DNA of 64,000 nt from a bacterium (GTDB lineage Bacteria > Patescibacteriota > Microgenomatia > UBA1406 > GWC2-37-13), in contig JAJYIQ010000001.1 in NCBI GenBank assembly GCA_021789995.1, positions 372,001-436,000 of the forward strand. The letters run 5' to 3'. The position numbers were made by a program, and so were the translations under genes. The notes beneath the pieces were generated by a model. It did no database searches. It was not told the DNA's origin and saw nothing but the letters and a program-made list of their open reading frames with translations. Of the stretch, positions 1-64,000 are shown in pieces. Numbering within the stretch: position 1 is the stretch's first letter; each line of letters starts with the position of its first letter.

Positions 1-109
1 TCTATATTGATAACGGTGGAATTTCCCACTACTTCCTCCAAAGTCTTCACTACAACCCGTTCAGTGCCGCAACGGATACATGGATTGCCGAATCTTTTGT
101 TCATAGGTA

Positions 110-433
110 TTAATAACTTCTTCTGCCTCGATGATAATTGTTATCTCTGTAATTATTTCTTGATCTGAAACCATTGTTTCTATTTTCTCTGGGTTTGGCG
201 ATATTGACAACGAGTGTTCTTCCTTCAACTTCTTTACCGGCCATTTCCAAGGCTTTTTGGGCATTGTCACTATTGGCAAACGTTACAAATCCAAAACCTT
301 TTGAACGGCCAGTATCCCGATCGGTGATGACAATCGCCTCCGTTATTTCTCCATAAGATGAGAATAATTCTTTGAGCGAATCGTTATTTATCGACCATGG
401 TAAACCGGCTACGAATATTTTATTTTTATCCAT
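110..433 (-). CDS. Single-RRM RNA-binding protein
   Basis: A 107-residue protein with one RNA recognition motif. RNP2 is IFVAGL at residues 6-11 and RNP1 is KGFGFVTF at 45-52, so the aromatic RNA-stacking positions are intact. The tail from about residue 82 is rich in Arg, Asn, Gly and Tyr, as in the glycine-rich RNA-binding proteins of cyanobacteria and plants, which bind single-stranded RNA and are often cold-induced. A GGGGTGAT Shine-Dalgarno-like stretch lies about 7 nt before the ATG, unusual in this window, where most isolated genes look leaderless. It lies 16 nt downstream of a second RRM gene and is probably co-transcribed with it. The RNA targets are unknown. Confidence 0.93.
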   Translation of the reverse strand: MDKNKIFVAGLPWSINNDSLKELFSSYGEITEAIVITDRDTGRSKGFGFVTFANSDNAQKALEMAGKEVEGRTLVVNIAKPRENRNNGFRSRNNYRDNNYHRGRRSY

Positions 434-449
434 TATTTATCACCCCATT

Positions 450-749
450 TCATTTTTTAAAATTATACCTTCTTTTATTACTTAGTCTTGAATGTTCCTG
501 ATCTAAAAAATGGGCTTCCATCACCACTATTTTGCTACCGGAGAATGTCGAGTTGTTTAATAAACTTATTGCTTTTATGGTCGAATCGTCTGTATCCATA
601 CGAATATAACCGTAACCGCTATTTTCCTGATTGTTGTTTGTTTTTATAATCTGAACGGATATTACATTTCCAGCTTTGGAAAAAATATCAATCAGTTGCT
701 GTTCGGTAGTTTGCTTAGGCAGTCTGCCGACGTATATTTTTTTCGCCAT
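450..749 (-). CDS. Single-RRM RNA-binding protein (second copy)
   Basis: A 99-residue RRM protein, divergent paralog of the following gene. RNP2 is IYVGRL at residues 5-10 and RNP1 is SGYGYIRM at 44-51. The C-terminus is basic (SNKRRYNFKK) but lacks the Gly/Arg tail. It is probably first in a two-gene unit, with the next RRM gene starting 16 nt beyond its stop. No Shine-Dalgarno sequence is visible; the ATG follows an AT-rich leader of roughly 100 nt. The role is inferred as RNA chaperone or post-transcriptional regulator; the sequence does not show the target. Confidence 0.92.
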   Translation of the reverse strand: MAKKIYVGRLPKQTTEQQLIDIFSKAGNVISVQIIKTNNNQENSGYGYIRMDTDDSTIKAISLLNNSTFSGSKIVVMEAHFLDQEHSRLSNKRRYNFKK

Positions 750-871
750 ATTTTAATTTACAATTTTTCTTCTTTTAGTATGAAGAGCTTATGAGTAGGG
801 GAAGAAAAATTTATTTATTTCTTAAGCTAGTCAACAAGTATTCGTACTATAAAAAATGTAATTATATTATA
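750..871 (-). promoter_or_regulatory. Promoter and long AT-rich leader of the RRM genes
   Basis: On the minus strand two overlapping TATAAT boxes lie at 861-866 and 866-871, which puts the transcription start near 855 and gives a leader of about 105 nt before the RRM gene at 749. The leader is very A/U-rich. That is the opposite of the leaderless arrangement elsewhere in the window and resembles the long 5' leaders of cold-shock RNA-binding protein genes. The promoter call rests on the -10 boxes only; no clear -35 was seen. Confidence 0.4.
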
Positions 872-913
872 CAGCATAATATTCGTTTAAAAGCACTAGA
901 TTAATTAACTTTG

Positions 914-1858
914 TTATAAAGACAGGAAGGTTTGTCTAACTGCCGTAAGAGTTGATGACTGGTAAATAGATACCGGAATTATTCTGTTATTCAGTCTCTT
1001 TAATTTATTTATTGCATTAGTAATCTCTATTTGACTTACAAGGTCTGTTTTAGTCAAAAGAATAACGGATTCTTTCGTGAGTATATTTTTGTTATATTTT
1101 AATATCTCGCCGATTACCGATTCATAGTCTTTCACGACATTCTTAGAATCGACCGAAATACAAATTAAAAGTAATCCGACTTTTTCAATATGTTTTAAAA
1201 ATTTTATTCCTAACCCTTTACCCATTGATGCTCCCTCTATAAGTCCGGGGATATCGGCCAGTATTTTTCCTCCGCACGAACCTAGATTCGGTTCGAGTGT
1301 CGTGAAAGGATAATCAGCCGTCTTGACATTAGCGTTTGTCAGCATATTTAAAAGACTGCTTTTTCCCGCATTGGGAAGACCGATTAAACCGACATCAGCA
1401 ATAATTCTAATAACGAGATTTATTACTTTTTTTTCGCCTTTTTGTCCCGGAGTCGCTTTAAAGGGAGTTTGATTAGTTGAAGTTTTAAGACTATTATTTC
1501 CGAGACCGCCGCGACCTCCATAACAAACCAGTAGATACGAGTCTTTATTTATCAAAGTCGTTTCAGCGTTATTTTTAGTATCGATAATTGTCGTATTTTG
1601 AGGAATCTGAAGATAGAGATCTTTTCCGTTTGCACCGATTCTTCTGTTTGAGCCTCCTGGCTGCCCATTGCCTGCCTTAAAAGCATCAATCTCAGTAAAT
1701 TTTTTTAGGTCCCGGAAATTGGAATTAATGATAAAATACAAATTTCCCCCGTGTCCGCCATTGCCACCGCAAGGCCCCTTCTTATTAGCAAAAAAGGCGA
1801 CTTTACCGTCACCACCATCGCCGCCTTCGATAGTAATTAAAGCCTCATCGGTAAACAT
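914..1858 (-). CDS. obg: Obg/CgtA ribosome-assembly GTPase
   Basis: A 314-residue GTPase of the Obg family, which binds the large ribosomal subunit late in assembly. Residues 1-155 form the glycine-rich Obg fold (GGDGGDG, GGNGGHGGN, YGGRGGLGN). The G domain follows with G1 GLPNAGKSS at 160-168, switch II DIPGLIEGA at 202-210 and G4 TKTD at 269-272. It ends right after the G domain, so the C-terminal OCT extension of many homologs is absent, which is common in small genomes. It lies 7 nt downstream of the DEAD-box helicase gene, consistent with a joint ribosome/RNA-metabolism operon. No Shine-Dalgarno sequence is seen. Confidence 0.96.
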   Translation of the reverse strand: MFTDEALITIEGGDGGDGKVAFFANKKGPCGGNGGHGGNLYFIINSNFRDLKKFTEIDAFKAGNGQPGGSNRRIGANGKDLYLQIPQNTTIIDTKNNAETTLINKDSYLLVCYGGRGGLGNNSLKTSTNQTPFKATPGQKGEKKVINLVIRIIADVGLIGLPNAGKSSLLNMLTNANVKTADYPFTTLEPNLGSCGGKILADIPGLIEGASMGKGLGIKFLKHIEKVGLLLICISVDSKNVVKDYESVIGEILKYNKNILTKESVILLTKTDLVSQIEITNAINKLKRLNNRIIPVSIYQSSTLTAVRQTFLSL

Positions 1859-1865
1859 AATATAA

Positions 1866-3068
1866 TTAAATAAAAGTCAGAGCGATACCTTCTTTATCTG
1901 CCCTGCCTGTTCGTCCGACCCGATGGATATATACTTCATATGATTCGGGAGGATCGTAGTTTATGACGTGGGTCACGTCATCGATATCCAATCCGCGGGA
2001 AGCGACATCGGTTGCCAACAGTATTTGCAGTTGGTTCTGCTTGAACTTATCCAAAATCCGTAAGCGGCGGGATTGTTTCTTATTGCCATGAATGGCATCG
2101 GCACTGAATCCTCGTTCCACCAGTTCCTCTGTCAGTTTTTGAATTCCCCACTTGGTCCGGCCGAAGATAAGGACTTTGGCGAATTCTTTTTTAATGAGCA
2201 AGTCGTGCAGTTTTTCGATTTTTTTCTCCTTGTCTCCGACACGAATAACCTCATGTTTGATATTTCTCAGCATATCCTGTTTTTTGACGGAGACAGTGAC
2301 GGCATTCCTGACAAAATTATGTAAAATATCTTTCACCTTGGAATCGACAGTAGCGGAGAAAAAAAGTGATTGCCTGTCTTCCGATAAAAGTGATATAAAA
2401 TAGCGAATGGGGGCAAGGAAACCGATATCAACCATCTGGTCGACTTCATCAAGAACAATCGTCCTAAAGGAGGCCATATTTAATGCCCTTTGGTTTATAA
2501 GGTCCCTGATTCTTCCCGGTGTACCGATGACGAAATGCGGCCGTCGGCCTAATTCGTATTTTTGCTGACGGATACTGACACCGCCAATTGCCAGCGAACA
2601 AAACACGTTTATACCGCGGGCGAATACACCAAACTCGCTTTTTATCTGCACCGCCAGTTCGCGCGTAGGAGTAATTATCAACACTTTTTTATTACCGTGC
2701 AAGGCGGCGTCATTTATAAGCGGAATTAAAAACGCCGCCGTTTTCCCTGTGCCGGTATTGGCGATGCCGATAACGTCGCGTCCCTGCAATATCAGAGGAA
2801 TAACCTGATCTTGGATGGGGGTGGGGATGGTATAACCGCGCTGCCGGATATTCCTTTTCAGGATATCACTGATGGCTAAGCTGCCAAATGAATTGATGGC
2901 TACATAAGGCTTATCCTCCGTTTGAGGCACAATTTCATTTTTGATGAGATTTGACGGGTCAAAGGTCTTGATTACCCGGTTGCGGGGACGAAAATTTTTC
3001 CGGAAACGGTTATTGCCAAAACGGCCATGACCACCAAAATGATTATGATTACGGTTACTTTGATACAT
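1866..3068 (-). CDS. DEAD-box ATP-dependent RNA helicase
   Basis: A 400-residue helicase with all core motifs in order: Q-motif region TPIQDQ, motif I ANTGTGKTA, Ia PTRELA, Ib TPGRI, motif II with DEVD in place of DEAD, motif III SAT, and motif VI HRVGRTGR. The N-terminus (about 35 residues) is rich in Asn, Arg and Gly and probably binds RNA. The protein stops just after motif VI (GIALTFI), so it has no C-terminal extension. It unwinds RNA duplexes, probably during ribosome assembly or mRNA turnover, and is likely co-transcribed with obg downstream. Confidence 0.95.
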   Translation of the reverse strand: MYQSNRNHNHFGGHGRFGNNRFRKNFRPRNRVIKTFDPSNLIKNEIVPQTEDKPYVAINSFGSLAISDILKRNIRQRGYTIPTPIQDQVIPLILQGRDVIGIANTGTGKTAAFLIPLINDAALHGNKKVLIITPTRELAVQIKSEFGVFARGINVFCSLAIGGVSIRQQKYELGRRPHFVIGTPGRIRDLINQRALNMASFRTIVLDEVDQMVDIGFLAPIRYFISLLSEDRQSLFFSATVDSKVKDILHNFVRNAVTVSVKKQDMLRNIKHEVIRVGDKEKKIEKLHDLLIKKEFAKVLIFGRTKWGIQKLTEELVERGFSADAIHGNKKQSRRLRILDKFKQNQLQILLATDVASRGLDIDDVTHVINYDPPESYEVYIHRVGRTGRADKEGIALTFI

Positions 3069-3156
3069 TGAAATAAAAAAAACTTAATAATTAAGGAGTT
3101 CAAATAGTGAATATACTTGCGAAGTAAAACAATATCTCAACTCTGACAATATTATA
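3069..3156 (-). promoter_or_regulatory. Promoter and leader of the helicase-obg unit
   Basis: Minus-strand TATAAT at 3151-3156 predicts a start near 3144 and a leader of about 75 nt. Inside it a small self-complementary stretch (3083-3095, 5-bp arms) is followed on the minus strand by eight T at 3075-3082. That resembles a weak attenuator or simply an AT-rich leader. A structured leader would fit a cold-regulated helicase, but the hairpin is too weak to be sure. Confidence 0.35.
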
Positions 3157-3287
3157 CCATATTTAGAGTCTGTTTCCACCCGACTTTAAGCACGGAAATT
3201 ATCTCCCAGATATCCGGAATTAATATAAATAATACTAAACTTCTCAATATTAAATATGAAGTTAATTTGGAGGATAAAAATTATAAT

Positions 3288-3322
3288 AAAAAGTTCAACA
3301 CAGTCAACGAGCCTGGATTTAG
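3288..3322. repeat. Short dispersed repeat, copy A
   Basis: AAAAAGTTC followed by AACACAGTCAACGAGCCTGG. It shares its layout with copies at 3746, 17205 and, more weakly, 4309. It lies just beyond the 3' end of the small hypothetical gene 3354-3698, while the 3746 copy lies just beyond the gene's other end, so the two copies bracket it. Function unknown. Confidence 0.35.
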
Positions 3323-3353
3323 GTGAATATAACAATCTAGAAAGCAGATTAAC

Positions 3354-3698
3354 TCACATTCTTTCAACCCCCTGATTTTTCGCTCTTAATTCATTAATTA
3401 ATTTTGATCTTTCTTTACCAAAACCTTTTTGCAACTCTGATCCCATAGTGTCCCACGCATCTATTATTGTTTCAATTAAAGGGAAATATAATTCTTTTCC
3501 AGAAGCATTCATTTTTTGACCATAAGTTTTTTCAAGCATCTCTTCAGCAATGTCTCTAGATACATCGGAACCCATTATTAATGCATCGAAAATGTGGCTC
3601 GCTGTTGTTTGTCTATCTAAAGGTTTCCCTTTTTGCATCCCTTTTTCCTGATACATCATAGTTTTAAATCTAATAACCAGTGACGGTTGCTGAACCAT
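3354..3698 (-). CDS. Hypothetical protein, 114 aa
   Basis: A charged, probably alpha-helical cytoplasmic protein of 114 residues with no signal peptide, membrane segment or motif I recognise. A TATCAT box ends 8 nt before the ATG on the minus strand, matching the leaderless layout of neighbouring genes and supporting expression. It is AT-rich compared with the core genes around it and is flanked by two copies of a short dispersed repeat, which suggests an acquired cassette. I cannot assign a function. Confidence 0.6.
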   Translation of the reverse strand: MVQQPSLVIRFKTMMYQEKGMQKGKPLDRQTTASHIFDALIMGSDVSRDIAEEMLEKTYGQKMNASGKELYFPLIETIIDAWDTMGSELQKGFGKERSKLINELRAKNQGVERM

Positions 3699-3745
3699 AT
3701 TTCAATATGATAGTTAATAAGTTGTTTATTATCAACTCTCTTTGT

Positions 3746-3784
3746 AAAAAGTTCCAACAGCGTCCACCAGCCCGGACACGACTG
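3746..3784. repeat. Short dispersed repeat, copy B
   Basis: AAAAAGTTCC, then AACAGCGTCCACCAGCCCGG. It is the best-preserved copy of the degenerate element also seen at 3288, 4309 and 17205. It sits between the divergent hypothetical genes 3354-3698 and 3900-4280. Confidence 0.4.
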
Positions 3785-3899
3785 GATTCGAAACCTTGCA
3801 ATGTGTTTATTATTGAAATTAAGGACTGATTAAATCTTCTTAATGATTTCTATTAGCATCCATCATGAATAGATTTATTTTAAGTGCTATACTGAAAAA

Positions 3900-4280
3900 G
3901 TGGGTAAAAGAACTATATTACCTGTTATTTTTTTATTTCTTGTTGGGCTTACGCTCTTCTACGTTGTATACAGTAATTTACCAAATTCCACAATTAACAA
4001 AGGAACTAAGCTAACAGGCATTATATCGACAACTAATAATCAATGTATTGCTGATGGTGTATGCAGCATTAAAGTCGATGATAAATGGATAGTTGCAGAG
4101 ATTGGTGGATTAAGACCTCAGAATTCGAAGCCGGAAGTCGTTGGTCGATTAATAGGAATTTCTTTTGCTGGCGATACTCAGAAATATGTTGGAAAGAAAG
4201 TTGAAGTTTATGCTAAATCATTAGGTAATAATACATTTACAATTTATGGTAGCAAAGCTTTCTATATTAAAGTTTTTTAA
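3900..4280 (+). CDS. Membrane-anchored extracytoplasmic protein, unknown function
   Basis: A 126-residue protein starting at GTG. Residues about 5-25 form one hydrophobic helix (a signal anchor or uncleaved signal). The remaining 100 residues are polar and beta-rich, with a Cys pair (C48, C56) that could form a disulfide and a region resembling a small OB- or SH3-like barrel (GRLIGISFAGDTQKYVGKKV). TATACT at 3888-3893 ends 6 nt before the GTG, exactly the leaderless spacing, so GTG is taken as the start. The fold suggestion is inference; I do not recognise the family. Confidence 0.65.
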   Translation: MGKRTILPVIFLFLVGLTLFYVVYSNLPNSTINKGTKLTGIISTTNNQCIADGVCSIKVDDKWIVAEIGGLRPQNSKPEVVGRLIGISFAGDTQKYVGKKVEVYAKSLGNNTFTIYGSKAFYIKVF

Positions 4281-4308
4281 GCAGTAATTCGATATTCACA
4301 AATATAAT

Positions 4309-4336
4309 AAGCTCTAACATATTTAACCAGTTCGGA
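4309..4336. repeat. Short dispersed repeat, weak copy
   Basis: Downstream of 3900-4280, AAGCTCTAACATATTTAACCA followed by GTTCGGAC follows the same order of blocks as the copies at 3746 and 17205 but is more diverged. Membership is tentative. Confidence 0.25.
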
Positions 4337-4409
4337 CATATCAATTAAAGCTTTCTGATAAGCCTATATTTGAGATAGGATCAGACACTACAATTTTTTT
4401 TGGCGCTAT

Positions 4410-5192
4410 TTACTTAGAATTTTTTCTGTCAGATTCCTTTTTTATTGATATGTTGAAGACAAATAATATTATTAATGCTGTTAATACGACGCTTGTCCTT
4501 CCTGTTCCGAATCCGATACCGCCAAGATCTTTAGTTCTTCCAAACCAATCGGCGAAAGAAGCGCCAAGCGGTCTTGTAACAATATAAGAAGCCCAAAAGG
4601 TCAAAACTTCATATTTATGGGTTAACCCGTAAATAAGTAACGGAATTATAAACAAAACAATAAATATAATGCCTGAATCCAAATATCCTAAATTAAATGT
4701 AATGGCAGTCATATCTCCGGCCGCCGTTCCTAAAGCAAACGTAGCAATGACAGCCGCCCAATAAAAAAGTTCTCTTCGAGGAGTCGTAATGCTATGGATT
4801 GACAGAGTCTTTTCAACTTTATACCAGGTTATAAATATTATTGTAAGAATAATTATAAAACCGACTGTAGAAATTAAATAAGGAACTCCCAATACAATAT
4901 GAATAACGTCGGCTGTCATCGTGCCAAAAATGGCGACCATAGTGACAGCTAGCCAGTAAATCCAAGGGATATATTTTCTAGCCCGAATCTGAAGAATAAT
5001 GGTGATTGTAAAACCAATAGCGCCGAATATTACAGCGATCACAGGGTTAATGGTATGTACCAGATAATCAGAGGTAGATTCTCCCAGGGCAGTTGTTAAT
5101 AGTTTAATTATCCAGAAGATAACTGTAATTTGAGGAACCTTCCTTAGTATTTTCGCCACGAGAACTTTATTAATAAAACTTTTTATTTTCAT
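4410..5192 (-). CDS. COG4705-like multi-pass membrane protein
   Basis: About 260 residues with roughly eight membrane helices. It resembles the uncharacterised membrane protein family COG4705. The striking feature is a fourfold internal repeat built on [AIP]-[LF]-G-x-x-x-x-D: ALGESTSD, IFGTMTAD, ALGTAAGD and PLGASFAD, each at the start of a pair of helices. The regularly placed Asp residues inside membrane helices suggest an ion-translocating channel or transporter. I chose the ATG at 5192; a GTG six codons upstream (5210) is also open. Substrate unknown. Confidence 0.75.
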   Translation of the reverse strand: MKIKSFINKVLVAKILRKVPQITVIFWIIKLLTTALGESTSDYLVHTINPVIAVIFGAIGFTITIILQIRARKYIPWIYWLAVTMVAIFGTMTADVIHIVLGVPYLISTVGFIIILTIIFITWYKVEKTLSIHSITTPRRELFYWAAVIATFALGTAAGDMTAITFNLGYLDSGIIFIVLFIIPLLIYGLTHKYEVLTFWASYIVTRPLGASFADWFGRTKDLGGIGFGTGRTSVVLTALIILFVFNISIKKESDRKNSK

Positions 5193-5219
5193 ATTAGACA
5201 AATATTTCACTAAGATTCT

Positions 5220-5465
5220 CTATAAGAATATAAGTATACAAAAAATGTGGAAAACTACACTGAAAGATTGCTTTTCCGTTTTTTTGTTTAATTCCGACAC
5301 ATCTCTTTTCAAAACATGCAGTATCCATATCCCCCGACTCATCCCGCTCATCCATAAGTTCACTACCTTATATGCCGTTCTCCATGCGGTATTATACGTC
5401 ACGTCTAACCCTCTTTGTATCTGTTTCGCTGATATTCCGGATTTACTCTGAATCATGGAATACAT
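5220..5465 (-). pseudogene. IS1595-family transposase remnant
   Basis: The first 35 residues of this minus-strand frame (SKSGISAKQIQRGLDVTYNT, then AWR) match the conserved helix-turn-helix segment of IS1595/ISXO2-type transposases, which recognises transposon ends. The frame then degenerates and stops after 81 residues. There is no DDE catalytic domain and no terminal inverted repeat that I can see, so it is a dead fragment in the AT-rich accessory patch. Confidence 0.6.
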
Positions 5466-5603
5466 TATGCAGAAAATACCATTCGGTTAGCGGAGATTTT
5501 TATTTCCTCCAAATATTTTTCTTCCGTAGAGATACGTGTTTTTAAGGGATATATACCCATTTATAATGTTGTTAATGTCATGTAAAAAATATAAAATTAT
5601 CAA

Positions 5604-6881
5604 ATGGAATCTGATCAGTTCATTGTCGATGAAAGCCCGGAAATTTGCGTTGGGGAAGAAATAAACTGGGGAAATAAAATAATGGCTGCTTTCCCGGCTT
5701 TAAAAAGCCGCAACTACCAGCTGTATTTTGCCGGCCAATTAATCTCCCTTACCGGCACCTGGCTCCAGATCGTCGCCGAAGGCTGGTTGGTTTTCACGCT
5801 TACCAATTCTGCCTTTTTCGTCGGCCTGGATGCGGCGATGGCGACACTGCCGACTTTGCTTTTTTCCCTTTTTGGCGGCGTTATCGTCGACCGTTACCCG
5901 AAAAAAAAGATTCTCTTTTTTACCCAGTCGAGCGCAATGGTGTTAGCATTGATTTTGGGAATGCTGACGGTATTAAAAATCGTCAATGTCTGGGAAGTGA
6001 TCACTTTGTCGTTTCTTTTGGGGATGGTCAATGCCGTTGATTCGCCGGCCCGCCAGGCATATGTTGTCGAATTGGTAGAAGATAAAAGCACTTTGTCTTC
6101 TGCTATCGCCTTGAATTCCGGTATGTTCAATGCCGCCCGCGTCATTGGACCAACTATTGCCGGAATATTGATTGCCATCACCGGCACCGGCATGGCATTT
6201 ATTCTTAATGGCATAAGCTACATCGCTGTAATTATTGCCCTGGTTTTTATCAATACCGCGGAAACCATTATGCAACACGACCTCAATCCTTTACAGGCAA
6301 TTAAAGAGGGTGTTGTCTATACACTAAATCATCCGACAATCCGCCTTTTACTGATATTGTCGGGAATCGTTTCCATTTTTGGCTGGTCATATTCGACTCT
6401 GATGCCGGTCATCGCCACTCAAATTTTTCATTTCGGCGCCACCGGCTTAGGTTACTTGTATGCTGCCGGCGGTTTCGGTGCTCTGTTGGGCACTTTTTTG
6501 ATTTCGGCATTTTCGCACAAAATCAGGCCAAGCATTTATATCGTTGGCGGAAATTTCTTATTCATTATCGGACTTTTATTATTCACTTTTACTTCCCATC
6601 CGATCTTAGCCGCGATCACACTTTTCTTTACCGGTCTCGGCCTGGTATCGCAATTTTCCATGACTAATAGCACCATCCAGCATTCGGTGGAAGACAAGAT
6701 GCGTGGTCGGGTAATGAGCTTATACACTCTGGTTTTCATCGGCTTCGGACCGTTTGGAAATCTGGAAATTGGTTATATGGCCGAGCATTTCGGTACCGAA
6801 TTCGCCATCCGTCTGAACGTCATTGTCGTTTTAGTCTTTGCTATCTACTTATGGTTTAACCGAAAAAAAATCCATTCCTGA
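5604..6881 (+). CDS. MFS exporter, MFS_3/EntS type
   Basis: A 425-residue major facilitator with about 12 membrane helices. Recognisable features are RNYQLYFAGQLISLTGTWLQ in helix 1, typical of the MFS_3 (enterobactin exporter-like) group, GGVIVDRYPKK (the A-loop between helices 2 and 3), and DSPARQAYVVELV. These proteins efflux drugs, siderophores or other small molecules using proton motive force. The first 28 residues are acidic and not conserved; M28 is an alternative start. A TATAAA box ends 8 nt before the chosen ATG. The next gene follows after 34 nt with its own promoter. Confidence 0.9.
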   Translation: MESDQFIVDESPEICVGEEINWGNKIMAAFPALKSRNYQLYFAGQLISLTGTWLQIVAEGWLVFTLTNSAFFVGLDAAMATLPTLLFSLFGGVIVDRYPKKKILFFTQSSAMVLALILGMLTVLKIVNVWEVITLSFLLGMVNAVDSPARQAYVVELVEDKSTLSSAIALNSGMFNAARVIGPTIAGILIAITGTGMAFILNGISYIAVIIALVFINTAETIMQHDLNPLQAIKEGVVYTLNHPTIRLLLILSGIVSIFGWSYSTLMPVIATQIFHFGATGLGYLYAAGGFGALLGTFLISAFSHKIRPSIYIVGGNFLFIIGLLLFTFTSHPILAAITLFFTGLGLVSQFSMTNSTIQHSVEDKMRGRVMSLYTLVFIGFGPFGNLEIGYMAEHFGTEFAIRLNVIVVLVFAIYLWFNRKKIHS

Positions 6882-6915
6882 TGACAACTGTTAAACAATA
6901 TGATATACTGATCCA

Positions 6916-7560
6916 ATGCCGAAAAAAAGAAAAATCATTGAACAACCGGAACCGGTAGAAAATGAGGCCTTAAAGAAAAAACTTCCCCGACGGCAGTTAT
7001 TGATTGGAATCGTTGTCGTCCTCATTCTTGCCTTAGCTTATCTTTTTAAAGGTTTATTGATTGCCGCTGTCGTCAATGGCCGACCGATTTACCGCCCAGC
7101 AGTCATTTCCGAACTGGAAAAACAGAATGGCAAACAAGCACTGGACAATCTGATTACACAGGATTTAATTGTCCAGGAAGCGGCCAGAAAAAATATTACC
7201 GTCAGTCAAAAGGAAATCAATAACCAATTGAAAACGATCGAAAAAAATATTAGCAGCCAGGGTCTGACTCTCGACCAGGCGCTGCAGCAGCAGGGAATGA
7301 CCAAAAGCGATCTGACTTTCCAGATAAAATTGCAGCTTATGCTGCAAAAACTGGTCGGTGACAACGTCACCGTCACCGATAAAGAGATTGAAGATTATAT
7401 TGCCGCTAATAAAGATCAGTTACCGGCTGCCGCCAGTCCGGAAGCGCAAAAGGAACAGGTATCCCAACAGCTTAAAAACCAAAAGGAGCAACAGGCAATA
7501 CAGAATTATATCACCAAACTTCACAGTGATGCCAAAATCACCTACTTCGTCAACTATTAA
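6916..7560 (+). CDS. SurA-N-like membrane-anchored chaperone
   Basis: 214 residues: a basic N-terminus, one membrane helix at about 28-50, then a helical SurA N-terminal-type domain (VNGRPIYRPAVISELEKQNG, a variant of the canonical start of this domain). The parvulin PPIase domain is absent; the chain ends in a helical tail. By analogy with SurA/PrsA it should hold unfolded polypeptides outside the membrane, without isomerase activity. TATACT at 6904-6909 ends 6 nt before ATG, which predicts a leaderless mRNA. It converges with the next gene, with stops 3 nt apart. Confidence 0.85.
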   Translation: MPKKRKIIEQPEPVENEALKKKLPRRQLLIGIVVVLILALAYLFKGLLIAAVVNGRPIYRPAVISELEKQNGKQALDNLITQDLIVQEAARKNITVSQKEINNQLKTIEKNISSQGLTLDQALQQQGMTKSDLTFQIKLQLMLQKLVGDNVTVTDKEIEDYIAANKDQLPAAASPEAQKEQVSQQLKNQKEQQAIQNYITKLHSDAKITYFVNY

Positions 7561-7563
7561 TTA

Positions 7564-8352
7564 TCAGGAGAGGTCTTTGTTCCAATAGTCAATTATTTTT
7601 TGTCTTCTTTCCGCCAGTGACAGATTGCTGTCGATTCCCGGACCGTTAACACAGCCGCCTTCGCAAAATAAAATATCCAGTAGTCTGACGTTTTTGTTCG
7701 CTTCGAAATTTTTGACTGCCTCCTCACAATTTTTCCAACCGGAAACAACCTGGATCTGGTCGTCCGACAATAATTCTCTCACCCGGCTGCTTTGGGCCAA
7801 ACCGCCGGAAATCGGGTACAGCCGCGTTTCTGCGCCGGCGATATCAAATACCGAAACACCGTCGTTATGATCGTCGTAAATATTAAGCCGCTTAAAAACT
7901 TCGTCCATTTCCTTATATGTCAAAACCAAAATCTGCAAATCCGGATGATCCTGCGACGACTCCAGTTTCTTGACGACGCATGGTCCGATAAATACCGGCC
8001 GGTATCCGGGCCATTTCTCCCGGACGATTTTTGCCGTCTGGACCATCGGCGATTCGGCGGCATATGCCAGATATTTTTCCATCGCCGGATATTTTGTCCG
8101 GATAAAACGGACGAAGCTGGCGCAGGGACTGGTAATAAACCGTTTTTGAGGATTATCCTTAAGGGCGGCAATAACCGCTTCATTGGTCTTTATCGCCCCG
8201 GCGGCCACTTCGGCGACATAGGTAAAACCGGCCCGTTTTAATTTACCGACGATGTCAGGATAACGGTAAGCGATCGGAAATGAAGGCGCAAGCATCGCCG
8301 CTAATTTTTCTTTTTTGGAAAGAAGCTCAAACAGTTCGTCGGTTTCTTTCAT
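7564..8352 (-). CDS. [FeFe]-hydrogenase H-domain-like iron-sulfur protein
   Basis: A 262-residue protein matching the catalytic (H) domain of iron-only hydrogenases without ferredoxin domains. The three H-cluster motifs are visible: L1 TSPCASF (74-80), L2 GPCVVKKLE (123-131) and L3 FCEGGCVNGPG (229-239). Cys77, Cys125, Cys230 and Cys234 match the four cluster ligands. The first Cys of TSCC, the proton-relay residue, is replaced by Pro76. The N-terminal APSFP and GF-x-x-V-x-E-V-A-x-GA segments resemble the sensory H-domain proteins of Clostridia. It is probably an iron-sulfur protein for sensing or electron transfer and not a hydrogenase. It overlaps its upstream membrane-protein gene by 26 nt, so the two form an operon. 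Confidence 0.85.
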   Translation of the reverse strand: MKETDELFELLSKKEKLAAMLAPSFPIAYRYPDIVGKLKRAGFTYVAEVAAGAIKTNEAVIAALKDNPQKRFITSPCASFVRFIRTKYPAMEKYLAYAAESPMVQTAKIVREKWPGYRPVFIGPCVVKKLESSQDHPDLQILVLTYKEMDEVFKRLNIYDDHNDGVSVFDIAGAETRLYPISGGLAQSSRVRELLSDDQIQVVSGWKNCEEAVKNFEANKNVRLLDILFCEGGCVNGPGIDSNLSLAERRQKIIDYWNKDLS

Positions 8353-8827
8353 AATTAATAGCCATCATAATTAGACCGGCGGCAAGGGCGGTAAATAGCT
8401 GCAAAAGACCCATCGTGGTAACGAATAATTTCGGCACGATATGGAAGAAAAAATAAATATTGGCGGTGGCGAATAAAAAAACGGTTTTGGCAGCGGAAGC
8501 GAAAATGAAATTTTTATTGGCTTTATATATATACATTAATATAAGATTACCCATCCAGATAAACGGCAAAAAATAAAAGAGATAAAATGTCGCCGGCCCG
8601 AAAATAACGCCGTGGGAAAATGCCCCCAGACTGGGCAAAGCGGCGATTATCCACCAGCTTTTTCGGTCCAACTTCGCTGCCGTCATATACAGCAAAAGAT
8701 TGACGACCGTGCCCGTCAGGATCTGCGGTCCGCTAATAGCAAAGGGAATCAGGAAAACAGAGAGATAAAACGCCATCTCGAGCGTTAAAACATATTTTTG
8801 CGAAAGCGCTATAATTTTAGTAACCAT
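8327..8827 (-). CDS. Multi-pass membrane protein, partner of the H-domain protein
   Basis: 166 residues with five or six membrane helices and short loops; no family recognised. The start at 8827 was chosen because TATAAT (minus strand, 8834-8839) ends exactly 6 nt before that ATG; an upstream in-frame ATG at 8890 lies inside the divergent gene and is less likely. Its 3' end overlaps the H-domain gene by 26 nt, implying translational coupling and a joint function, perhaps as membrane anchor or electron/ion path. It is hydrophobic enough to be an ECF-S-like or channel-like subunit, but that is a guess. Confidence 0.7.
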   Translation of the reverse strand: MVTKIIALSQKYVLTLEMAFYLSVFLIPFAISGPQILTGTVVNLLLYMTAAKLDRKSWWIIAALPSLGAFSHGVIFGPATFYLFYFLPFIWMGNLILMYIYKANKNFIFASAAKTVFLFATANIYFFFHIVPKLFVTTMGLLQLFTALAAGLIMMAINYERNRRTV

Positions 8828-8839
8828 GAAATCATTATA
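8810..8839. promoter_or_regulatory. Face-to-face promoters around a shared CATG start
   Basis: TATAAT on the plus strand (8810-8815) and TATAAT on the minus strand (8834-8839) flank CATG at 8825-8828. The plus gene starts at 8826 and the minus gene at 8827, so both initiation codons lie in the same palindrome and each -10 box lies inside the other gene's first codons. The spacing is 10 nt for the plus gene and 6 nt for the minus gene. Confidence 0.7.
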
Positions 8840-9962
8840 CCGGATTTTAATTTCGATTTTTTTTATTTTCAGTACAGTTACCTTGGTCAAAACCGTTTAT
8901 GTCAATAGACAGCTTTTCACGGAAGTTTTTAACCCTTATTGGTACAAATATAAATTTGACCATTCCCAATGGATTATTACCAACAAAAATAAGGTGACGA
9001 TTTCCGATGCCGACCTCTATTCCCATATGGCTTACGAGTATGTTTCCGGCATCGATCCGACAACACAGAATTTCGAAGTGCCGCCCCTGAGCAAATACCT
9101 GATCGGCGCCTCAATTTTATGGTTTTACAACCAGCGGGCAATTTCACTGATTGTCGGTATCTTATGCTTGGTGCTTGTCTTTTATTTGACCCTCACCATC
9201 ACCCGATCGGCCTTGGCCGGTTTGCTGGCGGTATCGCTGACGCAAATCAACTGGCTGTTTGTCGACCAGTTTCTCAACGCCCCCCAATTGGAAATATTCC
9301 AGTTGTTTTTTCTGCTTGTTTTTATCCTTTTCTATTCCCTGTATGAAAAAAAACAGCGCTTACGCTATTTTATTGTTGCGGGAATTGCCGCCGGCGCTTT
9401 TACGATGATTAAATTTTTTTTCGTTCATTATTTATTAATAATAGCCTTATTGACCGGTTATTGTTTATTAACAAAAAAAAAGTGGCCGGCAATCATTTCT
9501 CAACTGGCAAAAATAAGTCTGTTGATAATGGTAATGTTCTTCACTTATTACATCCGCTTCTTTTTGCTGGGCGGCAGTATCCTGCAACTGGCATTGGTTC
9601 AAAAATGGATTCTCGGTTTTTATTTTCTCCATTCCAACATTCATACGGCTAAGATACTGGGAAGTTACATCCCGCTGATTTTCCTAAACCGCTGGCAATT
9701 TTGGAGCGACGGTTACCCGGTCATCCATTATCAACAATGGTCAATTACCTGGCCGATCGTTTACCTGGCGGGAATAACCAGCCTGATTGGTCTTTATTTT
9801 CAGAAGCGGTTCCAGAAAAATACCACTTATTATTTATTGGGAGTATTCTTTATCCTTTATAGCCTGTTTCTTTTCGTCACCCCGGTCTGGCCCCGCTACC
9901 TGCTTTTACTTTTTGTCCCGTTGAATATCACCATTGCCGCCTTTTTTAATCCTGGCAAGTAA
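8826..9962 (+). CDS. GT-C family membrane glycosyltransferase
   Basis: 378 residues, about ten membrane helices, with a long first outer loop carrying the acidic motif SDADLYSHMAYEYVSG and then EVPPLSKYLIG. This matches the protein O-mannosyltransferase-like (GT39/ArnT) layout, in which the loop acidic residue is the catalytic base and the donor is a polyprenyl-phosphate sugar. It is a paralog of the gene at 31375 (SDETLISYAGYRYATG, DHPPLGKYIVG). The acceptor is unknown. It starts within a CATG shared with the divergent gene, and its 3' end overlaps the convergent glucosidase gene by 17 nt. Confidence 0.82.
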   Translation: MKSLYRILISIFFIFSTVTLVKTVYVNRQLFTEVFNPYWYKYKFDHSQWIITNKNKVTISDADLYSHMAYEYVSGIDPTTQNFEVPPLSKYLIGASILWFYNQRAISLIVGILCLVLVFYLTLTITRSALAGLLAVSLTQINWLFVDQFLNAPQLEIFQLFFLLVFILFYSLYEKKQRLRYFIVAGIAAGAFTMIKFFFVHYLLIIALLTGYCLLTKKKWPAIISQLAKISLLIMVMFFTYYIRFFLLGGSILQLALVQKWILGFYFLHSNIHTAKILGSYIPLIFLNRWQFWSDGYPVIHYQQWSITWPIVYLAGITSLIGLYFQKRFQKNTTYYLLGVFFILYSLFLFVTPVWPRYLLLLFVPLNITIAAFFNPGK

Positions 9963-11259
9963 GTAAATCCAACGCGGCGGCCGCTGACCAAGCCTGGTTG
10001 CGGCAGCCAACTTGAGAACCGTTACGAAATTCGAGATAATTCCCGCTATCCCCTTTTATATATAGTTCAATCGGTGTTTTGAAATATATAAGCGGTTTTA
10101 AAGTCGCCGCTTTTAATTTTTTTGCTTCTTCCCGGAAACCCCAGATTTCCAGCCCTTCATGGATCTGGCCGTTTAACTTCGGCCAAAAACTGCCGTTATG
10201 GTAGGAATCCTGACGCGGATTGAATGTCGGCGACTGGGTACTCATTGTCCGCAATCCCGCATCCGGATCAAACAAATCTTCCATAGATGCCCGCCGGATA
10301 AAATCAGGGATATATTTTTCGTCAATGATTGATTCCCGGCAACCGTTTTCTTCGTAAGTGGCCCATAACAACAGCAAAGGATTGGCGGTAATTGTCGTAA
10401 TCTTATTTTTTGCTCCATCCAAGGCTTGCGCCGCATAATTACAATCTTTATCCTTAAAGATAAATAGTTTGTTAAATACTTGTTTCATCCGGTTGGCATA
10501 TAACATCAATGGCCGGCCAAAGAATTCCGACCAGTGTTTCAGCGCCAACCAGGCATAACCCTGGACTTCAACCGGCGCAATCGGATACATGGGCAATTTA
10601 CCATTAACCTGTCGTAACGATTCCAATGAATCCGTCCATGACTGCACTTCTAAACCACCGAATTTCCGGCCCTTATGGAATTCATATTCGATTAGTTTAT
10701 CACGGTCATAATCGGCGTAAGATATCAGCCAGACAAGTCCCTTTTCCACGTGCGGCAGCATGAACGACAAAAATTCGTTATCTCTGGTAATCTGCCAGTA
10801 GCGGTAAATAGCGATGAGCGCGAGCGGCGTCGAATCGATCGAGTCGTAATTACGCAAAGTTTTGTCTGCATAAACATACCAGGGCTTGACCAGTTTCAAT
10901 AAATGATCGTATTTGTCTTTCCGGTATTCGTGAATAAATTTACCCGGCTCCTCTCCGCTTTCGATATTGACTTCTTTTCCCTGCAAAGACGCCAGCTTAA
11001 GAAGGCTCCGGCGGCAAATTGCCAACAGATCGTTTTTGTCAATGACGGCGTTTTTTTTGTTGGTAATTGCCTTAAGGATTTTCAGTATTGTCACGAAGCT
11101 GTCGCGGCCGAAAATACAACCGTAAATTTCGTCTTTTCCGGACGCGTTTATCCCCTCATCAGTGATAAGATCCAGCAAATGACGATAAAAGGTTGTTTGA
11201 AGAATATATTGGTCCACGGCGCTAAATAATAACTGATAATAGTTATTATTTAACCGCAC
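9946..11259 (-). CDS. Amylo-alpha-1,6-glucosidase-like (GDE C-domain) glycosidase
   Basis: A 437-residue (alpha/alpha)6-barrel glycosidase resembling the C-terminal domain of glycogen debranching enzyme. Landmarks are IFGRDSFVT, GEEPGKFIHEYR, YDSIDSTPLALIA, VQSWTDS, PIAPVEVQGYAW and DSYHNGSFWP. The beta-sandwich N-terminal domain present in most homologs is missing, so this is only the catalytic barrel. It probably cleaves alpha-1,6 or related alpha-glucosides in glycogen or exopolysaccharide. It starts at GTG (11259); a TTGACA box lies just upstream and a second in-frame GTG occurs at codon 15. It is cytoplasmic, with no signal peptide. Confidence 0.85.
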   Translation of the reverse strand: MRLNNNYYQLLFSAVDQYILQTTFYRHLLDLITDEGINASGKDEIYGCIFGRDSFVTILKILKAITNKKNAVIDKNDLLAICRRSLLKLASLQGKEVNIESGEEPGKFIHEYRKDKYDHLLKLVKPWYVYADKTLRNYDSIDSTPLALIAIYRYWQITRDNEFLSFMLPHVEKGLVWLISYADYDRDKLIEYEFHKGRKFGGLEVQSWTDSLESLRQVNGKLPMYPIAPVEVQGYAWLALKHWSEFFGRPLMLYANRMKQVFNKLFIFKDKDCNYAAQALDGAKNKITTITANPLLLLWATYEENGCRESIIDEKYIPDFIRRASMEDLFDPDAGLRTMSTQSPTFNPRQDSYHNGSFWPKLNGQIHEGLEIWGFREEAKKLKAATLKPLIYFKTPIELYIKGDSGNYLEFRNGSQVGCRNQAWSAAAALDLLTCQD

Positions 11260-11282
11260 CTTTTCCCAAATGTCAAGGGGTT

Positions 11283-12965
<1,683 letters not shown>

Positions 12966-12983
12966 TTAATTTTTAACTTTTAA

Positions 12984-13283
12984 TTATTCCACAACGGCCA
13001 TAACATCTTTTTGTTCGATAAGCAGCCATTCTTCCGTCCCCATTTTCACTTCGTTACCGCCCCATTTTTTATAGAGTACTTTCTGGCCGGCTTTAACCAT
13101 CATTGGCAACGCTTTACCTTGATCGTTGATCGTCCCGGGACCAACCGCCATTATCTCACCGACCTGCGGTTTTTCCTTGGCGGTATCGGGTAAGACAATA
13201 CCTGAAGGAGTGACTTCTTCCTGAGCGAGAGGTTTAATTAAAACATAATCAAAAAGAGGACGAACGGACATTTTTTTTGCCAT
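12984..13283 (-). CDS. groS: Co-chaperonin GroES
   Basis: 99 residues from the ATG at 13283. The frame is open upstream to 13400, but the extension is hydrophobic and has no counterpart in GroES. Landmarks are RPLFDYVLIKP, the mobile-loop region EEVTPSGIVLPDTAKEKPQ (the T-x-x-G-I-V-L-P GroEL contact), GEIMAVGPG and the C-terminal QKDVMAVVE. It caps GroEL. It is first in the groES-groEL operon; the promoter should lie in 13284-13367, the gap to the divergent Lon-like gene, where no HrcA operator is visible. Confidence 0.97.
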   Translation of the reverse strand: MAKKMSVRPLFDYVLIKPLAQEEVTPSGIVLPDTAKEKPQVGEIMAVGPGTINDQGKALPMMVKAGQKVLYKKWGGNEVKMGTEEWLLIEQKDVMAVVE

Positions 13284-13367
13284 AGATTTTTCTGTAGCAA
13301 ACTTGTAAACTGGTAATAATAACCAAAAAGTAAAAAATATCTTATAAAAAATTAACCAAATTGTCAA

Positions 13368-14438
13368 GTGGATAATCAGTCTGCTAACCAACAGAATCAA
13401 ATAAATAGCTTGTCAGAGGTGGAAAAGCTGCGAGCCAGTTTGCAGCAAGCCGACTTGCCTGCTAATCTGCATGACAAGGCGCTTGAACAGATCAACCGGA
13501 TTGAATTAACGCTTCGCTACGGCGGCAATTTTTCCCAGATGGATATTACCGCCAAGTATATCGACTGGATCACTCATTTGCCGTGGAATAAAAAAACTGA
13601 AGACAAGCTGGATATTAATTACGCCAAACAGGTATTGGACAAAAATCATTACGGTTTACAAAAAATAAAAGACCGCGTCCTGGAATATTTGTCTTTATTA
13701 ATTGTCCAGCGGCAGAAAGCACCGGCTGGCGCCTTTCATGCGCCGTCGCTTTTTTTTGTCGGCCTGGTCGGCACCGGCAAAACCACCTTTGCCAAATCGC
13801 TGGCCGAAGCTTTGGGCCGGACTTTTATCCGCATTCCTTTCGGCGGCCTGTCCTCGGCCCTTGATTTGCGCGGCCAGTCAAAAACTTCGCCGGAAGCCGA
13901 ACCGGGTATGATCATCCGCGGTTTGCGCCGGGCGGGCAGCCGCAATCCGGTCATCCTTCTTGATGAACTGGACCGGATTAGCCCCGAATCGAAAGCAGCC
14001 ATCATGGGCGTCCTTGTCGAACTTTTGGATCCGGAACAAAACGCCGCTTTTAACGATTATTTTATCGATTATCCGTTTGACCTATCGCAGGTTTTATTTG
14101 TCGCCACGGCCAATAACACCAATAGCATTGCGACGGCAGTCATGGATCGGCTTGAAGTGATCCAAATGCCTTCATATACTGATGAGGAAAAAATCGCTAT
14201 TGCTAAAAACTATGTCCTGCCACGTTACCTGAAGGAGTCGGGCCTGACGCCGGATAGCCTGAAAATCGACGATGCTTTATGGCTCAAAATCACGCGGCCA
14301 CTGGGATTTGATGCGGGAATACGGACACTGGAGCGGACGATCGAAGGTATTGTCCGTAAAGCAGCTTATAAAATGGTTTCCGGCCAGGGTCAGAACTTTA
14401 TCATTAATGAAAGTAATATCAAGGAATTTCTTGATTAA
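13368..14438 (+). CDS. Lon-type AAA+ ATPase lacking the protease domain
   Basis: A 356-residue protein colinear with the middle of Lon protease. It begins in the helical segment before the ATPase (SEVEKLRASLQQADLPANL; YIDWITHLPW; DKNHYGLQKIKDRVLEYL) and contains Walker A GLVGTGKT (132-139), Walker B VILLDE (195-200), sensor-1 ATANN, an arginine-finger region MDRLEV and sensor-2 GIRTLER. It ends at NESNIKEFLD, exactly where Lon passes into its protease domain. The Lon N-domain and the Ser-Lys protease are absent, so it can act only as an unfoldase or remodelling ATPase. It starts at GTG, divergent from groES. Confidence 0.9.
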   Translation: MDNQSANQQNQINSLSEVEKLRASLQQADLPANLHDKALEQINRIELTLRYGGNFSQMDITAKYIDWITHLPWNKKTEDKLDINYAKQVLDKNHYGLQKIKDRVLEYLSLLIVQRQKAPAGAFHAPSLFFVGLVGTGKTTFAKSLAEALGRTFIRIPFGGLSSALDLRGQSKTSPEAEPGMIIRGLRRAGSRNPVILLDELDRISPESKAAIMGVLVELLDPEQNAAFNDYFIDYPFDLSQVLFVATANNTNSIATAVMDRLEVIQMPSYTDEEKIAIAKNYVLPRYLKESGLTPDSLKIDDALWLKITRPLGFDAGIRTLERTIEGIVRKAAYKMVSGQGQNFIINESNIKEFLD

Positions 14439-14908
14439 GTATATTTATCCGCCACTTTCGACGCGCCGTATGAAAAAGGTTTTATCTTCACATCGTAACC
14501 GCTTCCCCTGATCATACCGACGACTTCGGTGATCAGTTCGCGGGTTTCGCCGTTGTGGCCGATATCAACATGAATCTGGATATTGTATTTGGAAATGCCG
14601 TTAGTTTTGAAAAAATGGACAAAGTTTTCCGAGGTTTCGAGAGACATTGTCGCCTCCTGGTAAATCCGCTCTTTTAAACTGATTTTTTTATCCTGGATAA
14701 TCCGTTTCCAAAAATAGATACCGCCAAAACCAACCCGATGGATGACCAAGGCGGTGACAAAATCGTATTTGTCGTTTTCGATTTTTTGGGAATCGCTGCC
14801 GACGATGATTTCATATTGCGCTTTTCTGTCACTAGCCATATAGGAAGAAACGATTTCTTTTAACCGTTGGAGATTGACTTTACCGTATGTCGGGCTTTGA
14901 TAATCCAT
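14435..14908 (-). CDS. DUF458 / YkuK-like RNase H-fold protein
   Basis: 157 residues of the DUF458 family (Bacillus subtilis YkuK type), which adopts an RNase H-like fold. Landmarks are IIVGSDSQKIENDKYDFVTA near the N-terminus, with its candidate metal-binding Asp, and HVDIGHNGETRELITEVVGMI in the C-terminal half. Nuclease activity is predicted by fold only and the cellular role is not known. It is convergent with the Lon-like gene (4-nt overlap) and lies just downstream of the ABC transporter pair on the same strand. Confidence 0.85.
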   Translation of the reverse strand: MDYQSPTYGKVNLQRLKEIVSSYMASDRKAQYEIIVGSDSQKIENDKYDFVTALVIHRVGFGGIYFWKRIIQDKKISLKERIYQEATMSLETSENFVHFFKTNGISKYNIQIHVDIGHNGETRELITEVVGMIRGSGYDVKIKPFSYGASKVADKYT

Positions 14909-14919
14909 ACAACAAGCTT

Positions 14920-15594
14920 TTATTCTACCATAATTTGGCGGATTTTTCCGACATCGGCATTGGCAGAAGGCACAATCGATTTCAAGCGTCCGTTAACCAT
15001 TATTCCGATCCTGTCAGCGAGCATCACCGCTTCCTCCAGCGAATGAGAAACCATGACGATTGTTTTTCCGGTCGTCCTCCAAATCTGCAATAAGTCGCGG
15101 TGCAGTTCCTGCGTCGTCAGCAGATCAAGGGCGGAAAATGGCTCGTCCAATAATAATACTTCTGTCTCCGCCATCAGGGCTCGGGCAATCCCCACCCGCT
15201 GCTTTTGTCCTCCCGATAATTCGCGGGGATATTTTTGCCGGAACCCGGTTAGACCAACCATATCAATATATTCCGCCGACAATCTTTTGATTTTTTCCGC
15301 CGCCAATCCGTTAATTTTTGCCGGTAAAGCGACGTTTTCCTCGACCGTCAGCCAGGGAAGGATGGCGCCGGACTGGAAAACCATGCCGACTCCCGCCGGC
15401 TTAACCAGTTGGCCGCCGGTCGGCGCCGTCAGTCCGGCAATCATTTTCAGTACGGTTGATTTTCCGCAGCCGGATGGTCCGACCAGGCAGAAAAATTCAC
15501 CTTTATTGATGGCCAGGGAAAAATCCTCGACCGCATAAGCGGCCGCTTTATCGTATCTTTTGCAAACTTTAGTAAAAATAATCGGCATTTCCAT
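14920..15594 (-). CDS. ABC transporter ATP-binding protein, SsuB/TauB-like
   Basis: 224 residues with Walker A GPSGCGKST, Q-loop MVFQSGAILPWLTVEENV, signature LSGGQKQRVGIARAL, Walker B VLLLDEPFSALD and H-loop VSHSLEEA. It is of the nitrate/sulfonate/taurine importer type. Its ATG overlaps the permease stop by one base (TGATG), so the two are translationally coupled. No substrate-binding protein gene lies nearby, so the substrate cannot be named. Confidence 0.93.
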   Translation of the reverse strand: MEMPIIFTKVCKRYDKAAAYAVEDFSLAINKGEFFCLVGPSGCGKSTVLKMIAGLTAPTGGQLVKPAGVGMVFQSGAILPWLTVEENVALPAKINGLAAEKIKRLSAEYIDMVGLTGFRQKYPRELSGGQKQRVGIARALMAETEVLLLDEPFSALDLLTTQELHRDLLQIWRTTGKTIVMVSHSLEEAVMLADRIGIMVNGRLKSIVPSANADVGKIRQIMVE

Positions 15595-16409
15595 CAGTCG
15601 AATTTATACCGTTCGGTAACTCGTAATAATTTCTGCCAGACAAAAAAATTCAAAAGGCCGATAAGGACAATCATTACCGCCAGCGCTGTCAGAAAAAGGG
15701 AATTGTTGCCCTGAGCAAAAGAATTGATCAATAAACTGCCCAAGCCTAAAAGGTCCTGTGACGCCTGACCGTGCGGAATATAATTATGGATCACTTCGGC
15801 GACAATGATAATATTCCATCCCTGACCCCACGCCAATAGCGAACCGGTAATGATATAGGGAAAAATTGCCGGCAAGGTAATATATCGCAATTTATTCCAG
15901 CCGCCGATATGAAAAACCGTTGCCGCCGCCCGGACATCTTCCGGAATGGCTTTTAATCCACCAATCATTGTGAATACCAGACTCCAAATCATAGAAATCA
16001 GCAGTAAAAAAATGGCCGCCAACTCAAAAGCGTGATATATGGCGAAAAAAATGACGATCACCGGAAAAAATTCCAGTACCGGCACCGATTGGATGACATC
16101 AAAAATCGGCAGGAGGATTTTTTCGATTTTGGCAGTGCTGGTAATAAGCAATGCCAGAGGAACGGCAATAACGACGGAAAAAATATAGGCGATAAAAAGC
16201 CGCATGAGGGTATTGGCGCTTGCCAGAAAAATATCGGCCCATGAAATCGCGCGGATATTGAAAGTATTTTCCGGTGCGGCAAAGCGGATAACAAGATATA
16301 AAATAACCAGCGACAAAAAGGTAACGATGGCAATCGACAACAAGTGGCGCTTGATGGAAGTCGTGTAGCTGAAATGGAAGTGATGATGATACTGCCTGAT
16401 TTTGGCCAT
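15594..16409 (-). CDS. ABC transporter permease, SsuC/TauC-like
   Basis: 271 residues, six predicted membrane helices and the EAA-loop contact with the ATPase (AAATVFHIGGWNKLRYITLP). The frame is open further upstream, but that stretch runs through two tRNA genes; the ATG at 16409 is the first after them and begins MAKIRQYHHHFHFSY. It pairs with the ATP-binding protein downstream in an importer of the nitrate/sulfonate/taurine group. A binding protein is missing from the window; it may be encoded elsewhere or replaced. Confidence 0.9.
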   Translation of the reverse strand: MAKIRQYHHHFHFSYTTSIKRHLLSIAIVTFLSLVILYLVIRFAAPENTFNIRAISWADIFLASANTLMRLFIAYIFSVVIAVPLALLITSTAKIEKILLPIFDVIQSVPVLEFFPVIVIFFAIYHAFELAAIFLLLISMIWSLVFTMIGGLKAIPEDVRAAATVFHIGGWNKLRYITLPAIFPYIITGSLLAWGQGWNIIIVAEVIHNYIPHGQASQDLLGLGSLLINSFAQGNNSLFLTALAVMIVLIGLLNFFVWQKLLRVTERYKFD

Positions 16410-16471
16410 ATATATTAATATACTATAGATTGTGTAATAATCGGGTTTGGGGTAAAATATAGGAGATATTT

Positions 16472-16547
16472 GGCGCGTTGGCGAAGAGGAAACGCAGGTG
16501 TCTGCAAAACACCTACTGCGCCGGTTCGATTCCGGCACGCGCCTCCA
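16472..16547 (+). tRNA. tRNA-Cys (GCA)
   Basis: Acceptor GGCGCGT pairs with ACGCGCC. Anticodon stem GGTGT/ACACC encloses CTGCAAA, anticodon GCA. The T-arm is CCGGTTCGATTCCGG. The discriminator is T and CCA is encoded at 16545-16547. Confidence 0.95.
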
Positions 16548-16555
16548 TTTTTTTA

Positions 16556-16642
16556 GGAGATGTGTCGGAGTGGTTGATCGAGCTGGTCTTGAAAACCAGT
16601 AGGGCCGCAAGGTCCTCGGGGGTTCGAATCCCTCCATCTCCG
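16556..16642 (+). tRNA. tRNA-Ser (UGA)
   Basis: Acceptor GGAGATG pairs with CATCTCC. The anticodon loop CTTGAAA gives UGA. A long variable arm (AGGGCCGCAAGGTCCT region) marks a class II tRNA. The discriminator is G and CCA is not encoded (CTA follows). It lies 8 nt after tRNA-Cys, so the two are probably co-transcribed. Confidence 0.95.
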
Positions 16643-16868
16643 CTAACGGACTGCTAAGACGCTCTATTCTTTCTTTTTCGCTGTATTATAATTCTGATTG
16701 TTCCAATGCCTGTTTTGTTATTCTGCTTCCACGAATTAGGAATAATTTTTACTTTCTTTTTCATAATAATTATCACCTTGCTTTCGATAAATATTTAAGC
16801 AAAAAAGCGAATGGGTTTGCAACAAAAAGATTGTTGTCTCTAATTCCCAGCCTTGATATAATTTTAAT

Positions 16869-17174
16869 ATGGGAACTTTCAATGATTCTATCAAACAAGG
16901 ACAGAAAGAAACTAGAGAAGAACTAATAAGAATCAAAAAAGGTGAGGGTTTGAGCGATGAATATTCATTCAAAATAGCTGGGAAAATATTGGGTATATGT
17001 TTTGTAATTACTATTTTTGCGTTCTTTTATTCATGGCTCCATTATCACATGAACTTTTTCTTATCTCTTATACTTTCAGTTTTTGTTTGGGTAATCTCAT
17101 CGTTAACAATCGTAATTTTGTTTGCTTTAATCTTTAAACTAGCAAGCAGAAGTGATCGATATAAGACTAAGTAA
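16869..17174 (+). CDS. Small two-helix membrane protein, unknown
   Basis: 101 residues: a charged amphipathic N-terminus (residues 1-38), then two membrane helices (about 39-60 and 65-90) and a basic tail. TATAAT at 16857-16862 ends exactly 6 nt before the ATG, which supports both reality and start. The gene is AT-rich and is followed by a copy of the short dispersed repeat at 17205, like the accessory genes near 3-4 kb. No family recognised. Confidence 0.65.
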   Translation: MGTFNDSIKQGQKETREELIRIKKGEGLSDEYSFKIAGKILGICFVITIFAFFYSWLHYHMNFFLSLILSVFVWVISSLTIVILFALIFKLASRSDRYKTK

Positions 17175-17204
17175 TAAAAATACGAGCAACTCTTATTTGA
17201 GTAT

Positions 17205-17238
17205 AAAAAGTTCCCACATAGTTAACCAGGGCCCACTC
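17205..17238. repeat. Short dispersed repeat, copy C
   Basis: AAAAAGTTCCCACATAGTTA followed by ACCAGGGCCC, matching the block order of the copy at 3746. It sits right after another small AT-rich gene. Confidence 0.35.
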
Positions 17239-17294
17239 CTAAAATATTTCACCCCGCTTGATTTATTGCTCCAGATTTCGCTATACTTCCCTTA

Positions 17295-18158
17295 ATGAAT
17301 ACCGACAAATATTCGGCCGTCTGGGTTTCCCATTCCTCGATCTCCGATTTTTTGAAATGTCCCCGCGCTTATTACCTGAAAAATGTTTACCGTAATCCCG
17401 CGACCGGCAATAAAATAAAACTTATGAGCCCGCCATTGGCTCTCGGCCAGGCGGTCCATGAGGTCGTCGAGTCGCTATCCGTCCTCCCCGTCAAGGAACG
17501 TTTCAAGGAATCACTTCTTCTTAAATATAACCTTGCCTGGCAAAAAATAAGTGGCAAACAGGGTGGTTTCGGCGAGGCCGGTGTGGAAATGGATTATAAA
17601 AAACGGGGGGAGGAAATGCTCAAACGACTGATGGACGAACCGGGACCGTTAAAAAACCTGGCGGTGAAAATAAAACAGGAGCTGCCTTATTTCTGGCTGT
17701 CGCCTAAAGATAATATCATCCTCTGCGGCCGGATCGACTGGCTGGAATTTCTGCCGGACGCCGATAGCGTCCACATCATTGATTTCAAGACAGGCCGCCA
17801 CGACGAAAATCTCGAATCACTGCAGCTCCCGATTTATTATCTTTTAGCCAAAAATTGCCAACAATACTCCGTATCAAAAGCCAGCTACTGGTATCTCGAA
17901 AGACCAAATGGTTTGACGGAAAAACCGCTGCCGGCATACGACACCGCTCTCGACAAAGTACTGACGATTGCCAAAAAAATCAAGCTCGCCCGTCAGCTTG
18001 GTGTCTTCAAATGCCCGCATAAAGATGGCTGCTCCGCCTGCAAACCGTATGAAATGATTCTTGAACGCGAGGCGGAATTTGTCGGTACCGACCGGCACAA
18101 TTACGATGTCTATATCCTCGAAAAAGCACCGGTTGTCATCGAAAGTGTAATACTTTAG
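17295..18158 (+). CDS. PD-(D/E)XK nuclease, RecB/Cas4-like, with Fe-S cysteines
   Basis: 287 residues of the PDDEXK_1 family. His55 in GQAVHEVVE, Asp148 in GRIDWLEF, Asp163 and Lys165 in IIDFKTG and Gln177 in LQLPIYYLL form the nuclease site. Cys22 (KCPRAYYLKN) plus Cys240, Cys246 and Cys249 (C-x5-C-x2-C) have the spacing of the 4Fe-4S clasp found in AddB and Cas4. It should cut or resect single-stranded DNA ends in repair. There are no cas genes nearby, so a CRISPR role is unlikely. TATACT at 17282-17287 ends 7 nt before the ATG, predicting a leaderless mRNA. The next gene starts 14 nt downstream. Confidence 0.9.
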   Translation: MNTDKYSAVWVSHSSISDFLKCPRAYYLKNVYRNPATGNKIKLMSPPLALGQAVHEVVESLSVLPVKERFKESLLLKYNLAWQKISGKQGGFGEAGVEMDYKKRGEEMLKRLMDEPGPLKNLAVKIKQELPYFWLSPKDNIILCGRIDWLEFLPDADSVHIIDFKTGRHDENLESLQLPIYYLLAKNCQQYSVSKASYWYLERPNGLTEKPLPAYDTALDKVLTIAKKIKLARQLGVFKCPHKDGCSACKPYEMILEREAEFVGTDRHNYDVYILEKAPVVIESVIL

Positions 18159-18172
18159 GGTATAATAATGGG

Positions 18173-19735
18173 ATGAAAAGGTGGTTGCTTCCTATAATAC
18201 TCACCCTGTCAGTAGTTGGCCTAATCGATGCCGGTTATTTGACTTGGGAACATTATCAAACCGCTAATATTATTCCCTGCTATTACAATCCCCGTTTGCC
18301 GGCATTTTTTTCCGACTGCGGCAAGGTGCTAAACAGTGCATATTCTGTTCTTTTCGGCGTTATTCCCCTGGCGCTAATCGGACTGATCCATTATGGAATT
18401 TTGACCGCTGTTATTTTGCTGGCGATCATCACCGGAAAAAAGTTTTTCCGTTACTGGACAATGCTGGAAACAACAATCGGCGCGCTCGCTTCCCTCTATT
18501 TTGTTTACCTTATGGTAATTGTGATTAAAAGTTTTTGCCAATTTTGCGGATTATCGGCATTAATCAGTTTTATTTTATTTATTATTGCTTATCATTATTT
18601 AGAATACGAACGGAAAGGCTGGATCATTTATATCGGCGGATTAATTTACAAAAATATCGTCAAGCCGTTTTTTTTCCTGATCGATCCGGAAACGATCCAT
18701 ATTTTTATGGCGCAAACCGGCGAATTTTTGGGCGCCTGCCCGCCTTGCCGATGGATAATCAAGGAACTGTTACCGATTGACAATCCCCGACTGAGACAAA
18801 CCGTTGCAGGAATTAAATTTGCCAATCCCATCGGTTTATCGGCCGGGTTCGATTACGAAGCCTGGCTGACGCAAATTCTGCCAATCATCGGCTTTGGTTT
18901 TGAGACAATTGGTACGGTAACAAATCATCCGTATGACGGCAATCCCCGCCCCCGACTCGGCCGCCTGCCGAAATCGAAATCACTTATGGTCAATAAAGGT
19001 TTTAAAAGCCCGGGGGCGGATAAAATAATCGAAAAATTGGATAATAAGCATTTTGAAATTCCGATCGGGATCAGTATCGGACGGACAAACGGAATTAAAA
19101 ACATGACACAAAAACAAAGCATCAACGACATTGTTGCCGCGTTTAAAAAGTTCGAACGTTCGAAAGTTCAAAATGCATACTACGAACTGAATATCAGCTG
19201 CCCTAACTTATACGGCAACATCAGTTTTTATCCACTAAACAATTTAAGGGATTTGCTGGCCGCGGTCGGAAAACTGCGGCTCAAAAAACCGGTCTTTATC
19301 AAAATGCCGATTGAAAAAAGCGATAAAGAAACTTTAGCTATGCTAAACGTCATTTCAAAATTTCGGTTTGTAACGGGAGTGATTTTCGGTAATTTACAGA
19401 AAAACCGCCAAGACCCGGCACTTGATAAACAGGAAGTGAAAAAGTTCAGAGTCGGCAATTTCAGCGGCAAACCGACGGAAAAGCGATCGAATCAACTGAT
19501 CAAACTGGCATACAAAAATTATGGAAAACGGTTTGTTATTATTGGCTGCGGTGGAATATTTGATGTCAAAGACGCTTATCAAAAAATCAAACTCGGCGCG
19601 TCATTGGTACAACTTATCACCGGCATGATCTATCAGGGTCCGGCCCTGATCGCCCAAATCAATCTCGAACTCATTGACTTACTGAAAAAAGACGGCTTAA
19701 AAAATATTGTCGACGCCGTAGGAATTGATGTATGA
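18173..19735 (+). CDS. VKOR - dihydroorotate dehydrogenase fusion
   Basis: One 520-residue frame joins two quinone-linked enzymes. Residues 1-145 are a VKOR domain: four or five membrane helices, loop Cys36 and Cys49 in SDCGKVLNSAYSVLFG with conserved Ser55, and the active-site Cys122-Gln-Phe-Cys125. Residues 160-520 are a class-2-like DHODH: LIDPETIHIFM, FANPIGLSAGFD, NPRPRLGRLP, NISCPN (340-345) and IIGCGGIFDVKDAYQKI with GASLVQLITGMIYQGP. The short linker helices carry CPPC at 189-192. The catalytic position is Cys343, as in class 1 enzymes, and the Lys of the usual GFDK is Tyr228. TATAAT at 18161-18166 ends 6 nt before the ATG. It is expected to sit in the membrane, linking thiol/disulfide chemistry, quinone and an FMN oxidoreductase. 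Confidence 0.9.
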   Translation: MKRWLLPIILTLSVVGLIDAGYLTWEHYQTANIIPCYYNPRLPAFFSDCGKVLNSAYSVLFGVIPLALIGLIHYGILTAVILLAIITGKKFFRYWTMLETTIGALASLYFVYLMVIVIKSFCQFCGLSALISFILFIIAYHYLEYERKGWIIYIGGLIYKNIVKPFFFLIDPETIHIFMAQTGEFLGACPPCRWIIKELLPIDNPRLRQTVAGIKFANPIGLSAGFDYEAWLTQILPIIGFGFETIGTVTNHPYDGNPRPRLGRLPKSKSLMVNKGFKSPGADKIIEKLDNKHFEIPIGISIGRTNGIKNMTQKQSINDIVAAFKKFERSKVQNAYYELNISCPNLYGNISFYPLNNLRDLLAAVGKLRLKKPVFIKMPIEKSDKETLAMLNVISKFRFVTGVIFGNLQKNRQDPALDKQEVKKFRVGNFSGKPTEKRSNQLIKLAYKNYGKRFVIIGCGGIFDVKDAYQKIKLGASLVQLITGMIYQGPALIAQINLELIDLLKKDGLKNIVDAVGIDV

Positions 19736-19787
19736 TCATTCCATGAATCCGCGAGTCGATATCCTGAATAATTATTTACTCCAGTAA
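19731..19787 (+). other. Leaderless-type promoter with a 14-codon ORF
   Basis: TATGAT at 19731-19736 ends 6 nt before ATG 19743, which opens MNPRVDILNNYLLQ and stops at 19785-19787. The layout is that of a real leaderless gene, so this is either a tiny peptide or the surviving first codons of a lost gene behind the DHODH fusion. The rest of the gap to 19940 shows no other coding signal. Confidence 0.25.
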
Positions 19788-19952
19788 ATCCCGCCTCCTC
19801 ATTTCCTTTTTATTAGTTTATATTTTTCCAGGGAATAATTGTCAATACCGGCTACGAAAATTTTAAGGATAACCATATCCATATCGCCGATTTCCCAACC
19901 TAAACAATTATGGAATTAGTACAATTCACATAATTCGTATTATAATTATTCC

Positions 19953-20384
19953 ATGAAAGTCAAAAACGAGGAATCGGCCGGCGGCATAGTCTACAAAAAA
20001 TTCGGCAGCCAGACTCTTTGGCTAATCACCCAACATTCCGCCCATAAAGGCTGGGTTTTCCCCAAGGGATTAGTCGGCGATACGAATCAAAATGAATTGC
20101 CCGAGCAAGCGGCTCTCCGGGAAGTACGGGAAGAAGGCGGTGTCGAAGCAAAAATCTTCAACCACCAGCCGGTGGAAACGCATTATTCTTATAAATTTGA
20201 GGATGCGTTAATCAAAAAGACGGTTTTATATTATTTGATGGAATACTTATCCGGAGACCCGGCCGACCACGATTGGGAAATGATGGACGCCAAATTCGTT
20301 CCGGAAGACGAGGTTAAAAAAACGCTCACTTATAAATCCGACCGGGAAGCTTTCGATGAAATCCTAAAACTGCTCAATTCTTGA
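19953..20384 (+). CDS. Nudix hydrolase
   Basis: 143 residues. The Nudix box reads G-x5-E-x7-REVREEGG (GDTNQNE, LPEQAAL, REVREEGGV), with all metal-binding glutamates present. It starts VKNEESAGGIVYKK and has FPKGLVG before the box, as in the Ap4A/NTP-pyrophosphatase-like branch found in many CPR genomes. It hydrolyses a nucleoside diphosphate linked to another group; the exact substrate is unknown. TATAAT at 19941-19946 ends exactly 6 nt before the ATG. Confidence 0.93.
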   Translation: MKVKNEESAGGIVYKKFGSQTLWLITQHSAHKGWVFPKGLVGDTNQNELPEQAALREVREEGGVEAKIFNHQPVETHYSYKFEDALIKKTVLYYLMEYLSGDPADHDWEMMDAKFVPEDEVKKTLTYKSDREAFDEILKLLNS

Positions 20385-20385
20385 G

Positions 20386-20622
20386 CTGGATACCGTAATT
20401 GGCTCGGACCTATTTAGCCAGGACGAGTATATCAAACAATATCTACTCGACCGCAATTTATCTCTTATTTCTAAAATCAAAATCGGTCTTCGCTATTACA
20501 TAACAGCTCAACCTGATTTGATTTTAGAACTTGATGTCTTTAAAGGCTGCTTGGAGAAGGTTAATCCATTTCTGTTTCTAGAGGTATTTGGTAAACAGCG
20601 CAAAGATCGAAAAATATGTTAA
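20386..20622 (+). other. Open frame without start, probable gene remnant
   Basis: A frame of 78 sense codons runs from just after the Nudix stop to TAA at 20620-20622 and has a plausible composition (for example YIKQYLLDRN and KGCLEKVNPFLFLEVFGK), but no usable start codon at its beginning. It may be the 3' part of a decayed gene. I do not recognise it. It fills most of the 344-nt gap between the Nudix and endonuclease-family genes. Confidence 0.25.
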
Positions 20623-20638
20623 TATTTGGTTACCGAAT

Positions 20639-20719
20639 GGTCTCTGCGGTGAACGTACCTTTTTTAGGGAGCTGACAGCACAAAATACTAGTTAGTGATC
20701 TGTCTTAGCCGCAGAGACC
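20639..20719 (+). ncRNA. Structured leader or RNA element before the EEP gene
   Basis: GGTCTCTGCGG (20639-20649) is perfectly complementary to CCGCAGAGACC (20709-20719), an 11-bp stem. Nested inside are GACAG (20674-20678) with CTGTC (20700-20704) and a small ACTA/TAGT hairpin. The outer stem ends 9 nt before the ATG at 20729, so the element could be a cis-regulatory leader, an sRNA or a small mobile palindrome. It matches no riboswitch I know. Confidence 0.4.
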
Positions 20720-20728
20720 GATAAAAAT

Positions 20729-21541
20729 ATGTCACTAGAAATTTTATCTTGGAATATTTTAAGTGGTGGTTTCAAGGACTATGGAAGTCCTAAAAAAACA
20801 CCTGAACGAATTGACGGTTTAGCTAGTGTTATCAAAGAAATTAACCCAGATATTGTCAGTTTAGTTGATACTCATAGATGGACAGAGGTTTTCACAACAG
20901 AGGAACTCAAACGTATTTTTGGATATCCAAATGTTCACATGGTTAAACTAGAAGATCAAAGATTAATAGAAAAAGGACATGATAATGGAGTTGCTGTGCT
21001 TTCCCAATTTCCTGATGCAAAAATAGAAGCTATTTGGTTGGTTACTAGAAATGCAATTAAAACACGTGTTGAAGGAATAGACATTCTTTCAGTCTACCTT
21101 GATGATTTAAGCGAAGATACCAGAATAAAACAAGTGCAAGCCATTCTAAACCTTATTGATCCAAATATTCCAACAATAATCATGGGAGATTTAAATACTT
21201 TTGATAAAAATGATTTAGATGATGCCAAAACTAATTTGGACGAACTGGGTCAAAGATATCCTGGGCCAATGAAAAGTATGGAAGCATCTCTTAATGAAAT
21301 GAAAAGAGGAGAAGTAACCCAATTACTCAAAGACAATGGTTTTACAGATTTAGGTAAAGACGCTGGTGCCACAGTTCCGGCAAAATTATTCCCATTACCA
21401 GTGGAAAAACCAGTAATACGATTGGATTACGCTTTTGGTAACAACAGGGTGAAATTAGAAGACTTCAGAGTATTAACTGACCCAAAATTCGGTAACCTAT
21501 CCGACCACTATCCGATCTGGATGCGAGTTTCAAGTTTTTAA
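20729..21541 (+). CDS. Endonuclease/exonuclease/phosphatase (EEP) family protein
   Basis: 270 residues of the DNase I-like EEP fold: SWNILSGGF at the N-terminus (the catalytic Asn strand), EINPDIVSLVDTHRW (Asp where Glu is usual), IIMGDLNTFDKND, IRLDYAFG and the terminal LSDHYPIWM with the catalytic His. It hydrolyses a phosphodiester or phosphomonoester; DNA, inositol phosphate or lipid substrates are all possible. There is no signal peptide, so it is cytoplasmic. Its codon use is distinctly more AT-rich than its neighbours, suggesting acquisition. It is preceded by the structured element at 20639-20719. Confidence 0.88.
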   Translation: MSLEILSWNILSGGFKDYGSPKKTPERIDGLASVIKEINPDIVSLVDTHRWTEVFTTEELKRIFGYPNVHMVKLEDQRLIEKGHDNGVAVLSQFPDAKIEAIWLVTRNAIKTRVEGIDILSVYLDDLSEDTRIKQVQAILNLIDPNIPTIIMGDLNTFDKNDLDDAKTNLDELGQRYPGPMKSMEASLNEMKRGEVTQLLKDNGFTDLGKDAGATVPAKLFPLPVEKPVIRLDYAFGNNRVKLEDFRVLTDPKFGNLSDHYPIWMRVSSF

Positions 21542-21689
21542 ACTGAATATTTTTTTAGATTAGGTCCGATTCCGGCATCCAGTCGACATTTTCCCTGGCT
21601 AGCAAAAAGACAATCAAAATAGTGGCTAGAACTCGGGATAATGTTGATTTCTTGAGGAAAACTGGGGAAAACACAAAACCATTAGCGTA

Positions 21690-21764
21690 TGGAGCGGGCG
21701 AAGGGAATTGGACCCTCTGTCTCTTCCTTGGCAAGGAAGCATTTTACCGGTAAACTACGCCCGC
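21690..21764 (-). tRNA. tRNA-Gly (GCC)
   Basis: Minus-strand acceptor GCGGGCG pairs with CGCCCGC. The anticodon arm CTTCC-TTGCCAA-GGAAG gives GCC. The T-arm is GAGGGTCCAATTCCCTT. CCA is encoded at 21690-21692. Confidence 0.94.
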
Positions 21765-21765
21765 A

Positions 21766-21841
21766 TGGTGCAGAGGGTCAGAGTCGAACTGACATCTGGG
21801 GTTTTTCAGACCTCCGCCGTGACCACCTTGGCTACCTCTGC
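21766..21841 (-). tRNA. tRNA-Phe (GAA)
   Basis: Acceptor GCAGAGG pairs with CCTCTGC. The anticodon loop CTGAAAA gives GAA. The anticodon stem GAGGT/ACCCC has one A-C mismatch. The D-arm GCCAAGGTGGTCACGGC looks more like that of a class II tRNA, but the variable loop is short. T-arm GTCAG/CTGAC; CCA is encoded. Confidence 0.88.
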
Positions 21842-21916
21842 TGGTGCGTCTGCTTGGATTCGGACCAAGGACATCCACTTTATAAGAGTGGCGCTCTACC
21901 GCTGAGCTACAGACGC
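21842..21916 (-). tRNA. tRNA-Ile (UAU)
   Basis: Acceptor GCGTCTG pairs with CAGACGC. The anticodon arm is CCACT-CTTATAA-AGTGG, so positions 34-36 read UAU, decoding AUA directly. T-arm CTTGG/CCAAG; CCA is encoded. It is first of a three-tRNA unit with Phe and Gly; a TATAAT box lies about 20 nt upstream on the minus strand (near 21934). Confidence 0.92.
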
Positions 21917-22034
21917 AATTATAACTGAATTATTATACTAAATCTATCTATAAAAATAAGTTTAATCCGCGCTATTCGAAATTGATTACCGCCGTTTCTT
22001 GGCGTAATGATAATAAGTTTGCTATAATAGAAAA

Positions 22035-22265
22035 ATGACTGAATTTTATGAAGCATCTAGGCGGATTACGGAAGTATGGTCGGAACACCAGGGTGATAGC
22101 GACGAATACCGGTCGGCAGTAAACGATTACATCAAAGCTCCTCTTCCTGTTGTTCCTGCTGTTCCCGTTATTCCTAAAGCAGAGACCGGTAACCAATCCC
22201 TCAATCAAAGGCTGCAAGTTATTTTCACCAAAATAAACCAGACGATTAAAACTCTTCACCGATAA
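22035..22265 (+). CDS. Small hypothetical protein, 76 aa
   Basis: A helical 76-residue protein with a Pro/Val hinge (PLPVVPAVPVIPK) at residues 36-48 and polar helices on either side. TATAAT at 22023-22028 ends exactly 6 nt before the ATG, strong support for a leaderless gene in this window. The antisense frame over the same stretch has no such signal. It ends 3 nt before the tRNA-Ala gene on the other strand. Function unknown. Confidence 0.6.
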   Translation: MTEFYEASRRITEVWSEHQGDSDEYRSAVNDYIKAPLPVVPAVPVIPKAETGNQSLNQRLQVIFTKINQTIKTLHR

Positions 22266-22267
22266 AG

Positions 22268-22338
22268 TGGACCTACCGAGAATTGAACTCGGATCTTGGC
22301 AATGCGAATGCCACGGTCTGCCGTTAACCTATAGGCCC
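22268..22338 (-). tRNA. tRNA-Ala (CGC)
   Basis: Acceptor GGGCCTA pairs with TAGGTCC, including the G3-U70 wobble that identifies alanine tRNAs. The anticodon arm TGGCA-TTCGCAT-TGCCA gives CGC. T-arm CCGAG/CTCGG. CCA is not encoded. Confidence 0.92.
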
Positions 22339-22353
22339 TTCGTCGCTACACTC

Positions 22354-22399
22354 CTCAGGGTAAACCCATGTGTTTACACTGAGACCGCCAATGGCGGTC
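22354..22399 (-). other. Two adjacent hairpins between tRNA genes
   Basis: CTCAGGGTAAAC (22354-22365) pairs with GTTTACACTGAG (22372-22383), 11 of 12 positions. Directly beside it GACCGCC (22383-22389) pairs perfectly with GGCGGTC (22393-22399). They lie in the spacer of the tRNA-Arg to tRNA-Ala transcript. There is no T-tract, so a processing or stabilising signal is more likely than a terminator. Confidence 0.5.
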
Positions 22400-22403
22400 G
22401 AAG

Positions 22404-22475
22404 TGCGCCCGGGCAGAATTGAACTGCCATCGAAGGCTTCGGAGGCCCTCATTCTATCCGTTGAACTACAAGCGC
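22404..22475 (-). tRNA. tRNA-Arg (CCG)
   Basis: Acceptor GCGCTTG pairs with CGGGCGC through two G-U wobbles. The anticodon arm AGGGC-CTCCGAA-GCCTT gives CCG. T-arm GGCAG/CTGCC. CCA is not encoded. Confidence 0.9.
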
Positions 22476-22513
22476 TATCGTATAATTATACCAATAAGCT
22501 ATAATATAAAAAA

Positions 22514-23686
22514 ATGAAAATCGCCTTGGTTCATGACCAACTCTGCGAATTCGGTGGCGCCGAACGGGTCCTCGTTACCCTGAAAAAAATTTTCCCTTCC
22601 GCCGATGTCTATACGTCAACATTCGACATAAACGCATTAGGCGCCCATAAGGATATCATTAATAACTGGCATGTACAGACATCGTGGTTTGGCAAAATTC
22701 CGATCATTAACCGCTTCTATTCCCCGCTCCGGTTTCTGACGCCTTTGATCTGGGAAAGCTTTGACTTCTCAAAATACGATTTGGTAATTTCCTCCTCCGG
22801 CAGCTGGATGTGTAAAGGGATAATTACCAAAAAGCCGACCATCCATATCGCCTACATCCATCACCCCCCCCGCTATCTTTACGGTTATGAAACGGCGATC
22901 GAATGGCAAAAATATTGGCTGATAAAAGTATACGGCACTATCCTAAACCACTTTTTACGGATCTGGGATTTCAATTCATCCAAGCGCGCCGATTATTATA
23001 TCGCCAATTCCGAGGAGACAAAAAGGCGGATTGAGAAATTTTACCGGAGAGAGGCGACAGTCATCTATCCGCCTGTAAACATACCACCGGCTTCTGTCAT
23101 CCTGAGTAAGCGCAGCGAATCGAAGGATCCGGGCCATGATTCCTCGGCTAACGCGGGGAATGACAAAGAAAGAACGTTCTATATTACTGTCAGCAGACTC
23201 GCAAGAGCAAAACATGTCGATATATTAATAAATGCCGCAAATAAATATAACCTTAACCTTAAAATCGTCGGTACCGGCCGCGACGAAAAATATCTGCGGT
23301 CAATCGCCGGGCCGACGGTCGAATTCTTGGGAAATGTTACCGATAAACAGTTGGCCAATGTATATCAGAACGCCCGGGCATTCCTTTTTTCGTCGGTTAA
23401 CGAAGAATTCGGGATCGCGCCGGTAGAAGCGATGGGCTACGGCTTGCCGGTAATCGCCTATAAAAGCGGCGGCTTGCCGGAAACCGTCTGCGATGGGGTC
23501 AATGGCTACCTGTTTGATAAATTATCACCGGAACCGCTGATCGAAAAAATCAAAAAACTGGAATCATTACCGGCAGACAAATACTTAGCCATGAGAAAAG
23601 CAGCCCGAAAAACAGCTGAACAGTTTACGGAAGAGAAATTTGAAAAAAGAATCAAAGAGTTTATAAAAACACATTATCATGCCTGA
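22514..23686 (+). CDS. GT4-family glycosyltransferase (GT-B)
   Basis: 390 residues, two Rossmann domains. N-terminal GGAERVLVTLKKIFPSADVY and the C-terminal donor site EEFGIAPVEAMGYGLPVIAY (E-x7-E) with GGLPETV are typical of GT4 retaining transferases such as mannosyl- or glucosyltransferases using nucleotide sugars. It acts at the inner face of the membrane in polysaccharide assembly. A 71-bp palindromic repeat (23095-23165) is inserted in frame between the two domains and adds about 24 residues (VILSKRSESKDPG onward). TATAAT at 22500-22505 precedes the ATG by 8 nt. It overlaps mutM by 8 nt. Confidence 0.9.
   Translation: MKIALVHDQLCEFGGAERVLVTLKKIFPSADVYTSTFDINALGAHKDIINNWHVQTSWFGKIPIINRFYSPLRFLTPLIWESFDFSKYDLVISSSGSWMCKGIITKKPTIHIAYIHHPPRYLYGYETAIEWQKYWLIKVYGTILNHFLRIWDFNSSKRADYYIANSEETKRRIEKFYRREATVIYPPVNIPPASVILSKRSESKDPGHDSSANAGNDKERTFYITVSRLARAKHVDILINAANKYNLNLKIVGTGRDEKYLRSIAGPTVEFLGNVTDKQLANVYQNARAFLFSSVNEEFGIAPVEAMGYGLPVIAYKSGGLPETVCDGVNGYLFDKLSPEPLIEKIKKLESLPADKYLAMRKAARKTAEQFTEEKFEKRIKEFIKTHYHA
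23095..23165 (+). repeat. 71-bp palindromic element inside a coding sequence
   Basis: TGTCATCCTGAG ... GGGGAATGACA with terminal inverted TGTCAT/ATGACA. It belongs to the widespread TGTCATCCTGAGCGAAG-type repeats and is read in frame through the GT4 gene. Confidence 0.7.
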
Positions 23687-24521
23687 ATTACCGGAAGTTG
23701 AGACAATCCGCCGCTCATTGGTCAAAAATATTCTTGGCAAAAAAATCAGGAATATCGAAGTTTTGTCGCCAAAACAGTTTATCGGCGATAAAAAGAAAAC
23801 AACCGGCCAAAAAATTACCGGAATAGAACGAACCGGCAAAATCATGGCCATCCATTTGTCCGACAATCTGTTTTTAAACATCCATCTGAAGATGGCCGGT
23901 CAACTAATATATAGCAATCAAAGTGGCCAAGTGACTTTCACCCGCAAGATTCCTTTTGTCAACGGCAATTCCTTGCCGGCAAAAACGACCAGAATCATCA
24001 TCGATTTTACCGACGGTTCAACACTTTTTTTTAACGATCTGCGCAAATTCGGCTGGTTGAAAGTCGCCGATAAACCGGAGAAACCATCCGGCATTGACAT
24101 ATTATCGAAGGAGTTTACCCTGAGCGCAGCCGAAGGGTTGATTCGCAATTCATCGAAACCAATTAAATTGTTTTTAATGGACCAGGACAAACTGGCCGGT
24201 ATCGGTAACATTTATGCCAGCGAAATCTTGTTTTACGCGGGGATCGACCCGCGCCGTAAAGCCAAAAGCCTGTCGGAAAGCGAAGTCAAAAAATTGTACC
24301 AATCGATACTTAAAGTCATTAATGCCGGATTGAAATACAATGGTTCCTCCGCCGGCGACGAAGCCTATATCCTGCCCGATGCCTCTCGCGGCCATTATCA
24401 GGAGCATATGGCAGTCTACCATCGTGAAGGAAAACCCTGTCCCAACGGTTGCCAGGGAAAAGTCGAACGGATCAGGCAGGCCGGCCGGAGCACATTCTTC
24501 TGCCCGGAGTGCCAAAAATAA
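23679..24521 (+). CDS. mutM: Formamidopyrimidine-DNA glycosylase
   Basis: 280 residues. It begins MPELPEVETIRRSL, with catalytic Pro2 and Glu3 after Met removal. It carries HLKMAGQL, the helix-two-turn-helix KLAGIGNIYASEILFYAGI and the C-terminal zinc finger. The finger reads C-x3-C (CPNGC) and then C-x2-C (CPEC), one residue longer than the usual first knuckle. It removes oxidised purines such as 8-oxoguanine from DNA and nicks the strand. It is translationally coupled to the GT4 gene by the overlap at 23679-23686, an unlikely functional pair. Confidence 0.96.
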   Translation: MPELPEVETIRRSLVKNILGKKIRNIEVLSPKQFIGDKKKTTGQKITGIERTGKIMAIHLSDNLFLNIHLKMAGQLIYSNQSGQVTFTRKIPFVNGNSLPAKTTRIIIDFTDGSTLFFNDLRKFGWLKVADKPEKPSGIDILSKEFTLSAAEGLIRNSSKPIKLFLMDQDKLAGIGNIYASEILFYAGIDPRRKAKSLSESEVKKLYQSILKVINAGLKYNGSSAGDEAYILPDASRGHYQEHMAVYHREGKPCPNGCQGKVERIRQAGRSTFFCPECQK

Positions 24522-24524
24522 TAT

Positions 24525-24884
24525 TCATAATGTCCTACTTGGATTACCATTAAGGAATTCCGGTACCGGAGACTGATTATAATGAAATAGCTGTTCATTA
24601 AGCGGCAACCATTTCATGTAACGACCGACCCACTGCCGGAATTGATTATTATCGAAAACGGCCACTTCAATCAAAATAAAAACGACAGTGAGGAAAGCGA
24701 TTGCGCCGACAATCAACTCGGCTGTCCGGCCTGGTCCGAGAATAATCTCCAATCCCCAGAAAATAAAAATTACCGGCCAGAACTGCCACAAAACAGACCA
24801 AACAGATATGGAGAGCAAACCTAAATTATTGAGTAGAAAAACTGCCCCGGCCGCAATAAAGAATATTCCCCAAAATTTATTCAT
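24525..24884 (-). CDS. LiaI/LiaF-like (DUF5668-type) membrane protein
   Basis: 119 residues, three predicted membrane helices, starting MNKFWGIFFIAAGAVFLLNN with FWPVIFIFWGLEIIL. This is the pattern of the LiaI-LiaF transmembrane domain of envelope-stress modules. Its ATG overlaps the 3' end of the PspC-domain gene by 8 nt, so they form a two-gene envelope-stress unit. It is convergent with mutM, 3 nt apart. The function is inferred from the family: sensing or buffering membrane damage. Confidence 0.8.
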   Translation of the reverse strand: MNKFWGIFFIAAGAVFLLNNLGLLSISVWSVLWQFWPVIFIFWGLEIILGPGRTAELIVGAIAFLTVVFILIEVAVFDNNQFRQWVGRYMKWLPLNEQLFHYNQSPVPEFLNGNPSRTL

Positions 24885-25326
24885 GGCGCACTAAAATAAG
24901 GTAACCAGCAATTATCAAAAGTACCGGCCAGAAGCGCCAGATTGAACCAAGATCGATGACGCCGAAATTATCCAGAAGAAAAGCGAAGCCAAATATCAGC
25001 AAAAACACGCCAACGATTTTCCGGGAATTATTCTCCTTGGCCAGATCATGAGCGGTTGATTTCATCTCCGCAATATTTTCTTTAATGGTTTTGTTGGTAT
25101 CGCCGTGACCTTGCGATTTCCTAGGAATCAACAGCCATAAAACCAGATAAATAAAAATGCCGCTGCCGCCATAGATCGAAAGCAGTATAAAAATTATCCG
25201 GACGATCGTCGGATCGATATTATAATATTCTCCCAGCCCCCCGGCCACCCCACCAATCACTCTATTGTTATCGGAACGGTAGAGATCTTTACGGTCAGTA
25301 ACGGTTTTTTTTGTTTTTTTCAGCAT
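24877..25326 (-). CDS. PspC-domain membrane protein with LiaF-like tail
   Basis: 149 residues. The PspC domain (LYRSDNNRVIGGVAGGLGEY, then YNIDPTIVRIIFILLSIYGG) fills residues 15-70 and includes one membrane helix. A charged linker follows, then two helices resembling the LiaF/DUF5668 segment (FLLIFGFAFLLDNFGVIDLG; FWPVLLIIAGYLIL). PspC proteins sit in the membrane and regulate the phage-shock/envelope-stress response. Minus-strand TATAAT ends 8 nt before the ATG. It is co-transcribed with the following gene, which repeats the LiaF-like part. Confidence 0.9.
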   Translation of the reverse strand: MLKKTKKTVTDRKDLYRSDNNRVIGGVAGGLGEYYNIDPTIVRIIFILLSIYGGSGIFIYLVLWLLIPRKSQGHGDTNKTIKENIAEMKSTAHDLAKENNSRKIVGVFLLIFGFAFLLDNFGVIDLGSIWRFWPVLLIIAGYLILVRHE

Positions 25327-25350
25327 GGGTTAATATTATAATGAGATATT

Positions 25351-26463
25351 TTACAGGAACGGCTTCATTTCGCCAATCGGCATCAGGTTGTAAAGGAGAA
25401 AATTCCAGGCGTAAAGATAAATCGCCGGCAATAGAATAAGCAAGACAATGAGGAATTTTTTGGAAGTGAAAAATTTGTCGAAGGCAATTAACGCCAACGG
25501 CCAAATCGGCAAGCTGTAACGGGAAATGTCGCGATGCTGGACAAAAGTGACGGCGACGAAAAACACCAGGCTGAAGTAAAAAAGACTCCGATATTTAGTA
25601 TCCTTCAGGTAAAAAATGGCTAAAAGATACATGAAAAAATAAAAAAGAACATCTTCGAGCCACGGCGTTCCCACCCACTTGACGTGGAAATTAAAAACGG
25701 AAAAGGGGTATACCAAATGGATGTTGTCGCCGGAATGGAAATAGGCAAAAAAATCATGCATCTGGACGGCATATATCCCAAATACCGTCAATAATCCCAA
25801 CGGAATTAAGGAAAGGTAAAAATATCGCCAGTTGAATTTTCGCGTTTTTAATAATCTTTCTAAAATTACATAAGCATAAACGATCGCCAGAAGAATACCC
25901 GGCGATTTCGTCATCGTCGCCAGCCCCCCGGCCAGACCCGACAGAAAATAATTTTCCTTCTCAAAGAAGAAAAGGGAAATGAGTATCAGGAGCATAAATA
26001 AACTTTCTGGTGCACCGACAGAGCGGACAACTAAAAACCGCGGTAGGAATAATAAGACGATTGCTAATAATAGCGGATTCCGCGAAAGTTTCAGCTCTTT
26101 TACGAAGTAATAAAAAAACATGGCTAATAAAACAGTAAACAAGATATTGACAAAAATCATCGATTTCAAATACCCCATGACGACGGAAAACAATCTGATG
26201 AATAACGGATATAACGGCAGATGAGCGGCAAAATATTTGGCCCCCAAAGGCAGGGAAACAATCAACCCCTTTCCGGGAACATCGATTTTATTTATATCAT
26301 AAAGGGTTTTTGCCGGAATGATATAAAGCAATCCGTCATAATTGCGGTAAATATCCATCATCGACAAATTCATCAGCCGAAGCAAAAACGGTAACCAGAG
26401 AATGACAGTACTTCCTAAAACAATGAGGATTAAGGTAAAATAAGGAAATATGCGCTTGGACAT
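25351..26463 (-). CDS. GT-C-like membrane mannosyltransferase family protein
   Basis: 370 residues, about nine membrane helices. The first outer loop has YRNYDGLLYIIPAKTLYD and then LPLYPLFIRLFS, as in the GPI18/GT87-like mannosyltransferases. It probably uses a polyprenyl-phosphate sugar. Its start codon lies inside the first codons of the divergent GT-C gene (26450). TACAAT on the minus strand (26471-26476) ends 7 nt before the ATG, supporting this start. Confidence 0.75.
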   Translation of the reverse strand: MSKRIFPYFTLILIVLGSTVILWLPFLLRLMNLSMMDIYRNYDGLLYIIPAKTLYDINKIDVPGKGLIVSLPLGAKYFAAHLPLYPLFIRLFSVVMGYLKSMIFVNILFTVLLAMFFYYFVKELKLSRNPLLLAIVLLFLPRFLVVRSVGAPESLFMLLILISLFFFEKENYFLSGLAGGLATMTKSPGILLAIVYAYVILERLLKTRKFNWRYFYLSLIPLGLLTVFGIYAVQMHDFFAYFHSGDNIHLVYPFSVFNFHVKWVGTPWLEDVLFYFFMYLLAIFYLKDTKYRSLFYFSLVFFVAVTFVQHRDISRYSLPIWPLALIAFDKFFTSKKFLIVLLILLPAIYLYAWNFLLYNLMPIGEMKPFL

Positions 26464-26476
26464 TAGAGATATTGTA
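26436..26476. promoter_or_regulatory. Overlapping divergent promoters and starts
   Basis: The plus-strand ATG at 26450 is preceded by TAAAAT (26436-26441, 8-nt gap). The minus-strand ATG at 26463 is preceded by TACAAT (26471-26476, 7-nt gap). The two coding regions overlap by 14 nt at their 5' ends. Confidence 0.6.
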
Positions 26477-27889
26477 ACAAAAAATAAACTGGTTATATTG
26501 ATTCTTCTCCTTGCCGCTTTCCTGCGTGTCTATAAACTGCCGGAATTTACCACCTTCCTCTCCGACCAGGGCCGGGACGCGATCATTGTCCGTAATATCG
26601 TTACGTTAAAACATTGGCCGGCCATTGGCGCTCCCTCATCGGTCGGCCAGGTTTACCTCGGTCCTTTTTATTATTATCTGATTGCGCCGTTTTTACTCCT
26701 TTTCAATTTTAATCCCGCCGGGTTGGCTTTTGGCGCCGCTTTTTTATCCCTCATTGGCATAATTGCCGGTTATTTGGTTACCCGCGAAGAGGTGGGAAAA
26801 CTAACGGCGGTATTATTTTTGGTATTTACCGCCTTTTCATTCGAAAATATCGAGCAGTCGCGTTTTTCCTGGAACCCCAATTTGCTGCCTTTTTTCGCCT
26901 TTTTTACCCTGTACTTTTTTTACAAATTGATGAAAACGGATAAAATAATTTTTGCCATTCTACTCGGCACTTTCCTCTCTTTTTCCGTCCAACTCCACTA
27001 TCTGGCGGTATTTTTGACATTACCGATGATCTTAATTGCCGTAACCGACCGGAAACTAATCATTAAACTGGGAAAATACTTGGTGGCTATTATTTCCTTT
27101 CTCTTTTTTTCCCTTCCCCTTGTTATCTTTGATCTTCGCCATCAGTTCCTCAATTCCAAAAATTTCCTCACCCTTTTTAAGGGTGGTTTGGTTTCCGGCT
27201 CGTCCTTATCAACCCGTTTTCTGGAAACAATTCAGGTTTTTTTCTCGACGGTCCTGACATTCAAGATTAATTCATTTGTCACTCTTTTGATTCTGGTCTT
27301 TTTGGCCGCCGGCTGGTTTTTCCTCAAAAAAAAAGATTCCAACTTATGGATAAAAATCAATCTGCTTAATATCGTCACCTTTCTCCTGTTTTTCGCGTTC
27401 ATGAATGCTTCCCGCCTGCCCCATTATTTTGGCCCGATCTATTTGAGTTTATTTTTGGTGACAGCCTATTATATAGCCAACGCGAAACTTAACCGCTTCT
27501 TTATTATCTTGCTTGTCCTGCTTTACGTCGGCATAAATGTTCCCCATTATTATTTTTTTTACCAAAAAGGCAACAACCAAATTGCCCATTCCCAAAAAGT
27601 GGGCGATTTTCTGGCAACAAAAATCAATCATCAGCCTTTCAATATCGCTACCTGGCCGGTGCAGCTGACCGAAGACAACTTTGTCTATTTTCTGGAGCTT
27701 AAAGGACTGGTACCGGCAAACCGGCAGAAGGCGGAAATCACCGATCAGATGTTTGTTTTGTGCGATCAGGAACCATGCGAAATATTAAATTCGCCTTCCT
27801 GGAATATTTCTATGTTTGGTCCTGCTAAAATTGATAATATATGGGATGTTGACGGAATAAAAATTTACAAACTAATCCATAATAAATGA
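26450..27889 (+). CDS. GT39/PMT-like membrane glycosyltransferase
   Basis: 479 residues, about eleven helices and a soluble C-terminal domain. The first loop motif is FLSDQGRDAIIVRN, followed by SSVGQVYLGPFYYYLIAPF. The same motif recurs in the C-terminal half of the 832-residue protein at 58952 and, by the later FDLRHQFL motif, in the partial gene at the window end, so these form one paralog group. It transfers a sugar from a lipid-phosphate donor on the outer face. It overlaps the GT2 gene downstream by 4 nt (ATGA), giving translational coupling to the likely donor synthase. Confidence 0.87.
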   Translation: MRLDIRDIVTKNKLVILILLLAAFLRVYKLPEFTTFLSDQGRDAIIVRNIVTLKHWPAIGAPSSVGQVYLGPFYYYLIAPFLLLFNFNPAGLAFGAAFLSLIGIIAGYLVTREEVGKLTAVLFLVFTAFSFENIEQSRFSWNPNLLPFFAFFTLYFFYKLMKTDKIIFAILLGTFLSFSVQLHYLAVFLTLPMILIAVTDRKLIIKLGKYLVAIISFLFFSLPLVIFDLRHQFLNSKNFLTLFKGGLVSGSSLSTRFLETIQVFFSTVLTFKINSFVTLLILVFLAAGWFFLKKKDSNLWIKINLLNIVTFLLFFAFMNASRLPHYFGPIYLSLFLVTAYYIANAKLNRFFIILLVLLYVGINVPHYYFFYQKGNNQIAHSQKVGDFLATKINHQPFNIATWPVQLTEDNFVYFLELKGLVPANRQKAEITDQMFVLCDQEPCEILNSPSWNISMFGPAKIDNIWDVDGIKIYKLIHNK

Positions 27890-28632
27890 AAATTTCCCTG
27901 ATCGTTCCCTGCTATAATGAGGAGATAAATATCCAGAAAGGCGTCCTGGATAAAATCGGCAATTATACCAAAAACAATCCCCTGTTTACCGAAGTGCTGG
28001 TGGCCGACGACGGCTCGACCGACAATTCCAAAAGAATTATCAAAGATAAATATCTTTCCCTTTTTCCAAAATTCAAGCTGGTGGAAAATAATCATCAGGG
28101 AAAAGCCTTCGCTGTCATCACCGGTATCCAGAAAGCCAAAGGAGATTATGTCATGTTCTCCGATATTGATCTGGCAACGCCGATCGAGGAATCCCAACGA
28201 TTGATTAATGAGGCCGACAAAGGTGCCCAAATCGTAATCGGTTCCCGCAATTCCCATCGGGAAGGCGCCCCTCTCTTACGCAAAGTTATGGCGGTCGGAT
28301 TCATCATTGTCCGCAATTTCCTGATCGGTCTCCACGGCATCCGCGATACCCAGTGCGGTTTCAAATTATTTGAAAAGGAAGCGGCGATGAAAATCATCAA
28401 TAAACTGATAGTCTTTCATGATAAAAGAAAAGCCGAAGGCTCATCGGTCTCGGCCGGTTTTGACCTGGAATTTTTATTTCTCGCCAACAAACTGAAATAC
28501 CGTATCCGGGAAGTGCCGGTTGATTGGCGGCATGTGGAAACAAAAAATGTCCATTTCCTCAACGATTCCCTGGAAACAGCCAGAGATATTCTTCGCATCA
28601 AATATTACGACCTGAAAAAACTGTATGTTTAA
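27886..28632 (+). CDS. GT2 polyprenyl-phosphate glycosyltransferase (Alg5/DPG-synthase-like)
   Basis: 248 residues, GT-A fold. ISLIVPCYNEE at the N-terminus, VADDGSTDNS, FSDIDLATP (the DxD site), and GSRNSHREGA with RDTQCGFKLF match dolichyl-phosphate beta-glucosyltransferases. It makes a polyprenyl-phosphate hexose from a nucleotide sugar at the cytoplasmic face, the donor GT-C enzymes need. It is placed between two GT-C genes and overlaps both (4 nt upstream, 8 nt downstream), strong context for that role. Confidence 0.92.
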   Translation: MKISLIVPCYNEEINIQKGVLDKIGNYTKNNPLFTEVLVADDGSTDNSKRIIKDKYLSLFPKFKLVENNHQGKAFAVITGIQKAKGDYVMFSDIDLATPIEESQRLINEADKGAQIVIGSRNSHREGAPLLRKVMAVGFIIVRNFLIGLHGIRDTQCGFKLFEKEAAMKIINKLIVFHDKRKAEGSSVSAGFDLEFLFLANKLKYRIREVPVDWRHVETKNVHFLNDSLETARDILRIKYYDLKKLYV

Positions 28633-29944
28633 AAAAATCCTGCCGCCTCTTGTCATCTCCGCTATATCTCTGGGAATAGTGTTTTACCGCTTTCCTTCCC
28701 TGCCGAAAAACCTGAGCTACGATGAAGTGCAGTTTGCCAAACTGGCGTTGTCACTTAACGGCAAACCGTATATCCCCTACAGCCCGCTGGCAACCGGCCA
28801 CGCCACTTTATATTTTTACGTTATTCTTTTATCGTTTAAGATTTTCGGCATCAACAATTTTGCCCTCCGTTTCCCTGCTGCTTTCTTTGGTATCCTGAAT
28901 CCGCTGGTATTTTATTTTATTTTAAAATTGATTTTTAAAAAATACTTTTCTTTTCCTCGCTCTATTCTCCCTTCTCTATTACCTCTTCTATTATCAATAG
29001 TATTTGCCACTTCCCGCTGGTATTTCAATTTTGCCCGGTTTAGTTTCGAAGTGACATTTTTACTTTTTCTGGAATTAATATCACTATATTTTTTACTAAA
29101 AAGCACCGATACCCATTTCGAGCCTGCCTGCCGGCAGGCACGGCATTTAAGGAGCGGACAAGCGTCAGCGAAGGAATGGGTGTTCCTCAACGCGAGAAAT
29201 GCGGTATCAGGTTTTTTGATAATATCGGGAATTTTTGCCGGTCTCGCCTTTAACTCTTATACTCCCGGCCGCATTTTTTTTCTTCTTCCGTTAGCGATAC
29301 TCGCTATTAAAACAATACAACAATTCAACAATTTAGCAATTAAGCGTTTGCTCTATTTCGTAATCCCTTTTGTAATCATTATTATTCCCTTAACACTGTA
29401 TCTCCTAATTCATCCCGATATCCGCATCGACCAGGAATTTTTCCTGAAAAATACCGAATTGTCCACCCAACAAAAAGGCGAATTCCTGGCCGATAATATC
29501 GTGTTCACCGCCCTGGAATTTAATGTCAAAGGCGATGTCAACGGCCGCCACAATTATCCCTATAAGCCGGCCCTTAATCCAATCCTGGGAATATTATTTT
29601 TGGCCGGTTTAGTGATAGCAATACAACGATTCAGCAACACCAACAATCTGTTGTTTCTAATATATTTCTTACTGTCTTTAATTCCTGCCATACTCACCTA
29701 CCCCTGGGAAAATCCCAGTATGCTGCGGACATTTACCGCCATTCCGGCGATTGTTTATTTTATTGGCTTAAGCATCGCCGCTCTCCTGAAACGGTCCAAT
29801 AAATTATTGCTATTAATTATATGTATATTATTATTCGTTTCCGCCGTCTACGAAATCCGCACTTATTTTTTTTACCAGTCCCGAGTTTTTCCGGCGGCTT
29901 TCGAAATAAAACAAAGTTTGCCGCAAGCTATGGTAAAATTTTAA
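28625..29944 (+). CDS. GT39/PMT-like membrane glycosyltransferase with inserted palindrome
   Basis: 439 residues with the first-loop motif LSYDEVQFAKLALSLNG and the PYSPLATGHATLYFY segment. A 71-bp repeat (29111-29181) is read through in frame near residue 165 and adds a stretch beginning EPACRQARHL; it falls in a loop between helices, where it should be tolerated. Low-complexity stretches such as TIQQFNNLAIK and AIQRFSNTNN also look repeat-derived. It is translationally coupled to the GT2 donor synthase and followed 3 nt later by the next GT-C gene. Confidence 0.85.
   Translation: MFKKILPPLVISAISLGIVFYRFPSLPKNLSYDEVQFAKLALSLNGKPYIPYSPLATGHATLYFYVILLSFKIFGINNFALRFPAAFFGILNPLVFYFILKLIFKKYFSFPRSILPSLLPLLLSIVFATSRWYFNFARFSFEVTFLLFLELISLYFLLKSTDTHFEPACRQARHLRSGQASAKEWVFLNARNAVSGFLIISGIFAGLAFNSYTPGRIFFLLPLAILAIKTIQQFNNLAIKRLLYFVIPFVIIIIPLTLYLLIHPDIRIDQEFFLKNTELSTQQKGEFLADNIVFTALEFNVKGDVNGRHNYPYKPALNPILGILFLAGLVIAIQRFSNTNNLLFLIYFLLSLIPAILTYPWENPSMLRTFTAIPAIVYFIGLSIAALLKRSNKLLLLIICILLFVSAVYEIRTYFFYQSRVFPAAFEIKQSLPQAMVKF
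29111..29181 (+). repeat. 71-bp element with CCTGCCTGCCGGCAGGCA core
   Basis: ACCCATT (29111-29117) and AATGGGT (29175-29181) form inverted ends around a GC-rich palindrome CCTGCCTGCCGGCAGGCA. The same core occurs at 32543-32562. It is typical of repeats scattered in CPR genomes. Confidence 0.7.
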
Positions 29945-29947
29945 ACA

Positions 29948-31378
29948 ATGAAAAAGCATTGGTCGGTCATTCTCTTTCTGGCTTTTTATTTTTTTGTCAC
30001 TTCCTATAAATTCATTTATCACCCGACACCTTTTTACGATTGGGACGAAAGCATCTATGCTCAGGTCGGCCGGGAAATGGTCCGCCAGCATTCGCTGGTA
30101 CCTTTGTGGCAGGGACAAAACTGGCTGGACAAACCGCCGCTAACGCCACTGGCGTATGGAATCGTAGAAACGCTAACGCCGGTGGCGCCGGAAATCTCTA
30201 CCCGTGAATTCACGCTGATTTTATCAATTGCCGTCCTCGCCTTGACCTATGTTCTTTATTTCCGTCTAACCAAAAGCACCGTTATCCCCTTACTGACAAT
30301 TATCATCACTGCTTTTACCCCGGTCTTTCTCCAACGCGCCCAGGTACTCAACGTTGATGTTTTTCTCATGCTCGGCTGGGTCGGCTACCTCGTTTTCTAT
30401 GACAATTTCTGGTTAAGTTTGCTGTTTTTGGCTACCGGTGTCTTAAGCAAATCGCTTCTTGGTTTCTATCCGCTTATCGGGATGCTGACAGTGGAAACAA
30501 TTGAACTGTATTTCAAAAAAGTAAAGCTGGCAGACTATAAGAAACGGCTCGTTACCATGCTCGTCCAGGTCGGAATTTTATCGGTCTGGTTTTTGGCGAT
30601 GGTCGCCGTTTTCCGATTCGCCTTCATTAAAAACCAATTTTTGGAAGCGATGTTTAAGCGCGTCACCTCGTCAATTGAATCCCATTTCGGCCAGCGTACA
30701 TTTTATATTACGACTCTGTTTGATCAATTAAAAATACTTTTCATCTTGTCAATAATTGGATTAGTGATGGTGATTCGCGAAAATTTTTCAGTCAAGAATT
30801 GGCGCCAATTTGTTCTCTTGTTATTTTTTGTCCCTTGGTTCCTGTTCCTGAATCTGACAAAAACGAAAATCGCCTGGTATATTTACCCGGTTATTCCCCA
30901 ATTTGCTTTTTTGGGTGTTTATTTATTGATTTATTTTAAAAAATTCCGAACGATTACCATCTTGATCACGATCGTGATCAATTTGGTAATACTAAATCAG
31001 GCATTCCGTCAAAACAATTTCCTGACAACTTACTACTCATCTTATGACCAATACTATAACCTGGCGGTTTATGCCGGAAGAAACTGCGGCGAATTGGAGG
31101 TCCTCGTCGATCCGGCTACCCGCCAAACTTACGATACGCTAAACCGGATGAACCTGACGATTTCGACCACCAAATGGTGGGGTAACCATCCGGCAATCGT
31201 TTATTATTCCGGTAAAAAAGTCGATTTTGTTTACAATAAAAATTATTTTACCGGCGCCCTAAATACTTTCAATCGGAACGAATGCGTTGTTATCAACAAC
31301 CAGGACAGCGGAATAATGACCGGCCACCAATACATTTTAAAAAACAAGTTCCAGGAAATGGACCTTTACGCTCAATGA
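29948..31378 (+). CDS. ArnT-like GT39 membrane glycosyltransferase
   Basis: 476 residues with about eleven helices. It has the clearest ArnT/PMT signature here: first loop YDWDESIYAQVGREMVRQHS, then LDKPPLTPLAYGI. The acidic pair in DWDE is the expected catalytic/metal site, and KPP lies in the second juxtamembrane loop. The soluble C-terminal region (about residues 350-476) should face outward. It ends in an ATGA overlap with the next gene. Confidence 0.9.
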   Translation: MKKHWSVILFLAFYFFVTSYKFIYHPTPFYDWDESIYAQVGREMVRQHSLVPLWQGQNWLDKPPLTPLAYGIVETLTPVAPEISTREFTLILSIAVLALTYVLYFRLTKSTVIPLLTIIITAFTPVFLQRAQVLNVDVFLMLGWVGYLVFYDNFWLSLLFLATGVLSKSLLGFYPLIGMLTVETIELYFKKVKLADYKKRLVTMLVQVGILSVWFLAMVAVFRFAFIKNQFLEAMFKRVTSSIESHFGQRTFYITTLFDQLKILFILSIIGLVMVIRENFSVKNWRQFVLLLFFVPWFLFLNLTKTKIAWYIYPVIPQFAFLGVYLLIYFKKFRTITILITIVINLVILNQAFRQNNFLTTYYSSYDQYYNLAVYAGRNCGELEVLVDPATRQTYDTLNRMNLTISTTKWWGNHPAIVYYSGKKVDFVYNKNYFTGALNTFNRNECVVINNQDSGIMTGHQYILKNKFQEMDLYAQ

Positions 31379-32514
31379 AATATTTATTTTTATTATTAGC
31401 CCTGATTAATCTGGCAATTCCGGTCAGCCAAAACTGGTCGTTGTTTACCGAAAAATTCAATCCCAAACTGTATGAAAAAGAATACAACAACTCCCAGTAT
31501 GTCATCCCCCAGTCGAAAACGCCAATTTCCGATGAAACGCTTATTAGCTATGCCGGCTACCGCTACGCCACCGGCATGAATCCGGTGCTGATAAACTCCG
31601 ACCACCCGCCTTTGGGAAAATATATCGTCGGCTGGGTCACCCTCCTTACCGGCAACAACCGGATCGTTTCCCTGCTTTTTGCCCTGGGCAATATTGTTAT
31701 ACTGGCGGCAATTATTTATCAGGTAACCGGCTCCGTGACCATAGCATCGCTGGGAATCTTTTTCTTAACGATAGATTCGATGTTTATTGACCAGATAATC
31801 CACTCACCGATTCTCGATATTATCCAGGTCTTTTTTCTTCTTTTGTATTTTTGGGTATTTCTCGCCTGGTTGAAAAAACCCGGGATGGGCAGACTGATTT
31901 TATCGGCGGTCGTACTGGGCTGTCTGGCATCGACAAAATTGTATTTGCCCGTTTTTGTCGTCCTGGCCAGTACCAGTATCCTGCTTCTCTTGCTGCATAA
32001 ACCGGTAAAAACCATGCTGGCTTATTTATCGACGACTGTTTTTCTAACTTTAATAACCTATACCGTCACCTACTGGAATTTTTTTACCGCCGGTAACTCT
32101 CTGCGGAAATTTGCCGGTGCCCAAAAATGGATTTTCCTTTTCTGGAAAAACAATTCCGTCCAAGGCAGCAAATTCATCGGCGACGCTCTCACCCTGATTC
32201 TTTTTAACCAATGGAAGGTCTGGTGGGGGGATAAACTTTATATCCAGTTCGAACGCTGGACGATTTTCTGGCCGGTCTTCTTCCTGGCGGGAATAATCAT
32301 TTCCTTTTATGTTTTTATTAAATATTTCCGGCGGAAAAAAGTGGAGCCGGCGCTATTATTGCTGTCAATCTGGACGATTTTATTTACGATTTATTTATGT
32401 TTTCTGCCGATATCCCCCCGTTATCTGCTGATGCTTTTTTTTCCGATTTACGTTTTAATACCGCTCATGTTACAATTGCTAATAAAGACCAAAATTAAAA
32501 ACAAAAATATTTGA
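31375..32514 (+). CDS. GT39-like membrane glycosyltransferase, paralog of 8826
   Basis: 379 residues from the ATG overlapping the previous stop (ATGA). The frame is open 31 codons further upstream, but only within the preceding gene. First-loop motif SDETLISYAGYRYATG, then SDHPPLGKYIVG. It aligns along its whole length with the 378-residue product at 8826, so one arose by duplication. It lacks the soluble C-terminal domain of the larger GT-C proteins. Confidence 0.86.
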   Translation: MKYLFLLLALINLAIPVSQNWSLFTEKFNPKLYEKEYNNSQYVIPQSKTPISDETLISYAGYRYATGMNPVLINSDHPPLGKYIVGWVTLLTGNNRIVSLLFALGNIVILAAIIYQVTGSVTIASLGIFFLTIDSMFIDQIIHSPILDIIQVFFLLLYFWVFLAWLKKPGMGRLILSAVVLGCLASTKLYLPVFVVLASTSILLLLLHKPVKTMLAYLSTTVFLTLITYTVTYWNFFTAGNSLRKFAGAQKWIFLFWKNNSVQGSKFIGDALTLILFNQWKVWWGDKLYIQFERWTIFWPVFFLAGIIISFYVFIKYFRRKKVEPALLLLSIWTILFTIYLCFLPISPRYLLMLFFPIYVLIPLMLQLLIKTKIKNKNI

Positions 32515-32528
32515 GAAATCCGAAGATG

Positions 32529-32604
32529 TTCGTTTGCGCCGACCTGCCTGCCGGCAGACAGGCTTGGGATACCCGGAAGGCTCCCACGCAGGCCAGCAAA
32601 CGAA
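32529..32604 (+). repeat. Intergenic palindromic element with TTCGTTTGC ends
   Basis: TTCGTTTGC (32529-32537) and GCAAACGAA (32596-32604) are perfect inverted ends. Inside lies CCTGCCTGCCGGCAGACAGG (32543-32562), the same core as the element inside the gene at 28625. The 128-nt gap between two GT-C genes is largely this element. Confidence 0.65.
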
Positions 32605-32642
32605 TATCGAGAATTTCATAACAATTATTTTTGATTTTAACT

Positions 32643-34148
32643 ATGTTTGATATTTTCGCCATCATTAAAACAATCCGCAAGCATTTTTCCCGCCGCGATG
32701 TCATTCTGATTATCGTGCTTCTTTTTCTTTACTTCCTCACTCGCCTGATCAACATCGCTAAATTTCCCATTTTCACCGACGAAGGCATTTATATCCAGTG
32801 GGCGAAAACCGCCTGGCATGACGCCACCTGGCGTTTTATCTCCCTCACCGACGGCCGCCAGCCGCTCCAGACCTGGGCGACAATTCCGTTGCTGAAACTT
32901 TTTCCCAACAATGCCCTTTTGGCCGGCCGCCTGTTTGGCGTCGCCACCGGACTGACTTCCCTGATCGGCATTTTTGTCCTCATTTATTATCTTTTCGGAA
33001 AAAAAGCGGCGTATATCGGCGCATTTCTTTATATATTCACGCCCTATTTTTTATTTTACGACCGGCTGGCTCTCATGGATTCGGGCGTCAACACTACGTT
33101 TATCTGGCTGCTTTTTTTCTCAATTTTTTTGGCCCGCACTTTGCGGCTCGATGTGGCGATTATCTACGGTCTGGTTGCCGGCGTCTCCCTTCTGGCCAAG
33201 TCGACTGCCCAGCTTTTTGTCGGATTGGCCGTTTTTGCGCCCGTACTTATCGACAACCTAAAAAAAATCATCAACTATTTTATTCTTTATGCCGTCGTTG
33301 CCTTCTTAGCTTTTGTCATTTACAATGTTCAACGGCTGTCGCCATTTCTCCATTTCGTCGCCGATAAAAACTATACCTTTATCCTGACGGTACCGGAACT
33401 CCTCAAAAATCCCTTCGGCAGTTTCCAGTTCAATTTCTATATTATTCCCTATTACATCCTGACCGAGTCGGGCTACTTTTTGCCGATTATCGGCCTGTTT
33501 GGCTGGTTCCTCCTTTTGAAAAATAACCGCAAACTGGGCATATATCTGGGCCTGTGGCTTTTTATTCCCTATCTGGTCATCGCTTTTATCGCCCGCGTTC
33601 TTTATCCGCGTTATATCATACTGTTTGCCAGCCTGTCCGCCATTTTCCTAAGCTATCTCCTGGTTGAAATGGAAAAGAAACGGAAAAATATCGTTTTAGT
33701 CGGTCTGATTTTATTTCTAATCTCCGTTGCCTATTTCGATTACACCACTCTTTTTCATTATCAAAACGTGCCCCTGCCGCCGATTGACCGCGGCCAATAT
33801 ATCGATGGCAGCAGCAGCGGTTACGGCATCAGGGAAATTGTCAACTACGTCCGGTCGCAGACGGCCAGCAAACCGGCCATCATCCTTACCGAAGGCAATT
33901 TCGGCATGGCCGGCGATGTCATCGGCGTCTTTGTCCGACCCGGCGACAAAATTTTCGTCAAAGCCTTCTGGCCGCTAGCACTAAAAGATATCCAACCCTA
34001 CCAATCACAGTTAGCCACCAATAATATTTATGTCGTCACCGTTTACCAGGAATTGCTGCCCGCCGCCTGGCCGGTCAAACTACTTCGGTCCTACGAAAAA
34101 CCGGGCGGAAAATCGGTGATCAGACTGTATGAACTGACAAAAGAATAA
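32643..34148 (+). CDS. GT39/PMT-like membrane glycosyltransferase
   Basis: 501 residues from ATG 32643 (a TTG four codons upstream is possible). First-loop motif FPIFTDEGIYIQWAKTAW, then the second loop TDGRQPLQTW; about eleven helices and a soluble tail of about 110 residues (from FHYQNVPLPPIDRGQYIDGS). TDEG is the expected catalytic acidic site. The following GT-C gene starts 12 nt later, so it is part of the same run. Confidence 0.88.
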   Translation: MFDIFAIIKTIRKHFSRRDVILIIVLLFLYFLTRLINIAKFPIFTDEGIYIQWAKTAWHDATWRFISLTDGRQPLQTWATIPLLKLFPNNALLAGRLFGVATGLTSLIGIFVLIYYLFGKKAAYIGAFLYIFTPYFLFYDRLALMDSGVNTTFIWLLFFSIFLARTLRLDVAIIYGLVAGVSLLAKSTAQLFVGLAVFAPVLIDNLKKIINYFILYAVVAFLAFVIYNVQRLSPFLHFVADKNYTFILTVPELLKNPFGSFQFNFYIIPYYILTESGYFLPIIGLFGWFLLLKNNRKLGIYLGLWLFIPYLVIAFIARVLYPRYIILFASLSAIFLSYLLVEMEKKRKNIVLVGLILFLISVAYFDYTTLFHYQNVPLPPIDRGQYIDGSSSGYGIREIVNYVRSQTASKPAIILTEGNFGMAGDVIGVFVRPGDKIFVKAFWPLALKDIQPYQSQLATNNIYVVTVYQELLPAAWPVKLLRSYEKPGGKSVIRLYELTKE

Positions 34149-34160
34149 TTATTCTTTTAA

Positions 34161-35828
34161 ATGAATAACAAAAAAACTACTTTAATATTATTATTTTTAA
34201 TTTTAATTCTCGGTTGCTTTCTCCGTTTCTATAAACTCGGCTCCATCCCTCCCGGCCCCGAATGGGATGAGGCGAGTGTCGGCTACAACGCCTATTCCAT
34301 TGCCCAAACCGGACGCGACGAATGGGGTAATAAACTGCCGCTTATCTTTCCGGCCTTCGGCGATTACAAAAATCCGTTGTATATTTATCTCACTGCCGGT
34401 GTCGTCAAATTATTCGGGTTGAATATCGCAACGACCCGATTTATCAATACATTGACGGGTTCGCTCCTTATTCTTGTCTGGTTTTTTATCGCTGATCTGA
34501 TATTTAAAAATAAAAAAATTTCCCTGCTGACGGCTTTTTTGCTCGCCGTTTCCCCCTTCGGCATTTATTATTCGCGGATCGCCGGCGACGGAATGATGCT
34601 GTCCGTTTTCTTAATCGGTGCCGGTCTCCTCGCGGAATTATATTTTCTAAAAACCAAGCGATTACTATTGTGTATTATTTCTATTCTGCTTCTTATCCTA
34701 TCAATGTTTTCTTACAATCTCGCCCGGATTGTTTCTCCTTTGTTAATGCTTGCCGTATTTATCATTAATTTTATCAGCGTCAAAACTAACCGCCGGTGGT
34801 TTGTTATCCCACTCGTAATCTTCCTTTTAGCCTTATTTATCATTTATAAACAGTCGGCGATAAGCTTGAGCTCCCGTTTCCAATATGTCGGAATATTCGG
34901 CCAGAAAAAAGGCGTCGTCCTCCAGATAAACGAATTTCGCGACCACGATAAAAACAATCTGTTGTCCAAGATTTTCCACAACAAGGTCACGTTTTTCGGC
35001 ATCACTTTAAGCAGTAATTACCTGGCTATGTTTTCTTCCGATTTCCTCGTCAATTTCAAACATCAGACCGATGTGTCTGAAAGCTTTTGGCCGCCGCTCC
35101 ATCTGATTTTACTGCCATTTTATTATCTTGGCCTGATTTTTCTTATTAGCAAAATCGCCGGTTCTCGCAATCGCCGGGAACGGTTATCATACCTGTTGTT
35201 ATTGATCCTGATACTGGTTGCTCCAATCTCATCGGCGATTACCGAAGGCGGAAGCGGCAAACGCGACCTGGCCGCTCTTGGCACTTGGGAAATATTAAGC
35301 GCCTATGCCGCCGTCTATCTACTTGGACGCAAAAAGTTATTGACCACCATTGTCATTATCATTCTCGCTGTCAACCTTTATGCCTATTTTAAATTTTTTT
35401 ATTATACTTATCCCCGCGATTATGGCCAAATTTATGCCGCCCGCGAAAATAAAATCTGCGGACTGGAAAAACAAAATTACAGCCGCTTTGATTATTTCAT
35501 CGTTCCCCGAAAGATCGATAACGTTTCGTATATTTTCCCGCTTTTCTGCCAACAATATTCTCCGCTAAAGTACCGACAAGAACGGCAATTTACCACCAAA
35601 GACGGCTGGTTTATCGTCAACCGTTTCGACAAATATCTTTTTGTTGACGATACGACTGCTAAAGACCTCGCCGGCTTGAAACTGAAAAACAAGACCGTCG
35701 CTGTTTTCATGAATGCCGACGAAAGAAACCTTTTCGTTTTACAACCCAAAAAATTACGCTTCATCCCGGTGTTACCAGTTCTTAAATATAACGACGTTTC
35801 TCTTTACATGTTTTCCATGAAATTATGA
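34161..35828 (+). CDS. GT39/PMT-like membrane glycosyltransferase
   Basis: 555 residues. First-loop motif GPEWDEASVGYNAYSIAQTG, followed by RDEWGNKLPLIFPAFGDYKN; the acidic WDE is the likely catalytic base. About twelve helices precede a soluble domain of about 130 residues. It starts MNNKKTTLILLFLILILG. The ATGA at 35825 couples it to the next gene. It probably glycosylates a surface lipid or protein. Confidence 0.88.
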   Translation: MNNKKTTLILLFLILILGCFLRFYKLGSIPPGPEWDEASVGYNAYSIAQTGRDEWGNKLPLIFPAFGDYKNPLYIYLTAGVVKLFGLNIATTRFINTLTGSLLILVWFFIADLIFKNKKISLLTAFLLAVSPFGIYYSRIAGDGMMLSVFLIGAGLLAELYFLKTKRLLLCIISILLLILSMFSYNLARIVSPLLMLAVFIINFISVKTNRRWFVIPLVIFLLALFIIYKQSAISLSSRFQYVGIFGQKKGVVLQINEFRDHDKNNLLSKIFHNKVTFFGITLSSNYLAMFSSDFLVNFKHQTDVSESFWPPLHLILLPFYYLGLIFLISKIAGSRNRRERLSYLLLLILILVAPISSAITEGGSGKRDLAALGTWEILSAYAAVYLLGRKKLLTTIVIIILAVNLYAYFKFFYYTYPRDYGQIYAARENKICGLEKQNYSRFDYFIVPRKIDNVSYIFPLFCQQYSPLKYRQERQFTTKDGWFIVNRFDKYLFVDDTTAKDLAGLKLKNKTVAVFMNADERNLFVLQPKKLRFIPVLPVLKYNDVSLYMFSMKL

Positions 35829-36961
35829 CCGCCGCCATACTACTTTTCATCGTTAATCTGATATTCAAAGGGTTTCTTATCGGTAAAACCCCAAACAGCT
35901 TGTCCCTATCGGAAATCGATCTGCTCCGGCGGTTTAACGTATACCCGGCAATCGGCGATTACTCCTTCCGTTACCTGGCGGTAATTATGTCTGCCGCCAT
36001 CAGCCTGCTGACTTTTTATTTTATTTACCGACAAACAAAAAATTTTTGGCTGGCAATCGCCGTCGTCTTGTCCCTGACGTTTGCCCCCTATCTTTTTATC
36101 CTGTCACGGTTTCTCAATGTTTATATCGCTTTCCTTTTCCTCATTGCCGCCGGCCTCGCCCTGCTGCCGAATAATAAACTGAAATATTTAGCAATCATTA
36201 TCCTGGTTTTCGCCTTTTCCGACCGGCGAATAGTTTCCGCCGATTTGAACGATTTATTTAAAATCCTCGATTTGCGCAACCTTTTTTTTGCCGGCGATAC
36301 GGTCTCATCCGTCCTCCATATTCCCCTGACCGGTTTTTTCATGTATGTCGATTTGTTTTTTTTATTTGCCGGCTGGTATTTTTTATATCTGAAAAAGGGG
36401 GCGGAGAAACTGGTTAATCCACTCAACTTCCTTTTTGCTACCGGTATTGTTTTTTATTTCCTGTCAACCAGTTCATCTCTCAACACCTACCGCGGCCTGC
36501 TGATTTTTTATTATTTAAGTATCGTTATCGGCAGCGGTTATTATTTTCTGGCGAGAAACCGATTGCTTCCTCTAATCATTATTATTGTTCTCGCCAATAT
36601 TGTTTTTTATCAGGAACTGGCCTACAATCATTTCGATAAAAAAAGTTCCTTTGAATGGGGTTATGCCGAGCAGGCAACCATCCAGTATTTCAACAACCGC
36701 CACCTGTCGCAACCGTTAATATTAAGCAAATCGTCGGCAGGCAAACTGGATCGTTATGTTAATTTTTTTTCGAACACCAATTTCAAAACAAAAACGCTGA
36801 CAGTCAATCAGATGAAGAAAACATGTGTAAAAAATAGTAGCAACTATTGCCTTGTCCGTGAAGATGAACTGCCGTATTTTGGCTTGGCGAAAGACGATAT
36901 TAAGCTTGTTTTCCGCTATTATGATGGCTTGCCAATGTATTTTTTACTTCCCACCCGCTAA
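35825..36961 (+). CDS. GT-C-like membrane protein, diverged
   Basis: 378 residues, about ten helices. It resembles the PMT-like neighbours in architecture, but the first loop reads SLSEIDLLRRFNVYPAIGDYSFRYL without the usual acidic-aromatic pair, so catalytic competence is uncertain. It ends with a short outer domain. Coupled to the previous gene by ATGA. Its last 62 nt overlap the convergent gene 36900-38648, one of the longest convergent overlaps here. Confidence 0.7.
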   Translation: MTAAILLFIVNLIFKGFLIGKTPNSLSLSEIDLLRRFNVYPAIGDYSFRYLAVIMSAAISLLTFYFIYRQTKNFWLAIAVVLSLTFAPYLFILSRFLNVYIAFLFLIAAGLALLPNNKLKYLAIIILVFAFSDRRIVSADLNDLFKILDLRNLFFAGDTVSSVLHIPLTGFFMYVDLFFLFAGWYFLYLKKGAEKLVNPLNFLFATGIVFYFLSTSSSLNTYRGLLIFYYLSIVIGSGYYFLARNRLLPLIIIIVLANIVFYQELAYNHFDKKSSFEWGYAEQATIQYFNNRHLSQPLILSKSSAGKLDRYVNFFSNTNFKTKTLTVNQMKKTCVKNSSNYCLVREDELPYFGLAKDDIKLVFRYYDGLPMYFLLPTR

Positions 36962-38648
36962 CGGCCAAAACTAAAATGACTGATATTATTGACAACCAAT
37001 CGCTCAGGATCCGCACCGGTGTATCGGTAAAACGGAATGCCAATTGATGGCGGCCGGCGGGGACATTAACGGTAATCAACTTTAACGGATTGTTATCGTT
37101 TATCGCCGTTTTTTGACCGTCGACTTTGGCTATCCAGCCGGGGAAATAATAAGTATTCAGCCGAAATACCAAAGGAGAAGCGGCCGTGACGGTAAAGATT
37201 TTTTCGCTGAAATTATTCTTCCCTGTCGTGACCCTTCCCTGACCGGAAACTATTTGGTACGGCTGGCGCGGCAAATCGTTTTCATTAATCGCCAAAGTCG
37301 TCGTCCCCAGACTGGTTTTTTTAGTGGCGACGCCTTTGGGTACGAATTCGTAGGACGTGCCGCTCACCCGCCAGGCAATTTCTTCAAAAGACGTCCGCGC
37401 CGCATCGGTCGTACTGATCAAACGTTGTGGCCGGAAATATGGCGAATATTTAATGACCGTAACTATAACAATAATCAGCACGGTAATATTTATTGTCATT
37501 CGAAGCAGAGTCGAAGTATCCCTCAATAATAATTTTTTAAAAAAATAGACACCGTATGCGCATATTATGCTGATAAACAGCGCCGTAAATGTCAGAAACC
37601 GCCACGGCCATTGCAGGTATGCCAGCGGCGATACGGCTTTCCAGATAAACGCCGAATAACCGGTCGCCATGAAGAGACTGAATAACAGGAGAAAGACAGA
37701 TAGTAGATAATAGCCAGTAGTCAGGGAAAGTTTCTTTTTTTTGAAAATATATACCACGAACCCTGCCAACGACAAGCCCGTCAGGGCAATCGGGATTTTT
37801 CCGAGTTGAAACGTTAATCCGCTTTGGCAATTGTCGCCCGATCCGCCGTAGCCCCAAGGCGAATACCAGAACTGGTACGGGCAAACGAAATGCTCTTGGT
37901 AGGCGGCGAGTTCGGTCGTCAGAATTTTATCGGTCAGCGTATACTGTTTTTCCGCCAGTGAAGGCAGCCAGAAAAAAGCCGATAACCCCAAACCGATCAT
38001 ACCGCCAATTACCGCTGCTTTGGCAAAATTGATTTTGTCTTTCGCCGCCAGTAAATAAAATAAAAAAATAAAACCGATAAAGATGACGGCCGGAAAAGCA
38101 ATAAGCGGATGGGCCAACACCAATAAAGCCAGGGATATGCCAAAAAAAACGCTGTTGGCCAAACTGTTTTTTTCGTACAACCGGTGCAGGAAAAGAAAAA
38201 CAAACGGCAGGACCGTCATGGCAAAAAATTCGGCGAAAGCGCCGCGGACATACACATTGACCGAGTGGTAAAAAAAATAAGTGTACACGGTTGCACCGAG
38301 CATGGCCGGCCAGCGGCCAAGTATTCGCCTGATAAGCCAGTAGCTGCCAAAGGCGGCAAGAATAAAACCGAGAATAAGCATTAATTTTACTGACCAAATG
38401 TAGGAAAAACCAACCAGGTGGAAAAACTCGCTGATGTAGTAAATAAGCGGCGGGTAAAAATTGAAAAGCGGGTAGCCGTAGCCAAAACCAAGCTGTCCAA
38501 CCCAGCGCGGGTATAAGTTGCCCTGGCGCAAACCCTGATCAAGCAGGAAAAGCCGGGCAATATGCTGGTCATCATGCATCGAAAAATAACTACCGTTGAG
38601 GAGGACTAAATACGCCGGAGCTGATATAATTAAAAGGATAAGATCCAT
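36900..38648 (-). CDS. PTPS-related-type GT-C membrane protein
   Basis: 582 residues from the ATG at 38648. The first loop has MHDDQHIARLFLLDQGLRQG, then YPRWVGQLGFGYGYPLFNFY, the hallmark of the 6-pyruvoyl-tetrahydropterin-synthase-related membrane family, probably oligosaccharide GT-C enzymes despite the name. About thirteen helices precede a C-terminal beta-rich outer domain (YYFPGWIAKVDGQ, as in YfhO-like proteins). A repeat-derived stretch (LLRDTSTLLRMTIN) sits between helices. TACAAT on the minus strand ends 7 nt before this ATG, so I prefer it to the upstream ATG at 38684. Confidence 0.85.
   Translation of the reverse strand: MDLILLIISAPAYLVLLNGSYFSMHDDQHIARLFLLDQGLRQGNLYPRWVGQLGFGYGYPLFNFYPPLIYYISEFFHLVGFSYIWSVKLMLILGFILAAFGSYWLIRRILGRWPAMLGATVYTYFFYHSVNVYVRGAFAEFFAMTVLPFVFLFLHRLYEKNSLANSVFFGISLALLVLAHPLIAFPAVIFIGFIFLFYLLAAKDKINFAKAAVIGGMIGLGLSAFFWLPSLAEKQYTLTDKILTTELAAYQEHFVCPYQFWYSPWGYGGSGDNCQSGLTFQLGKIPIALTGLSLAGFVVYIFKKKKLSLTTGYYLLSVFLLLFSLFMATGYSAFIWKAVSPLAYLQWPWRFLTFTALFISIICAYGVYFFKKLLLRDTSTLLRMTINITVLIIVIVTVIKYSPYFRPQRLISTTDAARTSFEEIAWRVSGTSYEFVPKGVATKKTSLGTTTLAINENDLPRQPYQIVSGQGRVTTGKNNFSEKIFTVTAASPLVFRLNTYYFPGWIAKVDGQKTAINDNNPLKLITVNVPAGRHQLAFRFTDTPVRILSDWLSIISVILVLAVSGWEVKNTLASHHNSGKQA
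37494..37523 (-). repeat. Short repeat fragment inside the PTPS-related gene
   Basis: TGTCATTCGAAGCAGAGTCG followed by AAGTATCCC is a partial TGTCATTC...CTTCGACT-type repeat, read in frame on the minus strand as RDTSTLLRMT in an inter-helix loop. Confidence 0.55.
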
Positions 38649-38661
38649 GGATAATATTGTA
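38625..38661. promoter_or_regulatory. Divergent promoters around a shared CATG start
   Basis: CATG at 38646-38649 contains the plus start (38647) and the minus start (38648). The minus strand has TACAAT at 38656-38661 (7-nt gap). The plus strand has TATAAT at 38625-38630 with a longer 16-nt gap and an AAAAGGA Shine-Dalgarno-like stretch before the start. Confidence 0.6.
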
Positions 38662-40086
38662 CACCTGAAAAAGAAAACCGTCATTAGTGCCTTAAGTCTT
38701 TTTTTCCAAAGCGGTTACTCGGCCTTTTTGGGCCTGGTCGCTAATCTGGTAGTGACGATTTTGCTGTCGCCGGCGATTTTCGGCATTTATATCACCGCCC
38801 TGTCAATAATTTCTCTTTTCAATTATTTTTCCGATATCGGTCTGGCCGCTTCGCTCGTCCAGAAAAAGGAAATCACCGACGACGATATCCGGACGACTTT
38901 TACCGTCCAGCAGCTTTTAATAATTATCATCATTACGGTTGGGTTTTTCGCGACATCATTCATCCGCCAATTTTACAAATTACCGACTGAAGGTGTCCAA
39001 CTTTACTGGGCACTCCTCGTGGCCTTTTTCCTCTCTTCACTGAAAACGATGCCGTCGATTTTTCTTGAACGCCAGGTCCAGTTCCAGAAGATCGTCCTCG
39101 TACAGATCATCGAAAATACGGTTTTTTACCTGACGGTCATCATATTGGCAATTTTGAAATTTGGTCTGGCCAGTTTTACCATTGCCGTTCTTTGCCGGTC
39201 GGTCATCGGCGTCATCGTTATCTATTCCATTTCATTCTGGAAACCGTCCGTCGGTATCTCCCGGGTCAGCCTGAAAAAACTGCTGACTTTCGGCATCCCC
39301 TTCCAGGCGAGCAGCTTTTTGGCACTTTTTAAAGATGACCTCATCACTCTTTATCTGGGAAAAGTGCTCGGTTTCACCGGATTGGGTTACATCGGCTGGG
39401 CAAAAAAATGGGCCGAAGCACCAATCCGGATCATTATGGATAATGTCTCCCGCGTTCTTTTCCCCGTCCTCGCCCGGCTGCAGCACGACAAGGAAAAAAT
39501 CGGTCAGCTGATCGAAAAAAATCTCTATTACCAGACGATGCTTTTAGCACCAATCATGCTCGGAATGATCATCCTCATGAAACCGTTTGTCCAGTTCATT
39601 CCCCGCTATGCCAAGTGGATGCCCGCTTTGCCGCTTTTTTACCTGATGAGTATTGCCGCCTTCCTCTCTTCCTATTCGACGCCGTTTACCAATCTTTTCA
39701 ACGCGTTAGGCGAAGCGAAAATCTCCTTTTTTTTCATGCTTTTTTGGACCGTTATTACCTGGATACTGACACCGATTCTCACCAAAACCTACGGCTTTTT
39801 CGGTTTTCCTATCACTCAGGTTGTTTTATCACTGGCTTTTGTCCTGGTTCTTTTTCAGGCCAAACGGCTGGTTAATTTTCGTTTCTGGCAGTCGGTTTAT
39901 AAAACAATTATCGCTTCGATCTTCATGGGAGCAATTGCGTTACTGATAAAATCACTCAACCTACCGATCGCCGCAACACTGGTAACCGTTGGTGTCACCG
40001 GTTTTATTTGCTATTTGTCAATTTTGTTTTTTTTGTTTAAAATAAACGTTATCAGTGAAATAAAATCGTTTTTCAATTATGAATGA
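38647..40086 (+). CDS. Polysaccharide flippase, Wzx/MATE-like
   Basis: 479 residues from ATG 38647 (MDNIVHLKKK); an upstream in-frame ATG lies within the divergent gene. About fourteen helices with FFQSGYSAFLGLVANLVVTILLSP at the start and IGLAASLVQKKEI, FLERQVQFQKIV and GYIGWAKKWAE are typical of the PST/MATE (MurJ/Wzx) superfamily. It flips lipid-linked oligosaccharides to the outer face, where the GT-C enzymes work. It overlaps the GT2 gene by 8 nt. Confidence 0.9.
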   Translation: MDNIVHLKKKTVISALSLFFQSGYSAFLGLVANLVVTILLSPAIFGIYITALSIISLFNYFSDIGLAASLVQKKEITDDDIRTTFTVQQLLIIIIITVGFFATSFIRQFYKLPTEGVQLYWALLVAFFLSSLKTMPSIFLERQVQFQKIVLVQIIENTVFYLTVIILAILKFGLASFTIAVLCRSVIGVIVIYSISFWKPSVGISRVSLKKLLTFGIPFQASSFLALFKDDLITLYLGKVLGFTGLGYIGWAKKWAEAPIRIIMDNVSRVLFPVLARLQHDKEKIGQLIEKNLYYQTMLLAPIMLGMIILMKPFVQFIPRYAKWMPALPLFYLMSIAAFLSSYSTPFTNLFNALGEAKISFFFMLFWTVITWILTPILTKTYGFFGFPITQVVLSLAFVLVLFQAKRLVNFRFWQSVYKTIIASIFMGAIALLIKSLNLPIAATLVTVGVTGFICYLSILFFLFKINVISEIKSFFNYE

Positions 40087-40996
40087 CGTCACGGCCATTA
40101 TTGTCGTCAAAAATTGTCCGCCGCATTTTTGGGAAACCATCCAGTCAATCGAAAATTTCGCCACGGAAATTATTGTCGGTACGATCACTCCCGATCCGGC
40201 CCTCGTTGCTAGTCTGAAAATCAATAATAAAGTCCGCATCGTCCCTCTGCCCGGGACTATCCCTTTTGCCGATATGGTCAAAGAGGATCTTAAAAAACTG
40301 GCCCGGGGAAAATATATCCTTTATCTTGACCCGGACGAAATTTTTCCCCGCGAAGCGATCAAAACAATCGAGAAAAAAATTAACGATTTTGCCTATTTCA
40401 GTTTTCCCCGCAAAAATATCATTTTTAACCGGTGGATAAAATATTCCCGTTGGTGGCCCGATTACCAGTTGCGTTTTTTCAAAAAAGACGCGGTCGTCTG
40501 GCCTAAAAAAATCCATCCCGAGCCGGTTGCCCGCGGTGTTGGCTACATGTTGCCGATCGACGAACGCTTTGCTATTTACCATTACAATTATGACAATATC
40601 GACCAGTACTTTGAAAAAGCCAACCGCTACGCCAAATCGGAAGCGCATTCATATATCGATAAAAAAATTAACCTGACTTTGCCGGAAAGCATCAAAAAAG
40701 CCGTTGGCGAATTCATCAGTCGTTTTTTTGCTTGCGAAGGTTACCGCGACGGCATGCACGGCTTTGCCCTGTCGACTCTACAAATGTTTTACTACCTTCT
40801 CGTTTATTTCTATTACTGGGAAGCAAAAAAATACGAGAAAGTTGATGATAAAGTTCTGATCAAATCCGCCCGCGACTATTTCAAAACCGGCGCCGCCGAA
40901 ACCGGTTTCTGGGTCATCCAGAAAAAGCTGACCGGTGGACTGGAGAAGTGGAAAATCAAAATCGTCGTTAAACTGTTGAAGGTATTTAAACTCTAA
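40079..40996 (+). CDS. GT2 glycosyltransferase, WaaE/LPS-core-like
   Basis: 305 residues. TAIIVVKNCPPHFWETIQSI at the N-terminus, YILYLDPDEIFP (metal-binding site) and YQLRFFKKDAVVWPKKIHPEP match the WaaE/KdtX-like GT2 subgroup, which adds sugars to core oligosaccharide; the first aspartate strand is less canonical. A C-terminal hydrophobic segment near residue 235 may attach it to the membrane. Coupled to the flippase gene by overlap, so they probably act on the same lipid-linked glycan. Convergent overlap of 11 nt with the next gene. Confidence 0.87.
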   Translation: MNDVTAIIVVKNCPPHFWETIQSIENFATEIIVGTITPDPALVASLKINNKVRIVPLPGTIPFADMVKEDLKKLARGKYILYLDPDEIFPREAIKTIEKKINDFAYFSFPRKNIIFNRWIKYSRWWPDYQLRFFKKDAVVWPKKIHPEPVARGVGYMLPIDERFAIYHYNYDNIDQYFEKANRYAKSEAHSYIDKKINLTLPESIKKAVGEFISRFFACEGYRDGMHGFALSTLQMFYYLLVYFYYWEAKKYEKVDDKVLIKSARDYFKTGAAETGFWVIQKKLTGGLEKWKIKIVVKLLKVFKL

Positions 40997-41522
40997 TTTT
41001 CTTGCCACTCTCATACTCAAACCTCACCGGATTTCCGAACCGGTACAACGCGGCATTTTTTGCCCGTATATCCATCGACATAAAAGTCATCGACAAAAAC
41101 AGGGAAATTTCCGGTTCTTGAGCGGTAATCCGGAAACAATGGGAAGCTTGTAAACTAATACTTTTGCCGGCAACAACCGTCGTCACCAACAGCTGGTAAA
41201 ACTGGTAACTTTCCAGCACTTTATGAAAACTATTGATCCGATCCGCCCTGGTATATTCAAGTGTCGGTTTGTCCCAGTATTCCTTTTTCAGCCGGACATT
41301 AGAGCTATAGCTTAATGGAAAGACGATCGGCATCGGCGGGATAAAAATCTCCGGTTTTTTAATTTTCATTTCGGCGATAAAATTCCGGACATATTGTTCG
41401 ATCGGCTCAAAATCGGCGTAAAGATCATAAAGCGGCAGAAAAAAATTTTTTTTATCCTGACGCATAATTAACAAATACGTGATATACGCCTGTTTCGGAT
41501 AGTCGATATTTACGGAAAACAT
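40986..41522 (-). CDS. Hypothetical protein, 178 aa
   Basis: The start at 41522 (MFSVNIDYPKQAYITYLLIM) is chosen because TATAAT ends 7 nt before it on the minus strand; the longer frame to 41651 runs into the peroxiredoxin gene. The product is soluble, mixed alpha/beta, with a central YARA-like basic-aromatic region but no motif I recognise. It may be co-expressed with nothing nearby. Its 3' end overlaps the GT2 gene by 11 nt. Confidence 0.65.
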   Translation of the reverse strand: MFSVNIDYPKQAYITYLLIMRQDKKNFFLPLYDLYADFEPIEQYVRNFIAEMKIKKPEIFIPPMPIVFPLSYSSNVRLKKEYWDKPTLEYTRADRINSFHKVLESYQFYQLLVTTVVAGKSISLQASHCFRITAQEPEISLFLSMTFMSMDIRAKNAALYRFGNPVRFEYESGKKIRV

Positions 41523-41586
41523 ACGGAATATTATACATATAATTGAAGCGCACTTTACCGGCGAGGGATTTACACCAAAAATAAGA

Positions 41587-42036
41587 TTACCCGAACGAAT
41601 CCAGATCTCGTATAATTTCCCCGGTGTGTATCGTCGGGTTGACATTTTCATAAACCTTTTTTATTTCCCCTACCGGATCAATGAGATATGTTGTTCTCAA
41701 AGTTCCCTCAAATTCCCGGCCCATGAATTTCTTTTTCCCCCAGGCGTGATAAGTCTCAATCACCGATTTCAGCGTATCGCTTAAAAGAGGAAAGTTAAGA
41801 TGATATTTTTCCCTGAATTTTTTGTGGGAAGCAATCGTATCTTTGGAAACGCCCAGGACAGCGACACCTTTTTTTTGCAGTTCCTTCAGGGCATCGCGGA
41901 AATTACACGCTTCCGTGGTGCATCCCGGCGTATCGTCTTTGGGATAAAAATAGAGGACGACCCACTTTCCCCGGTAATCGGAAAGTTTATGCATTTTGCC
42001 ATCCTGGTCCGGTAATTCGAAATCCATCGCTTTCAT
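41587..42036 (-). CDS. bcp: Thioredoxin-dependent peroxiredoxin, BCP type
   Basis: 149 residues. [19 protein letters not shown] holds the peroxidatic Cys39 and, five residues on, the resolving Cys44, the atypical 2-Cys arrangement of the Bcp/PrxQ family. It reduces hydroperoxides with electrons from thioredoxin in the cytoplasm. TAAAAT ends 6 nt before the ATG on the minus strand. A truncated copy, promoter included, lies at 44260-44400. Confidence 0.95.
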   Translation of the reverse strand: MKAMDFELPDQDGKMHKLSDYRGKWVVLYFYPKDDTPGCTTEACNFRDALKELQKKGVAVLGVSKDTIASHKKFREKYHLNFPLLSDTLKSVIETYHAWGKKKFMGREFEGTLRTTYLIDPVGEIKKVYENVNPTIHTGEIIRDLDSFG

Positions 42037-42234
42037 AATATTATTTTAATATTTATTGCATGGTAATCAACCGTCCAATCCCCCGACCCGCATAGTTACC
42101 GGTTCATTACCCTAATAAGTCTGCTGGTTTTTTGACGGCGTCGGCATTTTATCCCGTCGGGAAAATTTGCATCTTATATACCAGGCAACGATTCAAATAT
42201 AGACCATATTTATACCTATCATTGTAAACGGATG

Positions 42235-42312
42235 GTGATAAAAAAGTGATAAAAAAGTAATAAAAATAAATTTTGTCAAATTATTGACACATTTCCAATA
42301 AAACCATATAAT
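42235..42312 (+). promoter_or_regulatory. Consensus promoter with phased A-tracts and an inverted repeat
   Basis: TTGACA (42284-42289), a 17-nt spacer and TATAAT (42307-42312) match the sigma-70 consensus fully. Upstream lie three 11-bp direct repeats (GTGATAAAAAA twice, then GTAATAAAAAT, 42235-42267), A-tracts in helical phase as in an UP element or bent DNA. TGTCAA (42274-42279) and TTGACA (42284-42289) form an inverted repeat over the -35, a possible operator. The rest of the 42040-42230 gap shows nothing else. Confidence 0.7.
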
Positions 42313-42325
42313 GAAATTAATCGTT

Positions 42326-42685
42326 ATGGTCACTGAACGTCCCACTCCTGAAACTCATTACAGAATTTCCGCCCGTAACGCTAAGGAACAAAAACGCCTC
42401 GGAAAGGAATGCTGTACTGTTACCGCCCCCCATGATGATCCATCCGGCCGCACTTGTCCCGGTGATATATTGGTTAAACTGCGTTCATGGAGTGATGCGC
42501 CAAAGTCGCCGGATATCAAAAAATTCGGTTTAATCAACGGCATGTGTACTCTCTGCGGTTCCTTTGTTATTTTAGATGCCAAAAAGCGGGTAGTGAAAAG
42601 CATTGCATATGACCCAACTTTATCTCCCCCATTAACCATTACTTTCTGTAAACAAATAAAGGTAAGTAAACGGCCGCCGAAATAA
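42326..42685 (+). CDS. Small putative zinc-binding protein (INGxCxLC family), 119 aa
   Basis: 119 residues from ATG 42326. An ATG five codons upstream (42311) overlaps the -10 box and cannot be on the mRNA made from the consensus promoter. Conserved with its neighbour at 42845 are H-x-D-x-S-x(3)-C-x-G, a W-x-x-A segment and FGLINGMCTLCGSFVILDAK, giving a likely Cys3His metal site. It is soluble and basic at the C-terminus (KVSKRPPK). I do not recognise a described family. The promoter is the strongest in the window, so it may be abundant. Confidence 0.7.
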   Translation: MVTERPTPETHYRISARNAKEQKRLGKECCTVTAPHDDPSGRTCPGDILVKLRSWSDAPKSPDIKKFGLINGMCTLCGSFVILDAKKRVVKSIAYDPTLSPPLTITFCKQIKVSKRPPK

Positions 42686-42844
42686 GTTGATCGTCAAAAA
42701 CGTATTCTCCGCAAAATCGGAGCGACCGGATATAATCAGTAAAAACAGATAGTGATGCCTCATTTTTTCCGTCGTCGATGTCGTATAATTTTTGAGGCCT
42801 GCAATCCCCACCATTATCTGCCCTTCGTGGTATAATAAAAAACT

Positions 42845-43075
42845 ATGGTGGAAAAAGCAATGCCCGAACGCAGCCGAAATAAAACATTGATTTATGTCTA
42901 TCATATCGATCGGTCAACCAATAAACCCTGCGAAGGTCGGGTAGAAATAAACTATTTAAATTGGGATGCCGCCCGTAATTCTGCCGGTATGCGATTAGTC
43001 AAAGCCATTAACGGTACCTGCAATCTGTGCCATGCAAACATTTTTATAGATAATAATAAACAGGAGGTAAAGTAA
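42845..43075 (+). CDS. Small putative zinc-binding protein (INGxCxLC family), 76 aa
   Basis: 76 residues, a shorter paralog of the preceding gene: HIDRSTNKPCEGRVEINYLN, then W-D-A-A and VKAINGTCNLCHANIFIDNN. Shared His, Cys and C-x2-C positions suggest a small zinc ribbon. TATAAT at 42831-42836 ends 8 nt before the ATG, so it has its own promoter. Possible role in nucleic-acid or protein binding; nothing more can be said from sequence. Confidence 0.65.
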   Translation: MVEKAMPERSRNKTLIYVYHIDRSTNKPCEGRVEINYLNWDAARNSAGMRLVKAINGTCNLCHANIFIDNNKQEVK

Positions 43076-43089
43076 AGCCGATGCTTTAA

Positions 43090-43165
43090 TCTCTGCCCGA
43101 CATAGGCCCACATAGAACGCGGTGGGCAGCACATTCTTCACCGCCGCTCTCTTTGTCTTATCCAT
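43090..43165 (-). pseudogene. Truncated copy of the three-helix membrane protein gene
   Basis: The minus strand from 43165 reads MDKTKRAAVKNVLPTAFYVG, matching the first 20 residues of the gene at 44476-44790 (MDKIKKAAMTNAFLTALYIV). It then diverges. The -10 box and spacer (TATACG, 6 nt, TTTCTATGGA context) also match those of the intact gene, so promoter and 5' end were duplicated together. Confidence 0.6.
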
Positions 43166-43252
43166 AGAAACCGTATAGCATTTTGAAATCATGTTAATAT
43201 CGTCAATCGCTTGACTTTTTTTCGCCCCGCTTAGTGATAAAATTTTGGCTTC

Positions 43253-43471
43253 ATGAAAGAAAATCCCGCTATTACCATTAACACTGAACAAAATATCCGT
43301 ACCGATCAACTGATCGAAGTCATCCCTTTCCTAAGAGGCATCATGAATATCTCTACTGCCGAACTGAAAATAATGGCCGATGAAGACCCTTGGCGCGCCG
43401 CCAGGATTGCCCACAACCAACAACGCGTCGATCACCTCACCCGCCTCGCCCGTAACGGCAATAAAAACTGA
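43253..43471 (+). CDS. Small hypothetical protein, 72 aa
   Basis: 72 residues, helical, with an acidic middle and the C-terminal stretch WRAARIAHNQQRVDHLTRLA. An extended -10 (TGATAAAAT) lies 9 nt before the ATG. No family recognised. It lies in a run of small genes with individual promoters. Confidence 0.5.
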   Translation: MKENPAITINTEQNIRTDQLIEVIPFLRGIMNISTAELKIMADEDPWRAARIAHNQQRVDHLTRLARNGNKN

Positions 43472-43507
43472 GAGCTTAAGGCGCCGATATGCTATAATCA
43501 GAAAACT

Positions 43508-44068
43508 ATGGTCCACGAAAGAGAAGTGCTGGATCGTTTGCAAAAAAAAGCACTAAACCTGCCGCTGGTCAGCACGCTTCACCGCACTCCGGGCGGTGAT
43601 AACTCATTAAAGATGATTTCCGGACCGGCAGTCATCTTTACTGCGGAAATGGCCGGCTTCAGCTGGCAGGAATTTTTCAATCACAACATGGCTGTCCTTT
43701 TTCCCGTTGCGGTCGGAGTAATCGGCCTGTCTATTTTTACCGATTGGAACACGATCCGATCAAGAAACTGGAGCGCCAACCCCATCACCATGGCGACAAT
43801 GGTCAAGCTGCGGGAACAAAAAATAATTAAAAATCCGCGGATCAGAGAATGGCTCCAGACACCGACCGCCGTCACCGCCGTCTCCAATTTATTCGTCTAC
43901 GGAATCTCTCCCCAATTCTCCTTTCCCTTGTTGGCATCCATTGCGGCCAAAGATCCATCCGCTTATATGAGTATGATCATCTCCGGTATGCTGGGAGCGA
44001 CTTTTTTCGGCGTCATGAACGCCTTGGAGCTGAAATACCCGAACCGCATCAGCGGGAGAAAAAATTAA
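43508..44068 (+). CDS. Hypothetical membrane protein, 186 aa
   Basis: 186 residues with hydrophobic segments near 55-80, 122-140 and 150-172, probably three or four membrane helices, separated by a basic inner loop (KLREQKIIKNPRIREW). TATAAT at 43493-43498 ends 9 nt before the ATG. No recognised family. Confidence 0.6.
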   Translation: MVHEREVLDRLQKKALNLPLVSTLHRTPGGDNSLKMISGPAVIFTAEMAGFSWQEFFNHNMAVLFPVAVGVIGLSIFTDWNTIRSRNWSANPITMATMVKLREQKIIKNPRIREWLQTPTAVTAVSNLFVYGISPQFSFPLLASIAAKDPSAYMSMIISGMLGATFFGVMNALELKYPNRISGRKN

Positions 44069-44167
44069 CGATTATTTTTCTTGGCCGCGGCTCCGCTATC
44101 TCCATCACTGCGATCCGCTTCCGGTTACCAAGTGCTAATGTACGGTAATAACTTTATTTTAGTCGCC

Positions 44168-44187
44168 TTGTAGACTATAATCTACAA
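44168..44187. promoter_or_regulatory. 20-bp inverted repeat around TATAAT
   Basis: TTGTAGA and TCTACAA flank CTATAA, a 7-bp-arm palindrome with TATAAT (44176-44181) in the middle. A related sequence, TTGTAGATTATAATCCA, occurs near 58205. No gene starts directly downstream, so its role is unclear. Confidence 0.3.
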
Positions 44188-44259
44188 TTGCCAAGTCAAC
44201 CGATACTCTGATATTAACTCCAAAAAAACTCCTTTAAACTCACTGCTACTCCTGCCCTC

Positions 44260-44400
44260 CTAGCGAGTCCACCATTCTTTGGTGCAGCCCGGCGTATCGT
44301 CTTTGGGATAGAAATAGAGCACCACCCACTTCCCCCGGTAATCGGATAAACAATGAGTGACGCCATCCTGATCCGGCAACTCGAAATCCGTCGCTTTCAT
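44260..44400 (-). pseudogene. Truncated peroxiredoxin gene copy
   Basis: From the ATG at 44400 the minus strand encodes 46 residues, [20 protein letters not shown] then [20 protein letters not shown], nearly identical to the first 40 residues of the peroxiredoxin at 41587-42036. It breaks off one residue after the peroxidatic Cys and ends KEWWTR. The TAAAAT box 6 nt before the ATG is kept. It is a 5' fragment, catalytically dead as a peroxiredoxin, though it could make a short peptide. Confidence 0.85.
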
Positions 44401-44475
44401 ACTGCTATTTTAATATTAATGATCAAGATTTCATGAAAATGATGTAATAATTACCGGCAATGTCGTTAAGAAAAT

Positions 44476-44790
44476 TTATCTGACAAAAATAAAAAGCAGC
44501 AGCAGGAAGATAAAAGTGATCGCGGCGAATGTCCCCAGCGTATAGCTAACCATTGTCAGCGCCTCTTTCTTTTTGCCGTCGACATAAAGCTGCGCCGGCC
44601 GGCCGAACATGAGGTAGCCGGTAATTGCCGCCGAACAAACAAATAAAAGAAGCAGGGCGATCGGCGCCAGGAACTGGTTATTCCTTCCCAACTTCATCTG
44701 CCCGGCATAAAACATGAAGGTACCGATCGCAACGATGTAAAGGGCGGTAAGGAAAGCATTCGTCATCGCCGCCTTCTTAATCTTGTCCAT
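44476..44790 (-). CDS. Small three-helix membrane protein, 104 aa
   Basis: 104 residues: a basic N-terminus (MDKIKKAAMTNAFLTALYIV) leading into helix 1, then helices 2 and 3 separated by GRPAQLYVDGKKKEALTMVS. TATACT ends 6 nt before the ATG. It resembles small uncharacterised CPR membrane proteins; no function can be assigned. A truncated duplicate of its promoter and first 20 codons lies at 43090-43165. Confidence 0.7.
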   Translation of the reverse strand: MDKIKKAAMTNAFLTALYIVAIGTFMFYAGQMKLGRNNQFLAPIALLLLFVCSAAITGYLMFGRPAQLYVDGKKKEALTMVSYTLGTFAAITFIFLLLLFIFVR

Positions 44791-44815
44791 AGAAATAGTA
44801 TAACACTTTACATAA

Positions 44816-45256
44816 AAAACATTCCCTGCGCTTCTGTCATTATGTGGACTATATCTCTTTTTTCTCTTTAGTCGCTTATATGCTACAGTCGATGCGACCA
44901 GCGGCTGCTGCTCAAGTCATGGCGGCGTCAACTGCGGTGCCGGCGCGCAAGGCAACGGACGCGTAATCTGTAACGACGGCTGGACCGGATCATCCTGCGC
45001 TTATTCCTCGATGGTCATGTGCGGTGGTTCAACCACTTATACCGCGCCGACAAACACACCGCTGCCCACAGTAAAACCGACCGCTACTCCGACTCCAAGG
45101 CCAACAACACTTCCCTCTCCTACTAGCGGTCCAACAACCACCCCCGCCGTCCTCGGCGCATCCGTATCCAATCCGTCTTCCCCGGCAGGTACGCTTCTTA
45201 GTCTATTGATAATAGGCGGGATCGGTTATGGAGCCATTCGGTTGAAGAAAAAATAA
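44816..45256 (+). pseudogene. Secreted CCSxHGG-type surface protein, start missing
   Basis: The frame is open from 44816 to the stop at 45256. It encodes a hydrophobic signal-like start (CGLYLFFLFSRLYA), a cysteine motif GCCSSHGGVNCGAGAQGNG then RVICNDGWTGSSCAY, a Pro/Thr-rich spacer (TPTPRPTTLPSPTSGPTTTP), and a C-terminal membrane anchor (TLLSLLIIGGIGYGAI) with KKK. That is the layout of a surface-anchored protein. No ATG, GTG or TTG opens the frame before the cysteine motif. An ATG at 44842 is out of frame by one base in a T6 run, so a frameshift is likely. Confidence 0.55.
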
Positions 45257-45329
45257 ATCCGTAGGTCAATTACAATCTAACAACAGTTAGCTTAATCTCT
45301 CAATCTCCCAAACCCCCAAGGTGGGGAAA

Positions 45330-45596
45330 TTATTCTTTCCTTGTTTGGATTTGACCTTCTGTCATTAGCAATAGTTTTCCTAGTTCCTTTAAAAATTTTT
45401 TAGCATGTTCTCTACTCATGCCAATTCTTGTCACTATTCGCATTTTATTAGTCGGCCCTAATTTTTGACCGACATCAAAAACAACACCATCTTCATTTGT
45501 GGTCATAAATATATTATCCGTATAGAAGATAGGAGTCTTATCTAAATTAACGTCAATTGAAAGTTGATTTATTTTTTGTTCCTTTTTATCTTCCAT
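45330..45596 (-). CDS. DUF3467-family protein
   Basis: 88 residues. IDVNLDKTPIFYTDNIFMTT, VVFDVGQKLGPTNKMRIVTR and IGMSREHAKKFLKELGKLL match DUF3467, small bacterial proteins of unknown function with a beta-sheet followed by an amphipathic helix. It is complete and soluble. It is AT-rich like the gene after it, and both may be acquired. Confidence 0.85.
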   Translation of the reverse strand: MEDKKEQKINQLSIDVNLDKTPIFYTDNIFMTTNEDGVVFDVGQKLGPTNKMRIVTRIGMSREHAKKFLKELGKLLLMTEGQIQTRKE

Positions 45597-45712
45597 AAAA
45601 GAATAAAATTACTAATGTAATTATTATACTATTTATTCTATGCGAAATAAGCTCTACTTGAATATGATCCTGAAATATTATAAAGTAAAGCCATTATAAA
45701 TAGCCTGATTTT

Positions 45713-46360
45713 ATGCTTAGTTTCATATATTCTTTACTAAAGTCATTAAATGACTTAGGTTTAGTTACGTTAATTGTCGGAATACTTGCTTATATTATTT
45801 ATATCCTTCAAAGAAAAGACGCAAAAAGAGATACGGCAAAAATTATTCTTCAAGAAATAAGGAGAGCGGAAGATATTATCTCTGACTATAAAGAAAATGG
45901 GGAATATAAATTTACTAAGAAAATTATAGCGACAAACAGCTGGGCAAAAAGTATTCATTATTTTGTGGGAGATTTAGATATTGATGAATTAGATAAAATC
46001 AGCAATTTATATTCTATGGGCGAATATTTAGATTCTATTATTGGTAAAATATCAGATGCAAAATTTGAACGATCTCTAAAGGAAACTGACGATGAAGTAG
46101 AAAAACTTAAAAAAACCAGTGACTCACCAGTTAATCCAGCTGTATCTCAATTGATTATTCCATCATCTAACCCTAACGTACCAAATAAGCCACCACAATC
46201 TATTATTGTAACTAAACAACCAAATATTTTAAAACAACCCGTATTGATAGGAATACAAGCACCATGGAAACCTTTATTAGACGAAATCACTAATAAATAT
46301 GAGCCAATTTATCATTCTACAACAGTAGACAGACTAAAAATTATTGCACGATTAAAGTAA
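45713..46360 (+). CDS. Membrane-anchored coiled-coil protein, unknown
   Basis: 215 residues: one membrane helix at about 15-33, a long charged helical region (34-145) likely to form a coiled coil, a Pro/Ser-rich linker (145-185), and a short C-terminal segment ending VDRLKIIARLK. AT-rich. The C-terminus approaches, tail to tail, the DUF2075 operon on the other strand (16 nt apart). I do not recognise a family. Confidence 0.65.
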   Translation: MLSFIYSLLKSLNDLGLVTLIVGILAYIIYILQRKDAKRDTAKIILQEIRRAEDIISDYKENGEYKFTKKIIATNSWAKSIHYFVGDLDIDELDKISNLYSMGEYLDSIIGKISDAKFERSLKETDDEVEKLKKTSDSPVNPAVSQLIIPSSNPNVPNKPPQSIIVTKQPNILKQPVLIGIQAPWKPLLDEITNKYEPIYHSTTVDRLKIIARLK

Positions 46361-46375
46361 AAAGTAAATAGTTAG

Positions 46376-48256
46376 TTATTGTTTGATTGACTCAATCCTG
46401 CTTTTTACAAATTTCTCGGTTTCTTTGTCGACGAAATAAACGTAGCAGCCTTTTAGCGCCCGACTCAGCAAAACACGGTAAGAATTTTTGACCAAATCAG
46501 TGAATTTATCTCCCCCTCTTCTAACCATCGAGTCGGCGGAATTTTCCGGATGTCCTTCCCATTTATTGGTCTCGAAGTTATATATAATATCCTTTCCGAT
46601 TATTACCCCCACATAATCAAACTCGAAACCCTGAATGGTATAAATGCTGCCGATTTGGCTGACTGCTCTCGGGTCAAACGGCCAAAGTGATGCCGGCGGC
46701 ACATCGGGCGCCAATCGGCCTGTTTCTTTTCCTTCCCACGTCATGGCGAAATCCCCGATCACCACATCTTTTACCAAAGTGCCATCCGGATTCGGGCCGC
46801 TCCATTTCCAGCAAAACCCGGCGACCATCCGGGCGGAATTCGGCTCCTCGTCGTTTTTCTCTTTTATTTTCCGATAAAGTTCCTGAGGCGAACCCACTAT
46901 TTGGAAATCGAATTCATTCACTTTCGGATCCCAAATCGCGCTGGCGGTTTTCTGTATCCCGAAAGTATTGTTTACCCATTGCACGAATTTATCCGAACCC
47001 TGACAGCGAAACTGGATATCCAGTTGGTACTCATGCACATCGCAGCCGAGCCGCTGCGCGTTTTCCCGGATATAAGCACTCGATCCGATTTCTCCGGGAC
47101 GGACGTTCTGCCGGTCATCGATGAAAAATACCGGTACTTTGGCGACGCTTATTAATTCATCGATTTGCGGCCGGTTGGATCGTTTTTCTTTTTTCGTGAA
47201 CCGGTTATTGCTGTTCACCCGAATCCGGTGCGATTCGTCAGCGATCAACACATCGATCGAATCGGCGGGAGCATTCATATAGCTATTGAAATATTTCGCT
47301 TGCGATCTGCCGATCGGTCCAAGCGATTTCCGCAGCGTTTCGGTAAACGCTTTTGAACCGGTCGCATATTGGGCGTTTTTCCCCATGCGGGAAAGTTCAG
47401 CCAACAAATTTACGGCGATCACCGACTTACCCGTCCCCGGTCCGCCATTGACAATCACTACTTGTTTGCGTTTTGTCGATTCACCGTCTTTGACCAAATT
47501 CATTACTTTGTCGAATGCCAAAAACTGGTCATCAAGCAATATATATCGTCTGTTTTCTTTAACCACTTTGACGATTTCGTCCAATAAACGCCGACTTGGA
47601 CCGTATTTGCTTTCCTGAACCCTTTCTAAAACCGGCATGCCATTACCATTCTTTAGTTTTTGTTTTAAATACGAACTTAGGTCCTTGAAATTACATTCGC
47701 AAAAAACCGGATAATTTTTTATATATTCCGCGTACTGAGTGGAAAAAAGTGCATCTTGTTCAGTCGGAACATAATTATGGATATAAGAACAAGCGTTCAA
47801 CTTAATAGGATCATTTTCGAAAAACGCGCTGTGATTATCTTCAAGATAAAGTTTGTATTGGCCCACCTGCACCGATGGATGTAATACATCTCGATTAGCT
47901 CCCCCTATCCAGGTAATCACATGTTCGCTTACGCCACTTGGCTGGCTCGACTCCCATTGCTTTAATTCGATTATGACGGAATTATCGCGGCCATCGTCAT
48001 CCCGTCCGCAAATCATGCAATCCAAACGCTTCGACGACAGAGGTAGTTGATATTCAAGTAGAATACCATGATCGTTAAAACCGGAATACTCGAAAACATC
48101 TTTGACTGCCCGGAGGGAAGAACGCCATGACCGTATTTCGGCATCGGCGGGATGATAACCGTAGTAATCAAAAAAGGCGGTTTCCAGTTTTGTCGCAATC
48201 TGGTTTTGGAGAGTGTCGGAAATAAAATCTTGTATCGGGCCGGCGTATAATTCCAT
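46376..48256 (-). CDS. DUF2075 P-loop helicase with N-terminal PD-(D/E)XK nuclease-like domain
   Basis: 626 residues. The N-terminal 230 carry a restriction-endonuclease-like core: KRLDCMICG (Asp79) then VIIELKQW (Glu97-x-Lys99). The C-terminal part is a superfamily-1-like (DUF2075, Schlafen-group) ATPase: Walker A GGPGTGKS near residue 270, Walker B VLIADESHRI, IGSIYTIQGFEFDYVGVI and YRVLLSRALKG. A helicase fused to a nuclease is typical of anti-phage and DNA-repair systems. It is last of a three-gene unit after radC and a MazG-like gene, 1 nt beyond the latter's stop. Confidence 0.88.
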   Translation of the reverse strand: MELYAGPIQDFISDTLQNQIATKLETAFFDYYGYHPADAEIRSWRSSLRAVKDVFEYSGFNDHGILLEYQLPLSSKRLDCMICGRDDDGRDNSVIIELKQWESSQPSGVSEHVITWIGGANRDVLHPSVQVGQYKLYLEDNHSAFFENDPIKLNACSYIHNYVPTEQDALFSTQYAEYIKNYPVFCECNFKDLSSYLKQKLKNGNGMPVLERVQESKYGPSRRLLDEIVKVVKENRRYILLDDQFLAFDKVMNLVKDGESTKRKQVVIVNGGPGTGKSVIAVNLLAELSRMGKNAQYATGSKAFTETLRKSLGPIGRSQAKYFNSYMNAPADSIDVLIADESHRIRVNSNNRFTKKEKRSNRPQIDELISVAKVPVFFIDDRQNVRPGEIGSSAYIRENAQRLGCDVHEYQLDIQFRCQGSDKFVQWVNNTFGIQKTASAIWDPKVNEFDFQIVGSPQELYRKIKEKNDEEPNSARMVAGFCWKWSGPNPDGTLVKDVVIGDFAMTWEGKETGRLAPDVPPASLWPFDPRAVSQIGSIYTIQGFEFDYVGVIIGKDIIYNFETNKWEGHPENSADSMVRRGGDKFTDLVKNSYRVLLSRALKGCYVYFVDKETEKFVKSRIESIKQ

Positions 48257-48257
48257 A

Positions 48258-48605
48258 TTAATATTCCGTATATTTTTTACTGCTTCCTTTAACTTTATCG
48301 ACTGGATATTTCCGGTCGCTAATTGCCATTTTACTATTAAAGGCTTTTTTAATATCTATTCCTAAGTCATGGCTCATCAATAAAACCCAATACAATACAT
48401 CGGATAATTCTTCTCCTATCTCCTTCTTGTGTTTTTTGATATATCCTTTTACGTCTTTTTCGTTTTTCCATTGGAAATGCTCCATCACTTCCGCTGCTTC
48501 CAATACCAGCGATAAAGCCATATCTTTCGGGTTATGGAATTTCTTCCAATCCCGAGCATTGCGGAATTTTTCGATCATTTCCGTTAATTCTTTGATATCC
48601 GACAT
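48258..48605 (-). CDS. MazG-like nucleotide pyrophosphohydrolase
   Basis: 115 residues of the all-alpha NTP-pyrophosphatase superfamily. LVLEAAEVMEHFQW and GEELSDVLYWVLLM provide the E-x2-E and E-x2-D metal-binding pairs, and FRNARDWKKFHNPKDMALSL resembles the RS21-C6/dCTPase branch. It hydrolyses nucleoside triphosphates to monophosphates. Stop and start spacings of 4 nt upstream and 1 nt downstream show it is translated as part of the radC-DUF2075 operon. Confidence 0.92.
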   Translation of the reverse strand: MSDIKELTEMIEKFRNARDWKKFHNPKDMALSLVLEAAEVMEHFQWKNEKDVKGYIKKHKKEIGEELSDVLYWVLLMSHDLGIDIKKAFNSKMAISDRKYPVDKVKGSSKKYTEY

Positions 48606-48609
48606 AATG

Positions 48610-49293
48610 TTAAAATAAATTTCTCTCTTTCAAACTGACGAATCCGTTCGATGATACGATTATATGATCGATGATATCGATCCCGGCCATCTCACCTACC
48701 GATGCCAGCCGTTGCGTTATTTTAATATCTTCTGTCGACGGATGCAAATCACCTGACGGATGATTGTGAGCAAGAATAATATGAGCCGCTAAATTTTTTA
48801 TCGCCGGTTCGAATACTTCCCGCGGATGGACCAGCGACGAATCCAGGATGCCGGTAGAAATATCGCAAATATCGATCAAGTTATTTCGCGAATCAAGCAT
48901 GATACTGATAAAATGCTCTTTCTTTTCCCGGCCGTATTTTTCTTTAAGAAATTCTGCCACTGCGACTGGTGAAGTAAGCGATTGCTTGACCGGAATTTTG
49001 TCTTTGGCGTATCGTTCGGAAATCGCCTGAAATAGTTTTAACCCAAAAATGTTGCTTGAACCAATGCCTTTAATTTCTTGCAATTCATCTGGCGATGCAT
49101 CTAAAACATGCTTTAAATTTTTAAACTTTTTCATTACTGCTTTAGCGATTGGTTTACAATCTATCCTCGGAGTTCCTAAAGTCAGAAGAAGTTCAATAAT
49201 CTCATAATCCAAAAAACTATTCAACCCGCCTTGTAAAAATCTTTGTCGAAGCCTGCTTCTGTGACCTAGTTTACTATTTAATGTAGAATCCAT
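48610..49293 (-). CDS. radC: RadC family JAMM-domain protein
   Basis: 227 residues. A helix-hairpin-helix region (ELQEIKGIGSSNIFGLKLFQ) precedes the JAB/MPN domain with HPREVFEPAIKNLAAHIILA and the metal motif HNHPSGDLHPSTEDIKIT (H-x-H-P-S-G-x5-S-x2-D). All zinc ligands are present. RadC proteins are linked to DNA repair contexts and mobile/defence islands; activity is not settled. TAAAAT on the minus strand ends 8 nt before the ATG, so this promoter probably drives the whole three-gene operon. Confidence 0.93.
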   Translation of the reverse strand: MDSTLNSKLGHRSRLRQRFLQGGLNSFLDYEIIELLLTLGTPRIDCKPIAKAVMKKFKNLKHVLDASPDELQEIKGIGSSNIFGLKLFQAISERYAKDKIPVKQSLTSPVAVAEFLKEKYGREKKEHFISIMLDSRNNLIDICDISTGILDSSLVHPREVFEPAIKNLAAHIILAHNHPSGDLHPSTEDIKITQRLASVGEMAGIDIIDHIIVSSNGFVSLKERNLF

Positions 49294-49364
49294 GACAATT
49301 TATTTTATCAAAACCTACTTTCTTAAGCGAAATTAAATACAATTACTAAATTGTTAGACGACAA

Positions 49365-49628
49365 TCAGGAGTGCTTTGCCCGTTTTGAAGTCGTGACGGT
49401 TTTGGCCGGCTTCCGGCTCCCTGGTTTAAACCAGCCGAAGTGATCGATCGCCAGATAAACGATCGGCAGCAGGCCGACGGAGTTGACGACGAGGATGACA
49501 ATAAACCAGTAATGCCGGCCGGTTTTGGCCGTCCGCCAGAGGGCCAATCCCTTCCAGGCAAGATCCCAGACGGCGATGACGGCAAAAAGCCACGGATATT
49601 GGTTGAAAATATTGGCGATGAGTATCAT
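49365..49628 (-). CDS. Small membrane protein, DUF5652-like
   Basis: 87 residues from the ATG at 49628, chosen because TATAAT ends exactly 6 nt before it; an ATG five codons upstream would lie between box and start. Two membrane helices: WLFAVIAVWDLAWKGLALW, then HYWFIVILVVNSVGLLPIVY, followed by a basic tail. It matches the PLDc_N/DUF5652-like two-helix pattern common in CPR. Role unknown. Confidence 0.75.
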   Translation of the reverse strand: MILIANIFNQYPWLFAVIAVWDLAWKGLALWRTAKTGRHYWFIVILVVNSVGLLPIVYLAIDHFGWFKPGSRKPAKTVTTSKRAKHS

Positions 49629-49747
49629 AATAGTATTATACACAAATCGTTTTAATTAACCTAAATAATTGGGAATTGTTTAGATCAATCAGGTTAATTC
49701 TAAAGAAGCATCATATTTTTGTCAGTCGCTTATATGCGACAACGGGG

Positions 49748-50116
49748 TTATCGATGTTTCCGGTTTTGGACATGGCGCGGCATCCGGGGAGTGACGGTAG
49801 AAGTTACGGCAGCCGAATGTTTGAAATTTTCGGCCGGCTCCGGTGGCAATTCTTCCGGGAAATATTCCGGCTCGTCCATTGATTCTTCAATCACCGATTT
49901 GGACTGTAAATTAACGCCGACATTGCTATTATTATAAACAGTGTGGCTGATGTTTCTTATAGCGGCAGAAAGAGCAAGCCCGGTATTTTCATCGTAGGCG
50001 ATCGATTGTGAAGGAAACGTCTGCTTGTCCCACAATTGCCGCCGGTCCATATAGGCTTTCCACCGGGGATCAACCGGATCGCCGATATGACGGGGCGCAC
50101 TGGGACGCTCATGCAT
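49748..50116 (-). CDS. Hypothetical hydrophilic protein, 122 aa
   Basis: 122 residues, Pro-rich with an acidic segment (EESMDEPEYFPEELPPEPAE) and a basic C-terminus, probably largely disordered. A TAATAT/TATAAT overlap lies 3-6 nt before the ATG on the minus strand. Two plus-strand frames cross the same region but have no promoter. No family recognised. Confidence 0.5.
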   Translation of the reverse strand: MHERPSAPRHIGDPVDPRWKAYMDRRQLWDKQTFPSQSIAYDENTGLALSAAIRNISHTVYNNSNVGVNLQSKSVIEESMDEPEYFPEELPPEPAENFKHSAAVTSTVTPRMPRHVQNRKHR

Positions 50117-50201
50117 AACATTATATTACCTGCCGGTCAGGAGCAATTCTGTCAACTGGTAAACAGAAGCATAATCATATCAATTGTTACAATGCATATT
50201 G

Positions 50202-50567
50202 ATGGAAACAGTGACGATCGTCAATAATACTCTAAGGGACCGGTTTGCGACGACAAGAGGTGAAAAAGCCATTCAGGAAGGAACGATGGAATATTACCGC
50301 ATGCAGTTGAAAGCGGCAAAAAATTCCCTCCCTTTATATTATTTCGGCATCTGGCGATTACTGGTCTTGTCGCCGGAAACAAAAAATATGTCATTTGCCG
50401 GCAATCCGACCGATAACCGGTATACCGATGTTACTTTTTCCTATCCGGATCACAAAAACGTTTATACTCTTCCGCCAGAAGCTCGTAGAAAACCGGGAAT
50501 GGATCTTCCTCCTGTGGCCAAATTGGATATCCAAAATACCACTCATATTCTTCTATCATTTCGTTGA
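50202..50567 (+). CDS. Hypothetical protein, 121 aa
   Basis: 121 residues from the ATG at 50202; TACAAT (50188-50193) ends 8 nt before it, whereas the upstream TTG at 50184 precedes the box. The sequence is soluble, alpha/beta (METVTIVNNTLRDRFATTRG, FGIWRLLVLSPETKN). Its last 137 nt overlap an opposing frame at 50431-50646, which also has a good promoter; which of the two is expressed is unclear. Confidence 0.5.
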   Translation: METVTIVNNTLRDRFATTRGEKAIQEGTMEYYRMQLKAAKNSLPLYYFGIWRLLVLSPETKNMSFAGNPTDNRYTDVTFSYPDHKNVYTLPPEARRKPGMDLPPVAKLDIQNTTHILLSFR

Positions 50568-50646
50568 CCGGCGGAAGATCTTCGGAAAACGGAGCACCAT
50601 CATGAAGGTAAACGAAATGCTTCAGTACGTCATGAGGCTCTAACAT
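50431..50646 (-). CDS. Small acidic hypothetical protein, 71 aa
   Basis: 71 residues, strongly acidic and aromatic (NEMIEEYEWYFGYPIWPQEE), with a plausible soluble composition. The minus strand upstream shows TTGACA and TATTAT, the latter ending 7 nt before the ATG. It overlaps the plus-strand gene ending at 50567 by 137 nt. Confidence 0.45.
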   Translation of the reverse strand: MLEPHDVLKHFVYLHDGAPFSEDLPPVNEMIEEYEWYFGYPIWPQEEDPFPVFYELLAEEYKRFCDPDRKK

Positions 50647-50718
50647 ACTATTAATAATACAACTTTTTTCCGGTTGTCAAGTAATAAATGGTTTTTTGAT
50701 AAAATTATTTAAATCGCC

Positions 50719-52050
50719 ATGACGAAAAAACTGTTCATTATCTTTTCGCTCGGATTATTTCTCCGATTAATTCTTTCCGTCATGGGCCACTATGGCGACA
50801 TCGACAATTACCATATCATCTGGGCGAAATCGGTAGTCGATAGCGGCTTGCCCGGGTTTTACCGCCGAAATTTTATTTATGGCATAGCCAATTATCCTCC
50901 CCTGTCAATCCTCATGTTTACCGGGTTATATAAACTTTATTTTCTGATTGATGCCGTTTTATGGAAGATAAATACGACCATTTCCATCTTCCCGTCGCAA
51001 CTGGTTGTCCTCTGGCGGATCCAATCGGTCATGATGCCGGCGATGATGAAACTGCCGGCGATTTTGGCCGACTTAGGCCTCGCTTATCTACTTTACCGCT
51101 GGACGAAAAAACCGCTTGCCGCCGCTTTAGTCCTTTTTAACCCGGCCTTTTTTTACAATAGCAGCTACTGGGGACAAATCGATGTCGTACCGATATTTTT
51201 TGTGATGTGGGCATTTTACCGTTTATATCATCCTGAACTCGATTCAGGATCCAGAACAGACTGGATTCCGGGTCAAGCCAAGAATGACAATTATTCTTAT
51301 TTGCAATCGTCGATATTATTCACTATCGCCCTACTCATAAAGCAAACCGTCATCGTCTTTCTCCCTCTCTATTTACTCCTTACCTGGAAGAAATCCGGCT
51401 GGCGAAAAATGCTATTCAGTTTTATCCCCGCTATTATAATAATGTATATTATATTCCTGCCCTTTTACCGCAGCGGTAATCTTCTTTTATTTGCCCCTGT
51501 TACTTTCTGGGACAAAATTACTGCCGGTTTCGGCTCGGTTTATCTAACGGCCCATGCTTTTAATTTTTGGGGGTTGATAACCGGATTTGGTCACATTCCC
51601 GACGGTCCCTGGCGGTATATCAGTCTGTCGTTTGTCGGCTTCACGTCAGCGACCGTTTTGTACTTGGTATATAAGCGGGGATTCAAAAAAACGGATATCG
51701 TCTGGGCCGGTTTCCTTATCCCCTGGACGGTTTTTTTGTTTGCGACAAGGATGCACGAACGCCACCTGATGTTAACATTGCCGTTTCTCCTAATTGCAGC
51801 AATTCAACCCCACTTCGCTAAATCTTCGCGGGGCAAGCAATTTAACAATACCTCAATGGTGGCAATTTTCGTATTTATATCTTTATTTCACTTCCTGAAT
51901 CTCTATTCCGGCTGGTGGTCACCACCGATTCCTATTTTGATAACAATATTCTCGCCGGATATCATCATTAAATTTCTGATTACGATAACAATCGGGTTAT
52001 ATTTTTATCTCTATTACCGATACGTGTGTGCTACAATATTTAATCAATGA
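50719..52050 (+). CDS. GT-C membrane glycosyltransferase, ALG6/GT39-like, with in-frame repeat
   Basis: 443 residues, about eleven helices. First loop GHYGDIDNYHIIWAKSVVDS, then GIANYPPLSIL; NPAFFYNSSYWGQIDVVPIF is a strong hallmark of polyprenyl-sugar-dependent GT-C enzymes. A 62-bp palindromic repeat (51228-51289) is translated in frame between two helices (HPELDSGSRTDWIPGQAKND). A TAAAAT box lies 15 nt before the ATG. ATGA overlap with the next gene. Confidence 0.87.
   Translation: MTKKLFIIFSLGLFLRLILSVMGHYGDIDNYHIIWAKSVVDSGLPGFYRRNFIYGIANYPPLSILMFTGLYKLYFLIDAVLWKINTTISIFPSQLVVLWRIQSVMMPAMMKLPAILADLGLAYLLYRWTKKPLAAALVLFNPAFFYNSSYWGQIDVVPIFFVMWAFYRLYHPELDSGSRTDWIPGQAKNDNYSYLQSSILFTIALLIKQTVIVFLPLYLLLTWKKSGWRKMLFSFIPAIIIMYIIFLPFYRSGNLLLFAPVTFWDKITAGFGSVYLTAHAFNFWGLITGFGHIPDGPWRYISLSFVGFTSATVLYLVYKRGFKKTDIVWAGFLIPWTVFLFATRMHERHLMLTLPFLLIAAIQPHFAKSSRGKQFNNTSMVAIFVFISLFHFLNLYSGWWSPPIPILITIFSPDIIIKFLITITIGLYFYLYYRYVCATIFNQ
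51228..51289 (+). repeat. 62-bp TCATCCTGAA...GAATGACA palindromic repeat in a gene
   Basis: TCATCCTGAACTCGATTCAG, then a TGGATTCCGGGTCAAGCC stretch and AATGACA at the end: the common bacterial repeat that gives HPELDSG-type peptides when read through. The insertion keeps the frame of the GT-C gene. Confidence 0.75.
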
Positions 52051-54032
52051 AGCTGTCATTTAACCGGACGGTCGTCGCCATCATCCTTTTCGGCATCATT
52101 CTCCGCCTGCTCGCCATGTTCTTCCTGAATTACACCTTCGATTTCTTCAATATCCTTGCGCTGGTGAAATCGGTGGCTGACAGCGGCAGTCTGGTCCCCG
52201 GCTGGGTGGCACTGAAACGAACAGGCTTGGAGGTCCAGCTTTACGGCAAGATATATTATCAGATCGCCGCCTTTTGGCTGACAACAATTGCCCGGTTCAC
52301 CAATCTGATTGATTTGAACCATTTTTTCGACCGCAGCGAACTTTTCCAGACCGGACCGGCCCTGTATCAATTAATAGCCATTAAAATGGTCCAGTTCCTG
52401 TACGACGGCCTGCTGGTTTTTTTCCTCTATAAAATCGCCAGACTGTTTGAGGTAAAAAAAGCCCATTATATCCTCCTTTTCTGGGCCATCAACCCCTTCC
52501 TGATCCTCGTCCCCTATGCCTGGTTCCAGGCGGATTTTGCCATGGTTGCCTGCCTGACGTCCGGCTTATATTTTTGGCTGGCCAGCCGGAAAAATGACGA
52601 AACGAATATTCTCACCGTCAATAAAATTTTGGCTTTGATTTTTTTCGTTCTCGGGGGTGTCATCAAACAGGTCCCGCTCATTTTTATCCCTTTTGTCATC
52701 GTGAGCTTTTCCCGCAATTGGCGCAGTTTTCTGTCGGCGGTAATTGTCGCTGCAGTCGCCTATTTTACTTTCAGCCAACTGTGGACGGCCGACGCCAATT
52801 TGCTGAAACAGATGCTTTTTAATTCCCGGGAATCGACGGCTATTTTCAATTTCCAGTTAAACAGCATGTCGGTTTTTTTGTTTGCTTATACCGGCCTTTT
52901 TTTGCTGGCCTTTTTCCGCCGCCGGAAAGTTTTTTCCGACATCAAAAACATTATTTACCTGTCATTGATTTTAATGATTATTGTCTATATCACCGAGGAT
53001 AGCACGCTTTTTTTTCCACAGTTTGTCGTCTGGATCATGCCTCTTTTAGCTATCCTCTATTTGTTTGAGGAAAAATACGGCTGGTTTTTTATCATCCCGA
53101 TCATCGGTTATCTCAAACGGCTGATGATGGACAGTGAAGTCCTGTCCGGTGCTCTCAAACCGTCAGCCGGCTACGGTTTCAACAGCCTGGTGTCATACGG
53201 ACAGATATTCCGCGGCGCCATCAATCCCGACCTGGTCGGACTGGGGCTGACGACAATGATGATCAGTCTGTATGTCATTATGGCCGCGATTTTACTGCTG
53301 AAAATGTTTAATGTGAAAATCAATGACGAAGAAGAAATCGGCCTGGTCCGGCTCAATCTCCGGCAGGTTGCCGTCGGCATAATGGTAATTTATCTGGCGG
53401 TATTTGGCATCGATTTTTTTATCAAATCCCGCTATTCCCTCCTGCCGATGACCGCCCTGCAGCGGCAGACAAATGAATTCCGGCTGAATTCGACTCCCCT
53501 TGCCGTCTCGATCGACAATCCCGGTGATAAAATAATTAATGCGGTCGAACTCCGGTTGATGCGCGAAGAAATCAAGCAGCCCGATTACACTTATTTCCGT
53601 TTTAAAGACGGCGACGGCCGGATCCTTCTTGAGCAAAAAGTCAGTGATTATCTTTTCCCTGTGACCGACGACAACTTCCTGGTTCCATTAGCCAAATCCG
53701 TCACCGGCCAAAGGCTGACCCTTGAAATTTATAAAAAAAGCGATGATAATGTCGTCAAATTGATTGGCGCCAAATTCATTCCGGCGGTTACCGGCGGCTG
53801 GTATTACGATCAGCCGGATAAAAGCGATATCATCCGCCTCGATTTTAAAAATAACCAAATGTTCGAGATGGATCTGCGGGGACAATACGGCTGGCCGCAG
53901 ATAGCAAACGGCATCAAATTCCATATCAACCAGAATCCCGATTTTTTCACCGCCTATTTTTCGACCATTCTACTCCTGGCAATCGTTATAGTATTATTAG
54001 GCATTCCATGGAAAAAAAAGCTGGCCGTTTGA
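52047..54032 (+). CDS. Large GT-C-like membrane protein
   Basis: 661 residues: about twelve helices in the first 450 and an outer beta-rich domain (about 470-620) with a final helix at 635-655. The first loop (YTFDFFNILALVKSVADSGS) resembles that of the preceding gene but lacks the YWGQID hallmark, having WFQADFAMVACL instead. Coupled to the upstream gene by ATGA and overlapping the next by 25 nt. It probably transfers or polymerises sugars together with its neighbours. Confidence 0.78.
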   Translation: MKLSFNRTVVAIILFGIILRLLAMFFLNYTFDFFNILALVKSVADSGSLVPGWVALKRTGLEVQLYGKIYYQIAAFWLTTIARFTNLIDLNHFFDRSELFQTGPALYQLIAIKMVQFLYDGLLVFFLYKIARLFEVKKAHYILLFWAINPFLILVPYAWFQADFAMVACLTSGLYFWLASRKNDETNILTVNKILALIFFVLGGVIKQVPLIFIPFVIVSFSRNWRSFLSAVIVAAVAYFTFSQLWTADANLLKQMLFNSRESTAIFNFQLNSMSVFLFAYTGLFLLAFFRRRKVFSDIKNIIYLSLILMIIVYITEDSTLFFPQFVVWIMPLLAILYLFEEKYGWFFIIPIIGYLKRLMMDSEVLSGALKPSAGYGFNSLVSYGQIFRGAINPDLVGLGLTTMMISLYVIMAAILLLKMFNVKINDEEEIGLVRLNLRQVAVGIMVIYLAVFGIDFFIKSRYSLLPMTALQRQTNEFRLNSTPLAVSIDNPGDKIINAVELRLMREEIKQPDYTYFRFKDGDGRILLEQKVSDYLFPVTDDNFLVPLAKSVTGQRLTLEIYKKSDDNVVKLIGAKFIPAVTGGWYYDQPDKSDIIRLDFKNNQMFEMDLRGQYGWPQIANGIKFHINQNPDFFTAYFSTILLLAIVIVLLGIPWKKKLAV

Positions 54033-55621
54033 TAATCATCCTGTCCGTTTTGTTTTTTCTGGTCCGTCTGCCATTTCTGAACCAGCTTTTTCTCTTGCAT
54101 GACGAACGGGATATTGTTTTGTCGGGCTACGCCATCGCCCATTCCGGCCGCGACCTTTTCGGCCACCCGTTTCCATTAAGTTTCAATGGCATCAGCCCTA
54201 ACAATCCCTTATTTGCCATTTATTATTCGGCGATTTTTTCGCTTATCAATCCGGTCCGGTCTGTTTTCTACGCCCGGCTGCCGTTTGTCCTTATCTCCAC
54301 TCTGCTGATATTTCTTGTTTATCAGCTGGTCCGCGATTTAACCGGAGACAAACTGAAGGCGATACTGACGGCAATCTTTTTTTGCTTCAGCCCCTGGGTT
54401 TTTCACATCACCCGTCTGGCGCTCGATATCCCTTTAGCAATCGTTTTTTTAATAACAGCGATGCTTTTTTATCTCCGGCGAAAAACCCTTCTGTCTTTTC
54501 TTTTTTTCTTTCTTACTTTTTATACTTACGAAGGGTTCCGGTTGCTTATTCCTTTTTTGATAATTTATCTGGAACTATTTAATTATTTAAAGAAGCCGGA
54601 TAAACGGCAACTGGCGAAAAAAGTGTTTATTGATACCATTTTTATCTTTTTGCTGATCGGTTCAACACTCCTTATCGACGCCAAAGTGACTAAAAGCCGG
54701 CTCGGAGAAATTATTTTTTTCAATACCGATAAAACATCACAGGAGGTGATTTTCCAGCGGCTGACATCGGTCGCTCCGGCAAAAATCCAGGCCCTCTTCA
54801 GCAACAAACTGACAGTTGCCGCCGATTATGTCCTAACTAATTTCGTTAAAGGCCAGGATTTGACCTACCTGTTCAAAGACGGCGATTACAGCGCGATAAA
54901 CGGCAATACCGCCTCCGGACAATTTTTCCTGATATTTATCGCCCTTTATTATTTGGGCATTGCCTCACTGGGTAAAAAAATCCGCCGGGAAGATTTGTAT
55001 ATTATCGGTTTTATCATCGTTGGAATGATCCCATCGCTTCTTTCCACCAACGGCTCATCTTTTTCCATCCGCGGCCTTTTATCCGGCATCGGCTACGCCT
55101 ATCTGATTGCCCTGGGAGTACTGTTTGCCGCCAATCTTCTTAAAAAATATAAACATAAAAAACTTATTATTTCCGCTTTCACTATTTTACTGATAACCAA
55201 TATTCTTTATTTTTCTTACACCTATTTTTTTCGGCGGCCGGTCACCGTCGGCGAACTTTTTAACGAAAACGAACGCTCACTAACCAATTATTTGCTGTCC
55301 AACCAAAACGGTAATTTATCGATATACCATAATGCTCCACAGGATATTTACTTAAGCGTCGCCTTTTTAGATAATCGGACAACTATTGATTCTGTCCAAA
55401 AAAATCTCCAGGATAAAAATGTTTTTCACTGGCATAATTATTCATTTATCCACTGCAACAGCGGTTTGAATTATAAACAGATGGCCGGTGCCATCATCGG
55501 CGAAGGCTGCCTGTCGCCATCAATTTATGAATATTTCAATAACATTACTAATAAAAAAGTGACGGATAGAATAAAATACAAAGACTACTCCACCAAAACC
55601 GCCTACTTTGTGATCGAGTAA
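54008..55621 (+). CDS. GT39/PMT-like membrane glycosyltransferase
   Basis: 537 residues. First loop LLHDERDIVLSGYAIAHSGR then DLFGHPFPLSFNGISPNNPL, with the acidic HDERD as the likely catalytic site; about eleven helices and a soluble C-terminal domain of roughly 130 residues. It starts 25 nt inside the upstream gene and ends overlapping the convergent gene by 19 nt. Third of a coupled GT-C trio. Confidence 0.87.
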   Translation: MEKKAGRLIIILSVLFFLVRLPFLNQLFLLHDERDIVLSGYAIAHSGRDLFGHPFPLSFNGISPNNPLFAIYYSAIFSLINPVRSVFYARLPFVLISTLLIFLVYQLVRDLTGDKLKAILTAIFFCFSPWVFHITRLALDIPLAIVFLITAMLFYLRRKTLLSFLFFFLTFYTYEGFRLLIPFLIIYLELFNYLKKPDKRQLAKKVFIDTIFIFLLIGSTLLIDAKVTKSRLGEIIFFNTDKTSQEVIFQRLTSVAPAKIQALFSNKLTVAADYVLTNFVKGQDLTYLFKDGDYSAINGNTASGQFFLIFIALYYLGIASLGKKIRREDLYIIGFIIVGMIPSLLSTNGSSFSIRGLLSGIGYAYLIALGVLFAANLLKKYKHKKLIISAFTILLITNILYFSYTYFFRRPVTVGELFNENERSLTNYLLSNQNGNLSIYHNAPQDIYLSVAFLDNRTTIDSVQKNLQDKNVFHWHNYSFIHCNSGLNYKQMAGAIIGEGCLSPSIYEYFNNITNKKVTDRIKYKDYSTKTAYFVIE

Positions 55622-57312
55622 ACAAAAACAGCCTGGTTGCCAAAGAGCTTTTTGGATTTTGTCCCCGGGCAGGCAAGCAGTTTGCCTTCATTGGGCAGGT
55701 GGCGGATTTCGTAAACGTAGTCAACTTTTTTCAGGATACCGCAGTCGAGCCGGTTCATTTTCTTCAGGCGGTTTTCGTAATTGACGCCGGTCAGCCGCAG
55801 CTGGAGAATATTGGCAAAATACACCGGTTTATCGGTAAAGGCGGCCACATAGGCGGTATCGGTATAGCGGTAAAGCTGATCCGGCTCGCCGTAGGTTTTC
55901 CAGGCCGGATCATAAAGCGGAGCAAAAACCACGCCGTAAGGCTGCTTTTTCAAAAAGTTAAGGCCGGCCAGTTCATCTTCCGAAATATAGGCCGTGCCGG
56001 GAAAAACAGCATACTGTTTTACGACATCGACCGTCACCGGCAGGGCAAGAATAATGATGACAACCAACAATGAGTAAGCGACCAGTTTCCTTTTTTTTGC
56101 CTTCCATAATCCATACATCAATTCGGCCGTAAAAAAAACCGACAAAAACATGGCATAATAAAAAAATTGGATGACGTTCCACCACTCGGCCTTCTGGACA
56201 AAAGTGACCGTCAGTGCGGTCGCAAAAACCATTGTCAAAAGCAGATACCAATCAAACCGGTTGATTTTCCGCCGCAGAATTTTGACGGCGACGTAAATCA
56301 GGCCAAAAAATTTCACCCCGAAATAGAAAAAAACAAACAGCGTCAGGTTAAAAAGTTCGATGGCAATAAGCCGCGGTCCGATTCCCCGGCTGACCAGAAA
56401 ATAGCGGGCGTCTGTCAGATGCCGCATATAAAACAGATTCGGCTCCTCGGTAATCGTATGGATCAGGGCAAACGGCGCCACGGTAAAAATGGCACCGGTT
56501 TTTAAGGAATTAAACGGATCGTAAAAAAAGAGAATGGCCGCCACGGCAAAAAAGAGCTGGATGAAACCATAGAGAAACATTTTTTTGATATCGGTTCTGA
56601 CTAAAGTAAACAGAAGAAACAATCCGGTCAAAAAACCGGTGACGGCGCCACCGTAAAATTTCAAACCGAGATTCAAAAAATTTAAAAGCCCCAGAATAAG
56701 GACGATTTTCAGATCGATCTTTTGCCGGCGGATGATAATCAGCATTGCCAACAAAATCAGAATGGACCAGGCAAACGGCGGATTGGACATCATGTGAACT
56801 TTCAAAGTCGCCAGCAGCCCGGACGAACCCCAAACTGTCCCCTGGTGCATCAGGTTTAATATATAGGCAAACGATTCGGCAAAATAAGCGAAAAAAAGCA
56901 GCAGACCGACAAATACCGGATCGTTTTTAATCCTTCTTCCGAGGGCGATAAGCAAAGCGGTATAAATAATGAACCAGGCGACCGGCATCACCTTGAAATA
57001 AAGGGTGATCGCCGGAATGCCTGCCAGGGAAATCAGATGAATAATCAGATCGAGGAAATAATTGTAGCCACTTAAGATATCACCGGCGAAAGTCGGAGCG
57101 ATAAACGGAATTTGGGAAAACGAGACGTTGGCGATCGCCAGATGCCAGACGGCGTCATGGCCGTGCACCCCCCAGAAATAAATACCGCAGACATTGTTGA
57201 AACAATATTGGCTGCCGCTTGGGAAAATGACGAGCATATATATAAAAAAGGCCGGGAGAATAAGCAAAAGGAACCAGGGGTATTTTTTGATATAATCAAT
57301 TGTATGCTTCAT
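55603..57312 (-). CDS. GT-C-like membrane protein, 569 aa
   Basis: 569 residues, about thirteen helices. The first outer loop carries GVHGHDAVWHLAIANVSFSQ and later SGYNYFLDLIIHLIS, matching uncharacterised GT-C-type proteins of the oligosaccharyl/mannosyl-transferase group in CPR and archaea; HGHD is the probable active-site segment. C-terminal outer domain of about 120 residues with a Cys pair. The start codon overlaps the divergent GT2 start (ATGCTTCAT, 57304-57312); a repeat-like sequence sits between its TATACT box and ATG. Confidence 0.8.
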   Translation of the reverse strand: MKHTIDYIKKYPWFLLLILPAFFIYMLVIFPSGSQYCFNNVCGIYFWGVHGHDAVWHLAIANVSFSQIPFIAPTFAGDILSGYNYFLDLIIHLISLAGIPAITLYFKVMPVAWFIIYTALLIALGRRIKNDPVFVGLLLFFAYFAESFAYILNLMHQGTVWGSSGLLATLKVHMMSNPPFAWSILILLAMLIIIRRQKIDLKIVLILGLLNFLNLGLKFYGGAVTGFLTGLFLLFTLVRTDIKKMFLYGFIQLFFAVAAILFFYDPFNSLKTGAIFTVAPFALIHTITEEPNLFYMRHLTDARYFLVSRGIGPRLIAIELFNLTLFVFFYFGVKFFGLIYVAVKILRRKINRFDWYLLLTMVFATALTVTFVQKAEWWNVIQFFYYAMFLSVFFTAELMYGLWKAKKRKLVAYSLLVVIIILALPVTVDVVKQYAVFPGTAYISEDELAGLNFLKKQPYGVVFAPLYDPAWKTYGEPDQLYRYTDTAYVAAFTDKPVYFANILQLRLTGVNYENRLKKMNRLDCGILKKVDYVYEIRHLPNEGKLLACPGTKSKKLFGNQAVFVYSITK

Positions 57313-57332
57313 ACTTCGACTGCGCTCAGTAT
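57291..57332. promoter_or_regulatory. Divergent starts within ATGCTTCAT
   Basis: Plus: TATAAT (57291-57296), 7-nt gap, ATG 57304. Minus: TATACT box near 57328-57333, a 15-nt gap made of a GAGCGCAGTCGAAG repeat unit, ATG 57312. The repeat CTTCGACTGCGCTCAG thus forms both the leader of the minus gene and codons 4-9 of the plus gene. Confidence 0.55.
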
Positions 57333-58146
57333 AAATAAATTGGCCATAATCACCGTTGTCTATCAGAACTATAGTATACTAAAAGACTTCCTTGAAAGTT
57401 TAAAAAAACAGCAAAATCAAAACTTTGAATTATTTATCGCGGATTTATCCGACAAAAAACAGCCCTTGCCGATTTCAAATTTAAAATTTCAAATTTTAAA
57501 TTCTTCTAATCTCGGTTATGCCCACGGCGTCAACCTCGGATTGAAAAAAGCCATTGCCGAAGGCTTCGATAAATTTTGCATCGTTAACGATGATACGTAC
57601 TTCAATAATGATTTTATCGGCAACGTTCTATCATCTATCATCAATCATCCATCATCGATCATCGGCGGAAAGATTTACTATGCTCCCGGCTATGAATACC
57701 ATAAGGATAAATATCTCCGCGACGATCACGGAAGAGTTATTTGGTACGCGGGCGGAACGGTCGACTGGAATCACGCCCTCACTCCCCACCGCGGCGTCGA
57801 CGAGGTCGATAAAGGACAATATGATCAGTCCGGCCCCAGCGGATTCGTCAATGGGTGCCTCATGGCTTTTGACAAAACGGTAATCGACCAAGTCGGCTTC
57901 TGGGATGAAAAATATTTTTTGTATTTCGAAGATGCCGATTTTTGCGAGCGGGCCAAACGGAAAGGAGTGGAATTATATTACGATCCGAAAATAATGGTCT
58001 GGCACAAAAACGCCCAGTCAACCGGCGGCCCGGGGTCGGCGATTCACCAGAAATATCAGAAGGCTAATCGGTTACGGTTTGGATTGAAATACGCTCCTTT
58101 ACGAACAAAGCTTCATTTATTAAAAAATTTCCTTTTACCCCTTTAA
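57304..58146 (+). CDS. GT2 rhamnosyltransferase-like (WbbL) glycosyltransferase
   Basis: 280 residues from ATG 57304, supported by TATAAT ending 7 nt upstream. Residues 3-9 (HTSTALS) come from a repeat element; the GT domain begins with KLAIITVVYQNYSILKDFLE and has NLGYAHGVNLGLKKA, FCIVNDDTYF (DxD-like), FVNGCLMAFDK and FLYFEDADFCERAKRKG. It acts on the cytoplasmic side, adding rhamnose or a related sugar to a lipid-linked glycan. Its stop codon lies within the first REP copy at 58142. Confidence 0.9.
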   Translation: MLHTSTALSINKLAIITVVYQNYSILKDFLESLKKQQNQNFELFIADLSDKKQPLPISNLKFQILNSSNLGYAHGVNLGLKKAIAEGFDKFCIVNDDTYFNNDFIGNVLSSIINHPSSIIGGKIYYAPGYEYHKDKYLRDDHGRVIWYAGGTVDWNHALTPHRGVDEVDKGQYDQSGPSGFVNGCLMAFDKTVIDQVGFWDEKYFLYFEDADFCERAKRKGVELYYDPKIMVWHKNAQSTGGPGSAIHQKYQKANRLRFGLKYAPLRTKLHLLKNFLLPL

Positions 58147-58171
58147 CCTACGAGGTTGAAATCGGGTTAAA
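58142..58171. repeat. REP sequence, upstream copy
   Basis: TTTAACCT-ACG-AGGTTGAA, then ATCGGGTTAAA. The inner palindrome AACCTACGAGGTT also occurs downstream of the transposase gene at 58922-58949 in opposite orientation. Confidence 0.75.
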
Positions 58172-58255
58172 ACAGAGCCTTACAATCATTTAATAATATC
58201 TTTTTGTAGATTATAATCCATTGACTTCTTTTTTCACATAATTCATTCTTAATAT

Positions 58256-58903
58256 ATGAAGACTAACAATTTTAAACAGGGATATATTTACCATATATTT
58301 AATAAAAGCATTGCCAATTTCGAAATATTTATCGATTCAACCTCCCAAAGATTTATTTATTGTTTAGATTATTACAATAAAAAACAAGTTTGGACTAGTT
58401 ATTCTAATTACATTGCGAAATATAAAACTTATAAATATATTAATATTCTGTTTTCGAGAGATAATTGTTTAGTAAAATACTTATCCTACTGCATTATGCC
58501 CGATCATTATCATATTTTGATAAAAGTACTTGAAGAAAAATCGATCTCCAAATATATGAGTGATGTCGAAAACAGTTTTACACGTTATTTTAATTTAAAG
58601 TTTCATCGGAAAGGTCCTCTTTGGCAATCTAGATTTAAATCAGTATTGATTAAATCCGATGAACAACTTCTTCATGTAACCAGATATATCCATCTTAATC
58701 CCACAACAAGCTGCTTAGTCAAAAAACCGGAAGATTGGTTGTTTTCGTCATATAAGGATTATATTTTTAATCATCAATTATTAAAAAACCATATTCATGA
58801 AATATCAATATCTAACCCTGTCGCATATCAGAAATTTACCGAGAACAACGTCAACTATCAAAGAAAACTAAAAATTATTAAAAGGTTGCTGTTAGATGAA
58901 TAA
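58256..58903 (+). CDS. REP-associated tyrosine transposase (RAYT, Y1/HUH)
   Basis: 215 residues of the IS200/IS605-like Y1 superfamily. GYIYHIFNKSI, the HUH motif PDHYHILI (84 and 86) and the catalytic Tyr144 in RYIHLNP are all present; LWQSRFKSVLI is also typical. RAYTs cut and rejoin single-stranded REP hairpins. Matching palindromes flank the gene on both sides, so this is a complete RAYT unit. It is much more AT-rich than its neighbours, consistent with horizontal arrival. Confidence 0.93.
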   Translation: MKTNNFKQGYIYHIFNKSIANFEIFIDSTSQRFIYCLDYYNKKQVWTSYSNYIAKYKTYKYINILFSRDNCLVKYLSYCIMPDHYHILIKVLEEKSISKYMSDVENSFTRYFNLKFHRKGPLWQSRFKSVLIKSDEQLLHVTRYIHLNPTTSCLVKKPEDWLFSSYKDYIFNHQLLKNHIHEISISNPVAYQKFTENNVNYQRKLKIIKRLLLDE

Positions 58904-58921
58904 TCAGAAGATTATGACGAA

Positions 58922-58949
58922 CCGATTTTAACCTACGAGGTTAAAGCGG
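58922..58949. repeat. REP sequence, downstream copy (inverted)
   Basis: CCGATTTTAACCTACGAGG then TTAAAGCGG; TTTAACCT and AGGTTAAA are perfect 8-bp arms around ACG. The adjoining AACCGAT matches, on the reverse strand, the ATCGGGTT next to the upstream copy. Confidence 0.75.
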
Positions 58950-58951
58950 TA

Positions 58952-61450
58952 TTATCGTAAGACGTATAGCTTCACGTCCTTCTTTTCATCGTACAAAGTG
59001 ATATAGGCGTAATCGGGGATTTTTTCGCCGGTTGGCAAAACCAGATAATTATTTTTATATTGGCAGGCGGCGAAATAGCAAACGAAATATTTTTGCCCGT
59101 TATCCCCTACATCCAGATTGTAGCGGGTTTTCAAGATATATTTTATGCCGGCTACATCGTCCTGATTGGGGAAAACCCGGATCCGGACGGTATTAATTCT
59201 GGCCGGATAGTGGCCTTTTATTGCCTCATCGCTGTACCATTTTTCATGATAATAGCGGATGAGATCGGCCATATTAATCTGGGCATTTAGCCCCCGCATG
59301 TTTTCACCGAAGGAAAAATAACGGATAAAGTTGACCAGAATAAATAGCAATAGGAATAAATAAACGATATGGTGTCGTTTCGGCAATATCATTGCCAGCC
59401 CCAGATAAAACCAGACGGCAAAACACGCCAGGTAATAATCGAAATCCCTTGCCAACAAGACAAACGTCAGCGGGAAAATAATAAAAATCGCCAGCATAAA
59501 AATACTCAACCGGCTTTTTTTCCGCCAAAGTGCAAACATTATTCCCCCGTAAACAGCCACGCCGATAACGATTTTTAACTGAGTAAAACCGGTGATGAAC
59601 GGAATGAGGTAGTAATCGAAAATCTTGGCAAAAATAAGCGGTAGTAAACTCCAGTTAATTGGCGCATGGCCGGAAGAGAGAAAACTAATTAGGTTTTTAC
59701 CGATCACTCCCCCATGCCGCCAGTCAAAAAGCACGAACGGGAAAAAGGAAATAACAAAACCCAATAGATAAAAAATAATATTCCGTTTTCTTTTCCAAAA
59801 AAATACCGGTAAACCGGCGTACAAAAACAGCATACCGTAATGGATCTGAAAAATCGCTCCGGCGGCAAAACCTAGGATCAAGGAGAAAACGGCCGAGGTG
59901 ATAATTTTATCCTCAAATAGCAAAAAAATGTCAAAAAGAATAAACGATAAAAGAAATGCCAGGTTGAGATTCCATAAAAAGCGGGTATAAAAAAGCAAAT
60001 ACCAGGAAGCGGTAACCAACAGGAGGAAAAATATTTTTTCCCAATATGAAAATTGCCGGACCATCAGGAAAAGTAATATTCCGACGATGAATAAGGCGGG
60101 AAAAATTGCCGTTAAAAAATACGGACTGCGGCTGACGGCGATAAACGGCATTAGGAAATAATAGTAATATGGACCGAAATAAATATTGCCTAAATTGGCG
60201 GCCAGCGACGTCGCCGGTCCGATAAGCGTCCACTTATGATGGATCAGCATTTGGTAAAGAACCAGTGTATCCCGACCCTGGTCGTTAACGAAAAATGCCG
60301 TTCTGCTTAAATCAATAAACCGGCTGATGACAACTGACAGGACAATTGAAACAACCAGTGCCATTTTTAGATTTTTTGATGGTTGCTGACGGAGATATTT
60401 TTTCCAAAATAAATAAGCGGCGTTTAAAGTAAAAAAGATAAAAAGCAATGTCGTCTTCTGGGCGATCTGCCAGGCCTCATTCATCACCCCGTATTTGATG
60501 TAAAAATAATTGGATACCAGAAGCCCCAGACTAAAAAAATTGAAATCGGCCATAGCATCGGTATAAAAAGGCAGAAAGGCAAAAAAACTCAAAAAGTACC
60601 ATGGCTGGATTTCCCGCGTCAGCGACAAGTAAAGCATGAGAACCAAAAAAATGCCAAAAATCAGATCGAGAACTTTCCGGTTTTTCCGGAAAAAAATGAA
60701 CGGCAATGTCAGATATTTTATGCCGGCGGAAAACAACAAAAACAGCCGCCCCCAGACAGCCTGTTTTTTCTCCATTAACAAATATAATCCAACGATGGCC
60801 GCCGACACCATAATTAAATCGTTATGGGTATTAACCAACGCCTCGATAATAATAAGCGGATGGGTAGCAAAAATTACCGCCCATTTTTTATTCATTTTTG
60901 CCAGCGCATAAACGCCGGCGGCATAAAATATCATCCACATTAATTTAAAAAAAAAGAAATTGAGAATGAATTTGTTGACCGCCAAAAATGAGGGAATTGC
61001 CGTCAGCCAGATAAAAGTCGGCCCATAAGGATAGGTCCGGTCGGTCCATTGCAAAAACCGCAGCCAGGGATCCCCGGGAAAACGCTGGGCGGTATAAAAA
61101 TACGGCAGTTTGTGGTAAACGGTAATGATTTTGGCATCGAAAATATAATTGAACAGGTCATGCGACACTAACGGGTAGGAAAATAGCAGAATGCCGCCGG
61201 TCAGGATCGTTAGCCATTTCAAATTAACGTTTTTATACCGTTTGACGAAATACCAGTTGAACAAAAAAAACAGAATAACCGCCGCCAAGTAAATCACCGA
61301 GCTCAAGTTACGGTGGAAATAACCGAGGCTGATCGCCTGCTGGCGAAACGCGGCCCAATAATGATTATTAAATAATGTCAGGTTGACGTCGATGAGAGAG
61401 TAGGAATAGACGGTAAATGCTGCCAGCAATAAACCGTAGAAAACAATCAT
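58952..61450 (-). CDS. Tandem double GT-C glycosyltransferase, 832 aa
   Basis: Two complete GT-C modules in one chain. Module 1 (about 1-380) has the acidic first loop SHDLFNYIFDAKIITVYHKL, then RTYPYGPTFIWLTA, like GT87/ALG-type mannosyltransferases. Module 2 (about 390-832) has FFVNDQGRDTLVLYQMLIHH and LGNIYFGPYYYYFLMPF, a paralog of the gene at 26450, with its own outer C-terminal domain. Together roughly twenty helices. Two sequential sugar transfers on one acceptor is the simplest reading. It follows the GT39 gene on the same strand after 2 nt. Confidence 0.85.
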   Translation of the reverse strand: MIVFYGLLLAAFTVYSYSLIDVNLTLFNNHYWAAFRQQAISLGYFHRNLSSVIYLAAVILFFLFNWYFVKRYKNVNLKWLTILTGGILLFSYPLVSHDLFNYIFDAKIITVYHKLPYFYTAQRFPGDPWLRFLQWTDRTYPYGPTFIWLTAIPSFLAVNKFILNFFFFKLMWMIFYAAGVYALAKMNKKWAVIFATHPLIIIEALVNTHNDLIMVSAAIVGLYLLMEKKQAVWGRLFLLFSAGIKYLTLPFIFFRKNRKVLDLIFGIFLVLMLYLSLTREIQPWYFLSFFAFLPFYTDAMADFNFFSLGLLVSNYFYIKYGVMNEAWQIAQKTTLLFIFFTLNAAYLFWKKYLRQQPSKNLKMALVVSIVLSVVISRFIDLSRTAFFVNDQGRDTLVLYQMLIHHKWTLIGPATSLAANLGNIYFGPYYYYFLMPFIAVSRSPYFLTAIFPALFIVGILLFLMVRQFSYWEKIFFLLLVTASWYLLFYTRFLWNLNLAFLLSFILFDIFLLFEDKIITSAVFSLILGFAAGAIFQIHYGMLFLYAGLPVFFWKRKRNIIFYLLGFVISFFPFVLFDWRHGGVIGKNLISFLSSGHAPINWSLLPLIFAKIFDYYLIPFITGFTQLKIVIGVAVYGGIMFALWRKKSRLSIFMLAIFIIFPLTFVLLARDFDYYLACFAVWFYLGLAMILPKRHHIVYLFLLLFILVNFIRYFSFGENMRGLNAQINMADLIRYYHEKWYSDEAIKGHYPARINTVRIRVFPNQDDVAGIKYILKTRYNLDVGDNGQKYFVCYFAACQYKNNYLVLPTGEKIPDYAYITLYDEKKDVKLYVLR

Positions 61451-61452
61451 AT

Positions 61453-62892
61453 TTATGGCCGGGTAACAATTGAGAATGAGTTGTTTTTCTCCAATATTTT
61501 ATAAGGAATTTTTGCAACAATTAAATTATTTACTGCCCAGTTGCGGGTTATGACAACAAAGTTTTTCTCGTCCGACTGGAAAAATTTCAGCAGCGTCCGC
61601 TTTTCATCCGGCAAATCGATCAGGGGAACAATATTTTTATCGGAATAGAACAAGGCAATCGGCGTAAAATCGTCATCGAGGTATATTGACTGATGGTATT
61701 TGGCAACCGCTTTGGAAATCGCCACATCGTCGGGCGTATAACGGCTGGTGGGATAAACTTCCTTATAAAAAGTTTTTATTTGTAATGAAGCAACAACAAC
61801 AAATATACTGACAAAACAAATATTGATAATCAGCGGTTTTGTCAACGGTTTAAGCCAATGCAACGGTTTGATTTTTTTGATGAGCGTTACGCAAAACTCG
61901 GCTCCGTAATAAAATCCGGCGGCGGCGATAAAACTCATCGGCAGATAAACGGGAATCAAATGCCATATCTGTGTCTTGTTGGTCGTCAGGAATGGGTATA
62001 AGATAACGAAATTCCATAAAAACAGGAAAAGAACCGGTTTTTTCAGGATTTTCAAAGTCACTACCAAAAGCGCAATTCCCGCCAACCACAGGTAATACCA
62101 CTTCCTTACTCCCATATGTAAATAAAAAAGGGGTAGTTGATATTTCAGTTTTAAATAATCCATGATGCTCGTCCTTTTCCGGATACCGACATTAATGAAG
62201 TGCTGCTGGATAAAATAAATATTATTTTTATCATTAATGTAATACCACGGAAGAACAATCGCCAGTAGAACAGCAATCCCCAATATTGTCAATAAAATAT
62301 TTTTTTTAGATTTGATAAACCATTGCCAATTCCAGAATAAAACGAGAACACCGGCCGACCAGCCGACCAGCGTTTTTGCCAGAATCACTCCGGCAAACGC
62401 CGCCATCGTCAAAGGGAACCAGCGAAAATTCCGGCCGGATTTTATCGACAGATAAACGGTAAGAATGTAAAAAAAGACAAATATGGAATCAAGATCGCCG
62501 CTTCTCACCCGGATGAGGTACCAGACCGATGTTCCCATGATTAAAGCAGCAACAAAACCGATTACCTTTTTGCCAAAGAGTTCAATAGCAGTTAAATAAA
62601 TAAAAACAATCGCCAATATACCATAGATCGCCGACGGTAAGCGGGTCGTAAATTCGCTGATCCCCAATAATTTATAGGTAACCGCCATTGACCAAAACCC
62701 CAATGGCGGATGATCAAAATATGGCTGCCCCTTCCACATCATATTCATCCAATCGCCCCGCTGCAGAATCGTCCGGGCAATCACCGCATACCACCCCTCA
62801 TCCCAGCTGACCAACGTATTCCAGTCCAAACGAAAGAAAAAAAGAAAACCGAACAGCAGTACCAAAACAAAAAGGAGAATGTGCTTTTTCAT
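61453..62892 (-). CDS. ArnT/PMT-like GT39 membrane glycosyltransferase
   Basis: 479 residues, the most typical GT39 in the window. First loop LVSWDEGWYAVIARTILQRG, then GQPYFDHPPLGFW with HPP; SGDLDSIFVFF and WHLIPVYLPM further on are also family hallmarks. About eleven helices and a C-terminal outer domain of about 90 residues. It overlaps the upstream gene by 1 nt and precedes the double GT-C gene by 2 nt: one operon of three. Confidence 0.92.
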   Translation of the reverse strand: MKKHILLFVLVLLFGFLFFFRLDWNTLVSWDEGWYAVIARTILQRGDWMNMMWKGQPYFDHPPLGFWSMAVTYKLLGISEFTTRLPSAIYGILAIVFIYLTAIELFGKKVIGFVAALIMGTSVWYLIRVRSGDLDSIFVFFYILTVYLSIKSGRNFRWFPLTMAAFAGVILAKTLVGWSAGVLVLFWNWQWFIKSKKNILLTILGIAVLLAIVLPWYYINDKNNIYFIQQHFINVGIRKRTSIMDYLKLKYQLPLFYLHMGVRKWYYLWLAGIALLVVTLKILKKPVLFLFLWNFVILYPFLTTNKTQIWHLIPVYLPMSFIAAAGFYYGAEFCVTLIKKIKPLHWLKPLTKPLIINICFVSIFVVVASLQIKTFYKEVYPTSRYTPDDVAISKAVAKYHQSIYLDDDFTPIALFYSDKNIVPLIDLPDEKRTLLKFFQSDEKNFVVITRNWAVNNLIVAKIPYKILEKNNSFSIVTRP

Positions 62893-64000
62893 TAACGGAA
62901 TATTAACGTATGAATTAGCGTATCATCGGATTTATTCGCCACTTCCGCGGGAGTCAGGGTGTACTTTTCTATCCGGAAGTTCGACCCGGGGAAAGTAAAC
63001 ACCTTATCCGGTTTTTTATCGATCTTCACCTTTTCTTTTTTCCACCAGCCGTCGTCGATCGTTGGATTATTGCTGGGAGCAATCATAAGATAAGTCGTTG
63101 CCATTTTGACGTATGGAAAAGATTTTTTATTCTTATATTGCGTCTGGGTATAATGCATTGCATACTGCGGCGGATAGCCATATTGATCGGCGGTAAAAAC
63201 ATAATAACCGAATTCCGAAGGGGCATCAGCAAATATTAATTTTGCGGCATTATAATTAAACAGCCATGAACTGCCGTCATGGCCAAAATAACCGACCGGT
63301 TTAAAATTATTTTTATACTGTACATTCAGGCCGAATATGACAAAAACCAGGAAAATAATAATGAATAATTTTTTATCGATCACCTCATAAAATGAAGTGA
63401 AGAATAACGCCACCAAAGCAAGGAACGGCCAGTAATAATATCCCCACATTTGCCCTTTGTAAAGGACGGTCATCAGCCAGTAGCCGACGTACAGGTAAAG
63501 AAGCAACAGATAAAAACTCCTTTTGTCGCGGTATTTTTTTTCGGTAAAAACTTTATAAAGGCCGTAAACCATAATTACGCCAAAAATTAAAAGCAGCCAT
63601 TGATTGTCCTGGGTGACAAATCCCGGCCCGTCATGAATAATCGAATGAATCCGGCTGTTTAATATATCACTAAATGGTTTGTCAACTTTGCCGCTGTTTT
63701 CCTTACCTGTCAGATAATTGATAACCGAATGTGTCTGCAAAAACTGATGTTTAAGATCGAAAAGAATAAACGTCGACAACGGAATGAGCAAAATCAAAAA
63801 GGCGGCGATATGGGAATATTTTTTGTTTTTGATGATAAAAAATAAAAGTACCGGTAGAAGCAGGACCAGAATGGGGACGCCGAAAGCCATTTGGAATTGG
63901 ATGGCCAACCCAAGGCTGAAAAGTCCCAGCAACAAATCTTTTTTCTTTTTTTTCTGGATATAGCGATACAAGAAATAAATAAAAATCGGCGCCATAAATA
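62892..64000 (-). CDS. GT39-like membrane glycosyltransferase, 5' end outside the window
   Basis: At least 367 residues, open to the window edge; the first visible Met (63995) lies within what should be a mid-protein helix (IFIYFLYRYIQ), so the true start and the catalytic first loop are beyond 64000. IFDLKHQFLQT-like sequence (FILFDLKHQFLQTHSVINYL) and the outer domain (GYPPQYAMHYTQTQYKNKKS) match the paralog at 26450. First of the three-gene GT-C operon on this strand. Confidence 0.8.
   Translation of the reverse strand, partial: FMAPIFIYFLYRYIQKKKKKDLLLGLFSLGLAIQFQMAFGVPILVLLLPVLLFFIIKNKKYSHIAAFLILLIPLSTFILFDLKHQFLQTHSVINYLTGKENSGKVDKPFSDILNSRIHSIIHDGPGFVTQDNQWLLLIFGVIMVYGLYKVFTEKKYRDKRSFYLLLLYLYVGYWLMTVLYKGQMWGYYYWPFLALVALFFTSFYEVIDKKLFIIIFLVFVIFGLNVQYKNNFKPVGYFGHDGSSWLFNYNAAKLIFADAPSEFGYYVFTADQYGYPPQYAMHYTQTQYKNKKSFPYVKMATTYLMIAPSNNPTIDDGWWKKEKVKIDKKPDKVFTFPGSNFRIEKYTLTPAEVANKSDDTLIHTLIFR

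Follow-up and report, generated by a model that had tools for sequence, protein, structure and literature searches.

The window (the whole 64,000-nucleotide stretch analysed here) contains one open reading frame that joins a VKOR domain to a flavoprotein of the dihydroorotate dehydrogenase (DHODH) type, so that VKOR has a new partner here and the DHODH, which is of class 2 type, has a rebuilt pocket. We tentatively interpret the product, at somewhat less than an even chance, as a rigid, membrane-bound two-module quinone oxidoreductase, in which the VKOR would be combined with a repurposed FMN half that likely re-oxidises the VKOR quinol. The fusion, its conservation, the junction length, the pocket changes, the separate PyrD and the missing oxidases, on which this reading is built, were all taken from sequence. 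The features of the gene are as follows:

18173..19735, + strand: VKOR-DHODH-type fusion gene, ATG to stop, single open frame, 520 aa
18194..18589, + strand: VKOR domain, residues 8-139 (PF07884, E 9.2e-23)
18278..18280, + strand: Cys36, outer-loop cysteine, in 44/44 VKOR domains compared
18317..18319, + strand: Cys49, outer-loop cysteine, in 44/44 VKOR domains compared
18335..18337, + strand: Ser55, conserved VKOR serine, in 44/44 VKOR domains compared
18536..18547, + strand: C122-Q-F-C125, VKOR quinone-side CXXC, both Cys in 44/44
18599..18637, + strand: junction from VKOR TM4 to the DHODH part, about residues 143-155 (spacing counts; modelled helix 144-167)
18602..18769, + strand: class-2 N-terminal quinone-tunnel helices, residues 144-199, with His176 (model alignment)
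18737..18748, + strand: CPPC, residues 189-192, unconserved (2/42 fused, 0/2 adjacent-gene, 0/35 unfused homologues)
18791..19684, + strand: FMN-barrel DHODH-type core, residues 207-504 (PF01180, E 6.4e-53; fold match)
18854..18856, + strand: Tyr228, replacing human Lys100; Tyr in all 42 fused proteins and in both adjacent-gene forms
18989..18997, + strand: Val273-Asn274-Lys275, replacing human Asn145-Arg146-Tyr147 (alignment)
19199..19201, + strand: Cys343 at the class-2 catalytic Ser215 position; Cys in all fused proteins and the whole Patescibacteria/DPANN-type clade
19391..19396, + strand: Asn407-Leu408, human Asn284 kept and Thr285 changed to Leu (alignment)

An earlier note on this DNA had described a single uninterrupted VKOR-DHODH frame, and the frame (18173-19735, 520 aa) was found with both domain matches above cut-off and with Cys36, Cys49, Ser55, C122-Q-F-C125 and the CPPC at 189-192 all where that note had placed them. 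The Pfam scores were 81.3 bits for PF07884 on the VKOR part (cut-off 27.5) and 180.3 bits for DHO_dh PF01180 (cut-off 27). The quinone-type DHODH model TIGR01036 matched residues 161-519 with 240.5 bits (cut-off 200), the quinone-dependent DHODH model NF003652 scored 285.8 (cut-off 267), and the domain-profile searches found no thioredoxin domain in the fusion. The structure model, made with 16 sequences as input (mean pLDDT 90, pTM 0.86), showed four long VKOR helices followed by helices at 144-167, 172-188 and 190-199 and then the barrel. When compared with the same-genus copy, the VKOR part gave a dN/dS of about 0.19 and the DHODH part one of about 0.07, and by these ratios purifying selection acts on both halves.

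Among the 37 close relatives surveyed, a set that includes the genome of the window, 13 genomes from twelve genera encode both domains in this order within a single frame. In an even sample of the class, profile matches occurred in 90 of 373 genomes and intact fusions in 41 (our own count of the survey rows), distributed over seven family-level groups (f1, f2, f9, f10, f19, f25 and f38). The profile-matching genomes that lacked an intact fusion had mostly the flavoprotein alone, with a few split or contig-broken cases. In two genomes (L166 and L160) the VKOR and a Tyr-type flavoprotein are separate genes that touch each other on the same strand, which is a further sign that both work together. 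The search for this domain order in other Patescibacteria, proposed in the earlier note, was thus positive in 41 of the 373 class-level genomes, and the two domains were not always separate genes. An assembly chimera or a chance joining of two genes, for which nothing was found in favour although some relatives encode the flavoprotein without VKOR, deserves practically no credence, because the same fusion is present in many different genomes, including the named Candidatus Woesebacteria RIFCSPHIGHO2_01_FULL_39_32 (L025) and genomes of merely 2-3 contigs (G246, G020), and both parts are under purifying selection; the survey of relatives and class-level genomes ruled out an assembly error. As the earlier note had supposed, no description of a VKOR-DHODH fusion was found in the literature searched, which covered few subscription papers, and domain databases may list the architecture. 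No papers on DHODH in the Candidate Phyla Radiation or Microgenomates were found in the same literature. Thioredoxin-like partners are those given in a paper on VKOR phylogeny, in which the words fusion, fused and dehydrogenase are absent.

The VKOR domain folded alone gave a mean pLDDT of 78.5, and its top 14 Foldseek rows were solved VKORs, 2 of them with E < 0.001. Its four long helices are predicted at residues 5-28, 66-87, 90-118 and 123-142. By sequence and fold match, bacterial VKORs and VKOR-thioredoxin fusions (Synechococcus VKOR; 3kp9, 4nv2) have the same four-helix core, two cysteine pairs and serine; the thioredoxin domain of those fusions lies outside, whereas the C-terminal partner here is an FMN barrel predicted to be cytosolic. 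The fusion was the sole VKOR above cut-off in 12 of the 13 fused relatives, and DsbA-like Thioredoxin_4 proteins were found in 16 of the 16 genomes tested; on this gene content, the fusion is therefore probably the cell's main disulfide generator. The relative G003 has, besides the fusion, a stand-alone VKOR whose gene overlaps a DsbA-like thioredoxin gene at the end of the latter (L106:1285-2419), which is the usual pairing.

The spacing at the junction was 11 residues in 33 of the 42 fused proteins, 18 in seven, 14 once and 7 once. As 18 minus 11 makes 7 residues, or two helical turns, the orientation between the parts would be kept, and these counts fit a junction helix that fixes the angle between the VKOR and DHODH parts. 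Beyond it, the model aligned with human DHODH 3u2o from residue 151 (human residue 30) with Z 48.5 and 1.6 A over 349 residues. The tunnel residues His176 and Arg264 (human His56 and Arg136) were kept in all fused proteins, and the former was present in every row compared. The class-2-like DHODH part with quinone-tunnel helices described in the earlier note was therefore borne out by the modelled helices and by the TIGR01036 match, with a correction at the catalytic residue, where the class-2 serine is Cys343. The distribution of positive charges speaks for a predicted topology with the N-terminus, the TM2-TM3 loop and the segment after TM4 in the cytosol.

The earlier note had placed the CPPC at the centre of an electron relay from FMN through this motif and the VKOR cysteines to quinone. 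The motif does stand at 189-192 and is common to the same-genus genome G001; however, the proteins of the window and of G001, both of one genus, were its only carriers, and it was missing from the other 40 of the 42 fused proteins. No other CXXC was found in this region across the compared set (42 fused, 2 adjacent-gene and 35 unfused proteins), so that the conservation which the earlier note had put up for checking shrank to two proteins of one genus. The VKOR cysteine pairs work at the outer face of the membrane. Because the charges favour a cytosolic post-TM4 segment, the CPPC should face the cytosol, and the charge pattern thus puts it and the VKOR cysteine pairs on opposite sides. We therefore consider the relay highly improbable and rejected the CPPC as its carrier; the motif is a coincidence.

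The class 2 DHODHs (human 3u2o, M. tuberculosis 8ofw, E. coli 1f76) share with the fusion the fold, the tunnel helices and the FMN-barrel core. Asn212, Asn217, Asn284, Lys255, Arg136 and His56 (human numbering) were kept in every fused protein, with Lys377 and Asn407 standing for Lys255 and Asn284. The fusion differs from them in that VKOR replaces the N-terminal anchor and in residue changes, namely Ser215 to Cys, Lys100 to Tyr, Asn145 to Val, Tyr147 to Lys, Thr285 to Leu and Tyr356 to Ile. The Lys100 position was Lys in 11 of 11 canonical class 2 DHODHs; among the 42 fused proteins, the Asn145 position was Val (Ala once), the Tyr147 position was always Lys and Thr285 was Leu throughout. The correspondence between T. 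cruzi and human residues used here is one that we assume from the alignment and from family knowledge. In T. cruzi DHODH, Lys43, Asn67 and Asn194 are the main orotate contacts, with Asn67 the strongest, and Lys43 and Asn67 bind the orotate carboxylate and ring (PMC4427443). Human Lys100, Asn145 and Asn284 are listed as active-site residues (PMC12197698), and Asn145 is described as essential for dihydroorotate binding (PMC12534982). As aligned, every fused protein has thus lost two of these three side chains. The alignment near residue 273 was gap-free and was backed by Lys-type homologues with Tyr147 in register; a one-residue slip, with Asn274 standing at Asn145, may nevertheless be possible. 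The exchanges of Lys for Tyr and of Tyr for Lys occur jointly, so that the pocket may still be within reach of a lysine.

The unfused class-2-type proteins of Patescibacteria and DPANN form one group with the fused ones (97*) and have the Ser215 to Cys, Asn145 to Val and Thr285 to Leu changes in common with them. Unlike the fused proteins, they have no VKOR, and 17 of 35 keep Lys100, mostly with Tyr147; the other 18 carry the Tyr signature, which means that the altered pocket also occurs independently of VKOR. In a tree of 90 sequences, made by a short search and with many weakly supported forks, the Patescibacteria/DPANN-type proteins parted from canonical class 2 (97*). The tree needed 2 changes for the Lys/Tyr state and 11 for fused versus unfused, which indicates that, within the Tyr-type group, the fusion arose or disappeared on several occasions. 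A Patescibacteria-type Tyr-form homologue also occurs in a MAG labelled Saprospirales (Bacteroidota) (L044:5959-7059), by transfer or binning error.

The genome of the window (G000) encodes a class 1 DHODH (L024 9797-10903) in an operon with pyrB, carA, carB, pyrC, pyrF and pyrE. It belongs to the same PF01180 superfamily and has Cys at the catalytic-base position; unlike the fusion, it has neither quinone-tunnel helices nor VKOR and lies among pyr genes. When the 13 fused genomes of the close-relative set were searched for another DHODH-type protein above the Pfam cut-off, one was found in nine (G000, G001, G002, G003, G012, G014, G018, G023 and G027); several of these additional DHODHs lie beside pyr genes, some are divergent and the frame in G001 contains a stop. 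PF02729 carbamoyltransferase, OMP decarboxylase and another DHODH were not found in G007, G009 and G015 (98%, 91% and 84% complete), where the fusion is present. G012, in which PF02729 and OMP decarboxylase were not found, has a class 1 and a canonical class 2 DHODH as divergent neighbours (L203:1887-4010) besides the fusion. In G002, a frame of 639 aa (L198:11195-13111), on the same contig as pyrF, encodes a divergent DHODH-like domain followed by what looks by eye like a phosphoribosyltransferase-like stretch. G020 has pyrB, carA, carB, pyrC-like, pyrE-like and pyrF genes, and no PF01180 protein besides the fusion was found in it. In its pyr operon, pyrC is surrounded by genes like FrdA, FrdB and aspartate ammonia-lyase (L124:8032-13019), where other genomes have DHODH, possibly as a fumarate-linked replacement; orotate could be made there either by the fusion or by the Frd-like pair. 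Near the fused and unfused homologues, the only pyr-type genes found were one pyrF-like frame, which lies at the L188 edge, and genes of carbamoyltransferase type in L026 and L164, which match pyrB at about 30%. The fusion is thus probably not the enzyme of pyrimidine synthesis. Most of the link to that pathway drawn in the earlier note finds no support, given the separate pyr-operon DHODH, the three relatives without the tested pyr genes and the two replaced contacts; what stands of it is G020, which leaves a DHODH role possible.

No COX1 (haem-copper oxidase) or cytochrome bd was found in any of 16 genomes, while the control genomes matched. UbiA matched in all 16 genomes and in all 14 controls, and the UbiA-type protein L206, from the same genus, had decaprenyl-phosphate phosphoribosyltransferase as its best match, below the cut-off of that model. 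UbiA was accordingly unusable as a sign of quinone synthesis, and as L206 is closest to another type, quinone would have to be scavenged or made another way. The text of a paper on quinone distribution does not mention Patescibacteria or CPR.

In the reading that we prefer, Cys36 and Cys49 of VKOR would oxidise extracytoplasmic DsbA-like proteins, and the electrons would pass from this pair to Cys122 and Cys125 and on to quinone. The descendant of a class 2 DHODH would sit on the cytosolic face, held by a helix that continues VKOR helix 4 and replaces the usual DHODH membrane anchor, so that the quinone tunnel would open beside VKOR. The VKOR and the FMN tunnel would share quinone at the membrane, and the FMN module would most likely re-oxidise the VKOR quinol and reduce a cytosolic compound. 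As the pocket is rebuilt (the Lys100/Tyr147 swap and the Asn145, Ser215 and Thr285 changes), it would react with another cytosolic compound and most likely no longer serve pyrimidine synthesis. The fold and topology in this scheme are predicted, and FMN binding, quinone exchange, direction and substrate are what we infer. With no terminal oxidase found, we consider it more likely that quinol passes electrons to the FMN half than that it receives them; this direction is the weakest step and has the missing oxidases as its only ground. The scheme is further weakened because no quinone pathway was identified among the UbiA-type matches (L206 being closest to another type), 18 of the 35 unfused homologues share the Tyr signature, Asn212, Asn217, Asn284 and Lys255 are kept while the Lys/Tyr exchange may keep a pocket lysine, and G020 has pyr genes although no PF01180 protein other than the fusion was found in it. 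A stronger form, a self-contained disulfide-forming enzyme of cells without respiration, in which extracytoplasmic thiol electrons run from VKOR via a local quinone to the FMN half and a cytosolic metabolite, replacing the respiratory chain, is conceivable, and we hold it with low confidence.

Two other readings have to be weighed against this scheme. The FMN module could be a quinone-reducing dehydrogenase for a different metabolite, with VKOR mainly its anchor and the two reactions independent. The predicted VKOR helix 4 does lie at the usual place of the class-2 DHODH membrane anchor, 18 unfused Tyr-type proteins have no in-frame VKOR, and SDR genes near the fusion in six f19 genomes could mean a metabolic substrate; against it, the VKOR active residues, needless for a mere anchor, are invariant in 44 of 44, the junction length is near-fixed and VKOR and the flavoprotein also occur as adjacent genes, and we regard this reading as unlikely. 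We find it slightly more improbable that the flavodomain has remained a dihydroorotate dehydrogenase whose pocket is rearranged; both domains would then reduce a common quinone pool, the fusion would do no more than share quinone between pyrimidine synthesis and disulfide formation, and the CPPC would be uninvolved. The scores above the TIGR01036 and NF003652 cut-offs, the retained Asn212, Asn217, Asn284 and Lys255, a Cys base position as in class 1 enzymes, and G020, which has a pyr operon but in which no other PF01180 protein was found, would agree with it. It is opposed by the replacement, in all 42 fused proteins, of Lys100 and Asn145, whose equivalents bind orotate in T. cruzi (PMC4427443), by the finding that most fused relatives with pyr genes have a DHODH-type gene apart from the fusion, and by the three fused genomes without the tested pyr genes.

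For the disposal of electrons from oxidative protein folding in cells without a terminal oxidase, the fusion is a single-gene candidate that can be expressed in E. coli. If the stronger form of the scheme is true, the VKOR-FMN pair stands in for the respiratory chain that normally re-oxidises quinol. Patescibacteria are numerous and mostly uncultured, and the carriers of the fusion are tiny bacteria, probably fermentative. Proteins of this phylum named 'quinone-dependent dihydroorotate dehydrogenase' can carry a pocket in which two of the main orotate contacts are lost, and pathways predicted from that name may therefore be wrong.

In the window, the fusion has a PD-(D/E)XK gene upstream and a NUDIX gene downstream, the latter common to 6 fused loci. 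No neighbour was conserved across all families at the fused loci, and gene neighbourhood was therefore set aside as a functional clue. In the six f19 genomes (L163, L164, L165, L179, L182 and L183), an SDR gene touches the fused gene in most and is close in the rest; it shares the strand of the fusion and lies either upstream or downstream of it, depending on the genome. These SDRs are diverse and fell below the cut-off of every NCBIfam model among the matches listed; they could be a lead on the metabolic substrate of the fusion. Elsewhere in the window, a gene on the + strand (13368-14438) beside groES and groEL encodes a Lon-like AAA+ ATPase with a lid domain, for which no N-terminal or protease domain match was found. 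A tRNA-Ile with anticodon UAU was predicted by ARAGORN on the - strand (21842-21916); UAU is unusual for bacteria, in which AUA is normally decoded through a modified CAU anticodon.
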